Shown here in pieces: positions 1 through 64,000 of a stretch of DNA of 64,000 nt (the first letter of the stretch is position 1; every line of letters starts with the position of its first letter). Position numbers and translations under genes: made by a program. The notes under the pieces are model-generated. The model was not told the origin of the DNA and made no database searches. It saw nothing but the letters and a program-made list of their open reading frames with translations. The stretch is from Rhodococcus sp. IEGM 1381 (lineage in GTDB: Bacteria > Actinomycetota > Actinomycetes > Mycobacteriales > Mycobacteriaceae): assembly GCF_030056795.1 (NCBI RefSeq), contig NZ_JASHKQ010000011.1, forward strand, positions 1-64,000. Direction: 5' to 3'.

Positions 1-200
1 GGCACTGGACCGACGGCGGCCCGACCGACATGAACAACCTGGTTCTGCTCTGCGGATTCCACCACCGACTCATTCACCACAGTGACTGGGAAGTGTTCAT
101 CGCCGCCGACAACCATCCCTGGTTCGTACCGCCAGTCACCGTCGACCCCTACCGACAACCCCGACAATCCCACGCCCGAGCAGGCCCCCACATCGCCTGA
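1..200 (+). CDS. HNH endonuclease domain protein, C-terminal fragment
   Basis: Only the last 65 codons are present, read from base 3 to a TGA at 198-200. The fragment begins H-W-x-D-G-G-P-T-D and continues N-N-L-V-L-L-C-G-F-H-H-R near residues 11-22, which is the second half of an HNH nuclease motif. This arrangement is typical of the actinobacterial DUF222/13E12-repeat HNH proteins, which are multicopy and of uncertain function. The rest of the gene lies upstream of the window, so completeness and start cannot be judged. A strong hairpin follows the stop. Confidence 0.75.
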   Translation, partial: HWTDGGPTDMNNLVLLCGFHHRLIHHSDWEVFIAADNHPWFVPPVTVDPYRQPRQSHARAGPHIA

Positions 201-224
201 GCCCGGCCACACCCACATGCAAAT

Positions 225-258
225 CCAGCCCCGCACCGAGAACACGGTGCGGGGCTGG
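225..258 (+). terminator. Hairpin terminator after the HNH gene
   Basis: A perfect 14-bp inverted repeat, CCAGCCCCGCACCG and its complement, flanks a 6-nt loop, 25 bp after the HNH stop. There is no U tract. It lies between convergent genes (HNH on +, dapD on -), so it may act in both directions. Confidence 0.7.
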
Positions 259-296
259 AAGAGATTGGCCGTCAACCTATTTCGAGAACGAAGCTC

Positions 297-1250
297 TCAG
301 TCGTTGGCGTGCAATACCGCGTTCAGTTCGACGCCGGTTCCCTTCCACGGCACCACCTCTACCGCGCCCGAGAGCGAGTTGCGACGGAACAGCAGGTTGG
401 ACTTTCCGGTCAGTGTCGCCGCCTTCACCACGGTTCCATCCGGTCCGCTGACCTTCGTTCCCGCGGTGATGTAGAGCCCCGCCTCGACGACGCAATCGTC
501 ACCGAGAGAGATGCCGAGTCCGGAGTTGGCACCGAGTAGGCAGCTCTTTCCGACGGAGATGACGTTCTTTCCGCCGCCGGAGAGTGTGCCCATGATCGAC
601 GCGCCGCCGCCGACGTCGGAACCGTCGCCCACCACGACGCCTGCTGAGATGCGCCCCTCGACCATCGAGTTGCCGAGCGTGCCTGCGTTGAAGTTGACGA
701 AGCCCTCGTGCATGACCGTCGTTCCACTGGCCAGATGAGCACCGAGGCGCACCCGGTCGGCGTCGGCGATGCGAACTCCGGTGGGAACGACGTAGTCGAC
801 CAGACGCGGGAACTTGTCGACGCCGTACACCGTCACGTGGCCGCGGGCGCGCAGCTTCGCGCGCACCGTTTCGAAGCCGTCGACCGCTGCGGGGCCGAAG
901 TTGGTCCATACGACGTTGGCGAGCAGGCCGAACACTCCGTCGAGGTTCTGCCCGTGCGGCTGAATCAGCCGGTGCGAGAGCAGATGCAGTCGCAGATACG
1001 CGTCGTGCGCGTCGATCGGGGCGTCGTCGAGGGAGGCGATGCTGGTGCGAACCGCAACGACCTCGACCCCGCGCGCGTCGTCCGGTCCGACGAGTGAAGC
1101 GAACTCCTCCGGGATGTCGGATCCCTCGAGTCGAGTGGTGCCGGTCTCGAAGCCCGACCCGAGCTCGGGGCTCGGAAACCAGGTGTCGAGAACGACACCC
1201 GACGTCGTGATGTTGGCAATACCTACTGCTGATGCTCCCTGTGCGCTCAC
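297..1250 (-). CDS. dapD: 2,3,4,5-tetrahydropyridine-2,6-dicarboxylate N-succinyltransferase
   Basis: Predicted DapD, 317 aa, similar in length to the mycobacterial enzyme. It succinylates tetrahydrodipicolinate with succinyl-CoA in the diaminopimelate/lysine pathway that feeds peptidoglycan. The C-terminal half (about residues 170-270) is a left-handed beta-helix of hexapeptide repeats rich in G-N/S-x-V steps, including [15 protein letters not shown]. The start is GTG at 1250. It stands divergent to the dapE side, as dapD and dapE do in M. tuberculosis (Rv1201c/Rv1202), but here another gene lies between them. Confidence rests on the repeat pattern plus gene order. Confidence 0.93.
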
Positions 1251-1431
1251 GGCAGGAAGAATACGCGGTGGGTTTCGCGCGCGGGTTCACCCGTCATCGC
1301 GGGTACGCGGACTGTTTACGGAATCCGATCCTGATGCCGCGTCGGTTCGTTACCGATTCGACGGTCGAGTGTGATCTCATCGGGATACCGATGGATGGGT
1401 AGGCGGCCGGGGAGCTGACAGAGTTTCACCG
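1251..1431. other. Divergent intergenic region upstream of dapD
   Basis: This 181-bp stretch separates dapD from a possible small ORF and the secreted propeller gene, so it should hold divergent promoters. I see no convincing -35/-10 pair, riboswitch or strong hairpin. Confidence 0.4.
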
Positions 1432-1575
1432 GTGATCACCCGTACCGGCTCGCGCAGCCGCGGAGCCGCCGCGGTGATGGCCGATGGATTCTCCTTCACC
1501 GGCTTGGTGACGACCTTGGCCACGACGATCGTCCTCGGAATCGCCCTGGGTTTGGTTGTCGCAGGAGCTTGGTAG
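1432..1575 (+). CDS. Possible 47-aa single-pass membrane peptide
   Basis: A GTG at 1432 opens a 47-codon frame ending in TAG at 1573-1575. After a short basic start (T-R-T-G-S-R-S-R) the peptide has a long hydrophobic stretch (about residues 20-46) made of Leu, Val, Ile, Ala and Gly, ending A-G-A-W. That is the shape of a one-helix membrane peptide. It fills most of the gap between dapD and the next gene. No clear ribosome binding site is seen and no family is recognised. It could be chance coding in GC-rich DNA, so confidence is low. Confidence 0.35.
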   Translation: MITRTGSRSRGAAAVMADGFSFTGLVTTLATTIVLGIALGLVVAGAW

Positions 1576-1621
1576 ACATGCCCATCGGCTGACAGGGGGT
1601 CGCCGAGTCTGGGGGGACGTC

Positions 1622-2566
1622 ATGGGTTCGAGCAAGTCCACACGTACGCGTTCGGCAGTGACGGTGATCGCTGCGGCGCTGATCGCCGTGAGCAGTACTG
1701 TCATCGGTTCGGGCACCGCAGCCGCCGATCCCACCTGTGCCGGAGCCGGCGGTTGGTCGGCCGTGGTCGCGCGCATCCCCGGGGCAGCTCTCGAAGGCCT
1801 GGCCGTCGACGCGTCGTGCCGCGCCTACGTCACCGACATCGTCTCCGGCCGGGTGTTCCGAATCGACGCGCCGGGCCGGCCCGCGTACCCCATCGCCAAG
1901 GTTCCGAGCGGCGGCGGCGGAGCCCTGGCCTGGATGCCCGACGGCACACTCCTGGTCGGCTACGGAGCCGACCCTCGCGTCCTCGTCGGCGACCTCGTCA
2001 AGGCGGCCGGTATCGTTCGACTCGACGTGAACACGCTTGCCGTCACCCCGTTTGCGACCGGACTGAGTGCAGCCAACGGACTCGCTGTCGCTGCCGACGG
2101 AACTGTGTACGCCACCAACGACTTCGGCTCGCTCATCGGTCGGATCGGCCCCGACGGTTCCGTCGACCCGGACTGGGCTCGCTTGCCGAGCGCCAACGGC
2201 GCCGTCCTCGACGCGGCCGATCAGTATCTGTACGTCTCGCGAACATTCGTGAACCCAGGGGTCAGCCGAATTCCGATCGCCAACCCGTCGGCACCGGAAA
2301 GTCTGCTCGACCTGTCGGGACTTGGCTCCTTCGGAGCCCCGGACGGCCTGACTCTCGATGCCGCCGGACGCCCCGTGGTACCGCTCAATGCCGGCGGATC
2401 TGTCGTCCGCATCGATGCGCCGGGGGCCACCTGTGTTGTAGGCACCGGTACCAGGTTGACGAGTGTTGTCGTTTATGGACGGTCCGAACAGGGTTTTTCG
2501 AGCGGCCGATTGTTCGGCGCAGGGTTCGACGGCGTGGTCCGCGAGATTCCGGGACCCAAAGCCTAG
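1622..2566 (+). CDS. Secreted SMP-30/gluconolactonase-like beta-propeller protein
   Basis: 314 aa from ATG 1622, chosen because a G-rich Shine-Dalgarno (GGGGGG) sits six bases upstream and a signal peptide follows directly; an upstream in-frame TTG at 1556 would bury that signal. Residues 1-35 have basic residues, a hydrophobic core and A-A-A-D, so secretion is expected. The mature part has repeated G-L-A-V-D, D-G-T-x-Y-x-T-N-D and D-G-L-T-L-D-A-x-G segments typical of six-bladed SMP-30/NHL-type propellers. The substrate is unknown. The stop is only 10 bp before dapE, suggesting co-transcription. This gene separates dapD from dapE, unlike in M. tuberculosis. Confidence 0.8.
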
Positions 2567-2576
2567 GGTTGTCGGC

Positions 2577-3662
2577 GTGACGCTCGAACTGCACGCCGAC
2601 CCGATAGATCTGACCGCTGCACTGGTGGATATCCCCAGTGTCAGTGAGGACGAATCGCGCATCGCCGACGAGGTGGAGCAGGCGCTCCGCGCGCAGACCA
2701 CGGGCTTCGAGATCATTCGGAGCGGCAACGCCGTTCTGGCCAGGACCAACCGCGGGCTCGGATCGCGGGTGATGCTGGCCGGCCACCTCGACACGGTGCC
2801 CATCGCCGACAACGTGCCGTCGAGGCGGGAACACGACAGTGCCGAGGGCGACATCCTGTACGGGTGCGGAACCGTCGACATGAAGTCGGGGGACGCCGTC
2901 TTCCTTCATCTCGCCGCGACCATCGACAACCCCGCGCACGATCTGACTCTGGTGTTCTACGACTGCGAGGAGATCGCGGCCTCGCGAAACGGGCTCGGCC
3001 GCATCGAGCGAGAACTGCCGGAGTGGCTCGAAGCCGACGTCGCCATTCTCGGCGAACCGTCCGGTGGTTTCATCGAGGCCGGGTGCCAAGGGACACTGCG
3101 GGTTCGGCTGACGGCGTCGGGAACGCGGGCACACAGCGCCCGTTCCTGGCTGGGCGACAACGCAATTCACAAATTCGGTGCGGTTCTCAACCGTCTTGCC
3201 GCCTATCGAGCCCGCACCGTCGACATCGACGGCTGTGTATATCGCGAAGGGCTGCAAGCGGTTCGGATCTCCGGCGGAGTCGCGGGAAACGTCGTTCCCG
3301 ACGCTGCCGAACTCGACGTCAATTTCCGATTCGCGCCGGATCGCAGTGTCACCGAGGCCGTCGAGCACGTTCGTGAGGTGGTCGAAGGGCTCGATCTCGG
3401 CTTCGAGGTCACCGATTCGTCGCCGGGTGCGTTACCCGGTCTGAACAAGCCTGCTGCCGCGGCCCTCATCGAGGCGGCGGGAGGGCAGTTCCGCGCCAAG
3501 TACGGCTGGACCGACGTATCTCGGTTCTCGGCCCTCGGCATCCCGGCGGTCAATTACGGGCCCGGCGATCCCAACCTCGCCCACAAACGGGACGAACGCG
3601 TCCCCGTCGAGCAGATCACCCATGTCACACAGGTTCTCCGGAGCTACCTCTCTGCCGGATAG
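2577..3662 (+). CDS. dapE: Succinyl-diaminopimelate desuccinylase
   Basis: 361 aa, close to the 354 aa of the mycobacterial enzyme. It hydrolyses N-succinyl-LL-2,6-diaminopimelate to LL-DAP and succinate. M20 metallopeptidase ligands are visible: A-G-H-L-D-T-V-P (H and D), [10 protein letters not shown] (D), Y-D-C-E-E (general base and ligand), G-E-P-S-G-G (E), and a C-terminal L-A-H-K-R-D-E (H). GTG at 2577 is chosen because the family N-terminus begins there; the longer open frame to 2463 runs through the preceding gene. Together with dapD it gives two steps of the succinylase branch. Confidence 0.92.
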
Positions 3663-3672
3663 CCTGAACGGC

Positions 3673-4425
3673 ATGAACAGCGACCAGGATACGGGCACCG
3701 AGAAGCCGGCCAAGCACATGGGATCCGTCGTGCTGCGGCGTGGCCGAAACACCGAGACGTCCACCTCGGATCAGCGCCTGCTCGACCAGCGAGGATCAGG
3801 AAACTGGATTCACTCCGATACCTGGCGCGTGCTGCGCATCCAGAGCGAATTCGTCGAGGGATTCGGCGCGCTCGCCGAGGTGCCGAAAGCCGTGACGGTA
3901 TTCGGCTCGGCCCGCACCCCCGTCGACCATCCCGAGTACGCCCGAGCCCGGCAGCTCGGAGCAGCCCTCGCCGAGGAGGGCTTCGCCGTCATCACCGGCG
4001 GCGGCCCGGGTGTGATGGAAGGTGCCAACCGCGGTGCGAGCGAGGCCGACGGCTACTCGATCGGACTTGGCATCGAATTGCCGTTCGAGCAAGGACTCAA
4101 CGAGTGGGTCGATCTGGGCGTCAACTTTCGATACTTCTTCGTGCGCAAGACCATGTTCGTCAAGTACTCCCAGGCGTTCGTATGCCTGCCCGGCGGCTTC
4201 GGTACCCTCGACGAACTGTTCGAGGCACTGACTCTGGTGCAAACCGCCAAGGTCACGAAGTTCCCGATCGTGTTGTTGGGCAAAGACTTCTGGTCGGGAC
4301 TGCTCGATTGGATCAAGACGACGCTCGTGAAAGAAGGCAAAGTGTCCGAGAAGGACCTCGACCTCATCCACTGCACCGACAGCGTCGACGAGGCCGTGCG
4401 CATCGTCCGCGAGGCCCAACAGTGA
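3673..4425 (+). CDS. LOG-family protein, first of a tandem pair
   Basis: About 250 aa, a Rossmann-like LOG/TIGR00730 protein. G-G-G-P-G-V-M-E-G-A-N-R-G-A near residue 115 and P-G-G-F-G-T-L-D-E-L-F-E near residue 175 match the nucleotide-binding and P-G-G-x-G-T-x-x-E signatures of cytokinin-riboside 5'-monophosphate phosphoribohydrolases. A polar N-terminal extension of about 60 residues precedes the domain. ATG 3673 avoids most of the overlap with dapE; ATG 3622 is possible and would overlap by 41 bp. Its stop overlaps the next LOG gene by 4 bp. The exact substrate is not proven for this longer subtype. Confidence 0.82.
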   Translation: MNSDQDTGTEKPAKHMGSVVLRRGRNTETSTSDQRLLDQRGSGNWIHSDTWRVLRIQSEFVEGFGALAEVPKAVTVFGSARTPVDHPEYARARQLGAALAEEGFAVITGGGPGVMEGANRGASEADGYSIGLGIELPFEQGLNEWVDLGVNFRYFFVRKTMFVKYSQAFVCLPGGFGTLDELFEALTLVQTAKVTKFPIVLLGKDFWSGLLDWIKTTLVKEGKVSEKDLDLIHCTDSVDEAVRIVREAQQ

Positions 4426-4985
4426 ACAATCCAGCAACTGAGGGACATTCGCTCAGCGTCTGCGTCTATTGCGCGTCGGGACCCGTCGACTCTTCTTTCA
4501 TCGAACTCGCGCGTGACGTCGGAACCGAGATCGGCCGACGTGGCTGGCAACTCGTCTCGGGCGGTGGCAACGTCTCGATGATGGGCGCGGTGGCCGCGGC
4601 GACGCGAGCGGCAGGCGGGAACACCGTCGGCGTCATCCCGAAGGCGCTCGTGCACCGCGAGGTCGCCGACGTCGACGCCGATGAGCTGATCGTCACCGAC
4701 ACGATGCGCGAGCGCAAGAAGATCATGGAGGATCGCGCCGACGCGTTCATCACGCTGCCCGGCGGTATCGGAACACTCGAGGAACTGTTCGAGACGTGGA
4801 CTGCGGGCTACCTCGGCATGCACAGCAAGCCGATGGTGATGCTCGACCCGTTCGGACATTTCGATGGAATGATGCAATGGATCGACGGTCTTCGGGCGAC
4901 CGGATTCGTGCAACAGCGAGCTCTCGACGCACTGATCAGGACGACGACGGTCGACTCGGCTTTGAATGCATGCGCGACGTTGTGA
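4422..4985 (+). CDS. LOG-family cytokinin riboside 5'-monophosphate phosphoribohydrolase (Rv1205-like)
   Basis: 187 aa, as in M. tuberculosis Rv1205, which is known to release free cytokinins from riboside monophosphates. Signatures are S-G-G-G-N-V-S-M-M-G near residue 45 and P-G-G-I-G-T-L-E-E-L-F-E near residue 110, with the arginine motif M-R-E-R-K between them. The GTG start at 4422 overlaps the previous stop (GTGA), so the two LOG genes are almost surely translated from one message. The first LOG protein has the longer N-terminus and a slightly different signature, so the pair are paralogues and not a simple duplication. Confidence 0.88.
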   Translation: MNNPATEGHSLSVCVYCASGPVDSSFIELARDVGTEIGRRGWQLVSGGGNVSMMGAVAAATRAAGGNTVGVIPKALVHREVADVDADELIVTDTMRERKKIMEDRADAFITLPGGIGTLEELFETWTAGYLGMHSKPMVMLDPFGHFDGMMQWIDGLRATGFVQQRALDALIRTTTVDSALNACATL

Positions 4986-5012
4986 CAGGTCACGAACCTC
5001 GGCCACGGAGTG

Positions 5013-5029
5013 AACAACTCAAAGTTGTT
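5013..5029. promoter_or_regulatory. Palindrome upstream of fadD6 (candidate operator)
   Basis: AACAACT-CAA-AGTTGTT is a perfect 7-bp inverted repeat with a 3-bp centre, in an AT-rich patch 49 bp before the fadD6 ATG. It lies where a promoter would be and resembles a site for a small dimeric repressor. No regulator gene is adjacent, so its role is inferred. Confidence 0.45.
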
Positions 5030-5077
5030 ACTCTCAAGTAGGGTTAGCAATCTCACATCGTCTTCAAAGGGGAGTTC

Positions 5078-6853
5078 ATGGCCGTCGATGCCCGTCAGAA
5101 AATTGGAGTGACCGACCTCGCGGTCGCGTTGCCGAAAATGGTGACGGAGGTGCCGAGCCTGCTCAAGGGCCTGGCGGGGTTCACCCGCAAGCCCGATCAC
5201 AAGGTGTCGATCGGCCTGATCTTCCAAGAGGCTGCCGCCAAGAACAGCAGCCGCCCGTTCGTGCGGTTCGAGGGCGAGTCGACCTCGTACAAGGACGCCA
5301 ACGAGTTGGTCAACCAGTACGCCGCAGTGTTTGCCGACCACGGTGTCGAGCGCGGTGACGTCGTCGGCGTGCTGAGCAAGAACCGCCCGGAGGCGTTGTT
5401 CGCCGCGCTTGCCGCCGTCAAGCTCGGTGCCACCGCGGGCATGCTGAACTACAACCAGCGCGGCGACGTGCTCGAGCACAGCCTCGGCATTCTCGACGCG
5501 AAGGTCCTGGTCCTGGACGAGAACGCGCAGGAAGCTCTCGATTCGCTCGACGGCGAGCCGAAGGTGGGAGCGGTGCTGCCACTGAAGAAGCTGGCCGAGC
5601 TCGCTGCACATGAGTCGAAGAAGAACCCGTCGGTCACCTCGGAGATCCAGGCCAAGGAGAAGGCGTTCTACATCTTCACCTCGGGCACCACCGGCATGCC
5701 GAAGGCCAGCCTGATGAGCCACTTCCGCTGGCTCAAGTCGATGTCCGGTCTGGGCAACATGGGCGTGCGGCTGCGCAGCAACGACGTCATCTACTGCTGC
5801 CTACCGCTCTATCACAACAATGCGCTGACGGTGACGCTGTCCTCGGTGCTCGCCGGCGGCGCAACGATGGCCATCGGCAAGCAGTTCTCGGTGAGCAACT
5901 TCTGGGAAGACGTCCGCGTCAACAAAGCCACCGCGTTCACCTATATCGGTGAGCTGTGCCGCTACCTGCTGACTCAGCCCAAGAAGGACTCCGACCGTGA
6001 CAACACGATCAAGCTGATCGTCGGCAACGGACTGCGCCCCGAGATCTGGGAAGAGTTCACCGAGCGATTCGGCATCTCCCGTGTCGCCGAGTTCTACGGT
6101 GCCAGCGAATGCAACATCGCATTCGTCAACGCACTGAACATGAAGAAGACCGCGGGCATCTGCCCGCTTCCGTATGCCGTGGTGCAGTACGACGAGGAGT
6201 CCGGCAAGGCCAAGCGCGGCCAGGACGGCAAGCTGCGCAAGGTCGGCAACGGGGAGATCGGACTGCTGCTGTCCAAGATCACCGACCGGGCACCGTTCGA
6301 CGGCTACTCCGACGACAACGCCACCGAGAAGAAAATGGTGCGCGACGGGTTCAAGGACGGCGATGCCTGGTTCGACACCGGTGATCTGGTTCGCAAACAG
6401 GGTTGGATGCACGTCGCATTCGTCGACCGCCTCGGTGACACCTTCCGCTGGAAGGGCGAAAACGTCGCCACCACCCAGGTCGAGGGTGCTCTCGGCGGGC
6501 ACTCGGCCGTCGACGGAGCTGTCGTCTACGGCGTCGACATCGAGGGAACCGACGGCAAGGCGGGCATGGCTGCGGTGACGTTGCGCGAGGGTGAGACCTT
6601 CGACGGCAAGTCCTTTGCAGAGCATCTCTACGACAAGCTCCCGACCTACGCGGTACCGCTGTTCATCCGCACAGTCGACAGCCTCGAGCAGACGTCGACG
6701 TTCAAGAGCCAAAAAGTGGCGCTGCGCAAGCTCGGTTACGAGGAAGACAGTGACAGCGAGCTGTACGTGCTGCGGGGCAAGTCCGGTGGCTACGAGAAGG
6801 CGTACGACGGGTACGTCGACGAGGTCGCCGCAGGCAAGGCACCCAAGGGCTAG
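5078..6853 (+). CDS. fadD6: Long-chain acyl-CoA synthetase (FadD6-like)
   Basis: 591 aa, of family length. It activates fatty acids with ATP and CoA through an acyl-adenylate. The AMP-binding P-loop T-S-G-T-T-G-M-P-K is near residues 201-209, the G-A-S-E-C motif near residue 340, and W-F-D-T-G-D-L-V near residue 431. Its position directly after the Rv1205-like gene and before folP2 matches fadD6 (Rv1206). ATG 5078 follows a GGGGAG ribosome binding site. The V-A-F-V-D-R-L-G-D-T-F-R-W-K-G-E-N hinge fits the FATP/very-long-chain branch of the family. Confidence 0.92.
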   Translation: MAVDARQKIGVTDLAVALPKMVTEVPSLLKGLAGFTRKPDHKVSIGLIFQEAAAKNSSRPFVRFEGESTSYKDANELVNQYAAVFADHGVERGDVVGVLSKNRPEALFAALAAVKLGATAGMLNYNQRGDVLEHSLGILDAKVLVLDENAQEALDSLDGEPKVGAVLPLKKLAELAAHESKKNPSVTSEIQAKEKAFYIFTSGTTGMPKASLMSHFRWLKSMSGLGNMGVRLRSNDVIYCCLPLYHNNALTVTLSSVLAGGATMAIGKQFSVSNFWEDVRVNKATAFTYIGELCRYLLTQPKKDSDRDNTIKLIVGNGLRPEIWEEFTERFGISRVAEFYGASECNIAFVNALNMKKTAGICPLPYAVVQYDEESGKAKRGQDGKLRKVGNGEIGLLLSKITDRAPFDGYSDDNATEKKMVRDGFKDGDAWFDTGDLVRKQGWMHVAFVDRLGDTFRWKGENVATTQVEGALGGHSAVDGAVVYGVDIEGTDGKAGMAAVTLREGETFDGKSFAEHLYDKLPTYAVPLFIRTVDSLEQTSTFKSQKVALRKLGYEEDSDSELYVLRGKSGGYEKAYDGYVDEVAAGKAPKG

Positions 6854-6873
6854 GCCGTGTCACTATTGATTTC

Positions 6874-7734
6874 ATGAGTACCCTCTGCGGCAAACCGGTC
6901 GCCGACGATCGCGCTTTGGTGATGGCCATCGTCAATCGAACCCCCGATTCGTTCTACGACGGGGGTGCGAACTTTGCCGACGATGCTGCGATGGCGTCGG
7001 TGCATCGAGCTGTCGCAGAGGGTGCCGACATGGTCGATATCGGCGGTGTGAAGGCCGGTCCGGGCGCAATCGTCGACGCGAACGAGGAAATCCGCCGCGT
7101 CGTTCCGTTCGTCGAGGCCATCCGCGGTGCTTATCCGGAGCTGCTGATCAGTGTCGACACCTGGCGTAGCGAGGTCGCTCGGTTGGCCTGCGGAGTCGGC
7201 GCGGACATGATCAACGACACGTGGGCCGGGGCGGACCCCGAGTTGGTGCGCGTCGCTGCGGCCGAGGGCGTCGGCATCGTCTGTTCGCACACCGGTGGCG
7301 CCGTGCCACGCACGCGTCCGTACCGCGTCCGGTACGCCGATGTGGTGGCGGACGTGATCGCGGAAGTCACCGCAGCCGCCGAGAATGCTGTCGCCGAGGG
7401 GGTGAAGAAGGATTCGATATTGATCGATCCGACGCACGATTTCGGGAAAAACACCTATCACGGGCTCGAGTTGTTGCGGCGCGTGGACGATCTTGTAAAC
7501 ACCGGGTGGCCTGTGCTCATGGCGCTGAGCAACAAGGACTTCGTAGGCGAGACTCTAGGGGTAGAGCTCGTCGACCGGTTGGAGGGAACATTGGCAGCGA
7601 CAGCATTGGCCGCAGCAGGCGGAGCCCGAATGTTCCGGGTGCACGAGGTTGCGTCGACCAGAAGAGTCGTAGACATGGTGGCAGCGATCCAGGGGCTTCG
7701 AACCCCGGCGCGGACGGTCAGGGGTCTGGCATGA
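6874..7734 (+). CDS. folP2: Dihydropteroate synthase homologue FolP2
   Basis: 286 aa, TIM-barrel pterin-binding protein. The N-terminus has M-A-I-V-N-R-T-P-D-S-F-Y-D-G-G, a slightly altered form of the DHPS N-V-T-P-D-S-F-S-D-G-G signature. D-I-G-G-V-K-A-G-P-G replaces the usual D-I-G-G-E-S-T-R-P-G. The changes at the second loop fit the FolP2 paralogue, whose DHPS activity is doubtful in mycobacteria (the M. leprae copy failed as a DHPS). It overlaps gpgS by 4 bp, so a job linked to gpgS is as likely as folate synthesis. Confidence 0.87.
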   Translation: MSTLCGKPVADDRALVMAIVNRTPDSFYDGGANFADDAAMASVHRAVAEGADMVDIGGVKAGPGAIVDANEEIRRVVPFVEAIRGAYPELLISVDTWRSEVARLACGVGADMINDTWAGADPELVRVAAAEGVGIVCSHTGGAVPRTRPYRVRYADVVADVIAEVTAAAENAVAEGVKKDSILIDPTHDFGKNTYHGLELLRRVDDLVNTGWPVLMALSNKDFVGETLGVELVDRLEGTLAATALAAAGGARMFRVHEVASTRRVVDMVAAIQGLRTPARTVRGLA

Positions 7735-8660
7735 CACTTGCAGATCGAACGGACGTGACCATGGCATGGTCCGAGACCAACAGCTGGGACGTACCCGACT
7801 GGACTATCGCCGAACTGGAAGCCGCGAAGGCGGGCCGGACGGTGTCGGTGGTACTCCCGGCGCTCAACGAGGAACAGACCGTTGCCGCGGTCATCGACAC
7901 GATTCATCCGCTGCTCGGGGGACTCGTCGACGAGCTGATCGTGTTGGACTCCGGTTCGACCGACGAAACAGCCGTCCGCGCGGCAGCGGCAGGCGCGCGA
8001 GTCATCAGCCGCGAAGAAGCGGTCCCCGGGATCGACCCGGTGCCGGGCAAGGGCGAGGTGCTGTGGCGATCGGTCGCGGCGTCGACCGGCGACATCATTG
8101 CGTTCGTCGACTCCGATCTGATCAATCCCGATCCGGCCTTCGTACCGAAATTGCTCGGCCCTCTGCTGATGGGCGACGGTATCCACCTCGTCAAGGGTTA
8201 CTACCGCCGTCCGCTGCGGGTCAGCGGAACCGAGGATGCCAACGGCGGTGGACGTGTCACCGAGCTCGTGGCCAGGCCACTGCTCGCTGCACTGCGGCCG
8301 GAGTTGACGGGCGTCATCCAGCCGCTCGGCGGGGAATACGCGGGCACTCGCGAACTGCTGTCCGCGGTGCCCTTCGCGCCTGGCTACGGAGTGGAGATCG
8401 GGCTGTTGCTCGATACGTACGACAGGCTCGGTCTCGAGGCGATCGGTCAGGTGAATCTCGGTGTGCGCAAGCACCGCAACCGTCCGCTGGTAGAGCTCGG
8501 GGCGATGAGCAGACAGATCGTCGGAACAATGCTGAACCGGTGCGGCATGGTCGATTCCGGTGCCGGGCTGATGCAGTTCCGGGTCGACGGTGATTCTTTC
8601 GAGCCGTTCTCCACCGAGGTGTCGCTGATGGATCGACCGGCGATGAACTCGCTGAAGTAG
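7731..8660 (+). CDS. gpgS: Glucosyl-3-phosphoglycerate synthase
   Basis: 309 aa GT-A fold glycosyltransferase (GT81). It transfers glucose from a nucleotide sugar to 3-phosphoglycerate, the first step to glucosylglycerate and the methylglucose lipopolysaccharide primer. V-V-L-P-A-L-N-E-E is the nucleotide-binding start near residue 42, and F-V-D-S-D-L near residue 125 holds the metal-binding D-x-D. The ATG overlaps the folP2 stop (ATGA); a second ATG at 7761 could be used instead. Gene order matches Rv1208. Confidence 0.9.
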   Translation: MTLADRTDVTMAWSETNSWDVPDWTIAELEAAKAGRTVSVVLPALNEEQTVAAVIDTIHPLLGGLVDELIVLDSGSTDETAVRAAAAGARVISREEAVPGIDPVPGKGEVLWRSVAASTGDIIAFVDSDLINPDPAFVPKLLGPLLMGDGIHLVKGYYRRPLRVSGTEDANGGGRVTELVARPLLAALRPELTGVIQPLGGEYAGTRELLSAVPFAPGYGVEIGLLLDTYDRLGLEAIGQVNLGVRKHRNRPLVELGAMSRQIVGTMLNRCGMVDSGAGLMQFRVDGDSFEPFSTEVSLMDRPAMNSLK

Positions 8661-8691
8661 TCGTGTCGGGCGGGCGTGACAAGATCGTGGC

Positions 8692-9042
8692 ATGTTGACG
8701 CTGCTGATCTACGTCGTCGTCATTGCCGTCGTCGCTGCTGCACTGTTCTTCGTGGCGTCGACGGTGTTCGGTCGCGGTGAGCAACTGGGCCCACTGCCCG
8801 AGGGAACCACCGCGACCGTGCTGCCCGCGGAGGGCGTCACCGGTACCGACGTGCGCTCGCTGAAGTTCCAGCAGACCGTACGGGGGTACAAGCCGAGCGA
8901 GGTCGATTGGGCACTCGAGCGGCTCGGCGGCGAGATAGACATGCTTCGGTCGCGGTTGTCCGCAGCGGAGGCCAGCGCACAATTGTGGTCGCGGGCTTCC
9001 GAGGGGCAGAAGCCGGGTGTCGCCGAACCGGACGAGCGGTGA
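8692..9042 (+). CDS. Small DivIVA-domain membrane protein (Rv1209-like)
   Basis: 116 aa. Residues 2-22 form one hydrophobic helix (L-T-L-L-I-Y-V-V-V-I-A-V-V-A-A-A-L-F-F-V). A short linker then leads to a DivIVA-type segment, F-Q-Q-T-V-R-G-Y-K-P-S-E-V-D-W-A-L-E-R-L, followed by a predicted coiled coil. DivIVA/Wag31 motifs of this kind sense membrane curvature and recruit polar-growth proteins, but no function is established for this small version. It overlaps tag by 4 bp and has the same neighbours as Rv1209. Confidence 0.8.
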   Translation: MLTLLIYVVVIAVVAAALFFVASTVFGRGEQLGPLPEGTTATVLPAEGVTGTDVRSLKFQQTVRGYKPSEVDWALERLGGEIDMLRSRLSAAEASAQLWSRASEGQKPGVAEPDER

Positions 9043-9647
9043 GTGCCGTCGCCGGACCGGACGGCAGGCTGCGCTGCCCGTGGGGTGCCACCGACGACGA
9101 GCAGTATCGGGACTACCACGACACCGAGTGGGGACAGCCGCTCCACGGGCGCAACGAACTGTACGAACGGCTGTGTCTCGAGGCGTTCCAGTCCGGCCTG
9201 GCGTGGATCACGATCCTGCGCAAGCGCGACAGCTTCCGCAGTGCCTTCGCCGGTTTCGACCCGGAACGAGTGGCCCGATTCGGCGACGCCGATGTCGAAA
9301 GATTGATGAGCGATGCGTCGATCGTGCGTAATCGCCTCAAAATCCACGCTGCGGTGAACAATGCTCGGGTCATCGTCGATTTGAACGACACCGACCTCGA
9401 CACTTTGCTCTGGTCCTTTGCGCCCGAACCCAGACCCGGGCGGCTGACGGAGTCCTCCGACGTGCCTGCCTCGACCTCGGAGTCGAAGGCTCTGGCCAAG
9501 GAGCTCAAGCGTCGCGGGCTGCGGTTCGTCGGTCCGACAACCGCCTATGCCTTGATGCAGGCCACCGGAATGGTCGACGATCACCTGTCGGGGTGTTGTG
9601 TGCAGGTCACGAATACCGACTCCGATTCCCGGTATCGAGGTCGATAG
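9039..9647 (+). CDS. tag: DNA-3-methyladenine glycosylase I
   Basis: 202 aa. It removes 3-methyladenine from alkylated DNA. The family start R-C-P-W-G is at residues 12-16, with Y-x-D-Y-H-D-T-E-W-G soon after and E-A-F-Q-S-G-L-A-W-I-T-I-L-R-K-R in the middle. C-terminal G-P-T-T-A-Y-A-L-M-Q-A and D-D-H-L-S-G-C complete the zinc-binding set seen in Tag enzymes. GTG 9039 overlaps the DivIVA-like stop (GTGA). Confidence 0.92.
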   Translation: MSAVAGPDGRLRCPWGATDDEQYRDYHDTEWGQPLHGRNELYERLCLEAFQSGLAWITILRKRDSFRSAFAGFDPERVARFGDADVERLMSDASIVRNRLKIHAAVNNARVIVDLNDTDLDTLLWSFAPEPRPGRLTESSDVPASTSESKALAKELKRRGLRFVGPTTAYALMQATGMVDDHLSGCCVQVTNTDSDSRYRGR

Positions 9648-9743
9648 GGAAGAATAGGACTCAACACCCGTCGCCCCGCGACGAAATATATCTTTTAGGC
9701 CGAGGCGCCGTGCTGATGGGCGCAGATCTGGAGGGAGCAGAGG

Positions 9744-9911
9744 ATGGCGGCGATGAAGCCCCGGACCGGGGACGGTCCCCTCGAAGCAACCAAAGAGGGA
9801 CGAGGAATCGTCATGCGTGTCCCGCTCGAGGGGGGCGGCCGGTTGGTCGTCGAATTGACCCCCGACGAGGCCGCGGCACTCGGAGACGAACTGAAGGGTG
9901 TCACCGGCTGA
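9744..9911 (+). CDS. DUF3117 small protein (Rv1211-like)
   Basis: 55 aa, ATG at 9744 after a GGAGGG/AGAGG ribosome binding site, stop at 9909-9911. The peptide starts M-A-A-M-K-P-R-T-G-D-G-P-L-E and contains G-R-G-I-V-M-R-V-P-L-E-G-G-G-R-L-V-V-E, the DUF3117 signature. This tiny protein is widespread in actinobacteria and its function is unknown. Position between tag and the glg genes agrees with Rv1211. A Rho-independent terminator follows. Confidence 0.85.
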   Translation: MAAMKPRTGDGPLEATKEGRGIVMRVPLEGGGRLVVELTPDEAAALGDELKGVTG

Positions 9912-9936
9912 TAGTCACGTCGATCGATCGTCGCTC

Positions 9937-9967
9937 AGCCCCGCTCGCCGTACCGGCAAGCGGGGCT
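9937..9967 (+). terminator. Terminator after the DUF3117 gene
   Basis: AGCCCCGCT pairs with AGCGGGGCT around a 13-nt loop that itself can pair GCCG with CGGC. The hairpin is followed by TTTGTG and sits 25 bp after the DUF3117 stop. Confidence 0.8.
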
Positions 9968-9970
9968 TTG

Positions 9971-10003
9971 TGTTGTGTCGACGAGTGTTGTGTCGACGAG
10001 TGT
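9971..10003 (+). repeat. Two perfect 15-bp tandem copies in a leader
   Basis: TGTTGTGTCGACGAG occurs at 9971-9985 and 9986-10000, followed by a partial TGTT. It lies between the terminator and the methyltransferase start at 10030, so it is in the 5' leader or promoter. No role is known. Confidence 0.6.
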
Positions 10004-10029
10004 TCGTTCCGGTGTGAGAGAGGTGCTCG

Positions 10030-10893
10030 ATGCTGACCGATGTCGTCGATCTGCTGCTGTGTCCGCAGTGCTGGGCACGTGACGTCGGATCCGGCATGGA
10101 CTTCGGTGATACCGATCGGACGCTGTTGTGCGATCGAGGGCATTCGTTCGACGTCGCTCGTCAGGGCTACGTCAGTTTGTCGACCGGAGACGGCGGCAAG
10201 TTCACCGGTGACTCGGCGGAGATGATCGCCGCTCGCGAGACGTTCCTGGCGAAGGGCCACTTCGACTCGATCGCGGCAGCGGTCTCGGCTGCCGTTCCGT
10301 CGGACAGCGAGGTGGTAGTCGACGTCGGGGTCGGTACCGGTCACTATCTCGCGGCTGTGCTCGACGCCCGTCCCGATGCCCGGGGCATAGGCGTCGACGT
10401 CTCGAAGTTCGCTGCACGCCGCGCTGCGCGGTCGCACGGTCGTCTGGGGTCTGTGGTCGCGGACATCTGGAGTGGACTACCGGTGCGGACGGCGAGCGCG
10501 TCCGCGGTGACGTGTGTGTTCTCTCCACGCAACGCCGGTGAGTTCAGCCGAGTTCTCGTACCCGACGGCGTGCTGGTGGTCGTGACGCCCACGGCGCGGC
10601 ATCAGCACGAGCTGCGGGGCCCGCTCGGCCTCATCGGCGTCGAGGAGAACAAGACTCGCAGGCTCGGCGAATCGCTGTCCGGCCTGTTCGAGCCGGTGGC
10701 AGAATCTTCACTGGAGTACTCGATGTTGCTCTCGCACCACGACATCGAGACGTTGATCGGAATGGGCCCGTCGGCGAGGCACGGTGACCCCGAGTCGCGT
10801 TCTGCAGCGCTGTCGCAGCTACCGGACGGCATCGAGGTCACCGCGTCGGTGATCGTGTCGACCTATCGCCGCCGCGCCAACGCTGCGTCGTAG
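10030..10893 (+). CDS. Putative 23S rRNA (guanine-N1) methyltransferase, RlmA family
   Basis: 287 aa. An N-terminal zinc finger (C-P-Q-C near residue 11, C-x-x-G-H-S near residue 36) is followed by Q-G-Y-V-S-L and a SAM-binding domain with D-V-G-V-G-T-G-H-Y near residues 100-109. That arrangement is the RlmA(I)/RlmA(II) family, which includes macrolide-resistance methyltransferases such as TlrB. Whether this copy acts on helix 35 of 23S rRNA or confers resistance cannot be seen. Its 3' end overlaps convergent glgA by 31 bp. Confidence 0.8.
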   Translation: MLTDVVDLLLCPQCWARDVGSGMDFGDTDRTLLCDRGHSFDVARQGYVSLSTGDGGKFTGDSAEMIAARETFLAKGHFDSIAAAVSAAVPSDSEVVVDVGVGTGHYLAAVLDARPDARGIGVDVSKFAARRAARSHGRLGSVVADIWSGLPVRTASASAVTCVFSPRNAGEFSRVLVPDGVLVVVTPTARHQHELRGPLGLIGVEENKTRRLGESLSGLFEPVAESSLEYSMLLSHHDIETLIGMGPSARHGDPESRSAALSQLPDGIEVTASVIVSTYRRRANAAS

Positions 10894-12026
10894 ACGGCGA
10901 GGGTCTGCTGCGCGATCGACGCCCACGAGAACTCGGCGACGGCGCGCTCGCGTCCTGCCTTACCCATTGCCGTCGCGAGTGTGGGGTCGAGGGCGACTGC
11001 GTTGACGGTGTCGGCCAGATTCCGCTCGAATACGTCGGGTTCGTAGGAGTTGTAGTGAACCAGGCGTCCGGTGCGGCCGTCGTCGACCACCTCGGGGATA
11101 CCGCCGACGTCCGATGCCACGACTGCGGTTTCGCATGCCATTGCTTCGAGATTGACGATGCCGAGCGGCTCATATACCGACGGGCATACGAATACTGCTG
11201 CTGCAGTGAGTATTTCGCGGATCTTGTCGGTGGGAAGCATGTCCTTGACCCAGAACACGCCGCCGCGCTGTTCGGCGAGCAGTGCCACCGCGCGTTCGGT
11301 TTCCGCAGCGATTTCAGGTGTATCGGGCGCGCCCGCGCACAGTACGAGCTGGATGGACGGATCGAAGTGGTGAGCGGCTGCGATCAGGTGCCCGACGCCT
11401 TTCTGTCGGGTGATGCGCCCGACGAAGGCGACGATCGGCTTGCTTCGATCCACGCCGATCTCGTCCAGGGTCGAGGTACCGTGATCGGCAAACCAGCGCT
11501 CGGTGTCGATTCCGTTGCGCACCACATGAACCCGGCTCTTGTCGAGTCGTGGATAGGCGTCGAGCACATCTTTGGCCATACCCTCGCTGACGGCGATGAC
11601 GGCGTCGGCGTACTCGACGGCGTTCTTCTCCGACCACGACGAGATGCGGTAGCCGCCGCCGAGTTGCTCGGCCTTCCACGGGCGTCGCGGTTCGAGCGAG
11701 TGGGCGGTGAGGATGTGGGGAACGTCGTACAGTTCGGCGGCGAGGTGGCCCGCGAGGCCGGTGTACCAGGTGTGTGAATGCACCACGTCTGCGCCCGAGA
11801 CCGCGTTCGCCATTCGCAGCTCGGTCGACAACGTCGTCAACGCAGCGTTGGCTCCGGCGAGAGCGGGATCCGGGTCGTGCACCTGCGCAGTGTCGCGGGG
11901 CGCGCCCATACAGTGGATGTCCACGTCGCACAGCGACTTCAGCTGCGCGGACAACTCGGTGACATGAACTCCTGCGCCACCGTAGATCTCCGGGGGGTAT
12001 TCCTTGGTCATCATTGCTACGCGCAC
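10863..12026 (-). CDS. glgA: GT4 glycogen synthase / maltose-1-phosphate synthase
   Basis: 387 aa GT-B glycosyltransferase, equivalent in position to Rv1212c (GlgA, also called GlgM). In mycobacteria that enzyme makes alpha-maltose-1-phosphate from ADP-glucose and glucose-1-phosphate, feeding the GlgE pathway. Visible features: M-R-V-A-M-M-T-K-E-Y-P-P-E-I-Y-G-G-A-G-V-H at the N-terminus (glycine loop), F-V-G-R-I-T-R-Q-K-G near residue 205, and P-S-V-Y-E-P-L-G-I-V-N-L-E-A-M-A near residue 285 holding the E-x7-E pair. GTG start at 12026. Divergent from glgC, which supplies ADP-glucose. Confidence 0.9.
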   Translation of the reverse strand: MRVAMMTKEYPPEIYGGAGVHVTELSAQLKSLCDVDIHCMGAPRDTAQVHDPDPALAGANAALTTLSTELRMANAVSGADVVHSHTWYTGLAGHLAAELYDVPHILTAHSLEPRRPWKAEQLGGGYRISSWSEKNAVEYADAVIAVSEGMAKDVLDAYPRLDKSRVHVVRNGIDTERWFADHGTSTLDEIGVDRSKPIVAFVGRITRQKGVGHLIAAAHHFDPSIQLVLCAGAPDTPEIAAETERAVALLAEQRGGVFWVKDMLPTDKIREILTAAAVFVCPSVYEPLGIVNLEAMACETAVVASDVGGIPEVVDDGRTGRLVHYNSYEPDVFERNLADTVNAVALDPTLATAMGKAGRERAVAEFSWASIAQQTLAVYDAALARRR

Positions 12027-12102
12027 GTGAACGAACCTACATTCCCCAGCAGTTGTGCGTGTACTGCTCGCACGGTTCTCTCGGTGCGGATAGGTTGAGT
12101 GG

Positions 12103-13317
12103 GTGAGGACACAACCGCACGTACTAGGGATCGTGCTTGCCGGCGGCGAGGGTAAGCGTCTTTACCCGATGACCGCGGACCGAGCCAAGCCGGCCGTTCC
12201 CTTCGGGGGCGCCTACCGACTCATCGACTTCGTGCTGAGCAATCTCGTCAACGCCGGCTACCTCCGGCTCTGCGTGCTCACTCAGTACAAGTCCCATTCA
12301 CTGGACCGCCACATCTCGCAGACGTGGCGACTGTCCGGGTTCGCCGGGGAGTACATCACTCCGGTTCCGGCGCAGCAGCGTCTCGGGCCCCGGTGGTACA
12401 CCGGCAGCGCCGACGCCATCTTCCAGTCACTGAACTTGGTGTACGACGAGGACCCCGAGTACATCGTGGTGTTCGGTGCCGACCATGTGTACCGGATGGA
12501 CCCCGAACAGATGGTGCAGCAGCACATCGACTCCGGTGCGGGCGTGACCGTCGCCGGCATCAGGGTTCCGCGCAGCGAGGCATTCGCGTTCGGCTGCATC
12601 GACTCCGACTCCAATGGCAAGATCACCCAGTTTCTCGAAAAGCCTGCGCAACCGCCCGGCACCCCTGACGACCCCAACGTCACTTACGCCTCCATGGGCA
12701 ACTACGTGTTCACCACCAAGGTGCTCGTCGACGCCATCAAGGCCGACTCCGAGAACACCGACTCCGACCACGACATGGGCGGCGACATCATCCCGGCGCT
12801 CGTCGAAGCGGGCGTCGCTTCCGTCTACGACTTCAACGACAACGTCGTGCCCGGTGCCACCGAACGCGATCGCGGCTATTGGCGAGACGTGGGCACCATC
12901 GATGCCTTCTACGACGCTCACATGGACCTGGTGTCGGTGCACCCCATCTTCAATCTCTACAACCGCCGTTGGCCCATCCGCGGATCGGCCGAGAATCTGC
13001 CGCCCGCGAAATTCGTTCAGGGCGGCTTGGCTCAAGAGTCGGTCGTCGGTGCCGGCTGCATTCTGTCGGCCGCCACCGTCCGCAACTCCGTGCTCAGCTC
13101 GAACGTGATGATCGACAGTGGCGCGACGGTCGAGGGCAGTGTCCTGATGCCCGGCGTCAAGATCGGTAAGGGCGCCGTCGTGCGGCACGCGATCCTGGAC
13201 AAGAACGTCGTCGTGGGCGACGGGGAGATCGTCGGTGTGGACCACGAACGCGATCGTGAACGCTTCAACGTCAGCGCCGGGGGAGTGGTCTCGGTCGGTA
13301 AGGGCGTCTGGATCTAG
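12103..13317 (+). CDS. glgC: Glucose-1-phosphate adenylyltransferase
   Basis: 404 aa, of family length. It makes ADP-glucose from ATP and glucose-1-phosphate. The nucleotidyltransferase loop [13 protein letters not shown] is at residues 10-22, with [10 protein letters not shown] after it. A-D-H-V-Y-R-M-D near residue 127 and F-L-E-K-P near residue 183 are substrate and metal motifs. The last 110 residues form left-handed beta-helix repeats. Divergent from glgA over a 76-bp spacer that must hold both promoters. Confidence 0.95.
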
Positions 13318-13325
13318 TGCCTGCG

Positions 13326-13373
13326 GCAGTGGTGCGGTTATGTGCCCCAGACGGCACTCGACCGCACCACTGC
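13326..13373. terminator. Long hairpin between glgC and the convergent O-methyltransferase
   Basis: GCAGTGGTGCGGT and its exact complement (13 bp) enclose a second stem, GTGCC/GGCAC. The 48-bp structure starts 9 bp after the glgC stop and lies 11 bp from the end of the convergent gene, as expected for a two-way terminator. Its outer arm shares GCGGCAGTGGT with the dispersed repeat at 17358-17472. Confidence 0.75.
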
Positions 13374-13384
13374 GCGTAGCGCAC

Positions 13385-14017
13385 TCACGCTCTCGACGCG
13401 CAGATCAAACCGTCGCCGAGGGGCAGCAGCACCGTCGTGAGCCGTTCGTCCTCGGCGATCGCCCGTGCGGCGGATCGAACAGCCACTGCTGTGGCGTCGC
13501 GCTGAGTGGGATCAGCGACTCGTCCACCGAGCAACGCGTTGTGCAGCACCAGAACTCCGCCGGGGCGGAGTAGCCGAACGCTCTCGGCAACGAAGTGTGG
13601 ATGGTCAGCGGGACTGGCGTCGATGAACACCAGATCGTAGGTGTCGTCGGCCAATCGGGGGAGCACGTCCAGTGCCCAGCCGTTGATCAACCGGGTGCGT
13701 GAGGGCGCAATTCCTCCGGCGCGGAACGCTTCTCGGGCCGCGCGCTGGTGCTCCGGCTCGGTGTCGATGGTGGTGAGAACGCCGTCCGCGCGCATCCCGT
13801 CGAGTAGCCACAGGCCGCTGACGCCTGCGCCGGTTCCGATTTCGACGACCGTCTTGGCCCCGAGCATCTGGGTGAAGATACTCAGAATCGCCCCGACCGA
13901 CGGCGGTACCGGGGCGGCACCGAGGTCGATGGCGCGCTCTCTGGCTGCGATGAGAACCTCGTCCTCCTGAGCGGAGTCTTCGGCGTAGGCGAGCATCTTC
14001 TCGGCGTTGGTCGGCAC
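13385..14017 (-). CDS. SAM-dependent O-methyltransferase (Rv1220c-like)
   Basis: 210 aa, class I methyltransferase of the catechol/caffeoyl-CoA O-methyltransferase type. [16 protein letters not shown] near residues 55-70 is the SAM-binding motif [13 protein letters not shown] near residue 130 carries the aspartate expected to bind metal, and [11 protein letters not shown] near residue 155 is motif III. It lies divergent to sigE as Rv1220c does. The substrate is unknown. Confidence 0.85.
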
Positions 14018-14157
14018 GCCCCGAGGCTATCGTGCCGGAGGCTCGATCTCACGCACACATTCTCAGGTGCGCCTCAGCTGATTCATACCGGACCCACACG
14101 CGGGTCGGTCAGGCTATGGAGGAATCGAAGGTCCGTCTCGATTGCGAAGTGTGAGCT

Positions 14158-14183
14158 GGAACATCCGAGGGTAGTCGTCGGTT
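14158..14183 (+). promoter_or_regulatory. Candidate SigH/SigE-type promoter overlapping the sigE start
   Basis: GGAAC at 14158-14162 and GTT at 14181-14183 are separated by 18 nt, matching the mycobacterial SigH/SigE pattern GGAAY-N17-20-GTT. The -10 part overlaps the TTG start codon. A transcript from here would begin after that codon and need a later start, the next in-frame ATG being at 14338. Confidence 0.45.
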
Positions 14184-14862
14184 GAATCAGAAGGACGTAC
14201 GCAGTCCTGAGCAGGAGGATCCAGCTATTTACAAGATCAACGGCGATCGCGACACCGCGCGTCTACCCGAGTCCGTACCCGCGCCCGAGGACCTCAGCGG
14301 AACCGCAGCGTTCGATGCGACCGGCGAGGACTCCACCATGCCGTCCTGGGACGAGTTGGTTCGCGAGCACGGCGACCGCGTCTACCGACTGGCATACCGC
14401 CTGTCCGGCAACGCTCAGGATGCCGAAGACCTGACTCAGGACACGTTCATCCGCGTGTTCCGTTCCCTGTCCAACTACCAGCCCGGCACCTTCGAGGGTT
14501 GGCTGCACCGCATCACCACGAATTTGTTCCTGGACATGGTCCGTCGCCGCAGCCGCATCCGTATGGAGGCGCTGCCCGAGGACTACGACCGCGTCCCCTC
14601 CGACCGGCCCAACCCCGAGCAGATCTACCACGACGCGCGGCTCGACCCCGATCTGCAGTCTGCCCTCGACTCGCTGGCACCTGAGTTCCGCGCCGCAATC
14701 GTGCTGTGCGACATCGAAGGACTGTCTTACGAAGAGATCGGTGCGACACTGGGCGTCAAGCTCGGAACGGTCCGCAGTCGCATTCACCGTGGACGCCAGG
14801 CGCTACGCGAGTACCTTCGAGTGCACGGGAAGGTCGACTCCGGTCACGCAAGTGTCCACTAG
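14182..14862 (+). CDS. sigE: ECF sigma factor SigE
   Basis: 226 aa from TTG 14182, which has GAGGG 10 nt upstream; no ATG or GTG occurs in frame before ATG 14338, so two isoforms are possible. Region 2 runs about residues 55-120 ([22 protein letters not shown]) and region 4 about 155-212 with a helix-turn-helix ([23 protein letters not shown]). SigE controls surface-stress genes. Order sigE-rseA-htrA-tatB equals Rv1221-Rv1224, where RseA inhibits SigE. Confidence 0.93.
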
Positions 14863-14878
14863 CTACGAGGAGGGTTGG

Positions 14879-15205
14879 ATGACGCAGGCGCGCAAGCCCC
14901 GGCAATTCAGCTCCACCGAACATCTGGCCAGTGAGGCCGTTGCGGCATACGTCGACGGCGAATTGCGTATGCCCGCATATCTTCGTGCTGCCCACCACCT
15001 CGCCGAATGCCCGGAATGCGCGGCCGAGGTCGAAGCTCAGCAGCAGGCGCGCAAAGCGTTGCGCGGGGCGGGCGAGATGTCGATGCCGCATTCACTGCTC
15101 GGCCTGCTCAGTCAGATCCCGTCCTGCGCGGGCGAGGATCGGCCGGCCCACACCAAGCGTTCCTTCATGGCCGCCGTCGCCGATGTCCGTCGTCGCCGGC
15201 GCTGA
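14879..15205 (+). CDS. rseA: Zinc anti-sigma factor RseA
   Basis: 108 aa. ATG 14879 is chosen because of the strong GAGGAGG ribosome binding site just upstream; an open frame further upstream overlaps sigE and lacks one. Early residues S-T-E-H-L-A-S-E-A-V-A-A-Y-V-D-G-E-L precede the zinc motif H40-x3-C44-x2-C47. That motif marks ZAS anti-sigma factors, which bind and hold the cognate ECF sigma and can respond to redox change. It lies 16 bp after sigE. The C-terminus is short and basic (V-R-R-R-R-R) and no membrane helix is seen, so it should be cytosolic. Confidence 0.9.
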   Translation: MTQARKPRQFSSTEHLASEAVAAYVDGELRMPAYLRAAHHLAECPECAAEVEAQQQARKALRGAGEMSMPHSLLGLLSQIPSCAGEDRPAHTKRSFMAAVADVRRRRR

Positions 15206-15310
15206 CCACACCGAGATCTGCGCGACGACTTCTCACCTGCATCGAGTCGAGCCGACCGCTCGAGTGATACTGAACTCTCACACCGACGTATGCGAGGGGT
15301 AACCGGACGC

Positions 15311-16825
15311 GTGACATCGAATTCGACCAGCACCGAGACCGCAGGCACCGACCCGTCAGATTTCGAGGACGCGGAGAACGGTCCGGAAGGTCCACGGTTG
15401 CCACCGCGTCCGGTGTATCGGCCCTCCGTCGATCCGGTGTCGGCTTCGGTGTTCGGACGTCCCGACGACGTCGACGGCTCGTTCTCGCCGCGCCGCCCCG
15501 ACGAGCAATTGCCGTCGCGTGTATCCGTGCGACCACCCGATCCGATTCTCGCCGAGGCATTCGGACGTCCGGAAAACGCTCAGGAATCGCTCCAGCGTGA
15601 TCCCGATGCCGAAAACGACGGCGACACCGCCCCATCGGAGCCGGCCGATCCGTGGCGTGATCCCGCGTCACGGGTGTTTCTCGGCAGCGCGGCGGTCGAC
15701 ACCCCGCCGTCTCCTGCACTACCTCCCGGAACCAAGCTCGGTGTGCGCGACGTGTTGTTCGGGCGATCGGTGTCCATCAAAGCCCTCGTCGTCCTCGGCG
15801 TCGTCGCGCTCGTCATCGGATTGGTCGGTGGTTTGTTCGGCCGGCTGACCGCCGAGGTGGCCGGCGCACTGACCAGCCAGAAAGTGACGCTGACCCAGTC
15901 CAGCGGCGACGACATCCCGCGTGGGCAGATCAGCAAAGTCGCCGACGCGGTCCTGCCGTCCGTCGTGTCCATCCAGGTGACGCTCGGGGAGACCGGCGGC
16001 ACGGGCTCGGGCGTGGTGATCGACGCCGACGAAGGCTACATCGTGACGAACAACCACGTGATCTCCCTTGCCGCATCCGACCCCGACAACTCGACACTCG
16101 AAGTCACCTTCTCCGACGGCACCAAGGTGCCCGGCCGCATCGTCGGTCGCGACACCAAAACCGACCTTGCCGTCCTGAAGACCGAAGTCGGCAACCTCAC
16201 CGAGGCCCAACTCGGTAGTTCCGGCGACGTTCGTGTCGGCCAGGACGTCATCGCCGTCGGATCGCCCCTGGGATTGAACAAGACCGTCACCTCCGGCATC
16301 GTCAGCGCCCTCGACCGTCCCGTCGCGCTGTCGGGTGAGGGCACCGACACCGACGCGGTCATCGACGCCGTGCAGACCGACGCCGCTATCAACCCCGGCA
16401 ACTCCGGTGGCCCGCTCATCGACTTCGAGGGCCGCGTCATCGGTATCAACTCGGCGATCCGAAGCGAGAGCGGCGGGTCGGTGGGCTTGGGCTTCGCGAT
16501 TCCGGTCGACGAGGTCACCGAGGTGGCACAGAGCCTGATCCGGGACGGCGTCATGAGACATCCGGACTTCGGCATCAACGCCCGTTCGGTCATCAACGAC
16601 ACCTCGGCCGGTGCCGAGGTCGCCAACGTGCGCACCGACGGCCCGGCGCAGCAGGCCGGAATTGTCGAAGGGGACGTCATCACCAAGGTCGGCGACCGCA
16701 CAGTGGGAGACGCGGACGAACTGGTGGTCGCGGTGCAGGAGACCACGATCGGCCAGGCGGTACCCGTACAACTCGTCCGTTCGGGACGGCTGGTGGACGT
16801 CTCCGTTACACCGGTTTCGGACTGA
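15311..16825 (+). CDS. htrA: HtrA/DegP-type membrane serine protease
   Basis: 504 aa from GTG 15311, preferred because AGGGG lies 11 nt upstream; ATG 15290 would add seven residues. A polar, proline-rich cytoplasmic region (about 1-150) includes D-P-W-R-D-P and L-G-V-R-D-V-L-F-G. One transmembrane helix follows near residues 156-180. The trypsin-like domain shows the triad H~248 (N-N-H-V), D~284 (T-D-L-A-V-L) and S~364 (G-N-S-G-G-P), and a PDZ domain closes the protein. It is the SigE-linked quality-control protease of the envelope, as Rv1223. Confidence 0.93.
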   Translation: MTSNSTSTETAGTDPSDFEDAENGPEGPRLPPRPVYRPSVDPVSASVFGRPDDVDGSFSPRRPDEQLPSRVSVRPPDPILAEAFGRPENAQESLQRDPDAENDGDTAPSEPADPWRDPASRVFLGSAAVDTPPSPALPPGTKLGVRDVLFGRSVSIKALVVLGVVALVIGLVGGLFGRLTAEVAGALTSQKVTLTQSSGDDIPRGQISKVADAVLPSVVSIQVTLGETGGTGSGVVIDADEGYIVTNNHVISLAASDPDNSTLEVTFSDGTKVPGRIVGRDTKTDLAVLKTEVGNLTEAQLGSSGDVRVGQDVIAVGSPLGLNKTVTSGIVSALDRPVALSGEGTDTDAVIDAVQTDAAINPGNSGGPLIDFEGRVIGINSAIRSESGGSVGLGFAIPVDEVTEVAQSLIRDGVMRHPDFGINARSVINDTSAGAEVANVRTDGPAQQAGIVEGDVITKVGDRTVGDADELVVAVQETTIGQAVPVQLVRSGRLVDVSVTPVSD

Positions 16826-16843
16826 CGACGTAGGCTGGCAGGC

Positions 16844-17323
16844 GTGTTCGGGAACATCGGTTGGGGAGAGCTCGTAATCCTCCTCGTAGCAGCTCTGGTC
16901 ATCCTCGGCCCGGATCGCCTTCCCGGCGCCATCAGCTGGGTGTCCAAGTCCATCCGCCAGGTCAAGGACTACGCCAACGGCGCGAGTCAGCAGCTCAAGG
17001 ACGAGTTGGGTACCGACTTCGAGGACCTTCGCAAACCGCTCGCCGATCTCAACCAGCTGCGGGGAATGACCCCCCGCGCGGTGATCACCAAGCACCTGCT
17101 CGACGGCGACGATTCGATCTTCAAGAACCCCTTGGACGACACCTTCAAGGGCAAGCCTTTCGACACCAAGCCGAAGAACCTGGGCGGGCCGACGCCACAG
17201 AACGGCGTGTCCTCTGGGAGTTCGTCAGCGGGCAGTACGGCGGGGGCTAGCGTGTCGATGAGCAAGAACGAGCCGAAACTCGCGGCGGGCGATACTCCGC
17301 CGATCGACGCCGACGCCACGTAA
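16844..17323 (+). CDS. tatB: Sec-independent translocase component TatB
   Basis: 159 aa. [18 protein letters not shown] begins a single N-terminal helix, followed by the L-G-P-D-R-L-P hinge and an amphipathic helix, then a polar tail. This is the TatA/TatB fold; the length and the E8 in the membrane helix fit TatB. It forms the Tat receptor with TatC for folded proteins. GTG start at 16844, 18 bp after htrA, in the same operon order as M. tuberculosis. Confidence 0.9.
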
Positions 17324-17357
17324 GCCTGAATCTTTCCTCGTTCGGTCTCACCCGTCC

Positions 17358-17408
17358 GCGTGAATGGACCCTTGCATACGTCTGTGCGCGGCAGTGGTCC
17401 ATTCACGC
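17358..17408 (-). repeat. 51-bp palindromic repeat, copy 1 (pair A)
   Basis: Arms GCGTGAATGGACC and GGTCCATTCACGC are exact complements (13 bp). The centre is asymmetric and, read on the minus strand, contains CAGACGTATGCA. It lies between convergent tatB and glnQ. It belongs to a four-copy family with 17422-17472, 47962-48012 and 48026-48076. Orientation is given by the core. Confidence 0.85.
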
Positions 17409-17421
17409 CGACCCCGCTGCT

Positions 17422-17472
17422 GCGTGAATGGACCACTGCACACGTCTGAGCGCGGCAGTGGTCCATTGACGC
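17422..17472 (-). repeat. 51-bp palindromic repeat, copy 2 (pair A)
   Basis: Same length and orientation as copy 1, 13 nt downstream of it. The arms are 18 bp with one mismatch (GCGTSAATGGACCACTGC). The core on the minus strand is CAGACGTGTGCA. The pair could serve as a two-way terminator for tatB and glnQ. Confidence 0.85.
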
Positions 17473-17486
17473 AACGGGGGAGCGGG

Positions 17487-18260
17487 CTAAAGCACCTTGT
17501 TCAGGAAGTCCTGAGTACGTGGGTTCTGTGGGTTACCGAACAACTCGTCGGGGGTCCCCTCCTCGACGATGACGCCCTCGGCCATGAAGATCACTCGATC
17601 CGCGACTTCACGTGCGAAGCCCATCTCGTGGGTGACGACGACCATCGTCATGCCGCCCTTGGCGAGGTCGCGGAGCACCTGCAGTACTTCGCCGACCATC
17701 TCGGGGTCGAGTGCGCTGGTGGCCTCGTCGAAGAGCATGATCGACGGGCTCATGGCCAACGCTCGCGCGATGGCGACACGCTGCTTCTGCCCGCCCGAGA
17801 GGTTGGCCGGCTTGTAGTCGGCGCGCTCGGACAGGCCGACTTGTTCGAGCAACTTCCCGGCCGCTTCCTTGGCCTGCGACTTCGACATCTTCTTGGTCTC
17901 GACGGGCGCGAGCATGACGTTCTGCAGGGCGGTCATGTGCGGGAAGAGATTGAAGTGTTGGAACACCATCCCGATGTTCTGGCGCACCTTGTCCAGGTCG
18001 ACGTTCTTGGCCGTGAGGTCGGTGCCGTCGACGACGACCGATCCGGCAGTGATGTCTTCGAGCTTGTTGAGGCAGCGCAGGAACGTGCTCTTGCCCGAGC
18101 CCGAGGGGCCGATCACACACACCACTTCACCGTTGACGATCTCGGCGTCGATGCCCTTGAGAACCGTGTTGTCGCCGAACGCCTTCTGGAGGCCCTTGAT
18201 CGAGATCTTCGTTCCCGGACCGTTGTCGACCGGCAGGTCCTTGGTCAGTTCGGTGCTCAT
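17487..18260 (-). CDS. glnQ: Polar amino-acid ABC transporter ATP-binding protein (GlnQ-type)
   Basis: 257 aa. Walker [10 protein letters not shown] near residue 48, Q-loop [10 protein letters not shown] near residue 100, signature L-S-G-G-Q-K-Q-R near residue 152, and Walker [13 protein letters not shown] near residue 172. These match the GlnQ/HisP family. The start ATG at 18260 overlaps the permease stop (ATGA). It would energise the fused binding protein-permease encoded upstream; the exact amino acid is not visible, with glutamine or glutamate the usual choice. Confidence 0.9.
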
Positions 18261-19723
18261 TTGTTGATCCTCTTCTCGAGCCGGTTCGACAGCTTGGTGA
18301 GAGCCATGATGATGATGAAGTACAGGACGCCGACGATGAGCCACATGTTGAACGACTCGAAGTTGCGAGCGATGATCAGACGACCCGTCTGCGTCAGCTC
18401 GGCAAGGCCGATCACCGAGAGCAGCGAAGTGTCCTTGAGCGTGATGACGAACTGATTGATGTACGACGGGATCATCGTGCGAATTGCCTGTGGCATCACC
18501 ACTTTTCGCATCGACTTGAGGTAGCTGATGCCGAGGCTGCGCGAGGCCTCCATCTGTCCCTTGTCGACTGCGAGGATGCCGCCGCGGACGATCTCGGCCA
18601 TGTAGGCACCGGCGTTGAGCGAGAGCGTGATGATGCCGGCGGTGAACGCCGACATCTGGAAGTTCAGTGCCGCTGGCACACCGAAGTAGATGAAGAATGC
18701 CTGCACCAGAAGCGGTGTGCCACGGAAGATGTCGACGTAGGTGGTGCCGATTCCGCGGAGCACGATGTTGGTCGAGACGCGGAACAGGCCGAAGATTCCG
18801 CCGAGTATCAACGCGATGGCGATGGAAATGACGGTCAACACGATGGTCAGCCACAAACCCTTGAGCAGCAACTGCCAGCTGCTGGCGATCAGGCCGGGGA
18901 TGGACGTGTCTGCGGTGGAGGCGTCGGCATTGAGATAGGTGTCGAGGATCTGGTCGTACTGGCCGTTGGCGCGCAGGTTCTCCAACCCGGTATTGAACTG
19001 TTCGAGCAACTGCGCGTTGGTGCCCTTGGCGACGGCGAATCCGTAACTGGCACCGGCTTCTTTCTCGGTGACGGTCTTGAAGCCGTTGCCCTGGGTGATG
19101 CCGTAGGCGAGCACCGGGTAGTCCTCGAAGGCGGCCGCCGAGTTTCCGGTGCGCACTTCCTCGAACATGGTGGCGGAGTCGTCGAAACTGCGAATGGTGA
19201 AGCCGTACTGATCTGCGATCGACGCGGCGAAGGTCGCGCCCTCGGTGCCGTTCTTGACTGCGACGGACTTACCGCGCAGGTCCTCGTAGCCCGTGATCTC
19301 GTCGTTGGAATCCAGAATTGCCATCTGGACACCGGAATCGAAGTACGGCTCGGAGAAGTCGAAGGTGGCCTTGCGTTCGTCGGTGATCGACATGCCGGCG
19401 ATCATTCCGTTGAACTGGCCGCTGGTGACGCCCTGAAGCGCGGTATCGAACCCGACCTGCTCGACGGTGTAGTCGAAGCCTTGATCCACCGAGATCGCGG
19501 CCAGCAGGTCCATGTCGATTCCGACGAGTTTGCCGCTCTCGTCCTGGAATTCGAACGGTGCGAAAGTGGTGTCGGTCGCGATCGAGTAGTTCTGCGCGGG
19601 CGGGGCGGGTTGTGCGGATGCCAGGCCAGGACCGAGCAGCGATCCGAGCAGGGTCATCATCAGGGCGATCAGAACCGGAACGACGACCGGCCTGATCCGA
19701 TGCGGCTTCTTCATGAAGGCCAC
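18257..19723 (-). CDS. Fused amino-acid binding protein and ABC permease (GlnH-GlnP type)
   Basis: 488 aa. Residues 1-38 are a signal sequence. Residues about 42-265 are a type 3 periplasmic binding domain ([22 protein letters not shown]). About 275-488 is a HisM/GlnP permease with several helices and the [10 protein letters not shown] coupling loop. One polypeptide thus carries receptor and channel, a known variant in Gram-positive bacteria. ATG 19723 has a second ATG three codons later. It forms an operon with glnQ. Confidence 0.9.
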
Positions 19724-19736
19724 TCTCTATCGACAG

Positions 19737-19757
19737 TAGGATTGAAGGCAAATCCTA
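19737..19757. promoter_or_regulatory. Inverted repeat upstream of the amino-acid transporter operon
   Basis: TAGGATT-N7-AATCCTA is a perfect 7-bp inverted repeat 14 bp upstream of the permease ATG. It is AT-rich against the local GC, as expected for a promoter or operator. The binding protein is unknown. Confidence 0.4.
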
Positions 19758-19806
19758 AGGCTTCGACCCTGTTCCCGACGTCGTTCTTCGGGTATAACCG
19801 TCGTTT

Positions 19807-20943
19807 CTAGAGCTTGCGGGCCGAGTCGATTCCGAGCGACATTCCGACCAGTCCACGTTCGCGGACTGCCAACTTCGCCGCTACCGCCTCCAAGGCTTGT
19901 GCCGCAGGCGATTCCGGGTTGCTCAATACGATCGGCATCCCGGCGTCACCGCCCTCGCGGACGGCGGTGTCCAGGGGAATCTGGCCCAGCAGAGGAACGC
20001 TGGCACCGACAGCTTTCGTCAGTCTGTCCGATACGTCCTGTCCACCACCGGATCCGAAGATGTCCATGCGGGTGCCGTCGGGCAGTTCGAGCCACGACAT
20101 GTTCTCCACAACGCCTGCGACGCGCTGGCGGGTCTGCAGAGCAATTGCTCCGGCTCGCTCGGCAACCTCGGCCGCGGCCTGCTGTGGAGTGGTGACCACG
20201 AGGATCTCGGCACTCGGAATGAGTTGTGCAACAGAGATTGCCACGTCGCCGGTGCCGGGGGGAAGGTCGAGCAGCAGCACGTCCAGGTCGCCCCAGAAGA
20301 CGTCGGCCAGGAATTGTTGTAATGCGCGGTGCAACATCGGTCCACGCCAGACGACCGGAGTGTTGCCCTGCGTGAACTGAGCGATCGAAATGAACTTCAC
20401 GCCGTGCGCCTGCGGCGGCATGATCATCTTCTCGACCTGCGTTGGCCGCGCGTCGTTTCCGAGCATGCGGGGCACGGAATGGCCGTAGATGTCGGCGTCG
20501 AGCACTCCGACCGACAGCCCACGAGCAGTCAGTGATGCCGCGAGATTGACCGTCACACTGGACTTGCCCACGCCGCCCTTGCCCGACGCCACCGCGTAGA
20601 CGCGGGTCAGGGACCCGGGTTGCGCGAACGGGATGATCGGCTCGGCGGAATCGCCGCGCAGAGACTTGCGTAGTTCGGTGCGCTGCTCGTCGTTCATGAC
20701 GTCGAGTTCGACTGTCACGGTGCCCACGCCTGCGACGTCGGCGACGGCGTTCTTGACGCGATCGGTGATCTCGGTCTTCATCGGGCAGCCGGAGGTGGTG
20801 AGGTAGATGCCGACACCGACGGAACCGTCGGCGGATACCTCGATGCTCTTGACCATCCCGAGGTCGGTGATGGGTTTGCGGATCTCCGGGTCGATGACCT
20901 TCGTCAGCGCGGTCCGAACGTCGGATTCGGTCAGTACAGCCAT
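19807..20943 (-). CDS. mrp: Mrp/ApbC-family iron-sulfur cluster carrier ATPase
   Basis: 378 aa. An N-terminal MIP18/DUF59 domain (D-P-E-I-R-K-P-I-T-D-L-G-M-V, about 1-90) precedes the P-loop G-K-G-G-V-G-K-S-S near residue 120 and the D-A-D-I-Y-G-H-S-V-P-R switch. Lacking here is the C-x-x-C pair that many Mrp proteins use to hold the cluster, a variation also known in actinobacteria. The role is likely Fe-S cluster transfer. Position equals Rv1229c. ATG start at 20943. Confidence 0.88.
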   Translation of the reverse strand: MAVLTESDVRTALTKVIDPEIRKPITDLGMVKSIEVSADGSVGVGIYLTTSGCPMKTEITDRVKNAVADVAGVGTVTVELDVMNDEQRTELRKSLRGDSAEPIIPFAQPGSLTRVYAVASGKGGVGKSSVTVNLAASLTARGLSVGVLDADIYGHSVPRMLGNDARPTQVEKMIMPPQAHGVKFISIAQFTQGNTPVVWRGPMLHRALQQFLADVFWGDLDVLLLDLPPGTGDVAISVAQLIPSAEILVVTTPQQAAAEVAERAGAIALQTRQRVAGVVENMSWLELPDGTRMDIFGSGGGQDVSDRLTKAVGASVPLLGQIPLDTAVREGGDAGMPIVLSNPESPAAQALEAVAAKLAVRERGLVGMSLGIDSARKL

Positions 20944-20996
20944 TGCCTCATGCTAGGCGGTGCGCCGACTCCCGATGAACAGCAGGGCAGCGCCGA

Positions 20997-21869
20997 TCAG
21001 TGAATGCGCGGAAGCTGGTCCGACGTCGGGACGATGCCGGTGGCGTATCCCGCCGACCATGCCAGCACGTTCGCCACATAGGCCATCGAATCGTTGTAGC
21101 GCAGGATCGCTCTGGTGGTCGATCCCAGGTCACGCATGTTGGTGCCGTCGTCGCACAGATACATGCCGGTGGCCAGGGCTGCGTCGTACAGATTCTGTGG
21201 GTCGGAGACTCCGTCGCCGTTGCCGTCGGCGTGATAGAGGTTCCACGTCGAGGGCAGGAACTGCATCGGTCCCACTGCGCGGTCGTACTGGGTGTCGCCG
21301 TCGAGTGCGCCGCCGTCGGTGTCACGGATCACCTGATTGCCGGCGAGGCTGCCGTTCAGAACCGGTCCGAGGATGGGCTCGTGCAGTTCGCCCGAGTCGT
21401 CGACCTTGCCGTTGTTGGCGTGGGTGGACTCGACGCGGCCGATGCCGGCAATGACGGTCCAGCTGATGCCGCAGCCGGGCTGCTGCTGGGCCAGGATCCG
21501 CTCGGCGTTCTTGTAGGCGGAGACGTTGACCACCGGAATCGCGATGGGGCTGAACGCCAGGTTGGTGGGGAGCTCCGGTGTGGGCGGGATCTCAGGGACC
21601 GGTGCGGGTGCAGGGACCGGTGCCGGTACCGGAAGCTCGGCCTGAGCCACCGGCTGGGCTTGCTGGTCCTGGGTGATGGGCTGCGGGGTCTCGACCACCG
21701 AGTTCGACTCCTGCGCAGCCGGCGAGGTTTTTGCGCTGACGAAAGGAATGTATTCCGTGGCTCCGGCGCTGGTGGCGGCGGTGACGAGTCCTGCGGGGAC
21801 GAGACCAGCCAGAGCAATCACCGAATTCCGTCGAACCTTGGAAGTCGATGCTTTTCTGTGACGACCCAC
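20997..21869 (-). CDS. Secreted lytic murein transglycosylase (Rv1230c-like)
   Basis: 290 aa. A basic start and hydrophobic stretch (V-I-A-L-A-G-L-V-P-A-G-L-V, about residues 17-32) form a signal or anchor. A Pro/Ala/Gln-rich linker (P-V-P-A-P-V-P-A-P-A-P-V-P) follows. The catalytic SLT-type domain has I-G-R-V-E-S-T-H with the likely catalytic Glu near residue 148 and A-V-G-P-M-Q-F-L-P-S-T-W near residue 212. It would cleave glycan strands of peptidoglycan. GTG at 21869 follows AGGAGG by 10 nt. Confidence 0.88.
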   Translation of the reverse strand: MGRHRKASTSKVRRNSVIALAGLVPAGLVTAATSAGATEYIPFVSAKTSPAAQESNSVVETPQPITQDQQAQPVAQAELPVPAPVPAPAPVPEIPPTPELPTNLAFSPIAIPVVNVSAYKNAERILAQQQPGCGISWTVIAGIGRVESTHANNGKVDDSGELHEPILGPVLNGSLAGNQVIRDTDGGALDGDTQYDRAVGPMQFLPSTWNLYHADGNGDGVSDPQNLYDAALATGMYLCDDGTNMRDLGSTTRAILRYNDSMAYVANVLAWSAGYATGIVPTSDQLPRIH

Positions 21870-21890
21870 GCGTGCTGTACCTCCTGATTT

Positions 21891-21909
21891 CCCCGGACGA
21901 CGTCCGGGG
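21891..21909 (-). promoter_or_regulatory. Stable hairpin next to the transglycosylase ribosome binding site
   Basis: CCCCGGAC-N3-GTCCGGGG is a perfect 8-bp stem ending 5 bp before the AGGAGG of the transglycosylase gene. It may shape leader structure or translation. I do not see a full known riboswitch around it. Confidence 0.4.
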
Positions 21910-21991
21910 CCCGACCGACTGAACGGGATCGAGGGTACCTGATTCGAGACTGTTCTGTTATCGGCCTGTTATCAGCGGCGATGCCGTGCGG

Positions 21992-22561
21992 TCAGGAGGG
22001 CGGATCGTCATCGGACGCGTCCGGAACACCCACGTCGTCCTGCACCCGCGAGGCTGCCTTCTTGCGTGACTTCTTCGGCGATGTGACCGGCTGACCCGTT
22101 GCCTGCTCGAGCAGCGCCTTGATCTCGTCGAGTTCGCGGCGCAGGTAGTCGCGGGTGGCGACCTCACCGACGGCGATACGCAGCGCAGCGAGTTCACGGG
22201 CCAGGAATTCGGTGTCGGCTTTGGTCTGTTGGGCGCGGGAGCGATCCTCCTCGAGGGACACGCGATCGCGGTCGTCCTGCCGATTCTGGGCCAGCAGAAT
22301 AAGCGGCGCGGCGTACGCAGCCTGAGTAGAGAAGGCGAGGTTGAGCAGAATGAACGGATACGGATCCCACTGCAGATTGACCGCAACGACATTGAGGAAG
22401 ATCCAGACGATGACGATGCCGGTCTGAATAGCCAGATAGCGCCCGGTGCCGAGGAATCGGGCAGCTTTCTCGCCCGACTTGCCGAGATCGAAGTCGAGAT
22501 TGACGTTGAACATCCGCGATCCGCGCGGCGTGTCCATTCTCTGGCGTGCTGTTTCTTTCAC
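21992..22561 (-). CDS. DUF1003 membrane protein (Rv1231c-like)
   Basis: 189 aa. The DUF1003 signature is visible: G-T-x-R-Y-L-A-I-Q-T-G-I-V-I-V-W-I-F-L-N and W-D-P-Y-P-F-I-L-L-N-L-A-F-S-T-Q-A-A-Y-A-A-P-L-I-L-L-A-Q-N-R-Q. Two transmembrane helices are predicted near residues 45-65 and 75-100. A coiled coil follows, and then a Lys/Arg-rich tail. Function is unknown. Its GTG overlaps the MgtE-like stop by 4 bp, so the two membrane-linked proteins are made together. Confidence 0.88.
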   Translation of the reverse strand: MKETARQRMDTPRGSRMFNVNLDFDLGKSGEKAARFLGTGRYLAIQTGIVIVWIFLNVVAVNLQWDPYPFILLNLAFSTQAAYAAPLILLAQNRQDDRDRVSLEEDRSRAQQTKADTEFLARELAALRIAVGEVATRDYLRRELDEIKALLEQATGQPVTSPKKSRKKAASRVQDDVGVPDASDDDPPS

Positions 22562-23832
22562 TGTCCGGCCACTTCCTGATCTCGCCAGTCCTCGGGTAGC
22601 AGGTGATCGAGGACGTCGTCCACGGTCACGGCCCCGACGAGGTGGTCCTCGTCGTCGACCACCGGGCCGCAGACGAGGTTGTACGTCGCGAAGTATCGCG
22701 TCACGGCGGTGAGGCTGTCGTCGGGTGACAACCGCGGAAGAGCGCTGTCCACCACTCCGCCGACCAGGCTCGCCGGGGGTTCTCGCAGTAGCTGCTGCAA
22801 ATGGACGCAGCCGAGGTAAGGCCCGGTCGGCGTCGCGGTCGGGGGCCGCACGACGAACACCAAGGACGCCAGCGCAGGCGTCAGGTCGGGGTTGCGCACC
22901 CGGGCAAGAGCCTCGGCCACCGTCGTCGACGCGGTGAGAACGACGGGTTCGGGGGTCATCAGACCGCCTGCGGTGTCGGGGGAGTGCTCGAGCAGGCGAC
23001 GGACAGGCGCGGAGTCCTCCGGATCCATCAGGCGCAGAAGCGATTCCGCTTCGGTCTCGGGCAGCTCGCCGAGGAGGTCGGCGGCGTCGTCGGGGTCCAT
23101 TGCCTCGAGCACGTCGGCACCACGGTCCACACCGAGGTAGTGCATCAACTCCACCTGATCGTCGTCGGGCAGCTCCTGAACGACGTCCGCGAGCCGCTCG
23201 TCGTCGAGAGCTCGCGCCACCTCCATGCGGCGCTTGACGGGCAGCTCGCGCATCGCGTTCGCCACATCGGCCGCGCGAAGATCCTCGAACTGCATGAGCA
23301 GCTGCGCCACACCCTGATCGGGCATCGACAGCTCGTTCTGCGTGAGCCCCTGCACGTGCTGCCAGTCCACGACGTGGATCGCACCGCGGCGCGCGAGGCG
23401 CTGACGCTGCTTACGTACAGCCACCCGCGCGACCACCCAGTCCCGCGTTCGGGTGAGCTCGATACCGAGGTCGACGACGATCGAGTCGGCGTCGTGCAGC
23501 TCGTCGAGCTCCGGGTCGTCGACGCGCACCTTGGAGTCGAGGATCTGCGCGAACACCAGGATCTCGTTGGCGCGCTGGGTGAATCGGCGCAGACTGACGT
23601 TACCGGTCGTGAGTTGAACGGAGTTGGGCTCGATGCTGGTCACGCGGAGCATCGGCACGAAAATTCTTCGGCGAGTTGCCAATTCGACCACCAGGCCGAG
23701 GACTCTCGGTTGCGCTCTGCCGACGCGCATCGAGATGACCACGTCGCGAACCCGTCCGATCGATTCGCCGTCGGGTCCCAGGACGCCCAGGCCTGCGAGC
23801 CTGGCCGCGAATACCTTGCTCAGTGCTGCCAT
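22558..23832 (-). CDS. MgtE-N/CBS domain protein without channel (Rv1232c-like)
   Basis: 424 aa. A PRC-barrel-like N-terminus (about 1-110, L-G-P-D-G-E-S-I-G-R-V-R-D-V) precedes MgtE intracellular-domain helices (about 150-270, repeated E-L-P-x-D-D and M-D-P-D-D-A-A-D-L-L-G-E-L). Two CBS motifs follow (about 285-410). The transmembrane channel of true MgtE is missing, so this is a soluble sensor-like protein that may bind Mg or adenine nucleotides. It is translationally coupled to the DUF1003 gene. Confidence 0.85.
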   Translation of the reverse strand: MAALSKVFAARLAGLGVLGPDGESIGRVRDVVISMRVGRAQPRVLGLVVELATRRRIFVPMLRVTSIEPNSVQLTTGNVSLRRFTQRANEILVFAQILDSKVRVDDPELDELHDADSIVVDLGIELTRTRDWVVARVAVRKQRQRLARRGAIHVVDWQHVQGLTQNELSMPDQGVAQLLMQFEDLRAADVANAMRELPVKRRMEVARALDDERLADVVQELPDDDQVELMHYLGVDRGADVLEAMDPDDAADLLGELPETEAESLLRLMDPEDSAPVRRLLEHSPDTAGGLMTPEPVVLTASTTVAEALARVRNPDLTPALASLVFVVRPPTATPTGPYLGCVHLQQLLREPPASLVGGVVDSALPRLSPDDSLTAVTRYFATYNLVCGPVVDDEDHLVGAVTVDDVLDHLLPEDWRDQEVAGQ

Positions 23833-23891
23833 GATGGCAAGGTTAGAGGCAGGACAATACAGAGTATGAATCAGACAGGGGTTGTGCTGCG

Positions 23892-24848
23892 GTGAATGCG
23901 TCGGGCCTACGGCGATCGGTACTGGCCGTTCCGGGTAGTTCGGACAAGATGATCGCCAAGGCCAAGGGCCTACCTGCCGATGCGGTCTTCCTCGATCTCG
24001 AAGATGCCGTCGCCCCTATCGCGAAGGTCGAGGCTCGGGTTCGCATCGTCGATGCTCTGAACTCCGATGGCTGGGGCGATCAGATCAAGGTGGTGCGCGT
24101 CAACGACTGGACGACGCAGTGGACGTACGGCGATGTCATCGACGTCGTCTCGGGTGCAGGCCGCAATCTCGACGCCATCCTGTTGCCGAAGGTCGAGTGC
24201 GCCGCGCACGTACAGGCGTTGGATCTTCTGCTCACTCAGCTCGAGAAGGAGCACGGTCTCGACGTCGGTGCGATCGGGATCGAGCCGCAGATCGAGAGCG
24301 CTCGCAGCCTGCGCAACATCGACGAGATCGCGACCGCGAGTCCCCGGGTGCAGACGTTGGTGTTCGGGCCCGCGGACCTGATGGCCAGCGTGAACATGCG
24401 CACCCTCGTCGTCGGCGAACAGCCGGTGGGATACGACACCGGCGACGCCTATCACCACATTCTGATGACCATTCTGCTCGCCGCACGGACGCACGGACTG
24501 CAGGCGATCGACGGCCCGTACCTGCAGATTCGTGACCTCGACGCCTTTCGTCGGGCGGCCGGCCGCACGGCCGGCCTCGGTTTCGACGGTAAGTGGGTAC
24601 TGCATCCGACGCAGATCGAGGCCGCCAACGAGATCTTCGCGCCGCGCCAATCCGACTACGACAAGGCCGAGATGATTCTCGACGCCTACGAATTCCATAC
24701 CTCTGCTGCGGGCGGCGCTCGCGGTGCGGTGATGCTGGGCGACGAGATGATCGACGAGGCGAGCCGCAAGATGGCGTTGGTCGTCTCGGCGAAGGGGCGC
24801 GCGGCCGGCCTGACGCGCACGACTACGTTCGAGCCGCCCACCTCCTGA
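23892..24848 (+). CDS. HpcH/HpaI aldolase / CitE-like lyase
   Basis: 318 aa TIM-barrel. R-R-S-V-L-A-V-P-G-S-S-D-K-M near residue 8 and D-A-V-F-L-D-L-E-D-A-V near residue 30 are the CitE/Mcl substrate and metal motifs. I-G-I-E-P-Q-I-E-S-A near residue 118 and L-V-F-G-P-A-D-L near residue 155 follow. Family members cleave citramalyl-CoA, malyl-CoA or related thioesters; which one applies here is not visible. GTG start at 23892, divergent from the MgtE-like gene. Confidence 0.85.
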   Translation: MNASGLRRSVLAVPGSSDKMIAKAKGLPADAVFLDLEDAVAPIAKVEARVRIVDALNSDGWGDQIKVVRVNDWTTQWTYGDVIDVVSGAGRNLDAILLPKVECAAHVQALDLLLTQLEKEHGLDVGAIGIEPQIESARSLRNIDEIATASPRVQTLVFGPADLMASVNMRTLVVGEQPVGYDTGDAYHHILMTILLAARTHGLQAIDGPYLQIRDLDAFRRAAGRTAGLGFDGKWVLHPTQIEAANEIFAPRQSDYDKAEMILDAYEFHTSAAGGARGAVMLGDEMIDEASRKMALVVSAKGRAAGLTRTTTFEPPTS

Positions 24849-24913
24849 TCCATGCCGTGTTCGCGGACAGAACAATGGGTGTGACGGTGTCCATTTCGGG
24901 GCACAATGGAGCC

Positions 24914-25402
24914 ATGACCAATCCCCTCTCTCAGTCCGGTCGCCCAGGGCAGGGACTACCGACGCCGCCCTCCGGTTGGCCCATCGGTTCGTACCCCACC
25001 TATGCCGAGGCGCAGCGCGCCGTCGACTATCTCTCCGATGAAGAGTTCTCGGTGCAGGACGTCACGATCGTCGGCGTCGACCTGATGCAGGTCGAACGCG
25101 TTCTCGGCCGCCTCACGTGGCCCAAAGTCATTGGTGGAGGCATCGTTTCGGGTGCGTGGCTGGGAGTGTTCCTCGGCCTGGTGCTCGGCATCTTCAGCGA
25201 GAACATCTTCGGAGCCCTGCTCATCGGCGTCGGCGGCGGCATCATCTTCGGTTTGATCTCGGCGTCCATTCCGTACGCGGCCACCAAGGGACAGCGAGAT
25301 TTCGCGTCGAGCATGCAGTTGGTCGCGGGTCGATACGACGTCCTCTGCGAGCCTCGTACGGCCGAGAAAGCACGCGAACTGCTCGCCAAACTGTCGATCT
25401 GA
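24914..25402 (+). CDS. Stress-type two-helix membrane protein (Rv1234-like)
   Basis: 162 aa from ATG 24914. A proline-rich start leads to P-I-G-S-Y-P-T-Y-A-E-A-Q-R-A-V-D-Y-L near residues 22-39, an N-terminal fold shared with general stress protein 17M. Two glycine-rich hydrophobic helices near residues 75-120 follow (G-V-F-L-G-L-V-L-G-I-F, L-L-I-G-V-G-G-G-I-I-F-G-L-I). It is immediately upstream of the lpqY operon, as Rv1234 is before lpqY. Function is unknown. Confidence 0.8.
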   Translation: MTNPLSQSGRPGQGLPTPPSGWPIGSYPTYAEAQRAVDYLSDEEFSVQDVTIVGVDLMQVERVLGRLTWPKVIGGGIVSGAWLGVFLGLVLGIFSENIFGALLIGVGGGIIFGLISASIPYAATKGQRDFASSMQLVAGRYDVLCEPRTAEKARELLAKLSI

Positions 25403-25407
25403 TCACA

Positions 25408-25424
25408 CCTGGTGGACGACCAGG
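25408..25424 (+). terminator. Short hairpin after the Rv1234-like gene
   Basis: CCTGGT-N5-ACCAGG, 6-bp stem, begins 5 bp after the stop. It has no U tract, so it is only a weak terminator candidate. Confidence 0.35.
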
Positions 25425-25505
25425 CAACCGACAGGTAACGGAATAGCCCCAAATCGCCCTCGATGCCAGTGAGTTCGGTTACGTTTCTTTCGTGCACGGC
25501 AGTCC

Positions 25506-25516
25506 CACACAGTGTG
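25506..25516. promoter_or_regulatory. Small palindrome upstream of lpqY
   Basis: CACAC-A-GTGTG lies 33 bp before the lpqY GTG, in the probable promoter of the trehalose importer operon. A regulator site is possible but not proven. Confidence 0.25.
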
Positions 25517-25549
25517 CTGCGCGAGTAATTGAACGTACGGAGGCGGATA

Positions 25550-26920
25550 GTGCCGAGACATCGTGGTCGTAGGCGTGGAAGAACGACAAGAATAGGGGTG
25601 TTGGCAGCAGCGGCTCTGGTCACGAGTCCGTTGCTCGCAGCGTGTGGTTAGTCCGACAGTTCGGTTCCGGTTCTGAGTTTCTACACCGCCGCAGACGGCG
25701 CAGAGCAGTACGCCGCTGCGGCACAGGTGTGTTCGGATGCTTCGAACGGTCGATACCGGGTGGAGCAGCGGACTCTTCCCAAGAGTGCGAACGACCAGCG
25801 TCTCCAGCTCGCGCGACGCCTCGCCGGAAACGACAAGACGCTGGATCTGATGACGCTCGACGTGGTGTGGACGGCCGAATTCGCCGAAGCCGGATGGGCA
25901 TTGCCCGTCCCCGAGGACCTGTCCGCGAAGCTGCGTGACGGCTCCACGCTCGAAGGTCCGCTGGCCACCGCGGAATGGCAGGACCAGCTGTACGCCGTTC
26001 CGCTCAACTCCAACACCCAGTTGCTCTGGTACCGGCCGGACGAGGTGCCCGACGGCACCCCGCCACAGACGTGGGACGAGTTGATCGACGAGGCCGAAGC
26101 CAACGCGGCCGCGGGTAAGCCCGCCCAGATCGGCGTCCAGGCCAAGCAGTACGAGGGCTTCATGGTCTGGTTCAACTCGCTGCTCGAGAGCGCGGGTGGT
26201 TCGGTCGTCGCAGAAGACGGAACGACGGTGACGCTCAACGACACTCCTGAGCACCGTGCCGCCACCGAGAAGGCTCTCGAGATCATCAAGCGGGTGGCCA
26301 CAGCCGACGGCCACGATCCGTCGGTCTCTCAGAGCGACGAGGCCACGGCCCGTCTCGGCATGGAATCGGGACGGATGGCCTTCCAGGTCAACTACCCGTT
26401 CGTGCTGCCCGGCCTGAAGGAGAACGCCATCGCCGGCGCTGTCTCGTTCCTGAACCTGGCCGGTGTGCCTGCCGATCAGCAGGACGCGAAGATCGCCGAG
26501 GTCTTCCGTAGCGCCCCGTACCCGGAGGTGAATCCGGGCGAGCCCGCCAAGGTCACCATCGGTGGGTTCAACATCGGCGTCGCCAAGACAACCCAGCATC
26601 AGGATCTCGCGTGGGAGGCCGTCGAGTGCCTCACCAACGAAGAGAACCAGCGCAACAACGCCGTCAACGGCGGTGTACCGCCGGTGCTGAAGTCGTTGTA
26701 CTCCGATCCTGAGTTCCAATCCGTCTATCCCGCATGGGAAGGGGTGCTCGGTTCCATCGAGTCGGCCGCGGTCCGACCCGTTTCGCCTGCCTACCAGAGC
26801 ATTTCGATCCTGCTGACCGATGCGCTCAACCCGCCGCAGAACATCGATCCGGTAGCCGACGTGGACAAGCTCGCAGATCTGGTCACCAAGGCCGTCAATT
26901 CCGAAGGGTTGATTCCATGA
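25550..26920 (+). pseudogene. lpqY: Trehalose-binding lipoprotein LpqY with an in-frame TAG after the lipobox
   Basis: The frame opens at GTG 25550 behind a GGAGG-type ribosome binding site. It runs through a basic start and hydrophobic helix to the lipobox L-L-A-A-C-G, then meets TAG at 25649-25651. The same frame continues without shift for 422 more codons with LpqY hallmarks: V-L-S-F-Y-T-A-A-D-G-A, N-D-Q-R-L-Q-L-A-R-R-L-A, T-L-D-V-V-W-T-A-E-F-A-E-A-G-W-A-L and K-V-T-I-G-G-F-N. Without the stop it would be a 456-codon lipoprotein that delivers trehalose to SugABC. Either the gene is dead, the stop is read through, or one base is wrong. Restart at GTG 25727 would give a protein lacking the export signal. 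Confidence 0.85.
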
Positions 26921-27840
26921 GCGAAACTCAGGACAGGCAGGGCGCCCTGAAGAACGTCTCCGACGGCAAGAAGGCCGAACGGCGGCTGGGGCTGTTGCTC
27001 ATCGCACCCGCGGCGATTCTGATGATCGCAGTCACCGGATATCCGATCATCTACGCCTTCTGGCTCAGCCTGCAGAAGTACAACCTCGCGTTCCCCGAGG
27101 ACCGTGAGTTCGTCGGCATCTCCAATTACGTCACGGTGCTCTCCGACGGGTACTGGTGGACGGCATTCAGCGTCACCGTAGGAATCACGATCATCTCGGT
27201 GATCATCGAGTTCATCCTCGGTCTTGCGGTGGCTCTGGTCATGCACCGCACCATCTTCGGTCGCGGACTGGTGCGAACCGTGGTGCTCATCCCGTACGGC
27301 ATCGTGACCGTCGCCGCCGCGTACAGCTGGTACTACGCGTGGACTCCCGGTACGGGATACCTCGCCAATCTGCTGCCCGACGGTAGTGCCCCGCTCACCG
27401 AGCAATTCCCGTCACTGGCGATCGTCGTGTTGGCCGAGGTATGGAAGACGACCCCGTTCATGGCGCTGCTGTTGCTGGCCGGTCTGGCTCTGGTGCCCGA
27501 CGATCTGCTCAAGGCGGCCGAGGTCGACGGAGCCGGTGGTTGGACCAGGCTGATGCGGATCACTATCCCGCTGATGAAGCCGGCCATTCTCGTCGCCGTG
27601 CTCTTCCGCACCCTCGACGCGTTCCGCATCTTCGACAACATCTACGTGCTCACCCGAGGTAGCAACGAAACCGGATCGGTCTCGATTCTCGGCTACGACA
27701 ACCTGTTCGGTGCGTTCAACCTCGGACTCGGGTCGGCGATCAGCATCCTGATCTTCTTCTGCGTCGCGATCATCGCGTTCGTGTTCATCAAGTTGTTCGG
27801 TGCCTCGGCACCGGGATCCGACGACGGAGGCCGCAAGTAA
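26917..27840 (+). CDS. sugA: Trehalose ABC importer permease SugA
   Basis: 307 aa MalF-type permease with six predicted helices (first at about 27-48, [15 protein letters not shown]). The coupling loop [17 protein letters not shown] is near residue 205. The ATG at 26917 overlaps the lpqY stop (ATGA), so translation is coupled to lpqY. A premature stop early in lpqY could therefore also lower sugA expression by polarity. Position equals Rv1236. Confidence 0.93.
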
Positions 27841-28673
27841 TGACCACTGTTACGCCTCGCAAGAAGGTCGGTTGGACGGTAGTCAACGTCCTCGTCCTGC
27901 TCTACGCGCTGGTTCCGCTGCTGTGGATCATCAGCCTCTCGTTCAAGTCGACGGCCACCATCGCCGACGGTAACTTCATCCCGCGCTCGTTCACACTGGA
28001 GAACTACAAGGGCATCTTCTCGACCAATCAGTTCACCTCGGCGCTGGTCAACTCCATCGGCATCGGACTGATCACGACGGTGATCGCCGTGGTGATCGGC
28101 ACGATGGCCGCGTATGCCGTCGCTCGCCTTGACTTCCCGGGAAAAAAGGCTCTCGTCGGTGCGGCGCTGCTGATCGCGATGTTCCCCCAGATCTCGCTGG
28201 TGACACCGCTGTTCGACATCTCCCGCTCGCTGGGACTGTTCGACACCTGGCCGGGACTGATCATTCCGTACATCACCTTCGCTTTGCCGTTGGCGATCTA
28301 CACCCTCTCGGCGTTCTTCCGCGAGATTCCGTGGGAGCTCGAAAAGGCAGCGAAGATGGACGGCGCGACGCCCGCACAGGCGTTCCGCAAGGTCATCGCC
28401 CCGCTGGCCGCCCCCGGCATCGTCACCGCCGCCATTCTGGTGTTCATCTTCGCCTGGAACGACCTGCTGCTCGCCATCTCGTTGACGGCAACGGAACGTT
28501 CGGTCACCGTCCCGGCGGCCATCTCGCAGTTCACCGGTAGCTCTCAGTTCGAGGAGCCCACGGGGTCGATCGCGGCGGCAGCAGTCGTCATCACGATCCC
28601 GATCATCATTTTTGTGCTCTTCTTCCAACGACGTATCGTGGCGGGCTTGACGTCCGGCGCAGTGAAGGGATAA
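27840..28673 (+). CDS. sugB: Trehalose ABC importer permease SugB
   Basis: 277 aa MalG-type permease, partner of SugA. The coupling loop [18 protein letters not shown] is near residue 180, after helices that include [13 protein letters not shown]. Its start shares one base with the sugA stop (TAATG). Together the two permeases form the membrane channel. Confidence 0.93.
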
Positions 28674-28678
28674 CCGTC

Positions 28679-29848
28679 ATGGCCGAAATAGTTCTCGACA
28701 AAGTCACCAAGCTCTACCCCGACGGCGCGGCTGCGGTCAGCGACGTCGACATCACCATCGCCGACGGCGAATTCATCATCCTCGTCGGGCCGTCCGGCTG
28801 CGGAAAGTCCACCACCCTCAACATGATCGCCGGACTCGAGGACATCTCCTCGGGCGAGCTGCGCATCGCGGGGGAGCGCGTCAACGAGCGGGCACCGAAG
28901 GATCGCGACATCGCGATGGTGTTCCAGTCGTACGCGCTGTACCCGCACATGACGGTGCGGCAGAACATCGCCTTCCCGCTCACCCTGGCCAAGCTCTCGA
29001 AGACCGAGATCAACACCAAGGTAGAAGAAGCTGCCAAGATCCTCGACCTCAGTCAGCACCTCGACCGCAAGCCGGCGAACCTCTCCGGTGGTCAGCGACA
29101 GCGAGTTGCCATGGGCCGCGCCATCGTTCGCACGCCCAAGGCCTTCCTGATGGACGAGCCGCTCTCCAACCTCGACGCGAAGCTGCGTGTCCAGACGCGC
29201 GCCGAGATCTCACGGCTGCAGAAGCGGCTCGGCACCACCACCGTCTATGTCACGCACGATCAGACCGAGGCCATGACTCTCGGCGATCGCGTCGTGGTGC
29301 TGCGCGGCGGGCTGGTGCAGCAGATCGGGTCCCCGCAGGAGCTCTACGACAAGCCGCGAAACCTGTTCGTGGGCGGCTTCATCGGATCGCCCTCGATGAA
29401 TTTCGTTCCCGGACAGCTCACCTCGAACGGTGTGTCGACTGCGCTCGGTGAAATCGACATCCCGCTCGAGCGGATGGATGCGATCAAGGCCAAGAACCCG
29501 GGTCGCGAGGTGGTCGTCGGCATCCGCCCCGAGCACTTCGAGGACGCGGCACTGATCGACGGGTATCAGAAGATGAGCGGTGCCACCTTCACCGCCACCG
29601 TCGACGTGCTCGAGTCGATGGGCAGCGACAAGTACGTCTACTTCACGTTGAAGGGTGCCAAGGTCGAATCCAGCGAGCTGCAGGAGCTCGCGGCCGATGC
29701 GGGTATCGCCGATCTCGGTGGCGCACAGGTGGTTGCACGTCTGGCGGCCGAGTCCAAGGCCGCCGAGGGCGGTCAGGTGGAACTGTGGTTCGACCCGGCG
29801 AAGATCTCGGTGTTCGACCAGGCCTCGGGTGCCAATCTGACGCTGTAG
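28679..29848 (+). CDS. sugC: Trehalose ABC importer ATPase SugC
   Basis: 389 aa MalK/UgpC-type ATPase. Walker [10 protein letters not shown] near residue 38, Q-loop [10 protein letters not shown] near residue 82, signature L-S-G-G-Q-R-Q-R near residue 135, Walker [12 protein letters not shown] near residue 158. A C-terminal TOBE-like regulatory domain (about 240-389) is present. It is 5 bp after sugB. The ATPase and both permeases look intact although lpqY is interrupted. Confidence 0.95.
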
Positions 29849-29858
29849 AGCGCTGCGC

Positions 29859-29906
29859 GCATGTGCACGGAACTTCGTAGTGGGCTACGAAGTTCTGTGC
29901 ACATGC
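29859..29906. terminator. 48-bp near-perfect palindrome between sugC and the MFS gene
   Basis: Arms of 22 nt (GCATGTGCAC-G-GAACTTCGTAG) pair with one G.T wobble around a 4-nt TGGG loop. It starts 10 bp after the sugC stop and ends 7 bp before the convergent MFS stop. This is best read as a two-way terminator; the sequence is unrelated to the 51-bp repeats. Confidence 0.75.
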
Positions 29907-29913
29907 CGCAGGC

Positions 29914-31350
29914 TCAGAGCGGCATGTTCGACGTGGTGGTCGCTTCGGACTCGGCCACTCGCACCGATCCCCGAGCGGCGGGGGTGCTCCTGATGGCCAG
30001 GGCCGCGAGTACGACGACGAGGCAGGCTACCGCGCCTGCGACAAAGGCTGCGGTGTACACACTTTCGCGGGCAACGGCTGTCCCGTCGATCGTGAACATG
30101 GCCAGGACGGTGGACAGCGTAGCGCTGGCAATCGAGGTACCGACTGTCCGGACGATCGAATTGACGCTGTTCGCCACCCCGGTGTCCGCAGCGCTGACCT
30201 CGGCCATGAGCAGGTTCGGCAGAGCAGCGAACGCAAGACTGACAAACATGTTGATGACGATGCCTGCGGTGATCAGCTGCCAGGTGTGATCGTGGGCGAG
30301 TGCGACGAAGACGAATCCGACCAGCCCGATCACGGCTCCTGCGATCAGCACTCGGCGCGGCCCGAACGACCGGATGAGACGGCCACTACCGACGGCTGCG
30401 ACTACTCCGACCGCCGCGCCGGGCAGCAGATAGACGACGCTCGCCTCGAGAACATTCGCGGTGAAGCCGTAGCCCGCCACGGCTCGTGGTGTCTGCACGA
30501 AGTACGAGCAGGCGAGGAAATTGACGAACATCCCGACACCGACGAACAGAGTGGCGACGTTGGTGGCGAGCAACGGCCCGTGGGTGAGCATCCGGGGTGC
30601 GACGAGTGGCTCGTCGGCGCGCTTCTCGAAGTTCCACCAGATGGCCCCCGCGAATACACCGACGACCGCGCAGCCGATGGTGGCAATCGAACCCCACCCC
30701 CACGTGCGGCCCTGGGTCAGCGCGAGGAACAGCAGAAGCAGAGTCACCGCGAGCAGTGCAGCTCCCCACCAGTCGACGGTGCCGCCGCTGGTTCTCGGGC
30801 GCGCCGGTACGCCGAACCAGGCGATCGCGAGGGCGAGCAGCACGAACGCAACAGTGAGCCAGAACACGCGGTGGTAGTCGGCTCCGTTGGCCGTCAGCAG
30901 CCCGGTCAACACCAGTCCGAATCCACCGCCGACGCCGAGCGTGCCGGACAGGACGGCCATCGAACCTACGAGCTTACGAGGAGGCATCTCGTCACGAAGG
31001 ACGGCAAGCGCGATGGGGAACAGTGCATAGGACACGCCCTGCAGGACCCGGCCGACGATCAGCCACAGCAACGAGTGGGTCAGCGCCGCGAGCAGAGATC
31101 CGGCGAGGACGACGGTGAGCACACCGATCAGCACCGGACGCTTACCGTGCAGGTCGGCGAGCCTACCGATGACCGGGGTGGCGATCACCGCCGCGAGGAG
31201 ATTGGCCGTCAGTACCCATCCGGCAGCGGTGGTGCTGACCCCGAGTTGGGTGCCGATGGTCAACACGATGGGGACGACCATCGTCTGCAGAACGGCGAGA
31301 GTCATGACGATGAAACAGAGTCCGGGCAGCAGTATGCGGCGGGTGGACAT
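29914..31350 (-). CDS. MFS drug-efflux-type transporter
   Basis: 478 aa, 12 to 14 hydrophobic helices. G-R-L-A-D-L-H-G-K-R is the loop 2-3 motif A near residue 62, and G-R-V-L-Q-G-V-S-Y-A near residue 96 is motif B. Both are typical of drug:H+ antiporters. An N-terminal block M-T-L-A-V-L-Q-T-M-V-V-P and a long middle loop fit the DHA2/EmrB branch. The substrate is unknown. A small inverted repeat sits upstream; no dedicated regulator is adjacent. Confidence 0.82.
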   Translation of the reverse strand: MSTRRILLPGLCFIVMTLAVLQTMVVPIVLTIGTQLGVSTTAAGWVLTANLLAAVIATPVIGRLADLHGKRPVLIGVLTVVLAGSLLAALTHSLLWLIVGRVLQGVSYALFPIALAVLRDEMPPRKLVGSMAVLSGTLGVGGGFGLVLTGLLTANGADYHRVFWLTVAFVLLALAIAWFGVPARPRTSGGTVDWWGAALLAVTLLLLFLALTQGRTWGWGSIATIGCAVVGVFAGAIWWNFEKRADEPLVAPRMLTHGPLLATNVATLFVGVGMFVNFLACSYFVQTPRAVAGYGFTANVLEASVVYLLPGAAVGVVAAVGSGRLIRSFGPRRVLIAGAVIGLVGFVFVALAHDHTWQLITAGIVINMFVSLAFAALPNLLMAEVSAADTGVANSVNSIVRTVGTSIASATLSTVLAMFTIDGTAVARESVYTAAFVAGAVACLVVVLAALAIRSTPAARGSVRVAESEATTTSNMPL

Positions 31351-31413
31351 GAAAGAACGACCTCGTTAGGTATCGACGATGCAGTGGAACCGAGACGAAC
31401 AAAGTGATGAACG

Positions 31414-31434
31414 CATCTAAGTAACTATCAGATG
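31414..31434. promoter_or_regulatory. Inverted repeat upstream of the MFS gene
   Basis: CATCT-N11-AGATG lies in an AT-rich patch about 64 bp upstream of the MFS start, in the likely promoter. The arms are short (5 bp), so the site is tentative. The 139-bp gap here shows no gene. Confidence 0.3.
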
Positions 31435-31489
31435 TAGGTGTACCAGGAAAGCGGGCTCGGGAAACCACGGTCGAGCACCGGCGACGGTC

Positions 31490-32353
31490 CTATTGCAGCC
31501 GAGTCGGTTTGCCCAGCGCTTTCTGCCGGAGTTCGCTGACGATCTCGTCGTTCCAGACGTGTTCGCGCACCAGGCGGTAACGCTCCCGGCTCATCCAGAG
31601 GTACGCCTCGGCGTCGGTGCGATCTTCGAGGATTTCCGCCGCGCGCACCATGCGCACCACCGGCAGGTACTCCTCGCCGAACCAACGCCGCGCGACGGTA
31701 CCGCGGTCGACGAATTCACCGACCTCCTGCATCAGCCGGAAGCCCCACGCCTCGACCGACTCGCTGAGCTGGGCGTAATCGAACGGATCGGTCACCTGGA
31801 CGGCCTCGCGTGCCTTGCCCACCAATGGGACACGACTGAGGAAGATGCGCCGGTGATCCTTGATCAGCAGATCGCCGCGTCGGGTGATGCCCTCGGGGGA
31901 GATGCGCGTGATGATCTCGGTGACGACCGCGTCGATCGACGTTCGGTGCATCGCGAACGCGATGGACACTCGGTGATGACCGTCGACGACGAAGTGCATG
32001 CCTCCGATTCGGTACACCTGAATCGGGGGCATCGCCTCCCCGCGGCGTTGAGCGGCGGCCAGTCGCTGCCAGCGTTCACGAATGCGCGCCGACGTCGGAC
32101 GAAAGAAGCGGTCGAAATCGCGAGTGCGGTCGACGCTTCCGACGATGGTCTCGACGCGAATGACCTGCAGGCCGAGGTGACGCTCGCCCACCTTGCCGAG
32201 CGCGGCAACCACCTCGTCGAACGGCAGGATGGTGTTGACGTCGTCGGGTTGACGCCGCAGCCATCCCACCAGACGGGCGACGTCGGCGCGTCGGCGCTGG
32301 CGGGTGAAGTCGTTTTCCGCGTCGGCGGCCGGAAATCCGGTGTCACGTGCCAT
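31490..32353 (-). CDS. ParB/Srx-fold nuclease-like protein
   Basis: 287 aa. The centre has Q-V-Y-R-I-G-G-M-H-F-V-V-D-G-H-H-R-V-S-I-A near residues 116-136. That is the D-G-H-H-R variant of the G-x-H-R motif of the ParB/sulfiredoxin fold, which binds nucleotides. No helix-turn-helix partition domain is seen, so it is not chromosomal ParB. Arg-rich helices surround the motif. Its start overlaps the end of the phosphoesterase gene by 11 bp. Function is unknown. Confidence 0.7.
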   Translation of the reverse strand: MARDTGFPAADAENDFTRQRRRADVARLVGWLRRQPDDVNTILPFDEVVAALGKVGERHLGLQVIRVETIVGSVDRTRDFDRFFRPTSARIRERWQRLAAAQRRGEAMPPIQVYRIGGMHFVVDGHHRVSIAFAMHRTSIDAVVTEIITRISPEGITRRGDLLIKDHRRIFLSRVPLVGKAREAVQVTDPFDYAQLSESVEAWGFRLMQEVGEFVDRGTVARRWFGEEYLPVVRMVRAAEILEDRTDAEAYLWMSRERYRLVREHVWNDEIVSELRQKALGKPTRLQ

Positions 32354-33059
32354 GCCTGCGCCTCACGATCCTCGGTGCCTCGAATTCGGTTCTCTGTCCG
32401 CCCGGTTCGATCTCGAGCAGGGTGTACCCGACGGTGTTGATCACCGCTGCGCCGTGCAGGGTCAGATCCTCCGGCGTAGCGCCGTGCGGATGAATATGGC
32501 CGTGCAACAACAACTGTGGGGCGAGTCTTCGCGTCACCTCGTCGAGGCAGTCGAAACCGATGTGCGCGGGGTCGGTGTCGTCTCCGACGCCGAGTGGCGG
32601 ACTGTGGGTCAACAGAACGTCCAGGGGCCGAGAGTCTTTGCGGACGTTGCGATGCCACGCGAACGTCCGGGTCAGGGTGCGTGAGCGTCGACGCTGCTGC
32701 CGCTGGGTCCATTGGTTGGGCCCACCGTTGTAGCGGATGGAGCCGCCGAGACCGGCGATCCGCAGGCCCGCCGCGGAGACGATTCGGCGATCGACGTTCA
32801 CGGCACCGACGGGTCCGGGCCAGGTGGTGGGGAGCCCGGCGCGCATCCATCCCGCACGTCCTGCCGAGTAGCCGGTGAGGTCCGCGTCGTGGTTGCCGGG
32901 AACGAATACGCACGGTGCGTTCAAGGCATCGGTGAGATATTCGAGGTAGTCGAACGGAAGGTCGCCTGCGCCGAGAATCAAGTCGACTCCGAGCGACTTC
33001 ACCTGCGGACTCCACAGGGATTCGATCGTTTCGTCGGACACTGCGAGAACGGAGACCAC
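32343..33059 (-). CDS. Calcineurin-like metallophosphoesterase
   Basis: 238 aa from GTG 33059; GTG 33077 is an alternative six codons longer. Metal-site motifs appear in order: A-V-S-D-E (about residue 9), G-A-G-D-L-P-F-D-Y, P-G-N-H-D, L-T-H-S-P-P, and G-H-I-H-P-H. The usual S-D-x-H of motif I is S-D-E-T here, so the first histidine ligand is replaced. The substrate is unknown. It overlaps the ParB-like gene downstream, pointing to a two-gene unit. Confidence 0.8.
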   Translation of the reverse strand: MVSVLAVSDETIESLWSPQVKSLGVDLILGAGDLPFDYLEYLTDALNAPCVFVPGNHDADLTGYSAGRAGWMRAGLPTTWPGPVGAVNVDRRIVSAAGLRIAGLGGSIRYNGGPNQWTQRQQRRRSRTLTRTFAWHRNVRKDSRPLDVLLTHSPPLGVGDDTDPAHIGFDCLDEVTRRLAPQLLLHGHIHPHGATPEDLTLHGAAVINTVGYTLLEIEPGGQRTEFEAPRIVRRRHGT

Positions 33060-33128
33060 GAATACGACGGTACCCACCTCCCTCGACTGGCACCTCCGAA
33101 CGGACTTCTCGGGCATCGGTGGTGTTGG

Positions 33129-33722
33129 ATGGGTGACGTGAGCGACAGTGTCATTGCAGCGGTACGCGCACATCTGCTGACCGAGATCGGCGACGAGAAT
33201 CCGTCGTCGGCATCGGTGACGTTCCTCGGTCTCGAGCCGCTGGACGTCCTGAGATTCGGCGCGGACTCCGACGTGGTCCGGTACGTCAGTCTCGGCTGTT
33301 CTCGGCACCCCATGGCCGATCCCAACGAACTCGTCGCAGATCCCTCGCGTGGCCCCCGAGCCGAACTGGTGCTGACTCTCCGAGGCGGTGCAGGCGTGGC
33401 ATCGGGTGTGCACAAGAGCCTGGCCGTCCTTGCTGCGTCACCCGCGGTGGAGGGCGTCGTACTCGTCGAGGACGCACTGCTCGATCTGAGCGAGCCGCTG
33501 TGGACCAACGCGCCGTTCACGGCAGTGCTGCTCGGGGCGAGCGATATCGCAGACCTGACACTGCCCGAGCCCTACGATCCGGTTCGATTTCTCGCCGCCG
33601 TCCCTCTCACCGGCACCGAGGCAGCCTGGGTGCGGTTGCGCGGAGCCGATGCGCTGCGTGAGGCCTGGGCCGAGGCGGGAATCGACGTCCGCGATCCGAA
33701 TCGGTCGGCAGCCAGTCTCTGA
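33129..33722 (+). CDS. Suppressor-of-fused (SUFU) domain protein
   Basis: 197 aa from ATG 33129, or 194 aa from GTG 33138. The order of features (R-Y-V-S-L-G-C-S-R-H-P-M, R-A-E-L-V-L-T-L-R-G-G, V-L-L-G-A-S-D, F-L-A-A-V-P-L-T-G-T-E-A-A-W-V) fits bacterial SUFU-like proteins. Some of these act as immunity or stress proteins, but no role is known for this type. It is divergent from the phosphoesterase gene, and only 6 bp separate it from the end of the broken lipase gene. Confidence 0.7.
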   Translation: MGDVSDSVIAAVRAHLLTEIGDENPSSASVTFLGLEPLDVLRFGADSDVVRYVSLGCSRHPMADPNELVADPSRGPRAELVLTLRGGAGVASGVHKSLAVLAASPAVEGVVLVEDALLDLSEPLWTNAPFTAVLLGASDIADLTLPEPYDPVRFLAAVPLTGTEAAWVRLRGADALREAWAEAGIDVRDPNRSAASL

Positions 33723-33728
33723 CCGTCG

Positions 33729-34699
33729 TCATCGCGCGTAGGACGCCAGCTCGGGTTCGGTACCCACGGAGTCGTCTTCGAAATGCTGGGGTACCTGAAG
33801 CAGGAATTTCAACCCGTTGGTCGCGGATCCCGTGTTGGAGCGCAGGTTCGGCGTGCTGAATGTGAAGCACAGATTGTCCGAAATGCGTTCGCGCACCGCA
33901 GGTCCATCATGATCGAGTGCGTCGAGGACGAGATGAAAGGCGACGTTGTCGCCGAGAATCGTGAAGTGCTCGACCGGCCGGAGCGGACAGACGTCCTGCA
34001 CGGCAATGTTCGACGCTCCGGCGAGGGTGCTCGCGCGTGGTTGCGGATGGATCAATTCGTCGAATCGCGTGAAGATCGAGGTATAGCTGGGGCCTACGGG
34101 CAGGGGTCGGGTCGCCAATGCGGTCAGGAACTTCGATCCGGTTGCGCGATCTGCCAGTTCGCCGGCGGACACTCCTGTGAGTCGTCGCATCCCGAGCGGG
34201 CCGAATCGGTCCCGTTGTACGGGGTGGCGAGCGAGATGACATCCGACACCAGGGCAGGCAGATCCGGCCAGAACGTCAACGCCCAGAGCTCGTTCAGTGG
34301 ACCGTGCTGGTGGCCCATCATGACCACCTTGCGGCCACTGTCGGCGGCCATCGTACGAACCGCGTGCACCACGTACTGGGCGGAGATCTGTAGGTCTCCG
34401 TACCCGGCGTCCGGGAGCGAGAGGCTGCACACCGGGAATCCGATAGCAGGCAGCGACTGCAGGTAGTTCCAGCCGAACGATTGCTGATCGGTGGCGAAAG
34501 CCGGGGTGAGCAGAACCGGATCGCGGGTGGCGTCGTGCAGATCCGTGGTGCACGTGAGTGCCTTGTCGAGATCGGCCTGCGCGACGGTCAGCGGCGGACC
34601 GGCGGGATCGGCATGAACCGGCTGAGCCGACGCGGCCCCCGGCGCGGCCGAACAGATCACGGCGACGGCCACGGCCGATACCAGCGTGCGGATTCTCAT
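33729..34699 (-). pseudogene. Secreted lipase-like gene broken by a frameshift
   Basis: ATG 34699 follows GGAAGGG and opens a signal peptide (about residues 1-26, ending A-A-S-A-Q). A lipase-like alpha/beta fold follows: Y-G-D-L-Q, F-W-P-D-L-P-A-L-V-S-D-V-I-S-L-A-T-P-Y-N-G-T. The frame ends early in S-S-stop at 34124. Near 34141-34150 the homologous reading passes to another frame (A-T-G-S-K-F-L-T-A-L ... F-D-E-L-I-H-P) and runs on to 33729. One lost base explains it. At the nucleophile elbow the sequence is G-H-Q-H-G where G-H-S-Q-G is expected, so the active serine also seems missing. Both changes suggest decay; a sequencing error could explain only the shift. Confidence 0.7.
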
Positions 34700-34839
34700 C
34701 GATCCCTTCCGAATGACAATGCAGGGCTTCTGCAGTCTCATCCGGTGAGAACATGTGGGCCCGTCACCCGGCGGGGGTCGGGGCAATCACCAACAACCGT
34801 CGGTCTGACTTGGACGATGTCCAACGCGCCGTGTGTCTG

Positions 34840-35928
34840 CTAGAGCCAGTTGTTCTTGTGGAACGTGCGCCACAGGCCGATGCACACGCACAGGACGACC
34901 CCGACCATCAGGTGGTAGCCGTAGGTCCAGTGCAACTCGGGCATGTTGTCGAAATTCATCCCGTAGATTCCCGCGACCATCGTCGGGACAGCCGCGATGG
35001 CCACCCACGACGAGATCTTGCGCATGTCCAGGTTCTGCTGCATGGTGACCCGGGCCAATGCGGCGTCGACCAGCGAACTGAGTACCTCGTCGTATTCGGA
35101 GATCCGCTCGGCGACGGTGGTGTGGTGGTCCTGTACGTCGCGCAGATACCGCCGTACGGCCTTCGGGACGCTCGGCTCCTGCACCAGACGCGCAAGAGGG
35201 GTCGACAGCGGCGTCACCGACCGGCGCAGCTCGACGACCTCTCGCTTGAGCAGGTAGATGTTCTCGATGGGCACGTGGTGGTGCGGGGAGAACACTTCCT
35301 CTTCCATTCCGTCGACGTCCCGCTCGATCGACTCGGTCACCGCCAGATACTCGTCGACGACGTGGTCGGCCACAGCGTGCAGCACCGCGGACGGCCCGAG
35401 TGAGAGCTGTTCCGGGTTCGCTTCGAGGCGCTGCCGAACGCCGGCCAACCCAGAATGTTCCCCGTGCCGGACGGTGATGACGAAGTCGCTGCCGACCATC
35501 ACCATGATCTCGCCGCTCTCGACGATCTCGTTGGCGGTGGTCACCGACTCGTGCTCGACGTACTTCACCGTGCGCAGCACCAGGAACGCGACGTCGTCGT
35601 AGCGTTCGAGTTTCGGACGTTGGTGTGCGTGCACGGTGTCCTCGACCATCAATTCGTGCAGTCCGTAGCACTGCGCGATCGCGCTCATCTGATGGTCGTC
35701 GGGCGCATGCAGGCCGACCCACACGAACCCCTCGCCGCGCGCACGTACCTCCGCAATCGCCGAGGTGTGGGTGAATCTGCCGGGCAATCGGGAGCCGTCG
35801 ACGTACACCGCGCAGTCGACGATCGCGCGGGCCGTGGGCACCGGAATTCTCGGGCCCGGATCGGTTGCGGCCTTGGGTCCCCGTCGATGCAGTGACGGTA
35901 ACGACGGTCGAGGTGGAAGGGACGGCAT
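34840..35928 (-). CDS. corA: CorA-type magnesium/divalent metal transporter
   Basis: 362 aa from ATG 35928; longer starts up to 36009 would overlap the divergent PHP gene. The C-terminal pair of helices holds the signature G-I-Y-G-M-N-F-D-N-M-P-E-L near residue 325, the G-M-N selectivity filter of CorA pentamers. A long acidic and helical cytoplasmic domain precedes it. It imports Mg2+ or Co2+. Position matches Rv1239c, though the mdh neighbour of M. tuberculosis is absent here. Confidence 0.92.
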   Translation of the reverse strand: MPSLPPRPSLPSLHRRGPKAATDPGPRIPVPTARAIVDCAVYVDGSRLPGRFTHTSAIAEVRARGEGFVWVGLHAPDDHQMSAIAQCYGLHELMVEDTVHAHQRPKLERYDDVAFLVLRTVKYVEHESVTTANEIVESGEIMVMVGSDFVITVRHGEHSGLAGVRQRLEANPEQLSLGPSAVLHAVADHVVDEYLAVTESIERDVDGMEEEVFSPHHHVPIENIYLLKREVVELRRSVTPLSTPLARLVQEPSVPKAVRRYLRDVQDHHTTVAERISEYDEVLSSLVDAALARVTMQQNLDMRKISSWVAIAAVPTMVAGIYGMNFDNMPELHWTYGYHLMVGVVLCVCIGLWRTFHKNNWL

Positions 35929-35985
35929 GGCGGGCAATCGTACGCCAGCAAAACGACGAGACGGCGAGCCTGGAACACTGTCGAG

Positions 35986-36822
35986 GTGCTCATCGATCTT
36001 CATACCCACTCGACGGCGTCAGACGGCACCGACAGCCCGGCCGAGCTGGTCCACGCGGCGTCGGCGGCGGGACTGTCGGTAGTGGCGCTGACAGACCACG
36101 ACACCACGTCGGGCTGGGACGAAGCGGCCGCGGCCGTTCCTCCCGGTCTGACGCTCGTGCGCGGTATGGAACTCTCGTGCACCGGACGCGGCGAGGACGG
36201 CGAACCGGTTCCTGTGCACCTGCTCGCGTACCTCTTCGACCCCGAGAACGAAGCGTTCGCGGCCGAGCGCGCGCGTCTACGCGGCGAACGGGTGACGAGG
36301 TTGCGAGCCATCGCCGAGAACATGGCAGCCGACGGTCTGCCGATCGATCCCGACGCAGTGCTGGCCTCGGCCGGTGCCGCAGCCGGACGTCCCCATCTCG
36401 GCCGTGCGCTGATCGACGCCGGATACGTCCCGGACATGAACGCCGCGTTCGCCGGTCCGTTGGCGACCAGCGGCAAGTACTACGTGGAGAAGGTGGACAC
36501 TCCCCTCGAGGCCGCGATACAGATGATCGCGGCAGCCGGCGGGGTGAGTGTGCTCGCGCATGCTCGGGCCCGCGCGCGCGGACGCATCCTCGATCTGGAC
36601 CACATTCGAGAACTGACGCCGTTGGGGCTCGGCGGAGTAGAGGTGCATCACATGGATCATTCGCACGATGACACTGTGGTGATGGCCGATCTTGCCGCGG
36701 AATTGGACCTGATCGTCACGGGCTCCTCGGATTACCACGGGACCAACAAGACGGTGAAACTCGGCGAATACACCACTGCCCCGGACCAATACGATCGAAT
36801 AGTTGCGGCGGCTCGCCCATGA
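35986..36822 (+). CDS. PHP-domain phosphoesterase (TrpH/YciV-like)
   Basis: 278 aa. The N-terminal metal motif L-I-D-L-H-T-H-S-T-A-S-D-G is at residues 2-14 and A-L-T-D-H-D-T near residue 37. V-S-V-L-A-H-A-R-A and G-S-S-D-Y-H-G later complete the PHP metal site. Homologues dephosphorylate nucleotides or short RNAs; the exact substrate is not visible. GTG start at 35986. It overlaps the MarC gene by 4 bp. Confidence 0.87.
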   Translation: MLIDLHTHSTASDGTDSPAELVHAASAAGLSVVALTDHDTTSGWDEAAAAVPPGLTLVRGMELSCTGRGEDGEPVPVHLLAYLFDPENEAFAAERARLRGERVTRLRAIAENMAADGLPIDPDAVLASAGAAAGRPHLGRALIDAGYVPDMNAAFAGPLATSGKYYVEKVDTPLEAAIQMIAAAGGVSVLAHARARARGRILDLDHIRELTPLGLGGVEVHHMDHSHDDTVVMADLAAELDLIVTGSSDYHGTNKTVKLGEYTTAPDQYDRIVAAARP

Positions 36823-37433
36823 CCTTCGATGTGACGCTCTACCTGACCGTGCTCATCACCCTGTTCGTCATCATGGACCCGCCGGGCGCTATCCCGGTGT
36901 TCCTGTCCCTGGTGGGCCGTAAGAGCAAGGAAGCTCGTAACAAGGCCGCGTGGCAAGCGCCCGCCGTCTCGCTGACCGTCATCTCGGTGTTCGCCATCGG
37001 CGGTCAGGCGATTCTGAGTTACCTGCACATCGGCATCCCGGCACTGCAGGGCGCGGGCGGATTACTGCTACTGCTCATCGCCCTGTCGTTGCTCACCGGC
37101 AAGGGTGCGGGCGGAGACTCCGCGGCGGAGGACGTCAACGTAGCCCTCGTGCCGCTCGGGACTCCGCTGATGGCAGGTCCCGGTGCCATCGCCGCGGTGA
37201 TCGTCTACGTCAGCCAGGCCGACGGTGATGCGGGCTCCTTGCTGGCGATTGCGTTGGGCATCATCACTATTCACGTGCTGTTCTTCCTGATCCTGAGATT
37301 CTCGACGGTACTGATCCGTCTTCTCGGTGAAGGTGGCATCTCGCTGCTGGCGCGCATCGCAGGTCTGCTGCTCGCCGCCATCGCGGTGCAGTTGATCGCG
37401 GACTCTGTCCGCGGATTCGTGGCCGGCGGATGA
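36819..37433 (+). CDS. MarC-family membrane protein (NAAT family)
   Basis: 204 aa with six hydrophobic helices. I-M-D-P-P-G-A-I-P-V-F-L near residue 21 is the MarC signature, and L-V-P-L-G-T-P-L-M-A-G-P-G-A-I near residue 110 repeats a similar half, showing the internal duplication. Some members transport neutral amino acids, but many have no known role. ATGA overlaps link it to the genes on both sides. Confidence 0.88.
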   Translation: MTFDVTLYLTVLITLFVIMDPPGAIPVFLSLVGRKSKEARNKAAWQAPAVSLTVISVFAIGGQAILSYLHIGIPALQGAGGLLLLLIALSLLTGKGAGGDSAAEDVNVALVPLGTPLMAGPGAIAAVIVYVSQADGDAGSLLAIALGIITIHVLFFLILRFSTVLIRLLGEGGISLLARIAGLLLAAIAVQLIADSVRGFVAGG

Positions 37434-37723
37434 CCGGGGCCGGAGCGGGAGCGGGGCTCCGATTCCTGCGCGGGATCAGCGGTGTCGTCACCGCCGGTCT
37501 GGTGGTGCTCGCGATCGGTGTAGCCGTCACTCAATATCTCGGGCACTCCCGCGGCTTCCCGGGGCCAGGGGGTCTTTCCGTCGGTGCGCACATCGCCGCC
37601 GCCGCGGTCGCCGTCGTTGCCCAGCGCATCGCGGACCATCGGCGCGGGTTCTCCGCGTTCGTCGGTACACTCGTCGTTTTCGTCGTCACGGGCCTGGTGC
37701 TGTGGACACAATGGTGGCAATGA
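37430..37723 (+). CDS. Small three-helix membrane protein
   Basis: 97 aa. Hydrophobic stretches near residues 15-32 (V-V-T-A-G-L-V-V-L-A-I-G-V-A-V), 50-64 and 75-93 (F-V-G-T-L-V-V-F-V-V-T-G-L-V-L-W-T) suggest two or three membrane helices. It ends W-W-Q. No family is recognised. It overlaps the MarC gene by 4 bp, so it is likely part of the same unit. Confidence 0.65.
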   Translation: MTGAGAGAGLRFLRGISGVVTAGLVVLAIGVAVTQYLGHSRGFPGPGGLSVGAHIAAAAVAVVAQRIADHRRGFSAFVGTLVVFVVTGLVLWTQWWQ

Positions 37724-37750
37724 GGACAGTGGTGGCAATGACGACAGTGG
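37708..37750 (+). repeat. 18-bp tandem repeat at the end of the small membrane gene
   Basis: ACAATGGTGGCAATGAGG (37708-37725) and ACAGTGGTGGCAATGACG (37726-37743) differ at two bases, followed by a partial ACAGTGG. The first copy covers the stop codon, so slippage here would change the C-terminus. Confidence 0.55.
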
Positions 37751-37990
37751 ACCGAGTTCGCTTCTGACTCTGTGGTCAGATGGACGAGCGGTGTGGCACA
37801 CTGGGGCCACCGATTGGGCTACAGCCCATCGCTGATCGTGTCGGCACACCCGCCGCACCTGCGAGAGACGCTTTCGGCAGTTTGCAGCCAGCACTGGCGC
37901 ACTCCGAGCGCTCCCGAGTCCCAAAACCACTCACTTCGTTGACATGCGTCGCCTTGCTGGTCGAGGTCGACAGTGCAAGGAGCTTTCACC
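37751..37990 (+). other. Upstream region of the malic enzyme gene
   Basis: This 240-bp stretch ends in the AAGGAG ribosome binding site of the malic enzyme. I see no clear gene, hairpin or known operator in it; it probably holds the promoter. Confidence 0.4.
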
Positions 37991-39196
37991 GTGACGGCAG
38001 TCGAAGACACCACAGCACCGAACTCGGCACCGGCCGTGCCGGCCGCGATCACCGACGAGGAGATCTTCGCCGGACATCTCGGCGGAAAGCTGTCGGTCGA
38101 GTTGGCGGCGCCGCTCGAGACCCAGCGTGATCTGTCCATCGCCTACACCCCCGGGGTAGCCCAGGTCAGCCGCGCCATCGCCGCCGACCCGGCGCTCGCC
38201 AAGCGCTACACCTGGACCGATCGCCTCGTCGCCGTCATCTCCGACGGTTCCGCGGTGCTCGGCCTGGGCGACATCGGCCCACGGGCGTCCTTGCCGGTGA
38301 TGGAGGGCAAGGCGGCACTGTTCAAGAAGTTCGCCGGTCTGAACTCCATCCCGATCGTCCTCGACACCAACGACGTCGACGAGATCGTCGAGACGATCGT
38401 GCGGTTGCGGCACAGTTTCGGTGCCGTGAACCTCGAGGACATCTCGGCCCCGCGCTGCTTCGAGATCGAACGCCGCGTGATCGAGGCGCTCGAATGCCCC
38501 GTCATGCACGACGACCAGCACGGCACCGCCATCGTCGTCCTCGCTGCGCTCAACGGGGCCGCGAAGGTTCAGGGCCGCAGCACGTCCGAACTGAAGGTCG
38601 TCGTCTCCGGAGCCGGCGCAGCGGGCGTCGCCTGCGCCAACATGCTCCTTCTGGCCGGTATCCCGGACGTGGTGGTGCTGGACTCCAAGGGGATCGTCTC
38701 CTCCGATCGCCACGACCTCACCAGCGTCAAGACCGATCTCGCTGCGCGCACCAACCCGCGTGCACTGTCCGGCGGAGTGGCCGAGGCATTGGCCGGAGCA
38801 GACGTCTTCCTCGGTCTGTCCGCGGGCAAAGTCGACGAGGGCTACATCGCCTCGATGGCCCCGGAGGCCATCGTGTTCGCGCTGTCGAACCCAGATCCGG
38901 AGATTCACCCGGAGGTGGCGAGAAAGTACGCCGCCATCGTCGCGACCGGACGCAGCGACTTTCCTAACCAGATCAACAATGTTCTCGCCTTCCCCGGTGT
39001 GTTCAAGGGCGCGCTCGACGCGGGCGCTCGCCGTATCACCGAAGGCATGAAGCTCGCCGCTGCCGAGGCAATCCTCTCGGTTCTCGGCGACGAGTTGGCT
39101 GCGGACAAGATCGTGCCCAGCCCACTCGATCCTCGTGTCGCCCCGGCCGTTGCGGACGCAGTTGCGGCAGCAGCGCGAGCCGAGGGCGTCGCGTAG
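37991..39196 (+). CDS. NAD(P)-dependent malic enzyme (oxaloacetate-decarboxylating)
   Basis: 401 aa from GTG 37991, chosen for the AAGGAG 8 nt upstream. It decarboxylates malate to pyruvate with NAD(P)H. Y-T-P-G-V-A-Q near residue 51, L-G-D-I-G-P-R-A-S-L-P-V-M-E-G-K (substrate Lys) near residue 91, and H-D-D-Q-H-G-T-A (metal aspartates) near residue 177 are the short-type malic enzyme motifs. V-S-G-A-G-A-A-G is the nucleotide loop. There is no PTA domain. A terminator follows. Confidence 0.92.
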   Translation: MTAVEDTTAPNSAPAVPAAITDEEIFAGHLGGKLSVELAAPLETQRDLSIAYTPGVAQVSRAIAADPALAKRYTWTDRLVAVISDGSAVLGLGDIGPRASLPVMEGKAALFKKFAGLNSIPIVLDTNDVDEIVETIVRLRHSFGAVNLEDISAPRCFEIERRVIEALECPVMHDDQHGTAIVVLAALNGAAKVQGRSTSELKVVVSGAGAAGVACANMLLLAGIPDVVVLDSKGIVSSDRHDLTSVKTDLAARTNPRALSGGVAEALAGADVFLGLSAGKVDEGYIASMAPEAIVFALSNPDPEIHPEVARKYAAIVATGRSDFPNQINNVLAFPGVFKGALDAGARRITEGMKLAAAEAILSVLGDELAADKIVPSPLDPRVAPAVADAVAAAARAEGVA

Positions 39197-39209
39197 GAAA
39201 ACGGAAGAA

Positions 39210-39254
39210 ACACCGGCGAACCCAGCCCTACCCGGGCCAGTGGCTCGCCGGTGT
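39210..39254 (+). terminator. Terminator after the malic enzyme gene
   Basis: ACACCGGCGA and TCGCCGGTGT (10 bp) enclose a 25-nt loop and are followed by CTTTCG. It sits between convergent malic enzyme and the osmoprotectant operon and could stop both. Confidence 0.75.
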
Positions 39255-39272
39255 CTTTCGTTCGAACCGGCC

Positions 39273-39965
39273 TCAGACCTTCGCCAGTCCGGTGGGCATC
39301 CGCCGCAGCCGGCCGGTTCCCGGAACGGAGGTCCACACCGCAAGGGCGAGCAGAGCGTCGACGACGAGGGTCAGCACGGCCACCAGGATCGCGCCGACCA
39401 GTACCCGTTGGTAGTCGTACAGCGCCAGGCCGTCGAAGATGTAGCGGCCGAGCCCGCCGAGGTTGACGTAGGCCGCGATCGTCGCGGTGGCGATGATCTG
39501 GAGAGTGGTGTTGCGGAGTCCGCCGAGAATCAAAGGAAGGGCATTCGGAATCTCGACCCGGAGCAGGACTTGGGTTTCCGTCATGCCCATCGCGCGGGCG
39601 GCGTCGACCACGTTCGCGTCGACGTTGGCGATACCGGAGTACGTCCCGGCCAGCAGCGGCGGAATGCCGAGCAGCACCAGCGCGATGATCGGTGGCACCA
39701 GCCCCAACCCGATCACCAGAACCAGGAACACCAGGATGCCGAGGGTGGGCAGCGAACGTAGTGCGTTGACCAGTCCGACGATCACCGCTTCACCGCGTCG
39801 TAGATGGCCGATCAACAGGCCGATGGGGACGGCGATCACTGCAGAGAGCAACACCGCCAGCAAGCTGTACCACATATGTTCGATCAGCCGTGCGCCGATT
39901 CCCGTTGGCCCGGACCAGTTTCCGCCGTCGAGGATGTACGAGAACGCCTCCGAGAACAGATTCAT
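39273..39965 (-). CDS. Osmoprotectant ABC importer permease, second subunit
   Basis: 230 aa from ATG 39965, which overlaps the upstream permease stop (ATGA). Five or six helices are predicted. The coupling segment A-A-R-A-M-G-M-T-E-T-Q-V-L-L-R-V-E-I-P-N-A-L-P is near residue 120, as in OpuCB/OpuCD. It is the last gene of a four-gene importer for glycine betaine, choline or carnitine-like solutes. Confidence 0.9.
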   Translation of the reverse strand: MNLFSEAFSYILDGGNWSGPTGIGARLIEHMWYSLLAVLLSAVIAVPIGLLIGHLRRGEAVIVGLVNALRSLPTLGILVFLVLVIGLGLVPPIIALVLLGIPPLLAGTYSGIANVDANVVDAARAMGMTETQVLLRVEIPNALPLILGGLRNTTLQIIATATIAAYVNLGGLGRYIFDGLALYDYQRVLVGAILVAVLTLVVDALLALAVWTSVPGTGRLRRMPTGLAKV

Positions 39966-40627
39966 GCGCGTGCCTTCTTCTTCGACGAGCCCGTGCCGAG
40001 GCGCGTCCACGGGGTGAGCCGACGACCCAGTAAGAACAGGGCCGCGTCGAACACCAACGCCAGGAACACGATCGAAATGATGCCCGCGAATATCTGGTCG
40101 GGATAGTCACGCTGGTAGCCCTGCGTGAACAGCTGACCGAGACCGCCGATACCGATCACCGAGCCCACCGAGACCAGTGAGATGTTCGTGACCGCGACGA
40201 CCCTGATGTTGGCGATGAGCACCGGAAGTGCCAGTGGCAGTTCGACGGTCACTGCTCGGCGCAGTGTCGAGTAGCCCATTGCTTCCGCGGAATCGACGAC
40301 GGCGAACGGTACCGAGTCGAGAGCCTCGGGTACCGCGCGCACCAGCAGTGCCGTCGAGTAGACGGCCAGCGCGATCACGACGTTCAGTGGATCGAGAACG
40401 GGCAGACCGACCACTGCCGGGATGGTGACGAACAATGCCAGCGACGGAAGGGTGAACGCAATACTGGCCACCGTCAACGTGATTCGACGAACCCAGCGGG
40501 TGTTACGAATGACGGTGCCCAGCGGGATGGCGATCAGCAGTCCGACGAACAGCGGGACGAGCGAAAGATACAGGTGCGTCTTCGTGTACCCGAGAACGAC
40601 ATCGAAATTGTCGAACAGCCAGGTCAC
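39962..40627 (-). CDS. Osmoprotectant ABC importer permease, first subunit
   Basis: 221 aa, paralogue of the neighbouring permease. A-E-A-M-G-Y-S-T-L-R-R-A-V-T-V-E-L-P-L-A-L-P near residue 117 is the EAA coupling loop. GTG 40627 overlaps the ATPase stop (GTGA), so the operon is tightly coupled. Two unlike permeases with one ATPase is the usual OpuC arrangement. Confidence 0.9.
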   Translation of the reverse strand: MTWLFDNFDVVLGYTKTHLYLSLVPLFVGLLIAIPLGTVIRNTRWVRRITLTVASIAFTLPSLALFVTIPAVVGLPVLDPLNVVIALAVYSTALLVRAVPEALDSVPFAVVDSAEAMGYSTLRRAVTVELPLALPVLIANIRVVAVTNISLVSVGSVIGIGGLGQLFTQGYQRDYPDQIFAGIISIVFLALVFDAALFLLGRRLTPWTRLGTGSSKKKARA

Positions 40628-41775
40628 TGGTCCGTGTCCCCGGTCGCGAGGAAGTGGTGCCGGTTACGCTCGGAGTCCTCGGACTTGCGTTGTGCAGCAA
40701 GGTTTTCGAGGATCTCCGCGCCGTCGACGCTGCCCACGGCCGCGCCGGCCGCGTCGACTGCAACCCCGATGCCCGACGGCGACGAGATCGCCGAATCGAG
40801 TGCCTGACGCAAATCGCCGCCCTCGAGGAAGAGGGATCCGCCCGCCGCCGTGCTCTCGTCGATGCTTCGGCCGTTGCGCACCTTCTCGACGCCGGTTGCA
40901 TCGATCCACCCGAGCGGACGTCGCTGCGAGTCCACCAGCAGAACCCACTGCCCATGCTCGAGCCGCAGACTGCCCACCTCATCCTGCTTAGCCGTCTGGA
41001 TCGGGTGCATCGTCACCGACTGCGCCGACCGGAAAGACAGGCCTCGGTAGCCGCGGTCGCGACCGACGAAACCAGCCACGAACGGAGTGGCAGGTGCAGC
41101 GAGTACGGTCTCGGGCTTGTCGTACTGCTGCAGTCGGCCCTGCGGACCGAAGACGGCGATGTGGTCGCCCAGTCGCACGGCCTCGTCGATGTCGTGGGTG
41201 ACGAACACGATGGTCTTCTGGAGGTCCGCCTGCAGTCGCAGCATCTCGGTTTGCAAGTCCTCGCGAACCACCGGGTCGACCGCGCTGAAGGGCTCGTCCA
41301 TCAGTAGGATCGGCGGATCGGCGGCCAGCGCTCGGGCAACCCCCACGCGCTGTTGCTGCCCACCGGACAGTTGTGCCGGATAGCGCGAGGCGAACGCCGG
41401 ATCCAGGCCGACGCGCTCGAGGACGTCGAGCGCAGCTTTGCGTGCAGCGCGACGAGTTTCGCCGTTCAGTACCGGCACCGTGGCGACGTTGTCGACGACG
41501 GTGCGATGCGGAAGCAACCCGGCACTCTGGATGACGTAGCCGATGCCTCGGCGCAGTTTCACGGCATCGGTGTCGGCAATGTTGCGACCGTCCACTGTGA
41601 TCACGCCCGAGGTGGGTGTGATCATGCGATTGATCATCCGCATCGAGGTGGTTTTGCCGCAGCCGGACGGCCCCACGAACACGGTGAACGAGTGAGGCTC
41701 GATCACCAGGTCCAATGAGTCGACCGCCGTGGTGCCGTCTTGATAGGTCTTGTTGACGTGCTCGAAGGTGATCAT
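40624..41775 (-). CDS. Osmoprotectant ABC importer ATPase with C-terminal CBS region
   Basis: 383 aa from ATG 41775. Walker A G-P-S-G-C-G-K-T-T near residue 36, signature L-S-G-G-Q-Q-Q-R near residue 136, Walker B I-L-L-M-D-E-P-F-S-A-V-D near residue 158. The ProV/OpuCA type C-terminus (about 260-370) resembles a CBS pair that can sense ionic strength. ATG shares a base with the stop of the binding-protein gene upstream. Confidence 0.92.
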   Translation of the reverse strand: MITFEHVNKTYQDGTTAVDSLDLVIEPHSFTVFVGPSGCGKTTSMRMINRMITPTSGVITVDGRNIADTDAVKLRRGIGYVIQSAGLLPHRTVVDNVATVPVLNGETRRAARKAALDVLERVGLDPAFASRYPAQLSGGQQQRVGVARALAADPPILLMDEPFSAVDPVVREDLQTEMLRLQADLQKTIVFVTHDIDEAVRLGDHIAVFGPQGRLQQYDKPETVLAAPATPFVAGFVGRDRGYRGLSFRSAQSVTMHPIQTAKQDEVGSLRLEHGQWVLLVDSQRRPLGWIDATGVEKVRNGRSIDESTAAGGSLFLEGGDLRQALDSAISSPSGIGVAVDAAGAAVGSVDGAEILENLAAQRKSEDSERNRHHFLATGDTDQ

Positions 41776-42749
41776 CAGCTGACCGGCTGGTCCAGGCCCT
41801 TGTCCTTGACCCACGCCGCTGCTGCCGCCGCCGGCTCGACCTTCTCGTCACCGGACACCGAAGTGTTCAGTGCGATCAGTTCTTCGGTGGTGATCTGCGC
41901 GGACACGGCGTCGAGAACCTGGGTGAGCTTGTCGGACTGCTTGGCCGTACGCAGCACCGGGATGATGTTCTGAGCGGCGAAGTTGTTCTCCGGGTCCTCG
42001 AGTACCACCAGATCGTTCTGCGCGATCGCAGGCGAGGTCGTGAAGATATCCGCCGCGACGACCTGTCCGGAGACGAGCGCCTCGACCGTTGCCGGGCCGC
42101 CGCCGTCGGAGATCGGGATGAAGTTGCCCGCCGAAATGTCCAAGTTGTACTTGGTCTTCAGGCCGGGCAGGCCGCCGACGCGTTCCTGGAATTCCGGAGT
42201 GCCGGCGAGGGTCACCTCGGAGGAGAACTGTGCGAGGTCGCCGATGGTGGTGAGATTGCGCTCGGTAGCGGTGGCGCGGGTGACGACGACGGCATCCTTG
42301 TCCTCGCCGGGGGCCTGGGCGGTCACAGCGAGGTCGTCGCCGAGTGCGGCAGGCAACGCCGCCAGCACGTCCTCGGAGGACGTGGCTGTCGCGGATTCGT
42401 CCAAGTACTGCAGCAAGTTGCCGGTGTAATCGGGAATCATGTCGATCGACCCGTCACGCACTGCGGGGATGTACGCCTCGCGACTGCCGATGTTGAGCTT
42501 GGTGCTCACTTCGAAGCCGTTGGCGCGCAGCGCCTCGGCGTAGATGTTCGCGACGGTCTCGGACTCGGGGAAGTTGGCCGAACCGATGATGATGGAGTTC
42601 GTGTCGGTGTTGCTTTCGCCTCCACCGCTGGACAGTGGATCCGAATTTCCGCCGCAGGCGGTCAGGGCGGTGACCGAGAGGGTCAACGCGGCAACGGCTG
42701 CCACTGTCCTCGGAGCGGAGATCGCGCGCAGTATTCGGGAGGTGGTCAT
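41775..42749 (-). CDS. Osmoprotectant-binding lipoprotein (OpuCC/ProX type)
   Basis: 324 aa. Signal sequence about 1-31 ends in the lipobox L-T-A-C-G-G with Cys near residue 32. The mature protein starts S-I-I-I-G-S-A-N-F-P-E-S, typical of glycine betaine/choline receptors, and includes D-M-I-P-D-Y-T-G-N-L-L. First gene of the importer operon. A 42-bp palindrome-containing region separates it from a divergent homologue. Confidence 0.92.
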   Translation of the reverse strand: MTTSRILRAISAPRTVAAVAALTLSVTALTACGGNSDPLSSGGGESNTDTNSIIIGSANFPESETVANIYAEALRANGFEVSTKLNIGSREAYIPAVRDGSIDMIPDYTGNLLQYLDESATATSSEDVLAALPAALGDDLAVTAQAPGEDKDAVVVTRATATERNLTTIGDLAQFSSEVTLAGTPEFQERVGGLPGLKTKYNLDISAGNFIPISDGGGPATVEALVSGQVVAADIFTTSPAIAQNDLVVLEDPENNFAAQNIIPVLRTAKQSDKLTQVLDAVSAQITTEELIALNTSVSGDEKVEPAAAAAAWVKDKGLDQPVS

Positions 42750-42844
42750 GGTGTCCTTCCATCGGTTCGGGCACAGCCGATACCCATTTCCGCCGATCGG
42801 CCCCTGGGGGCATCGGAAGAACCAGGACTCGGGCTGCTCGGGAT

Positions 42845-42886
42845 GGTAGTCGAAATCAGCGTGGCCATAAGGTTGGTTCGACTACC
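42845..42886. promoter_or_regulatory. Long-spaced inverted repeat between divergent binding-protein genes
   Basis: GGTAGTCGAA and TTCGACTACC are exact 10-bp complements with a 22-bp spacer, centred in the 207-bp divergent gap. This may be a shared operator or two half sites. No regulator is next to it. Confidence 0.5.
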
Positions 42887-42956
42887 GTCTCGTTCGCACT
42901 AGTGCCCCGCGGTCGGGATCGGTAAACCACACGGGCAGTGAACAGGAGAAAATACA

Positions 42957-43841
42957 GTGCGTTCGTCGGTTCTGGCCACGGCTGTGGTGGTGTCGATCGC
43001 CGGACTCCTCGGCGGCTGCAGTACCGCCGACTCGGCCGGGCCTGCTGGTGAGCCCATCGTCGTCGGATCCGGCAGCTCGGACCTCTCCCTGTTGCTCGCC
43101 CAGATCTACGCCGGTGGGTTGCGCTCGACGGGGGTGGACGTCGAAGTGACGGACGGCCTGGGGGATCGGGCCGACTACCTGGCAGCTCTGGATCGCGGCG
43201 AGGTGTCCGTGGTTCCCGAACTGACCGGCGACCTGTTGCGCACCTTCGACACGCTCGCCGGTGCAACCGAGGCCGAGGACGTGTTCACCGAGCTGAACCG
43301 CTCACTGCCCGCAGGATTGTCGGTGGGGGACTACGCGACGGCCGAGGATCGGATCGCCATTGCGGTGGCTCCTGGATCGACGTCGGAAACCACACCCCGC
43401 GACCTCGTCTTCGGTGCGGACGCGACTATCGGGACGGTAGAGGGCGAAGTAGATCCCCTGGATGTGATGAATGTCCTTCCGCGAAAAGAACCCACCTTCA
43501 CCGGGGCCGGATTTTCCGAGTTCATGGTGTATCCGGACGCACAGTTCGCCGTCGACGACCTGAATTCGGGTGCGGTGGGTGCTCTCGCAATTCGCACCGC
43601 GTCGTTCGGCCCATTGGCGAAAGATCTCACAACGCTGCCCGACGACGACCACGTCTATCCGGCGCAGAACGTCGTTCCGCTCTACCGCAACGGAGTGCTC
43701 AGCGAGAGTGCCCTCAGGTCGTTCTCGGTGGTGGCGGGGGAGCTGACGACAGCGGACCTCGCCGACATGATCGGCGAGGTCCGCAGTGGTGTTGCGTCAG
43801 GCGATGTCGCTGGCCGCTGGCTCGGTGAGCACAACCTGTGA
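42957..43841 (+). CDS. Second osmoprotectant-type binding lipoprotein
   Basis: 294 aa. Residues 1-20 form a signal peptide ending L-L-G-G-C-S with Cys at residue 21. The mature part, I-V-V-G-S-G-S-S-D-L-S-L-L-L-A-Q-I-Y, and V-V-P-E-L-T-G-D-L-L-R near residue 80 resemble the ProX/OsmF receptor of the operon opposite. It has no transporter genes of its own and may share the importer. GTG 42957 follows AGGAGA. Its end overlaps the convergent esterase by 45 bp. Confidence 0.85.
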   Translation: MRSSVLATAVVVSIAGLLGGCSTADSAGPAGEPIVVGSGSSDLSLLLAQIYAGGLRSTGVDVEVTDGLGDRADYLAALDRGEVSVVPELTGDLLRTFDTLAGATEAEDVFTELNRSLPAGLSVGDYATAEDRIAIAVAPGSTSETTPRDLVFGADATIGTVEGEVDPLDVMNVLPRKEPTFTGAGFSEFMVYPDAQFAVDDLNSGAVGALAIRTASFGPLAKDLTTLPDDDHVYPAQNVVPLYRNGVLSESALRSFSVVAGELTTADLADMIGEVRSGVASGDVAGRWLGEHNL

Positions 43842-44750
43842 GGCGTCGTTCGTCGTGGCCCTGACCTTGCGGCCCAGATAAGCGCCCATGTGCTGGACGG
43901 CCTGAGCCGCCTCACGCAGGATCGACGCCTGCAGATGAGCTACGTGCCAGAGCTTCTTGTACTCGACGTGTTCGAGCTCTGCGCCGGACAGGCGCAGCTT
44001 GTCCGCGAACGCGGTGATCTGTGCGTACAAGACCTCGTCCGTGCCGACGTGCATGACGATCGGTGGCAGGCCGTCCAGGTTTCCCAGCAGTGGTGCGAAA
44101 CCCTGATCCAGCGGATCGCCCGCGCCCAGGTACGCGTCGGCCGAGCTGTACGACCAGCCGGTGTTGACCACCAGATCGCGGTCCTTCGGAGCGTCGCGCG
44201 CGCCGGGATCGACCCACGGCGAAATCAGTCCGAGGGCGGCCGGGCTCGTTCCGTCGTCCACCAGACGGCGGGCAGTAGCCACCGTCAGACCGCCGCCGGC
44301 CGAATCGCCTGCAATGGCGATGCGATCGGCAGTGAATCCGTGTGATCGGACCAGCTCACGAAACGCGGCCACCGCGTCGTCGAGTGCGGCCGGATACGGG
44401 TTTTCCGGGGCCAACCGATAATCGAGCACGTAGACGGCACTGGCCGATTCCCGGGCCAGGTGCGCGGCCAGCGAGCGGTGCGTGTTGATCGATCCGATCG
44501 TGTACGCGCCGCCGTGGAGATACAGAATCGCGGTGTCGCGTTCGGTCGCGCCGACGGTGACACGCTCGGCTTTTCGGCCCGCGAGTGTCATCTTCTGCGA
44601 GACCGTTCCGTGCGGAAGCGTCTGCGCCGGAGCCGCGGCCTCGAGGAAGGCCCGCTGCGCCCGGAAAGACAGGCGCGGATTCAGTGCGAGGCGATAGAAG
44701 GGCTTCAGCGCTGCCGCGACGATCGGCAGGGGAACGTAGAAGGCTTTCAC
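43797..44750 (-). CDS. Alpha/beta hydrolase, hormone-sensitive-lipase family
   Basis: 317 aa. The oxyanion motif Y-L-H-G-G-A-Y-T-I-G is near residues 75-84, the nucleophile G-D-S-A-G-G near residue 150, and D/H of the triad lie later (H-V-G-T-D-E-V-L; K-K-L-W-H-V-A-H). This is the acetyl-esterase/LipH/LipR type. It is the third gene behind the monooxygenase and SDR and may hydrolyse the ester or lactone they form. Confidence 0.88.
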   Translation of the reverse strand: MKAFYVPLPIVAAALKPFYRLALNPRLSFRAQRAFLEAAAPAQTLPHGTVSQKMTLAGRKAERVTVGATERDTAILYLHGGAYTIGSINTHRSLAAHLARESASAVYVLDYRLAPENPYPAALDDAVAAFRELVRSHGFTADRIAIAGDSAGGGLTVATARRLVDDGTSPAALGLISPWVDPGARDAPKDRDLVVNTGWSYSSADAYLGAGDPLDQGFAPLLGNLDGLPPIVMHVGTDEVLYAQITAFADKLRLSGAELEHVEYKKLWHVAHLQASILREAAQAVQHMGAYLGRKVRATTNDASQVVLTEPAASDIA

Positions 44751-44762
44751 GACGCGACCCGC

Positions 44763-45596
44763 CTACTTCTTCGTGCGCGGCAGTGCGCGCCTGGAGACGG
44801 CGACGATCAGGCCCTGGTATCGAGAGCCGGTGATGCGCTGCAGCAGATCGAGGGCGATCGCATCGGAGCCGATCAGCACGCGTCCCTTGCCCTTCTCGAC
44901 CCCCTTGAGGATGGTCTTGGCCGCGTCGAGCGGGGTGGTCCTGGCGAGCTTGGTGTCGAAGAACTTCGCGAAGTCCGCCTGGTCGTAATTCTCGGCGACG
45001 GTGGCGTTGCGCGCGATGGCGGTCTTGATGCCGCCGGGGTGGACGACGGTCACCTTCACCGGTGCCTTGGCGATCAGCATTTCCATGCGTAGCGACTCGC
45101 TGAATCCACGGACGGCGAACTTCGCTGCGTTGTACGCGGATTGCGACGGGATCGCGAGCAGGCCGAAGAGGCTGGAGATATTGATGATGTGGCCGTCGCC
45201 GGAGGCCTGGATGTGCGGCAGAAATGCCTTGGTGCCGTTGACGACTCCCCAGAAGTCGACGTCGACGATGCGCTCGATGTCCTTGAACGATGACTTGTCG
45301 ACGTCACCGTGGTACGCGATGCCGGCGTTGTTGTAGATCTGGTTGACCTTGCCGAAATGCGCCACGACGGCCTCGGCGTAGTCCAGTACCGTCTCGCGCT
45401 GGGAAACATCCAAGAAATCCGACTTGACCTCGGCACCCAACGCCTCGGCTCGTCGAACGGTCTCGTCGAGCCCGGTGGTGTCGACGTCGGACAGTGCCAA
45501 CTTCGCTCCGCGCCCGGCCAGCTCGAGGGCCAATGCGCGGCCGATTCCCGAACCCGCGCCGGTGACGACGGCTACCTTGCCTGTGAATGCGCTCAT
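44763..45596 (-). CDS. Short-chain dehydrogenase/reductase
   Basis: 277 aa. V-V-T-G-A-G-S-G-I-G-R near residues 10-20 is the NAD(P) loop, N-N-A-G-I near residue 90, and I-S-S-L and Y-N-A-A-K hold the catalytic Ser/Tyr/Lys near residues 143 and 156-160. It is a classical SDR. ATG 45596 overlaps the monooxygenase stop (ATGA). It may make the ketone used by the monooxygenase from an alcohol. Confidence 0.9.
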   Translation of the reverse strand: MSAFTGKVAVVTGAGSGIGRALALELAGRGAKLALSDVDTTGLDETVRRAEALGAEVKSDFLDVSQRETVLDYAEAVVAHFGKVNQIYNNAGIAYHGDVDKSSFKDIERIVDVDFWGVVNGTKAFLPHIQASGDGHIINISSLFGLLAIPSQSAYNAAKFAVRGFSESLRMEMLIAKAPVKVTVVHPGGIKTAIARNATVAENYDQADFAKFFDTKLARTTPLDAAKTILKGVEKGKGRVLIGSDAIALDLLQRITGSRYQGLIVAVSRRALPRTKK

Positions 45597-47161
45597 CGAG
45601 CGACCACCTTGTCTGTGTTGTTGCCGGCGGTGTTCGCCGAGGTTGCGGAGGTGAGGTCTGCACTGGCGACGCTACGGTACGCATCCAGATCGAACTGCTT
45701 GGTGATTCTGCGGAACTCGAACGTGAAGCCGGGCCACAGTGTCGTGTTGTTACCGTGCTTGTCGAGGTACCAGCTTGCGCAGCCGCCGTTCATCCAGACG
45801 CTCTTGGACAGCTGGTCCTGCAGAGTCACGTTGTACTCGTCCTGCACGTCCTTGCGCACCTCGATGGTGCCGATGTCGTGCTTGTCGATGGTGTTCAGCG
45901 CGTCGACCAAGTAGTTGATCTGCGACTCGATCATGAAGACCATCGAGGTATGTCCCAGACCGGTGTTGGGGCCCACCAGGAAGAACATGTTGGGGAAGTT
46001 CGCCACCGCTGCGCCCTTGTAGCCCTGCTGACCGCCGTCCTCGAATGTCTCGGCCAGTGTCCGGCCGTCCTTGCCGGTGATTCCGCGGTAGGCGGGGGAG
46101 TCGGTGACGTGGAAGCCGGTGGCGACGACGAGTGCGTCGATCGGCCGCTCGGTGCCGTCCTTGGTCACGATGGATCCTTTGCGGACCTCCGCGATGCCGT
46201 CGGTGACGAGATCGACGTTGCTCTGGGCGAGAGCCGGGTAGTACGCGTTCGAGATCAGCATGCGCTTGCAGCCGATGCGGAAGTTCGGCGTCACCTTGGC
46301 GCGTAACGCCTTGTCCTTGATCTGGGTACGCAGGTGATTCTCCGACGCCCACTGCAGGGGCTTCATGAAGGCCGGAGCCTTGGCCAGTCCGACGACCTGG
46401 GTCTCACGCATCGCGTAGATGCCGGCGCGAGACAGACGCTGGAAGCCGGGAACGTGCTTGAAGGCGAAGCGCTCGAGCTTGGTGTACGGACGATCGGCGC
46501 GCGGGAGGATCCACGGCGCGGTGCGCTGGTACACGTCGAGGTGTGTCACCTGGCCCGCGATGGCGGGCACGATCTGGATTGCCGACGCGCCGGTGCCGAT
46601 GACGGCGACGCGCTTGCCGGCAAGGGAGACGTCGTGGTTCCACTGGGCGGAGTGGAAGACGTCGCCCTCGAAGTCGTGAATGCCCTTGATGTCGGGCAGA
46701 TTCGGTTCACACAGTGCGCCGACGGCCGAGACGACGATCTTTGCGGTGTAGTTGCCGGAGGTGGTCTCGACGTCCCAGCGGTTGGTCTCGGCGTTCCAGC
46801 GAGCCGAGGTCACATCCGTGCCGAACACGTGCTTGTCCATGACGCCGTACTTGCGGGCCACCCCGGCGATGTACTTCTGGATCTCGGGCTGCGTGGAGAA
46901 CGACCGGGTCCAGTCGGGGTTCAGGGCGAACGAGTAGGAGTACAGGTGCGACGGCACGTCGCAGGCGGCCCCGGGGTAGGTGTTGTCGCGCCAGGTGCCG
47001 CCGACGTCGTGGCCGCGTTCGATGACGACGAAGTCCTTCTTGCCTGCCTTCGTCAGCTTGATCGCGGCACCGAGGCCGGCGAATCCGCTGCCGATGATCA
47101 GCGTATCGACGTGACGCGGCGACGTTGCACGGTCCGAAGTGTCTGTTACGGGAAGACTCAT
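45593..47161 (-). CDS. Flavin Baeyer-Villiger-type monooxygenase
   Basis: 522 aa. G-S-G-F-A-G-L-G near residues 23-30 binds FAD. F-E-G-D-V-F-H-S-A-Q-W near residues 153-163 matches the type I BVMO fingerprint F-x-G-x-x-x-H-x-x-x-W, with Asn where Pro or Asp is usual next. G-T-G-A-S-A near 177 is the NADPH loop. This is the EthA/MymA size and style. It heads an operon with SDR and esterase, opposite a TetR gene, as seen for other ketone or fatty-lipid oxidation units. Confidence 0.9.
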   Translation of the reverse strand: MSLPVTDTSDRATSPRHVDTLIIGSGFAGLGAAIKLTKAGKKDFVVIERGHDVGGTWRDNTYPGAACDVPSHLYSYSFALNPDWTRSFSTQPEIQKYIAGVARKYGVMDKHVFGTDVTSARWNAETNRWDVETTSGNYTAKIVVSAVGALCEPNLPDIKGIHDFEGDVFHSAQWNHDVSLAGKRVAVIGTGASAIQIVPAIAGQVTHLDVYQRTAPWILPRADRPYTKLERFAFKHVPGFQRLSRAGIYAMRETQVVGLAKAPAFMKPLQWASENHLRTQIKDKALRAKVTPNFRIGCKRMLISNAYYPALAQSNVDLVTDGIAEVRKGSIVTKDGTERPIDALVVATGFHVTDSPAYRGITGKDGRTLAETFEDGGQQGYKGAAVANFPNMFFLVGPNTGLGHTSMVFMIESQINYLVDALNTIDKHDIGTIEVRKDVQDEYNVTLQDQLSKSVWMNGGCASWYLDKHGNNTTLWPGFTFEFRRITKQFDLDAYRSVASADLTSATSANTAGNNTDKVVAR

Positions 47162-47180
47162 GTAGGGGAGCGTAGAAGCT

Positions 47181-47209
47181 TATTGAGTGTGAGTCAATAG
47201 TTGTTGACT
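47181..47209. promoter_or_regulatory. Nested palindromes between the monooxygenase and tetR genes
   Basis: TATTGA-N7-TCAATA (47181-47199) and AGTCAA-N6-TTGACT (47192-47209) overlap in a 69-bp AT-rich divergent spacer. They are good candidates for the operator of the adjacent TetR-type regulator, covering both promoters. Confidence 0.6.
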
Positions 47210-47230
47210 AATATTCAGTAGGGTGGTTGC

Positions 47231-47878
47231 ATGGCGTTCGTGAACAGCCCCGGCGCATCCACGACGAAGAGGACCAGACTCAGTCCTGAGCAACGCCGAG
47301 CTCAGCTGATCGAGCTCGGCACCGAGATGCTGGCCGACCGCCCACTCGAACAGATCTCCGTCGAAGACATCGCAGACCAAGCAGGTGTTTCCCGAGGACT
47401 ACTGTTCCACTATTTTTCGTCCAAGCAGGAGTTTCACCTCGAAATAGTTCGCGAGGCCTCCCGGTCGATGATCGAACGCACCGCCCCCGATCCCGGCCTC
47501 GAACCCTTCGAGATTCTCCGCGACTCCATCGCCAACTACGTCGACTACGTCACCGAGAAGCGCGACACCTTCATCTCCCTGCTTCGCGGCACCGCGAGCG
47601 GAGACCCCCTGATGCGCGAGGTGTTCGAGCAGACCCGCACCACCATGGCCGAGCGCACCCTCGTCCAACTCGCCGGCCTCGACATGGAAGTGACCCCCAC
47701 CATCGACCTCGCCGTCCGCGGCTGGATCGCCTTCGTGGAGGAAGCGACCATCACCTGGCTGCGGGATCCCCACATCAGCCGTGACGAACTCATCGACCTC
47801 AATGTCAATGCCCTGCCGGCCGTCGCCCTGGCACCGAGCATGATCTCCGCACTCCTGGGAGCCGACGCCGACGCCTGA
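47231..47878 (+). CDS. TetR-family transcriptional regulator
   Basis: 215 aa. The N-terminal helix-turn-helix is near residues 25-65: R-R-A-Q-L-I-E-L-G-T-E-M-L, I-S-V-E-D-I-A-D-Q-A-G-V-S-R-G-L-L-F-H-Y-F-S-S-K-Q-E-F. The rest is the variable ligand-binding domain. It probably represses the divergent monooxygenase operon and itself. The inducer is unknown. Confidence 0.9.
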   Translation: MAFVNSPGASTTKRTRLSPEQRRAQLIELGTEMLADRPLEQISVEDIADQAGVSRGLLFHYFSSKQEFHLEIVREASRSMIERTAPDPGLEPFEILRDSIANYVDYVTEKRDTFISLLRGTASGDPLMREVFEQTRTTMAERTLVQLAGLDMEVTPTIDLAVRGWIAFVEEATITWLRDPHISRDELIDLNVNALPAVALAPSMISALLGADADA

Positions 47879-47909
47879 GCGCGCCCCCACCGCGACGTCC
47901 CGCCCCCGA

Positions 47910-47961
47910 TGCCCGCCCCCGCCCGCTGCCCGCCCCCGCCCCCCGCTGCCCGCCCCCGCCC
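47910..47961. repeat. Three 15-bp copies of a C-rich sequence with G-quadruplex potential
   Basis: TGCCCGCCCCCGCCC is repeated exactly at 47910-47924, 47927-47941 and 47947-47961, with 2-5 nt between. The complementary strand has many G-runs of three or more, so a G-quadruplex is possible. It directly abuts the palindromic repeat that starts at 47962, downstream of tetR. Confidence 0.7.
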
Positions 47962-48012
47962 GCGTCAATGGACCATTGCACCGCTCAGACGTATGCAAGG
48001 GTCCATTCACGT
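47962..48012 (+). repeat. 51-bp palindromic repeat, copy 3 (pair B)
   Basis: GCGTCAATGGACC and GGTCCATTCACGT form the arms, with imperfect pairing near the ends. The core CAGACGTATGCA is on the plus strand. It lies between convergent tetR and kgd and is in the opposite orientation to pair A at 17358-17472. Confidence 0.85.
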
Positions 48013-48025
48013 AGCCGCTCGCTCT

Positions 48026-48076
48026 GCGTCAATGGACCATTCCACTGCTCAGACGTATGCAAGGGTCCATTGACGC
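48026..48076 (+). repeat. 51-bp palindromic repeat, copy 4 (pair B)
   Basis: Same size, orientation and core as copy 3, separated from it by 13 nt. GCGTCAATGGACC and GGTCCATTGACGC are perfect 13-bp arms. The pair totals 115 bp, equal to pair A. Confidence 0.85.
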
Positions 48077-48092
48077 GGAACGGGAGCCCAGC

Positions 48093-48137
48093 AACGACAA
48101 CAGCGGCCCACTTCCGAAGAAGTGGGCCGCTGTCGTT
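48093..48137 (-). terminator. Terminator after kgd
   Basis: A 14-bp perfect stem (CAGCGGCCCACTTC and its complement) with a 4-nt loop is extended by AACGA/TCGTT after a small bulge. It begins 12 bp past the end of kgd, between it and the repeat pair. Confidence 0.8.
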
Positions 48138-48148
48138 ACCGAACGTCT

Positions 48149-51100
48149 CTAGCCTTGGCCGACTGCGTTGAAGGCCTCGTCGATGATTTCGAGTTGCTCG
48201 ACGGCGTGCACCTTGCTCGAGCCCGAAGACGGTGCGGACATTGCGCGACGGGAGATGCGCTTGATGCCGACCAGCTTCTCGGGCATGAGCTCGGGGAGTG
48301 CGAGACCGAAGAACGGCCATGCACCCTGGTTCGCAGGCTCTTCCTGAACCCAACGGAATTCCGTTGCGTTCGGGTAGCTCTCGAGCGCTTCCCGGATCCG
48401 GCGGACCGGCACGGGGTACAGCTGCTCGACGCGAACGATCGCGACGTCTTCGCGGTTGTCCTTCTGCTTGCGAGCGAGGAGCTCGTAGTAGAGCTTGCCG
48501 CTGACCATCAGCACTCGCTTGACCGCGCTGCGGTCACCGGTGCCGGTGTCGTAGGTGGGCTCGTCGAACACCGAGTGGAACTTGCCGTCGGTGAAGTCCT
48601 CGATGTTGCTCACTGCTGCCTTGTTGCGCAGCATCGACTTCGGGGTGAAGACGATCAGCGGGCGACGAATGCCGTCACGCGCGTGCCTGCGCAGCAGGTG
48701 GAAGTAGTTCGCGGGGGTCGAGGGGAGTGCGACGGTCATCGAGCCCTCGGCGCACAGCGTCAGGAAGCGTTCGATGCGTCCTGAGGTGTGGTCGGGACCC
48801 TGGCCCTCGTGGCCGTGCGGCAGCAGCAGCACGACGTCGGAGAGCTGACCCCACTTGGCTTCGCCGGAGGAGATGAACTCGTCGATGATGGACTGCGCGC
48901 CGTTGACGAAATCGCCGAACTGCGCTTCCCACATCACCAGCGCGTCCGGGTTGCCCACGGAGTAGCCGTACTCGAAGCCGACGGCCGCGAACTCGCTCAA
49001 CGCGGAGTCGTAGACCATGAACTTGCCGGGGTTGTCGCTGCCGATGTTCTGCAGCGGGGTGTACTCGGCACCGGTCTTGCGGTCGATGATCACCGAGTGC
49101 CGCTGGGTGAACGTGCCGCGGCGGGTGTCCTGGCCGGAGAAGCGAATATTGCGTCCCTCGTCCACCAACGATCCGAGTGCCAACAGTTCGCCGAAGGCCC
49201 AGTCGACCTTGCCCTCGTACGACATCTCACGACGCTTCTCGAGCACCGGCTTGACGCGCGGGTGCACGTTGAAGCCGTCGGGGACGTTCAAATGGGCGTC
49301 GCCGATGCGGTGCAGGACAGCCTTGTCGACGGCCGTGGTGAGCTTGGCGGGCAGCTGCTGGTCGAGTTCGACCGATTCGCTGGGCTCCGGGGTGTACTTC
49401 TCGAGTTCGCGTACCTCGTTGAAGACGCGTTCGAGCTGACCCTGGTAGTCGCGAAGAGCATCCTCGGCTTCCTTGAGCGAGATGTCTCCACGGCCGATGA
49501 GCGATTCGGTGTAGCTCTTGCGGACGCTGCGCTTGGTGTCGATCACGTCGTACATCGCCGGCTGGGTCATCGAGGGGTCGTCGCCCTCGTTGTGACCGCG
49601 ACGGCGGTAGCAGATCATGTCGATGACGACGTCCTTGTGGAACTTCTGACGGAAGTCCACCGCCAGCTGAGCGACCCAGGCGCAGGCCTCGGGGTCGTCG
49701 CCGTTGACGTGGAAGATCGGCGCGGCGATCATCTTGGCCACATCGGTGCAGTACTCGGACGAACGCGAGAACTCCGGCGACGTGGTGAAGCCGACCTGGT
49801 TGTTGACGACGATGTGCACTGTTCCACCGGTGCGGTAACCCCGCAGATCGGACAGGTTCAGTGTTTCGGCGACAACGCCCTGGCCGGCGAAGGCAGCATC
49901 TCCGTGCAACATCAACGGCAAGACTGAGTAGCCACCCTGGCCGGTGCCCTTGTCGTGCAGGTCCTGCTTGGCGCGGACGAGTCCCTCGAGAACAGGGTCG
50001 ACGGCTTCGAGGTGCGACGGGTTCGCCGTGAGCGAGACCTTGATGTCGTTCTCGCCGAACATCTGGATGTACGTACCCTCGGCGCCGAGGTGGTACTTCA
50101 CGTCGCCGGAGCCGTGTGCGGCAGCCGGGTTCATGTTGCCTTCGAACTCGGTGAAGATCTTCGAGTAGGGCTTGCCGACGATGTTCGCGAGCACGTTGAG
50201 TCGGCCGCGGTGCGGCATACCGATGACAACCTCGTCGAGGGCGTACTCGGCGCTCTGGTCGATGACGGAGTCCATCATCGGAATGACCGCTTCCGCGCCT
50301 TCGAGCGAGAAGCGCTTCTGGCCGACGTACTTGGTCTGCAGGAAGGTCTCGAAAGCCTCGGCCGCGTTGAGCTTGCTCAGAATGTACTTCTGTTGCGCCA
50401 CAGTCGGTTTGACGTGCTTTGCCTCGACGCGCTCCTGCAGCCACGAGACCTGCTCGGTCTCGAGGATGTGGGTGTACTCGACGCCGACGTGGCGGCAGTA
50501 CGAGTCGCGCAGCACGCTGAGCACGTCGCGAAGCTTCATCTTGTCCCGGCCGTGGAATCCGCCGACCTTGAACTCGCGGTCGAGGTCCCACAGCGTGAGG
50601 TCGTGGCTGATCACGTCGAGGTCCGGGTGCATCCGGAACTTGTCCTTGGTGAACTGCAACGGATCGGTGTCGGCCATGAGGTGACCGCGGTTGCGGTACG
50701 CCGCGATGAGCTCGAGCACGCGGGTGTTCTTGTCGACCGTGCCCTCGGGCAGATCCTTGCGCCAGCGGATGGGCTCGTACGGGATCTTGAGCGAGTGGAA
50801 CAGCTCGTCGTAGAACTCGTCGCTGATCAACAGGTTGTGGATCGTCTTGAGGAAGTCACCCGACTCGGCACCCTGAATGATGCGGTGGTCGTAGGTCGAG
50901 GTCAGTGTCATGAGCTTGCCCACGCCGAACTCGGCGAGACGCTCGTCGCTGGCACCCTGGAACTCCGCTGGGTACTCCATTGCTCCGGCACCGATGATGG
51001 CACCCTGGCCGTTCATCAGACGCGGCACCGAGTGCACGGTTCCGATTCCGCCGGGGTTGGTCAGCGAAATGGTGACGCCCTGGAAGTCCTCACCGGTGAG

Positions 51101-51970
51101 CTTGCCGTCGCGGGCGCGCCGGACGATGTCCTCGTACGCGTTGTAGAACTGCGTGAACGTGAAGTTCTGCGTGTTCTTGATGGCGGCGACGACGAGCGAG
51201 CGGTTGCCGTCCTTGCCGGGCAGGTCGATCGCCAGACCGAGGTTGATCGCGGCCGGAGTAACGGCGTTCGGCTTACCGTCGACCTCGGCGAAGTGGCGGT
51301 TCATGTTCGGGAACGCCTTGACGGCCTGCACGATGGCGTAGCCGAGCAGGTGGGTGAACGAGATCTTGCCACCGCGGGTACGAGCGAGGTGGTTGTTGAT
51401 GACGAGACGGTTGTCCACCATCAACTTCGCCGGAATCGCACGCACACTGGTTGCAGTCGGAATCTGCAGCGAGGCCGACATGTTCTTCGCTACCGCTGCT
51501 GCTGCGCCGCGCAGGATCTTGCTCGACTCTTCGCCGAATTCGGCTGCTGCAGGGGCTGACTTCGCCGGAGCGGCCTTCTTCTCGGCAGGCTTTGCAGCGG
51601 CGGCAGGCTTCGCGGGCTCGGCCTTGGGAGCGGCGGCTTTCGGGGCAGCCTTGGGTGCTGCGGCTTTCGGAGCGTCGGCCTTGGGAGCGCTGTCCTTTTG
51701 CGGAGCCGAGGCGGCAGGCTTGGCGGGAGGCGCGGGTGCTGCGGGGGGAGCGGACTTGGCCGAACTACCGTTCGAGGCTGCGCCGTTGCTGTTACCGGAC
51801 GCACCGTTCGAGCTGACGGCGGTCTCGTCGGCCACGGCCTCGGGGTCGTAATCGGTGAGGAACTCGTGCCAGCTCGCGTCGACGGAGGAAGGGTCTTGCT
51901 TGAATCGCTGGTACATCTCGTCGACCAGCCATTGATTCTGTCCGAATTGGGTAGTAGAGCTGCTGCTCAC
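48149..51970 (-). CDS. kgd: Multifunctional 2-oxoglutarate dehydrogenase E1/decarboxylase (Kgd/SucA)
   Basis: 1273 aa, the fused form known in mycobacteria and corynebacteria. A short N-terminal helix ([11 protein letters not shown]) leads to an Ala/Pro/Lys-rich linker (about 45-150). An E2-like acyltransferase domain runs about 160-385 ([14 protein letters not shown]). The thiamine-diphosphate E1 part follows (about 500-1270), with G-M-P-H-R-G-R-L-N near residue 580 and [10 protein letters not shown] near residue 680. It decarboxylates 2-oxoglutarate in the TCA cycle. ATG at 51970. Confidence 0.96.
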
Positions 51971-52080
51971 GGCAGTAGTTCGCCTCGTTTCTGTCTTCGT
52001 TCCCGTTCAGCGCGCGTACAAGTCCAGGCTAGACCTTTGGTCCAGCTCACGTGCGCCCGGGACGTAGCTGTGATATGTAC

Positions 52081-55000
52081 TCACCGGTAACCATCGGCCT
52101 CGTTGTCGATGACTCCTTGGACTATCGAATTATTCCCCCGGTTCGTTTCGGCCGCAGTCCACAACCGGGCGTAGAAACCGCCCTGGGCGCGAAGTTCCGA
52201 ATGTCGTCCGGTCTCCACGATACGTCCGCCGTCCACGACGACGATCAGATCTGCTCGTGCGGCGGTCGCCAATCGGTGTGCGACCACCACTGCCGTGCGC
52301 GTGCGTACGACGGCATCACTGGCCGCGAGCACGGTGCGTTCGGCAGCCGGATCTAGCGTGGCGGTTGCCTCGTCGAGGAGGAGCAGATCGGGGTCGACCA
52401 GTTCGGCTCGCGCCAGCGCGATCAGTTGCCGTTGGCCTGCAGAGAGCCCCTGGCCTCGCTCTCCGACGGGTTGGTTCATACCGCCGCGAAGTGCAGCGAT
52501 GGTGGTCAGAGCGCCCACCGAGCGAGCCGCGTTCTCGATGTCGGCGCGGCTGGCATCGGGTCTGCCGTAGGCGATGTTCGACGCAACGGTTCCGGTGAAC
52601 AAGTGCGCTTCCTGCGGTACGACGCCCAGTCGCTGCCGATAGTCGGAGAGTCGATAGTCGCGCAGATCGTTGCCGCCGACGCGCACCGATCCGGAGGTCG
52701 GATCGTAGAAGCGGGCCAGCAGTTTCACCACGGTGGATTTACCTGCTCCGGTGCGCCCGACCAATGCGACGGTAGTGCCGGCGGGGATGGTGAGAGATAC
52801 CTCACTCAGTGCGTCGGAACGAGCTCCGGCATAGCGAAACCCCACGTCGACGAGGTCGATGTCGGCACGTAGGCGCCCGCCGGGAAGTGCGGTGGTGTTC
52901 GCGGTCGTGGCGGTTTCGATCGAACTCGCGGTGCGCAGCAGGTCGCCGATGCGTCCGACGCCGACACGTGCCTGTTGGTAACCGTCGAACACCTGCGAGA
53001 GCTGCTGAATCGGTCCGAAGAGCAGCCCGAGATACAGGACGAACGCGACGAGGGTGCCTGCGGTGGTGGTGCCCGTGGCGATCTGATGTGCCCCGACGAA
53101 CACGACGACAGCGAGGGCGATGTCGGAGAGCAGTGTGATGAGCGGAAAGAACACCGAGATTGCGGTCTGCGAGCGCATTCGGCTGGTCCGGTAACTGTCG
53201 GAGCGTTCGGCGAACCGGGATGCGGCGTACTCCTCACGCCGGTATGCCTGCGCGGCGCGCAGGCCTGTGACGTTCTCCTGGAAGTCGGCGTTGACGATCG
53301 AGATTCGCTCGCGAGACGTCGAGTACGCCGCCGAGGAGATCCGGCGGAAGATCACGGTGGCCACGGCGAGGGGCGGTACGACCGCCAACGCCACCAGGCC
53401 GAGAGTGGGGTCCGTGACGAGCAGGGCGGCCGCGATACCGATGACGGTCAACACGCTCACCACAGCGGTCGATGCCCCGGTCTGAATGAACGACGACAGT
53501 GCATCGACGTCGGTGGTCATCCGAGTCATGATGCGACCCGAGAGCTCCCGCTCGTAGTAGTCGAGGCCGAGCCGCTGAATGTGTGCGTAGCTACGCACAC
53601 GAAGACCGAAGAGCACCCGCTCGCCTGCCCGCGCGGTGATGACCGTCGTCCAACAGACGACGAACCAACTCGACGCTGCCAGTGCGACGCCGATCGACGT
53701 GGCGATCCACAGCGTGTTCGAGTCTCCGCGCGCCACTCCGCTGTCCACCGCATAGCGAACGAGCGAGGGAAAGGCGATGGAGGCCAACGAGTCGAGAGCG
53801 AGCAGAACGACCACGGCGGCGAGCAACATGCGGACCGGGCCGAGCAATCTCGACAACCGGAATCCCGGGTCGGGTCGGCGGAGATCGGACCCCGATGCGC
53901 CCGGGTCCTCAGTTGCCGGAGGCAGGGCCGCGACGGCCGCGGAAATTGCAGGTGTCGGTGCCAGCGAGCCGAACGCCCCCGCCATCGCAGTTCCGTGCCC
54001 ACCGCCACCTCCGGGCGCTGCGACGCTGCCGGGCTCGGCCGACGATTCCGGCGCGGTCTCGGGCCACAGCGTCTCGGCAGAGGGTTCCTCGATCGGGTCG
54101 TGGGCCGGCTCGGTGCCCGGTTCGTCGTCGCCACCGGCCAGGAGAGCGCGGAACAACGGACAGCGCCGGTCGAGTTCGTCGACCGTTCCGGTGTCGATGA
54201 TCCGACCGTTGTCGAGTACGGCGACGCGGTCGGCCAGTGTCAGGGTCGAACGGCGATGAGCGAGAACGAGAGTCGCCCGCGTCCGGATGCCGCGCAACGC
54301 GTCGAATATTGCGGCTTCGGTTTCCGCGTCGACGGCGGATGTGGCGTCGTCGAGAATCAGAATTCGCGGTTCCACGAGGAGGGCGCGCGCCAGGGCGATG
54401 CGCTGGCGCTGTCCTCCGGAGAGTGTGAGCCCGCGTTCGCCGACCAGGCTGTCGTATCTCTCGGGCAATGCGTCGATGAAGGTGGAGGCCTGCGCCAGGC
54501 GCGCCGCGCGTTCGATGTCGTCGGCAGTGGCGTCGGGTCTGCCGAGGGCGATGTTGGCGGCGATGGTGTCGGAGAACAGGAACGGCTCGTCGAACACCAA
54601 GGACACCGCCTCGCGCAGTGACGTGGAGTCGAGGTCGTCGATATCGATGGAGGTGCCGTCGGACGTCAGCTCGATGTGCCCCTGGGCAGGACGGTAGAAG
54701 CGGGGGAGCAGGAGGGCGAGTGCGGTTTTCCCGGAACCCGCATGTCCGACGACGGCAACGGTCTCCCCGGGTGAGATGGTCAGGCTCAGATCGGTGAGTA
54801 CGTCCCGCTCGGGCTCGAACCCGAACGACACCTCGCGGATGCGAACCCCGAGAGGTCCGTCCGGCAAGGAAAGAGGCTGCGCCGGTTCCGGGTCGGACGG
54901 CTCGGTGTCGACCACCTCGTAGACGCGTTCGACGGCCGCGCGGGAGAGTTGGGCCATGATCACCACGGACGAGACGGTTCGGGTGACGGCGGACAGGGTG

Positions 55001-55974
55001 GCGACGTAGGTCGCGAAAGCCAGGAACGTGCCGATGGTGATGTGGCCCTGCAGCGCGAGGTATCCGCCGAGGGCGATGACTCCGACGAGACCGAGCTGCG
55101 GAATGGTGGCCATCGACGGCGCGAACCGCGAGTTGATCTTCGCCGACCGCATGCGCTCGGCGAACAACGTGCGGCCGAGTGCTTCGATGCGATCGACCGC
55201 GCGGGCTTCCTGACCGAAACCCTTGACCACTCGAACTCCGGTGACGGTCTCTTCGACATGTTGCGCCAGATCGGCGGCACGTTGTTGAGCCGACCACGTG
55301 GCGGCGAAGAGGGTCGGCCGCATTCGATAGACCACGATGCTCACCGCGGGAACGATGAGGACTGCGACGACGGTGAGCAACGGCGAGAGATACGCCATCA
55401 CCACCAGGGCGAGGACGAACTGCAGAATCGCTCCGGCCGAGAGCGGCACCATGGCCAGTAGACCCTGGACGAGTTGCAGGTCGGTGATCGATCTCGACAC
55501 CACCTGGCCGGTACGAATCTCGTCCTGCTTGCGACCGTCGAGCCGCTGCAACGATGCAAGCAGATCCAGACGTAGATCGTGCTGAACGTCGATCGAGAGC
55601 CTGCCGGCGAGCATGCGTCTGCCGAACTGGCAGGCGAATCGCACCAGACCCAGCAGTGCGATGGCGACGGCGACCGTGAGAATCACGTCGCCCTTGCCTG
55701 CGGTCGCGTCGTCGATCGCCACTCTGGTGAGCAGCGGGAACGAGATGTCGATGACCGCGGCGATCATCGTCACACCCAGTGCGCCCAGCGCCGTGCGCCG
55801 GTGCAGCATGCATTGCGCTGTCAGGCGGCGGACCCAACCACGTGGGGTGCTCGACGCCGTGCTGTCGGCCGGGACATCATCACGTGGCGGAACGGACTCG
55901 ACGAGGGTGCCGTTGTTCGCCGCGTCGCGATTCACTGCCGCGCCGCGGTTCGTCACCGAATTACTGTGTGCCAT
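52081..55974 (-). CDS. Fused two-half ABC exporter
   Basis: 1297 aa: two type IV ABC exporter halves in one chain. Half 1 has membrane helices about 55-350 and an ATPase about 375-620 (Walker A G-H-A-G-S-G-K-T, signature L-S-G-G-Q-R-Q-R, Walker B L-I-L-D-D-A-T-S). A linker of about 100 residues follows. Half 2 has helices about 735-1010 and an ATPase (Walker A G-R-T-G-A-G-K-S-T, signature L-S-A-G-Q-R-Q-L, Walker B L-L-L-D-E-A-T). Half 1 has Asp instead of the catalytic Glu, and half 2 has an altered signature; these meet in one composite site, so one ATP site looks degenerate. It is similar in build to mycobacterial Rv0194. Substrate unknown. Confidence 0.88.
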   Translation of the reverse strand: MAHSNSVTNRGAAVNRDAANNGTLVESVPPRDDVPADSTASSTPRGWVRRLTAQCMLHRRTALGALGVTMIAAVIDISFPLLTRVAIDDATAGKGDVILTVAVAIALLGLVRFACQFGRRMLAGRLSIDVQHDLRLDLLASLQRLDGRKQDEIRTGQVVSRSITDLQLVQGLLAMVPLSAGAILQFVLALVVMAYLSPLLTVVAVLIVPAVSIVVYRMRPTLFAATWSAQQRAADLAQHVEETVTGVRVVKGFGQEARAVDRIEALGRTLFAERMRSAKINSRFAPSMATIPQLGLVGVIALGGYLALQGHITIGTFLAFATYVATLSAVTRTVSSVVIMAQLSRAAVERVYEVVDTEPSDPEPAQPLSLPDGPLGVRIREVSFGFEPERDVLTDLSLTISPGETVAVVGHAGSGKTALALLLPRFYRPAQGHIELTSDGTSIDIDDLDSTSLREAVSLVFDEPFLFSDTIAANIALGRPDATADDIERAARLAQASTFIDALPERYDSLVGERGLTLSGGQRQRIALARALLVEPRILILDDATSAVDAETEAAIFDALRGIRTRATLVLAHRRSTLTLADRVAVLDNGRIIDTGTVDELDRRCPLFRALLAGGDDEPGTEPAHDPIEEPSAETLWPETAPESSAEPGSVAAPGGGGGHGTAMAGAFGSLAPTPAISAAVAALPPATEDPGASGSDLRRPDPGFRLSRLLGPVRMLLAAVVVLLALDSLASIAFPSLVRYAVDSGVARGDSNTLWIATSIGVALAASSWFVVCWTTVITARAGERVLFGLRVRSYAHIQRLGLDYYERELSGRIMTRMTTDVDALSSFIQTGASTAVVSVLTVIGIAAALLVTDPTLGLVALAVVPPLAVATVIFRRISSAAYSTSRERISIVNADFQENVTGLRAAQAYRREEYAASRFAERSDSYRTSRMRSQTAISVFFPLITLLSDIALAVVVFVGAHQIATGTTTAGTLVAFVLYLGLLFGPIQQLSQVFDGYQQARVGVGRIGDLLRTASSIETATTANTTALPGGRLRADIDLVDVGFRYAGARSDALSEVSLTIPAGTTVALVGRTGAGKSTVVKLLARFYDPTSGSVRVGGNDLRDYRLSDYRQRLGVVPQEAHLFTGTVASNIAYGRPDASRADIENAARSVGALTTIAALRGGMNQPVGERGQGLSAGQRQLIALARAELVDPDLLLLDEATATLDPAAERTVLAASDAVVRTRTAVVVAHRLATAARADLIVVVDGGRIVETGRHSELRAQGGFYARLWTAAETNRGNNSIVQGVIDNEADGYR

Positions 55975-56040
55975 CGATGAACCAAAGTAGACCCGATCAC
56001 CGACAGCATTCGTCGGCGATCGCGGGTACCGGCTCCGACC

Positions 56041-56811
56041 TCAGTCGATGTCGCGGGTGCGGGCCAGAAACCAGCCGCCGCCGGTGAGGATCGCGGCCCA
56101 CAACGCAAGCCCGAGCGGTGCCCACGGCCACGACGCCAGATCGCCGGCGTCGTCCAATTGGGTGGCCGCCATCGTCGGCAGGGTCAGGTTCGACGGCAGC
56201 GCAGTGGCAACCGGTCCCAAGCCCACCCCGAACAGGATCAGCGAGAGCAGACCCTCGCCGAACGGCAGCCAGGCGACGAGCACGATGGCCGCCCACGTCG
56301 GAGATTTGAGCAGCAGGCCCAGCCCCGCACCGATCATCGACCACAGCACGACGGCCAGCAGGCACGACGCGACCACACCGATGAACGGGCCGTCGAGGAT
56401 CACGGTGCGGTCGTTGAAGATCAGCAGGCAGATCAGGCTGGCCAGCAGTACGACCAGGCCGTACCCGAGTCCGAACAGTGCGGTGACGATCAGTTTGGCG
56501 GCGATCACCCCGTCGCGGCCGCGAGCCGTCAAGAAGCTGGTGGTGATGGTCTTGTGGCGAAACTCGGTCCCGGCATTGACGGCACCGAAGATGCCGGCGA
56601 AGAGGATTGCGGCTCCGGCAGCGACGTACAGGCCGATCGAGGCGACGCCACCCGAGATATCGAGGTCCTCCTCGTACGGACCCAGCTGGTTCGCGATCAC
56701 CGAGGTGATGACGGACGCGAAGATTCCGACGACGATCGGCGCGATCGCCAGTGCCCACCAGAACTTCAGCGTCGTGACCTTGCGGATCTCCGACGTCAGC
56801 AGCGCGTTCAT
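56041..56811 (-). CDS. ABC-2 type transporter permease
   Basis: 256 aa with six or so helices. M-N-A-L-L-T-S-E-I-R-K-V-T-T-L-K-F-W-W-A at the N-terminus and F-A-G-I-F-G-A-V-N-A-G-T-E-F-R-H-K-T-I-T-T-S-F near residue 75 are ABC-2 permease features. It overlaps the ATPase gene by 4 bp (ATGA), so the pair form a transporter, probably an exporter or bacitracin/lantibiotic-type resistance system. Substrate unknown. Confidence 0.82.
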   Translation of the reverse strand: MNALLTSEIRKVTTLKFWWALAIAPIVVGIFASVITSVIANQLGPYEEDLDISGGVASIGLYVAAGAAILFAGIFGAVNAGTEFRHKTITTSFLTARGRDGVIAAKLIVTALFGLGYGLVVLLASLICLLIFNDRTVILDGPFIGVVASCLLAVVLWSMIGAGLGLLLKSPTWAAIVLVAWLPFGEGLLSLILFGVGLGPVATALPSNLTLPTMAATQLDDAGDLASWPWAPLGLALWAAILTGGGWFLARTRDID

Positions 56812-57884
56812 CGCTGGCCCCCGTTCCAGTTCTGCGGCGGACCGTAATCGGGTGGAGGTGGGCCGTACCCCCGCGGCGGGCCGTAGTTCTGTGGTGGTCC
56901 GTAATTCTGCGGCGGCGCATAACCCTGCTGCTGTCCCGGCGGCGGCCCGTATGGATTCTGACCGACAGGTGCCGCGGTGTACTGCCCCGCCGTCATCGAC
57001 AGGAACACCTGCTCGAGATCGACGTGCTCTGCGGTGGTGCCGAACACCGTGACATCGGCATCGGCGGCGATGCGTGCAATCGTGGCCGCGTCGGTGCCGG
57101 CGACGCCGATGCGGCCGTCGGGCAGGAGCTGGGTGTCGTTGAGGCCGTTCGATGCCAAGGCGATCGCCAGTTTCGCCGGGTCCGATGCCGCCACGAGCAC
57201 GCGGCTCGGCCGGGTGGACCGCAACTGTGCGATCGAACCCTGATACATCAACGAGCCAGCGCTGACGATCACCAGATTGTCGACGGTCTGCTCGATTTCA
57301 CGAAGAATGTGACTCGAAATCAGTACCGTCCGCCCCGAGGCCGCGAATGCCTTCAGGAAATCGCGGAGCCAGGCGATGCCCTCGGGGTCGAGACCGTTCG
57401 CCGGTTCGTCGAGCACGAGGATTTCGGGATCTCCGAGCAGAGCTGTCGCCAACGTCAGACGCTGCCGCATACCGAGCGAGAAGCCGCCTGCGGGGCGGTG
57501 GGCAGCATCGCCGAGGCCGACCAGGTGCAGCACGTCGAGGGCGCGGCTGTCTGGCACGCCGATCGCTGCGGTGTAGATCTTCAGGTGATGAGCGGCGCTG
57601 CGTTTGGGGTGCATGCTCAGTGAGTCGAGAACGGCTCCCACTGTGTGGGCCGGGTGTGTTGCTGTACCGAACGGTGCGCCGTTCACGAGACCGATCCCCG
57701 AGGTGGGTGCCACGAGCCCGAGCAGCATGCGCAGCGTGGTGGTCTTACCCGATCCGTTGGGACCGAGGAATCCGGTGACCGTGCCGCGCGGAACGACGAA
57801 GCTCAGGTCCGACACCGCCCGAACGGTGCCGAATTGCTTGGTCAGTGCCTGCGCTTCCAGCGCTGCTCCCGAGTAGCTGGTCAT
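56808..57884 (-). CDS. ABC transporter ATPase with a Pro/Tyr/Gln-rich tail
   Basis: 358 aa from ATG 57884. ATPase motifs: G-P-N-G-S-G-K-T-T near residue 40, S-L-G-M-R-Q-R-L near residue 135 as a variant signature, and I-L-V-L-D-E-P-A-N-G-L-D near residue 155. After the ATPase a region of about 50 residues has repeats of Y-G-P-P-Q-N type (Y-A-P-P-Q-N, Y-G-P-P-Q-N twice, Y-G-P-P-R-G, Y-G-P-P-P-P). Such a disordered tail is not part of normal ABC-2 ATPases. It overlaps the permease gene downstream. Confidence 0.85.
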   Translation of the reverse strand: MTSYSGAALEAQALTKQFGTVRAVSDLSFVVPRGTVTGFLGPNGSGKTTTLRMLLGLVAPTSGIGLVNGAPFGTATHPAHTVGAVLDSLSMHPKRSAAHHLKIYTAAIGVPDSRALDVLHLVGLGDAAHRPAGGFSLGMRQRLTLATALLGDPEILVLDEPANGLDPEGIAWLRDFLKAFAASGRTVLISSHILREIEQTVDNLVIVSAGSLMYQGSIAQLRSTRPSRVLVAASDPAKLAIALASNGLNDTQLLPDGRIGVAGTDAATIARIAADADVTVFGTTAEHVDLEQVFLSMTAGQYTAAPVGQNPYGPPPGQQQGYAPPQNYGPPQNYGPPRGYGPPPPDYGPPQNWNGGQR

Positions 57885-57917
57885 CGCTGCGGAATCCCCC
57901 TGGCCGTCGAACTGCAC

Positions 57918-57948
57918 GTGTACCGGTCGCACACGGCAACCGGTACAC
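57918..57948 (-). promoter_or_regulatory. Hairpin/inverted repeat upstream of the ABC-2 operon
   Basis: GTGTACCGGT and ACCGGTACAC are perfect 10-bp arms with an 11-nt spacer, 34 bp upstream of the ATPase start and 47 bp after the LLM gene stop. It could end the LLM transcript or be an operator for the transporter. Confidence 0.5.
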
Positions 57949-57994
57949 GAGGCTACGGGGTGAGACCGACTTCGTCGCGGGTGCGGCCCCTGTG

Positions 57995-58834
57995 TCAGCG
58001 AAGCAAGGCGGCGGCGATTTCGCGGTAGGTCTCGAGCGGATCGGCGTCGTCGGGAAGAGAATGCAGTGTCACGTGGGACGCGCCTGCGGCGAGGTGTTCC
58101 TGCAATCGCCCGGCGATCGCGTCGGCCGTGCCGTGCGCCACCAGAGCGTCGATCAGTCGGTCGCTGCCACCGTCCCCGATCTCTTCGTCCGAGTAGCCGA
58201 GCCGGTTCAGATTGTTGGTGTAGTTGCGAAGGTGAAGATAGGGGTTGTTCACCGGTGGTCGGCCGATCTCTCGGGCCTTCTGTGGGTCGGATTCGAGAAC
58301 CACCTTGTGCTCGGGTGCCAAAATCTTGTTCGGCCCCAATGCTTCTCGCGCCTCACGGGTGTGCTCGGGGGTGGTCAAGTACGGATGCGCACCGGCGGTG
58401 CGGTCGGCGGCAAGCGCGAGAACCTTGGGCCCGAGCGCGGCGAGGACGCGTCGTTCCACCGGCACTCCTGCGGTGTCGAGCTCGTCCAGATATGCCACCA
58501 GAGCGTCGTACGGCTTGGTGTATTCCTGCGTCGCCTCCGGATGGCCGGCACCGATTCCGAGGAGGAACCGTCCCGGATGCTTCTTCTCCAACCGGTGATA
58601 CGACTGCGCGACGTCGGCGGCTGCGTCCGACCAGATGTTGACGATGCCGGTTGCCACGACGACCGTCTCGGTGGCGTCGAGTATTTCCTCGGTGGTGGTC
58701 AGATCGGCAGGCGGTGAACCGCCGAGCCAGATCGTCCCGTAACCGAAGGATTCGATCGCTCGCGACAGTTCGGGGGTGAATGCCGAATGAAGTCGCCAGA
58801 CGCCGTACTTGCCGAGTTCAGGTGTGGAAGTCAT
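57995..58834 (-). CDS. LLM-class, F420-type oxidoreductase
   Basis: 279 aa from ATG 58834; an upstream TTG at 58846 would add four residues. TIM-barrel of the luciferase-like monooxygenase superfamily: Y-G-T-I-W-L-G-G-S-P near residue 30, V-A-T-G-I-V-N-I-W near residue 62, and F-L-L-G-I-G-A-G-H-P-E near residue 90. Proteins of this kind in mycolic-acid bacteria usually bind coenzyme F420. The substrate is unknown. Confidence 0.82.
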   Translation of the reverse strand: MTSTPELGKYGVWRLHSAFTPELSRAIESFGYGTIWLGGSPPADLTTTEEILDATETVVVATGIVNIWSDAAADVAQSYHRLEKKHPGRFLLGIGAGHPEATQEYTKPYDALVAYLDELDTAGVPVERRVLAALGPKVLALAADRTAGAHPYLTTPEHTREAREALGPNKILAPEHKVVLESDPQKAREIGRPPVNNPYLHLRNYTNNLNRLGYSDEEIGDGGSDRLIDALVAHGTADAIAGRLQEHLAAGASHVTLHSLPDDADPLETYREIAAALLR

Positions 58835-58877
58835 GTTCGGTGTCAACGCCTCGGGCTCGCGAAGATTCCGCGCATTC

Positions 58878-59597
58878 TCACTCGTCCGGCTCGATGATCA
58901 GATTTTCCGGGAACCGTGCGGGCGGCGGACCGAATGCCTCCCGGGCATTCTTGATGACGCCTTTACCGACGACGCGGTTTCCTGCTCCACCGATCGCCGC
59001 ACCGATTCCGGCGGGCAGCATCTTGCCGACCAACAGCGCGCTGCGTTTGGCGAGGTATTTGGTGATGAACTTCTTCACGAGGGATTTGTTCATGCTGGTC
59101 ATCGAGCCGCCCGGGATTCGGGAAGTGATCAGCGGTCCCCAGTTCTTGGCGGTCTTGCCGACCGTGCGCTGCACGATCTGCATGCCCGATTCGCCCAGGG
59201 CAACCGACAGCACCAACGCGCGTCGCTGCTGGTGGTTCTCGACGGGGATGCCGTGCACGGACGCGACCGACAACGTCAGTAGTGCCGAGGACTCGATGAA
59301 GAAGGCGGTTTCGGCACCCACTGCGGCGAGTGAGGCAGCAGTTCCTATGCCGGGAACAGCCGCAGCACCGCCCACTGCGGAACCGCTGCCGGTGACCGCG
59401 AGCAGGAATCGCTTCTCCAGGCGTTCGATGATCTGGGCGGGGGTGTCGTACGGGTGTGCCCGACGCACATGTGCCACGTACTTGTCGACGGCAGGCCCCT
59501 GCAGGCGGCTGGCGTTGTCGAGGATGTTGACCAACGCGCGTTCGAGCCTGCCTCCGTTCGAGACCTCGACCTGCGCGTCGTCGTTCTTGCCGGCCAT
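58878..59597 (-). CDS. Hypothetical EcsC-like membrane-associated protein
   Basis: 239 aa from ATG 59597. N-terminal helical part (K-N-D-D-A-Q-V-E-V-S-N-G-G-R-L) precedes G-S-G-S-A-V-G-G-A-A-A-V-P-G-I-G-T-A-A-S near residues 75-95. A second glycine/alanine-rich hydrophobic patch (L-P-A-G-I-G-A-A-I-G-G-A-G-N) is near residues 195-210. The shape resembles the EcsC family, but the match is from memory and weak. The role is unknown. Confidence 0.6.
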   Translation of the reverse strand: MAGKNDDAQVEVSNGGRLERALVNILDNASRLQGPAVDKYVAHVRRAHPYDTPAQIIERLEKRFLLAVTGSGSAVGGAAAVPGIGTAASLAAVGAETAFFIESSALLTLSVASVHGIPVENHQQRRALVLSVALGESGMQIVQRTVGKTAKNWGPLITSRIPGGSMTSMNKSLVKKFITKYLAKRSALLVGKMLPAGIGAAIGGAGNRVVGKGVIKNAREAFGPPPARFPENLIIEPDE

Positions 59598-59625
59598 GGA
59601 TAATCTTTCTTGTCGAGAGTGTGAG

Positions 59626-60642
59626 TCAGTGCACCCAGTGAGCTGCTGGAACGAGCTCGTCCGGCTTCGGCGGTGGGGGAGCGGTGCCGTCGCCGAAGGG
59701 TGATCCGCCCAGCGACTCCCGCCCGTGCGGCTCGAGCCAGCCCTGCAGATCCGGGCCCTTCGGCACGATGCCCGACGGATTGATGTCGCGGTGCACTTCG
59801 TAGTAGTGCCGCTTGATGTGGTCGAAGTCCACGGTGTCGCCGAACCCGGGGGTCTGGAAGAGATCGCGGGCGTAGTTCCACAGCACCGGCATCTCGGTGA
59901 GCTTGCTGCGGTTGCACTTGAAGTGGCCGTGGTAGACGGGATCGAACCGGACCAGGGTGGTGAACAGGCGTATGTCTGTTTCGGTGATGTGGTCTCCGAC
60001 GAGGTAGCGCTGTGTGGACAGGCGTTCGACGAGCCAGTCGAGGCGGGCGAAGAGTCTGTCGTAGGCCTTGTCGTACGCCTCTTGCGACCCGGCGAATCCG
60101 CAGCGGTAGACACCGTTGTTGACGTCTTTGAAGACCAGATCGGCAACCTCGTCGATCTCGCCGCGCAGTGCTTCGGGGTACAGATCAGGGGCACCGTCCC
60201 GGTGGTACTGCGTCCACTCGGTAGACAGATCCAGCGTGATCTGCGGGTAGTCGTTGGTCACGACCTCACCGGTGGGGACGTCGACGATGGCAGGGACGGT
60301 GATGCCGCGCTCGTAGTCCGGGAACCGGGCGAAGTAGGCGTCCTGCAGCCTCTCGATTTTCAGAACCGAATCGATTCCGCCGGGCTCTTCCTGGAAGTCC
60401 CAGCTGCGCGGGTCGTGGGTCGGACCCGGAATGCCCAGGGAGAGAACATCTTCGAGTCCCAGGAGTCGACGCACGATGATGGACCGATGAGCCCATGGGC
60501 AGGCGCGCGCAGCGATCAATCGATACCGTCCCGGCTCCACCGGATAACCGTCCCGGCCGTCGGCGGTGATCCGAGTCGGTATGTAGTTGGTGTCGCGCTT
60601 GAATTCCTTGCCCGGTTCCACGTATGCGGCATCGTCGGCCAT
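59626..60642 (-). CDS. Glutathionyl-hydroquinone reductase-like (Xi-class GST) protein
   Basis: 338 aa. R-A-C-P-W-A-H-R near residues 46-53 contains the catalytic Cys of the ECM4/YqjG family. D-P-R-S-W-D-F, G-I-T-V-P-A-I-V-D and V-T-N-D-Y are further family motifs, with a C-terminal helical domain. Known members reduce glutathionyl-hydroquinones. Most actinobacteria make mycothiol instead of glutathione, so the thiol used here may differ. Confidence 0.87.
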   Translation of the reverse strand: MADDAAYVEPGKEFKRDTNYIPTRITADGRDGYPVEPGRYRLIAARACPWAHRSIIVRRLLGLEDVLSLGIPGPTHDPRSWDFQEEPGGIDSVLKIERLQDAYFARFPDYERGITVPAIVDVPTGEVVTNDYPQITLDLSTEWTQYHRDGAPDLYPEALRGEIDEVADLVFKDVNNGVYRCGFAGSQEAYDKAYDRLFARLDWLVERLSTQRYLVGDHITETDIRLFTTLVRFDPVYHGHFKCNRSKLTEMPVLWNYARDLFQTPGFGDTVDFDHIKRHYYEVHRDINPSGIVPKGPDLQGWLEPHGRESLGGSPFGDGTAPPPPKPDELVPAAHWVH

Positions 60643-60725
60643 GCTCTCGAACTCCTCACATCATCATGTTCTGGCGCATTGGCGGTCTTCTCGACGCTAC
60701 CCAGTTCGGAGCCACCTCAACCGGG

Positions 60726-61469
60726 TCAGGGTCGAACCACAGCTGTGTGGCAGACGCCGATTTCGGTGTATCCCAACCGCGCGGCGAGGCGTCGGGCAAT
60801 GGAGTTCTCGGGTCGCGAGCGCCACTGCGGGATCAAGCCCTCGTCGATGGCGTCGTTGGTAGCCAGTCGCCCGACCACCTGCGCGTGACCCCGTCGGCGC
60901 TGATCCGGGTCGGTCAGAACGCGCATGTCGGCCAGAATCAGCTGCTCTTCCGAATAGCCGGCGGAGGAGAGTGACCGCGCCGAGTCCGCCGGTCTGTCGT
61001 CACCGAGCAGCGTGAACCAGTTCCGTGAGACCGACTCTCCGAATGCCTCGGCAACGTCGGCATCACTGCACTGCGCCGCCAGGTTGCGGACGTGCACAGC
61101 ATCGTGGGAGATCAGCGGATCGTGCACATCGATGGAGTGGCCGATGTCCGAGCCGTACGCCAGCGAGTGCGTGCCGATCTCGTAGTGCTCCGAGCGGTCG
61201 CCGAGTATCGAGGACATCCAGGTTCGGTCCGCACCCGGCCTGCCGGTGATCGATCGTGAGGCATCCACCGCCCAGGACGGCCCTGCGATCACGGTGGTCT
61301 CGGCCAGTTGCAGCACGGTGATGTTGTCCGTTGTCACGAGATGTTCTACGCGGTCGGCGTCGGTGTCGAGGGCCGTGTCGTCCAGGCCCAGTTGCCGACA
61401 CCAGGCCAGGCGAACGATGTCGAGCTTGTGGGAGTCGAATCGGCCGGCGTCGAAGAGGGGAAGATCCAC
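60726..61469 (-). CDS. GNAT-family acetyltransferase-like protein
   Basis: 247 aa. In the C-terminal part, A-D-M-R-V-L-T-D-P-D-Q-R-R-R-G-H-A-Q-V-V is the acetyl-CoA pyrophosphate loop (R/Q-x-x-G-x/H). R-P-E-N-S-I-A-R-R-L-A-A-R-L-G-Y follows as motif B. The N-terminal half is unassigned. The acetyl acceptor is unknown. GTG start at 61469; it is divergent from the cold-shock gene. Confidence 0.75.
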   Translation of the reverse strand: MDLPLFDAGRFDSHKLDIVRLAWCRQLGLDDTALDTDADRVEHLVTTDNITVLQLAETTVIAGPSWAVDASRSITGRPGADRTWMSSILGDRSEHYEIGTHSLAYGSDIGHSIDVHDPLISHDAVHVRNLAAQCSDADVAEAFGESVSRNWFTLLGDDRPADSARSLSSAGYSEEQLILADMRVLTDPDQRRRGHAQVVGRLATNDAIDEGLIPQWRSRPENSIARRLAARLGYTEIGVCHTAVVRP

Positions 61470-61642
61470 GTATCGAGACTAGCCATCACGAACGTGGGCA
61501 ACGTTCTGGTTTCACCGTCCGAAAGCAATCTTTCGAACTTTTTTGCCCCCGGTGTTTCGCTCAGCGCCGATAGATGGCAGACTCGCATTTGAGATTAGAG
61601 CTTCGACGTGAAGATCTAGCTCGCTTACAGAAGGTTTACAGA

Positions 61643-61846
61643 ATGACGCAGGGCAGTGTGAAGTGGTTCAACGGCGAAAAGGGCTTCGGCTTCATCGAGC
61701 AGGATGGTGGCGGACCGGACGTTTTCGTTCATTACTCGGAGATTCAGGGTAGCGGCTTCAAGTCGCTCGACGAGGGCCAGCGCGTGGAGTTCGAGGTGGG
61801 CCAGGGTCAGAAGGGCCCCCAGGCTACCGGCGTCCGCGCCATCTGA
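61643..61846 (+). CDS. Cold-shock domain RNA chaperone
   Basis: 67 aa. G-S-V-K-W-F-N near residues 4-10, K-G-F-G-F-I near 13-18 and D-V-F-V-H-Y near 26-31 are the RNP1/RNP2 aromatic motifs of CspA-type proteins. It binds single-stranded RNA and DNA. The ATG at 61643 is preceded by an AT-rich 5' region of about 170 bp, which may be a long leader like those of other csp mRNAs. Confidence 0.95.
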
Positions 61847-61919
61847 TTCAAGCTTCGTAACCCGATTTCCCCTGGTGGAGTGACCTACTCGAAGTAATCG
61901 ACACCAGAAACTCGGTGAC

Positions 61920-61959
61920 AAGGCCGGATACACGGAAGCAATTCCGAGTATCCGGCCTT
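61920..61959 (+). terminator. Terminator after the cold-shock gene
   Basis: Stem AAGGCCGGATAC pairs with GTATCCGGCCTT (12 bp), then CGGAA pairs with TTCCG under a GCAA tetraloop. The structure is 74 bp after the csp stop and strong. A weaker hairpin (CTGGTG/CACCAG, 61872-61907) lies between. The remaining 183 bp to the PadR gene hold only its promoter. Confidence 0.8.
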
Positions 61960-62091
61960 CGTCTGTTCGAACGGGACATCGACTACGGTCGGTGTCCCGT
62001 TCGTGTGCGACAGGGCATTGTGCGCTATATGTCCGTTTGATGCCCAGGTCAGAGCATTGTCCGGGTTGCTCGTCATGGAACCATAGTCGTA

Positions 62092-62122
62092 TATTCCAAC
62101 TGGAATAATTCGGTTGGTATAT
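62092..62122. promoter_or_regulatory. PadR-gene operator candidate
   Basis: TATTCCA-AC-TGGAATA (62092-62107) is a perfect 16-bp palindrome; ATATTCCAAC also pairs 9 of 10 with GTTGGTATAT at 62113-62122. The cluster is 21-50 bp upstream of the PadR ATG, a good position for autoregulation. Confidence 0.6.
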
Positions 62123-62142
62123 CCGGTGGGGGGTGAGGTTCG

Positions 62143-62748
62143 ATGCGAGGGGACGCAACGAATCCGCTGGGGGTCTCGGTCCTCGCCCTGCTCTCGGAAG
62201 GGCCGATGCATCCCTACGAGATGTATCAGCTCCTTCTCGAGCGCAAAGAGGACCGGATCGTCAAGATCCGCCCCGGATCGCTGTATCACGTGGTTGCTCG
62301 ACTTCACGGGCAGGAGCTGATCGCCGAGGTCGGAACCGACCGCGGGGGCAACCGTCCCGAGCGCACGACCTACGAGATCACGCCCGCCGGCAGGCGGGTC
62401 CTCGTCGACCGGCTGGCCGAGATTCTTCGTTCCCCGGTGCGCGAATATCCACAGTTCACCCTCGGCCTGTCCGAGATGCACAACCTACCGGCATCCGAGG
62501 CGATCGCGTTGCTTCGTGCGCGTACCGAAAACCTGGCTCGAGAAATCGAGGAGCTTTCCGGATTCCAGCGCCTGGCGGGAGAACGCACGGTGTCCGAAAT
62601 CTACTGGGCCGGAATCGATTACAACTACCACATGCTGGCCGCCGAAATGAAGTGGTTGACGAGCTACATCGATCGCGTCGACAGCGGCGAGCTCGAGTGG
62701 CCGCATGCCATTTCCGCACAGCACACCACCCTGACCGATCGGCACTGA
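62143..62748 (+). CDS. PadR-family transcriptional regulator
   Basis: 201 aa. V-L-A-L-L-S-E-G-P-M-H-P-Y-E-M-Y-Q-L-L near residues 13-31 is the winged-helix start of PadR, and G-S-L-Y-H-V-V-A-R-L near residue 46 is the recognition part. The long C-terminal helical part (about 95-185) dimerises. ATG follows GGGGGGTGAGG. It probably represses the efflux gene 39 bp downstream and itself. Confidence 0.9.
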   Translation: MRGDATNPLGVSVLALLSEGPMHPYEMYQLLLERKEDRIVKIRPGSLYHVVARLHGQELIAEVGTDRGGNRPERTTYEITPAGRRVLVDRLAEILRSPVREYPQFTLGLSEMHNLPASEAIALLRARTENLAREIEELSGFQRLAGERTVSEIYWAGIDYNYHMLAAEMKWLTSYIDRVDSGELEWPHAISAQHTTLTDRH

Positions 62749-62787
62749 CCACACGACCCCGACGCCTCGGGGGACCAGGAGAACGCA

Positions 62788-64000
62788 ATGAACGCCGTCG
62801 AGACCGCCCCACTGCACAACGACATCAGACCGTGGCCCGCCCTGTGGGCGCTGTGCCTCGGGTTCTTCATGATTCTGGTGGACACCACCATCGTCGCCGT
62901 CGCTCAGCCCGCGATTCTCGCCGGTCTGGACACGGACATCAACAACGTCATCTGGGTCACCAGCGCGTACCTCCTGGCCTATGCCGTTCCACTGCTGGTC
63001 ACGGGTCGGATGGGTGACAAGTTCGGCCCGAAGAATTTGTACATCGCCGGCCTCGTACTTTTCACCCTCGCGTCCGTGTGGTGTGGACTGTCGGGATCGA
63101 TCGAGATGCTCATCGCGGCGCGCGCGGTTCAGGGTATCGGCGCGGCGATGATCACCCCGCAAACGATGGCCGTGATCACTCGTGTGTTTCCGGCGGAGAA
63201 GCGCGGAACTGCGATGGGAGCCTGGGGCGCAGTCGCAGGCGTCGCGACGCTCGTCGGGCCGATTCTCGGCGGTGTGCTGGTCGACTCGCTCGGCTGGGAG
63301 TGGATCTTCTTCATCAACGTGCCGGTCGGAATTGTCGCAATTGCGTTGGCGCTGAAGTTCGTTCCGGTCTTGCCGACTCACGATCACAAGTTCGATCTAC
63401 TGGGCGTTGCGCTCAGTGCCGTCGGACTTTTCTGCATCGTCTTCGGCATTCAGGAAGGTCAGAAGTACGACTGGGGTACCGGCGTCTGGATCCTCATCGG
63501 GGTGGGGTTGCTCGTCTTTGCCGGGTTCGTCTATTGGCAGTCCGTGAACACCAGCGAGCCGCTGGTGCCGTTGGCACTGTTCCGCGACCGTAACTTCTCG
63601 TTGTCCAACATCGGTATCGCAGCCATGGGCTTCGCGATGTCCGGCATGATGCTGCCGATCATGTTCTACGCGCAGAGCGTCACCGGCCTCACCCCGACCC
63701 GCTCGGCCCTGCTGTTCGTACCGATGGCGCTGCTCACCGGAATCCTTGCGCCCAATGTCGGCAAACTCGTCGACAAGACGCATCCGCGGTACATCGCCGG
63801 TTCAGGGCTGTTCATTCTCGCGGCAGCGCTGCTGTGGTTCGCGTACGAAATGACGCCCACCACCGCAATCTGGAAGCTGCTGCTTCCGGTCGCGGCGATG
63901 GGCGTGGCGAATGCGTTGATCTGGTCGCCCTTGGCGGCCACGGCAACTCGCAATCTACCGATGAGTCAGGCGGGCGCGGGCTCGGGCATCTACAACACCA
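62788..64000 (+). CDS. DHA2/EmrB-type MFS drug efflux transporter, partial
   Basis: 404 codons are in the window; the 3' end is cut. ATG 62788 follows AGGAG. F-F-M-I-L-V-D-T-T-I-V near residues 29-39 and G-R-M-G-D-K-F-G-P-K near residue 72 are signature motifs, with R-A-V-Q-G-I-G-A-A near residue 111 and G-P-I-L-G-G near residue 155. These fit the 14-helix QacA/EmrB drug:H+ antiporters. Regulated most likely by the PadR protein encoded just upstream. Confidence 0.9.
   Translation, partial: MNAVETAPLHNDIRPWPALWALCLGFFMILVDTTIVAVAQPAILAGLDTDINNVIWVTSAYLLAYAVPLLVTGRMGDKFGPKNLYIAGLVLFTLASVWCGLSGSIEMLIAARAVQGIGAAMITPQTMAVITRVFPAEKRGTAMGAWGAVAGVATLVGPILGGVLVDSLGWEWIFFINVPVGIVAIALALKFVPVLPTHDHKFDLLGVALSAVGLFCIVFGIQEGQKYDWGTGVWILIGVGLLVFAGFVYWQSVNTSEPLVPLALFRDRNFSLSNIGIAAMGFAMSGMMLPIMFYAQSVTGLTPTRSALLFVPMALLTGILAPNVGKLVDKTHPRYIAGSGLFILAAALLWFAYEMTPTTAIWKLLLPVAAMGVANALIWSPLAATATRNLPMSQAGAGSGIYNT

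What the first reader, a model, noticed from the sequence alone, without database searches (positions are those of the whole stretch)
25649..25651. Single in-frame TAG just after the LpqY lipobox
The frame from GTG 25550 gives a signal peptide and lipobox L-L-A-A-C-G, then TAG. The very next codons continue in the same frame with LpqY sequence for 422 codons. sugA, sugB and sugC downstream look intact. Either trehalose recycling has been lost recently, the amber codon is read through, or there is a base error. Placement one codon after the lipid-anchored Cys-Gly would give a 33-residue secreted peptide if termination is real.
Basis: partly seen in the sequence, partly recalled or inferred. Interest (0 to 1): 0.85.

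Follow-up and report, generated by a model that had tools for sequence, protein, structure and literature searches.

The report
Recent stop codon in sugar-transporter gene
One Rhodococcus-type bacterium carries a single stop codon early in the gene for a trehalose-transporter lipoprotein that nearly all sampled relatives keep whole; this is most likely a very recent loss mutation or a base error, and is an ordinary finding rather than a new way of reading the code.

Summary
TAG at 25649-25651 interrupts an otherwise open lpqY frame: 33 codons with a lipobox before it, 422 codons of LpqY after it. The host belongs to the Rhodococcus/Rhodococcoides fascians clade. Of 36 other genomes of the genus, 0 have a stop inside lpqY; one, G022, has a frameshift elsewhere in the gene. 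So the stop is private to this genome, not a conserved recoding site. Since the split from three close sisters, the 422 codons after the stop gained 12 private synonymous and 0 private nonsynonymous changes. If the gene is dead, it died within roughly the last 8-19% of that branch. No CUA tRNA was found, and in-frame stops in 528 kb of this genome are of mixed type, so nothing points to amber suppression. lpqY and sugA overlap by ATGA, so a real stop should also hurt sugA translation (inference). OtsA and TreY are intact, so trehalose can still be made. Best reading: a very recent nonsense mutation in a dispensable importer (0.72). Base error (0.17) and useful read-through (0.08) stay open. 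Interest is low.

The parts
25550..25648 (+). lpqY first piece: GTG start, signal peptide and lipobox LLAACG (33 codons)
   Evidence: shared with close sisters
25649..25651 (+). in-frame TAG, private to this genome
   Evidence: 0 of 36 other genus genomes have a stop inside lpqY
25652..26920 (+). rest of lpqY (422 codons plus TGA), solute-binding protein domain, PF01547 E 7.3e-32
25655..25754 (+). strongly folding stretch from the fourth base after the TAG (-46.3 kcal/mol, z -3.4); the same fold is predicted in close sisters that have no stop
26917..27840 (+). sugA permease; its ATG overlaps the lpqY TGA (ATGA)
27840..28673 (+). sugB permease
28679..29848 (+). sugC ATP-binding subunit

Best explanation
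A nonsense mutation arose very recently in the lineage of this one isolate, or during its cultivation, and truncates LpqY at codon 34, directly after the lipobox. The ribosome stops, so no full-length substrate-binding lipoprotein is made (inferred). Because lpqY and sugA overlap by ATGA, sugA translation probably falls as well (inferred). The cell tolerates this because trehalose can still be made: OtsA and TreY are encoded without stops (shown). The importer would then be inactive while every downstream gene still looks intact, because too little time has passed for decay. Shown: the stop, its absence from the other sampled genomes of the genus, strong constraint on the downstream codons up to nearly the present, and a separate lpqY frameshift in another species. 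Inferred: termination, loss of uptake, polarity.
For:: of 37 genus genomes (this one included), 35 have an uninterrupted lpqY, this one has 1 TAG, and G022 is split over two frames; private changes against three agreeing sisters (G009, G014, G017) are 12 S/0 N in the 422-codon piece, 1 S/1 N in the 33-codon piece, sugA 6/3, sugB 5/0, sugC 18/1; 0 N limits the unconstrained share of the private branch to about 8-11% (19% if S is taken at its lower bound). G022 breaks mid-gene, with sugA, sugB and sugC essentially full length; of 269 G017 ORFs covered at 90% or more in 528 kb of this genome, 19 show an in-frame stop, in 13 of them only within the first 63 residues. Up to four besides lpqY have a constrained stretch of 30 codons or more before the stop, so lpqY is one of a handful. 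OtsA and TreY carry no stops. PMC7845637 (passages): a sugC deletion of M. smegmatis keeps viability in low glucose; otsA is synthetic lethal with treYZ or lpqY-sugABC in M. tuberculosis. PMC7918605 (abstract and first part of Results): in-frame stops in bacterial genes are widespread and tend to persist for short times, like population polymorphisms.
Against: There is no sign of decay: 12 S and 0 N after the stop, and no relaxed constraint visible in sugB or sugC. The event must therefore be very young, which is also how an error or working read-through would look. Loss has costs in mycobacteria: sugC mutants are more sensitive to oxidants, and lpqY or sugC mutants of M. tuberculosis are attenuated (PMC7845637, passages). 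The assembly is a draft of 43 contigs, with no reads at hand and no second strain of the species.
Confidence: 0.72

Rival explanations
1. Base error in the draft assembly: the isolate carries a sense codon and an intact, working lpqY.
For: Downstream constraint looks undisturbed (12 S/0 N); 0 of 36 other genus genomes have a stop in the gene; draft in 43 contigs.
Against: Of 51 G017 ORFs checked in this 64 kb, only two show stops in the window, and in the other one (CorA) the stops lie in a stretch that does not look coding, so errors are not piled up. The local density of private changes is unremarkable: 4 in 103 bp, where about 14% of windows of that size hold 4 or more. Nothing at the site itself could be tested.
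Confidence: 0.17
2. The UAG is read through often enough to supply useful LpqY, lowering its dose; constraint downstream then persists because the protein is still made.
For: 12 private synonymous against 0 nonsynonymous changes after the stop. A strong fold starts at the fourth base after the TAG (z -3.4, 0 of 200 shuffles as good). At least one other possible gene has an in-frame TAG with some constraint before and after it (C11:1007931, 41 codons before). PMC7918605 (abstract and part of Results) argues that many bacterial in-frame stops are read through; a review puts read-through in bacteria near 1e-2 (PMC6030554, passages).
Against: The stop occurs in 1 of 37 genus genomes. No CUA tRNA among 46 tRNAs named by ARAGORN; the 47th Rfam hit, cut by a contig end, shows a TAA anticodon by eye. 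The 22 in-frame stops in 528 kb are 13 TGA, 5 TAG, 4 TAA, many of them outside real genes. The same fold is predicted in close sisters without a stop, and 14 of 420 windows in the operon fold as well or better.
Confidence: 0.08
3. Functional truncation: the 33-codon frame makes a secreted peptide, or an internal start after the stop makes a useful cytoplasmic protein.
For: Both open frames exist; the listed ORF of the second piece starts at GTG 25727.
Against: The first piece is the ancestral signal peptide, leaving Cys-Gly after processing (inference). A product from 25727 would lack the signal peptide, the lipid anchor and the first 25 residues of the post-stop piece. Relatives show one continuous gene.
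Confidence: 0.03

Closest known systems
LpqY-SugABC trehalose importer of mycobacteria (7ape; PMC7949145, passages)
   Same: Gene order lpqY-sugA-sugB-sugC, full-length similarity (E 3.2e-141), lipobox; equivalents of Q59, D80, N134, E241, G334 and R404 kept
   Different: lpqY interrupted by TAG; equivalents of N25, E26, W259, L335 and L371 read D, G, Y, F and V, in the other rhodococcal sequences too
In-frame stops in bacterial genes as surveyed in PMC7918605 (abstract and first part of Results)
   Same: Isolated stop in a gene whose downstream codons remain constrained; short-lived, like a polymorphism
   Different: No second genome here shares the stop, which that study required in order to reduce artefacts
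Programmed stop-codon read-through or amber suppression (recalled as a kind)
   Same: Open, constrained frame continues after the stop
   Different: Stop not shared, no CUA tRNA found, stop types mixed elsewhere in the genome

Membership tests
LpqY (binding protein of LpqY-SugABC) | Full-length similarity to solved LpqY | tested here: met
   7ape, query 1-422 aligned, E 3.2e-141
LpqY (binding protein of LpqY-SugABC) | Signal peptide with lipobox | tested here: met
   LLAACG, judged by eye, shared with close sisters; no signal-peptide program was run
LpqY (binding protein of LpqY-SugABC) | Operon with sugA, sugB and sugC | tested here: met
LpqY (binding protein of LpqY-SugABC) | Trehalose-contacting residues | tested here: inconclusive
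   equivalents of Q59, D80, N134, E241, G334, R404 kept; N25, E26, W259, L335, L371 and E256 changed; residues taken from passages of PMC7949145
LpqY (binding protein of LpqY-SugABC) | Full-length product made | not testable with these tools
   needs proteomics or immunoblot
Pseudogene | Frame interrupted relative to relatives | tested here: met
   1 TAG here; 0 of 36 others with an inside stop (one, G022, with a frameshift)
Pseudogene | Relaxed selection after the interruption | tested here: not met
   12 S/0 N private; so only a very recent loss fits
Programmed read-through | Stop conserved among relatives | tested here: not met
   1 of 37; of 105 family genomes with a match (201 searched), only this one has a TAG inside; G066 has one TAA
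Programmed read-through | Suppressor tRNA for UAG | tested here: not met
   draft genome, so absence is not absolute
Programmed read-through | Stimulatory downstream structure tied to the stop | tested here: inconclusive
   strong fold, but shared with stop-less sisters

The most novel reading that the evidence does not exclude
The UAG right after the lipobox is read through by near-cognate tRNAs, helped by the strong RNA fold that starts at the fourth base downstream, giving a low, possibly stress-dependent dose of LpqY and, by ATGA coupling, of SugA. The stop would then act as an expression throttle on sugar recycling that selection has accepted.
Probability: 0.06. Interest if true: 0.55.

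Novelty: new member of a known kind. Interest (0 to 1): 0.17.

Why it matters
If the stop is real, the isolate is a natural lpqY-null outside the mycobacteria and would help show whether this importer is dispensable in mycolate-bearing environmental bacteria; a second genome of the genus with a broken lpqY points the same way, unless that too is an error. If it is a base error, the gene was simply misread. The finding does not by itself change the picture of translation or of trehalose recycling.

Tried and rejected
A conserved recoding site was rejected: 0 of 36 other genus genomes have a stop in lpqY.

Genome-wide amber suppression was found unsupported: no CUA tRNA and mixed in-frame stop types. 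Speaking for suppression, five of the 22 stops listed are TAG, one of them (C11:1007931) in a stretch with some constraint on both sides; I did not identify that gene.

A second pseudogene in the window (CorA gene, 34843-36789) was considered and rejected. Its two stops lie in or next to stretches with N/S of 19/3 and 8/1 against G017, which do not look coding, while the 392 codons after them are constrained, and the 389-codon frame alone carries the whole CorA domain.

Clustering of private changes at the leader as a sign of decay or bad sequence was rejected: 4 in 103 bp is common here.

A fold specific to the stop was rejected: the same predicted fold occurs in close sisters.

lpqY being more break-prone than sugA, sugB and sugC (2 of 37 against 0 inside stops in 37 each) was noted, but the counts are too small. 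For sugB, G018 aligns only from residue 92 to 277; I take this to be a contig end but did not check.

A length difference near the sugA start was looked at and seems to be ordinary variation of the SugA N-terminus across the genus.

Papers: searches 'Rhodococcus, LpqY' (7 of 8 listed) and 'Rhodococcus, trehalose, ABC transporter, pseudogene' (10 listed) gave listings only. No listed title or abstract opening reported lpqY loss in Rhodococcus; I opened none of them. The searches led to the four papers of which I saw abstract, part of a section, or passages: PMC7949145, PMC7845637, PMC7918605, PMC6030554.

Rows left out: of 33 loci found, the site comparison used 31 (L005-L035); L036 and L037, distant, were left out. 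One search folded 15 loci. One search aligned L005-L028 only.

Full report
What is there. The window carries TAG at 25649-25651, in the frame that begins at GTG 25550. The first piece is 33 codons and ends in the lipobox LLAACG. The second piece, 25652-26920, is 422 codons plus TGA. The second piece is LpqY: it matches 7ape over its whole length (E 3.2e-141) and PF01547 (E 7.3e-32). sugA, sugB and sugC follow, open and with permease or ATPase domains. The window is the first 64 kb of contig C7 (128,177 bases) of a 5.5 Mb draft in 43 contigs. The closest named relatives are Rhodococcus and Rhodococcoides strains of the fascians clade. Over the window, three sisters align at 93-95% identity (G009, G014, G017). 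No second genome of the same species was available.

Is the stop shared? I used the natural, uninterrupted protein of a sister as query against the genus. Of 37 genomes, 35 have an uninterrupted frame, this one has 1 TAG, and G022 is split over two frames. None of the 36 others has a stop inside the match. In the named collection, 31 of 33 loci were compared at the site: none has a stop between lipobox and mature domain, and the 19 with the same spacing (L005-L022, L028) have a sense codon at this very place; the more distant ones differ in spacing. Some of these are the same genomes as. In a wider family sample, 105 of 201 genomes had a match at E 1e-80 or better. Besides this TAG, one genome (G066) shows one inside stop, a TAA, and G022 is again split; a few matches are partial and were not examined. 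sugA, sugB and sugC show no inside stop in 37 of 37; the sugB match of G018 is partial (residues 92-277).

How old is it? I counted substitutions private to the window where three sisters agree. The 422-codon piece has 12 synonymous and 0 nonsynonymous private changes; the 33-codon piece has 1 and 1; sugA 6 and 3; sugB 5 and 0; sugC 18 and 1. With about three nonsynonymous sites per synonymous site, zero nonsynonymous changes bounds the unconstrained part of the private branch at about 8-11%, or 19% if the true synonymous count is at its lower limit. This assumes no recombination and a simple site count. So the stop is very recent, or is an error, or does not abolish the product. The first piece is too short to test (against G017 N3/S2, ratio 0.61, over 40 codons that include 7 before the GTG). 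The private changes near the leader (25548, 25583, 25588, the stop) are not a remarkable cluster: about 14% of windows of that size hold four or more.

Read-through. Of 47 tRNA matches, 46 were named by ARAGORN and none has a CUA anticodon; the last is cut by a contig end and its loop shows TAA by eye. Of 269 G017 ORFs covered at 90% or more in 528 kb of this genome, 19 show an in-frame stop and 2 a frame change. The 22 stops are 13 TGA, 5 TAG and 4 TAA. In 13 of the 19 ORFs they lie only within the first 63 residues, where the mechanical ORF may begin before the true start. Besides lpqY, four have 30 codons or more before the stop with an N/S ratio below 0.3: a TGA near C11:961125 (116 codons before, ratio 0.28), a TAG near C11:1007931 (41 codons, 0.20), a TGA near C11:1074123 (32 codons, 0.15) and a TGA near C11:1033901 (146 codons, 0.29, badly aligned at the stop). 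I did not identify these genes. In the reverse comparison 11 of 261 ORFs have stops and 2 a frame change, so background interruption is of the same order. The 100 bases from 25655 fold well (-46.3 kcal/mol, z -3.4, 0 of 200 shuffles). Of 15 loci folded, the same dot-bracket is predicted in L006, L010 and L012 and a close variant in L005, which have no stop; the more distant L013, L014, L016, L018, L024, L025 and L029 fold otherwise; 14 of 420 operon windows fold as well or better. So the fold was there before the stop. It may raise leakiness but is no evidence of design.

Consequence if real. The listed ORF after the stop starts at GTG 25727 and would give a protein without signal peptide or lipid anchor. 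The lpqY stop overlaps the sugA start in the window and in 24 of 24 aligned loci L005-L028 (22 ATGA, 2 GTGA), so a stop at codon 34 is expected to weaken sugA translation too (inference). A match to OtsA's family (C11:1433376-1434767) and TreY (C4:112531-114870) carry no stops, so trehalose synthesis should remain. In M. smegmatis a sugC deletion keeps viability in low glucose, and otsA is reported synthetic lethal with treYZ or lpqY-sugABC in M. tuberculosis (PMC7845637, passages). The same passages report costs: greater sensitivity to oxidants, and attenuation of M. tuberculosis mutants. Loss is therefore plausible and survivable, though not free. G022 has an independent mid-gene lpqY frameshift with sugA, sugB and sugC essentially full length; it too could be real or an error.

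Comparison. PMC7918605 (abstract and first part of Results) reports that in-frame stops within bacterial genes are widespread, tend to be short-lived like population polymorphisms, and are on average under some constraint; its authors focused on stops shared by two or more species to reduce artefacts. This case is of that general kind but is a single-genome stop. Carbohydrate transport and metabolism was among the most frequent categories there.

Verdict. The best reading is a very recent nonsense mutation that disables an importer this organism can probably do without; base error is the main rival; useful read-through is possible but unsupported; a secreted 33-residue peptide is unlikely. The finding is ordinary. 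On checking, 'sense codon in 36 of 36' was narrowed to 'no stop in 36 of 36', and the other interrupted ORFs are now listed in full; the odds did not need to change.

Noticed in passing
window 26393 (residue Y248 of the post-stop piece), also 25697: LpqY of this group has Tyr where Mtr LpqY has Trp259, whose change to Ala abolished trehalose binding (PMC7949145, passages), and Gly where it has Glu26. Tyr is in 26 of 26 rhodococcal-type sequences (window, L005-L028, L034; L025 is Antrihabitans) and Trp in 5 of 5 mycobacterial loci L029-L033. Sugar preference may differ from mycobacteria.
   Followed up: partly
L133 2440-2470 (G022:C1 about 5133440-5133470): An independent frameshift in the middle of lpqY in another species of the genus, single-contig genome, sugA, sugB and sugC essentially full length.
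   Followed up: partly
G000:C11 about 961125, 1007931, 1074123: Other ORFs with an in-frame stop here against G017 and apparent constraint on both sides; not identified.
   Followed up: no
window 26917-26980: The SugA N-terminus right after the ATGA overlap varies in length across the genus; the window has a shorter form than its closest sisters.
   Followed up: partly
window 25655-25754: Unusually stable predicted RNA fold at the start of mature LpqY, with the same structure in several close sisters; reason unknown, and it may be chance of codon composition.
   Followed up: partly
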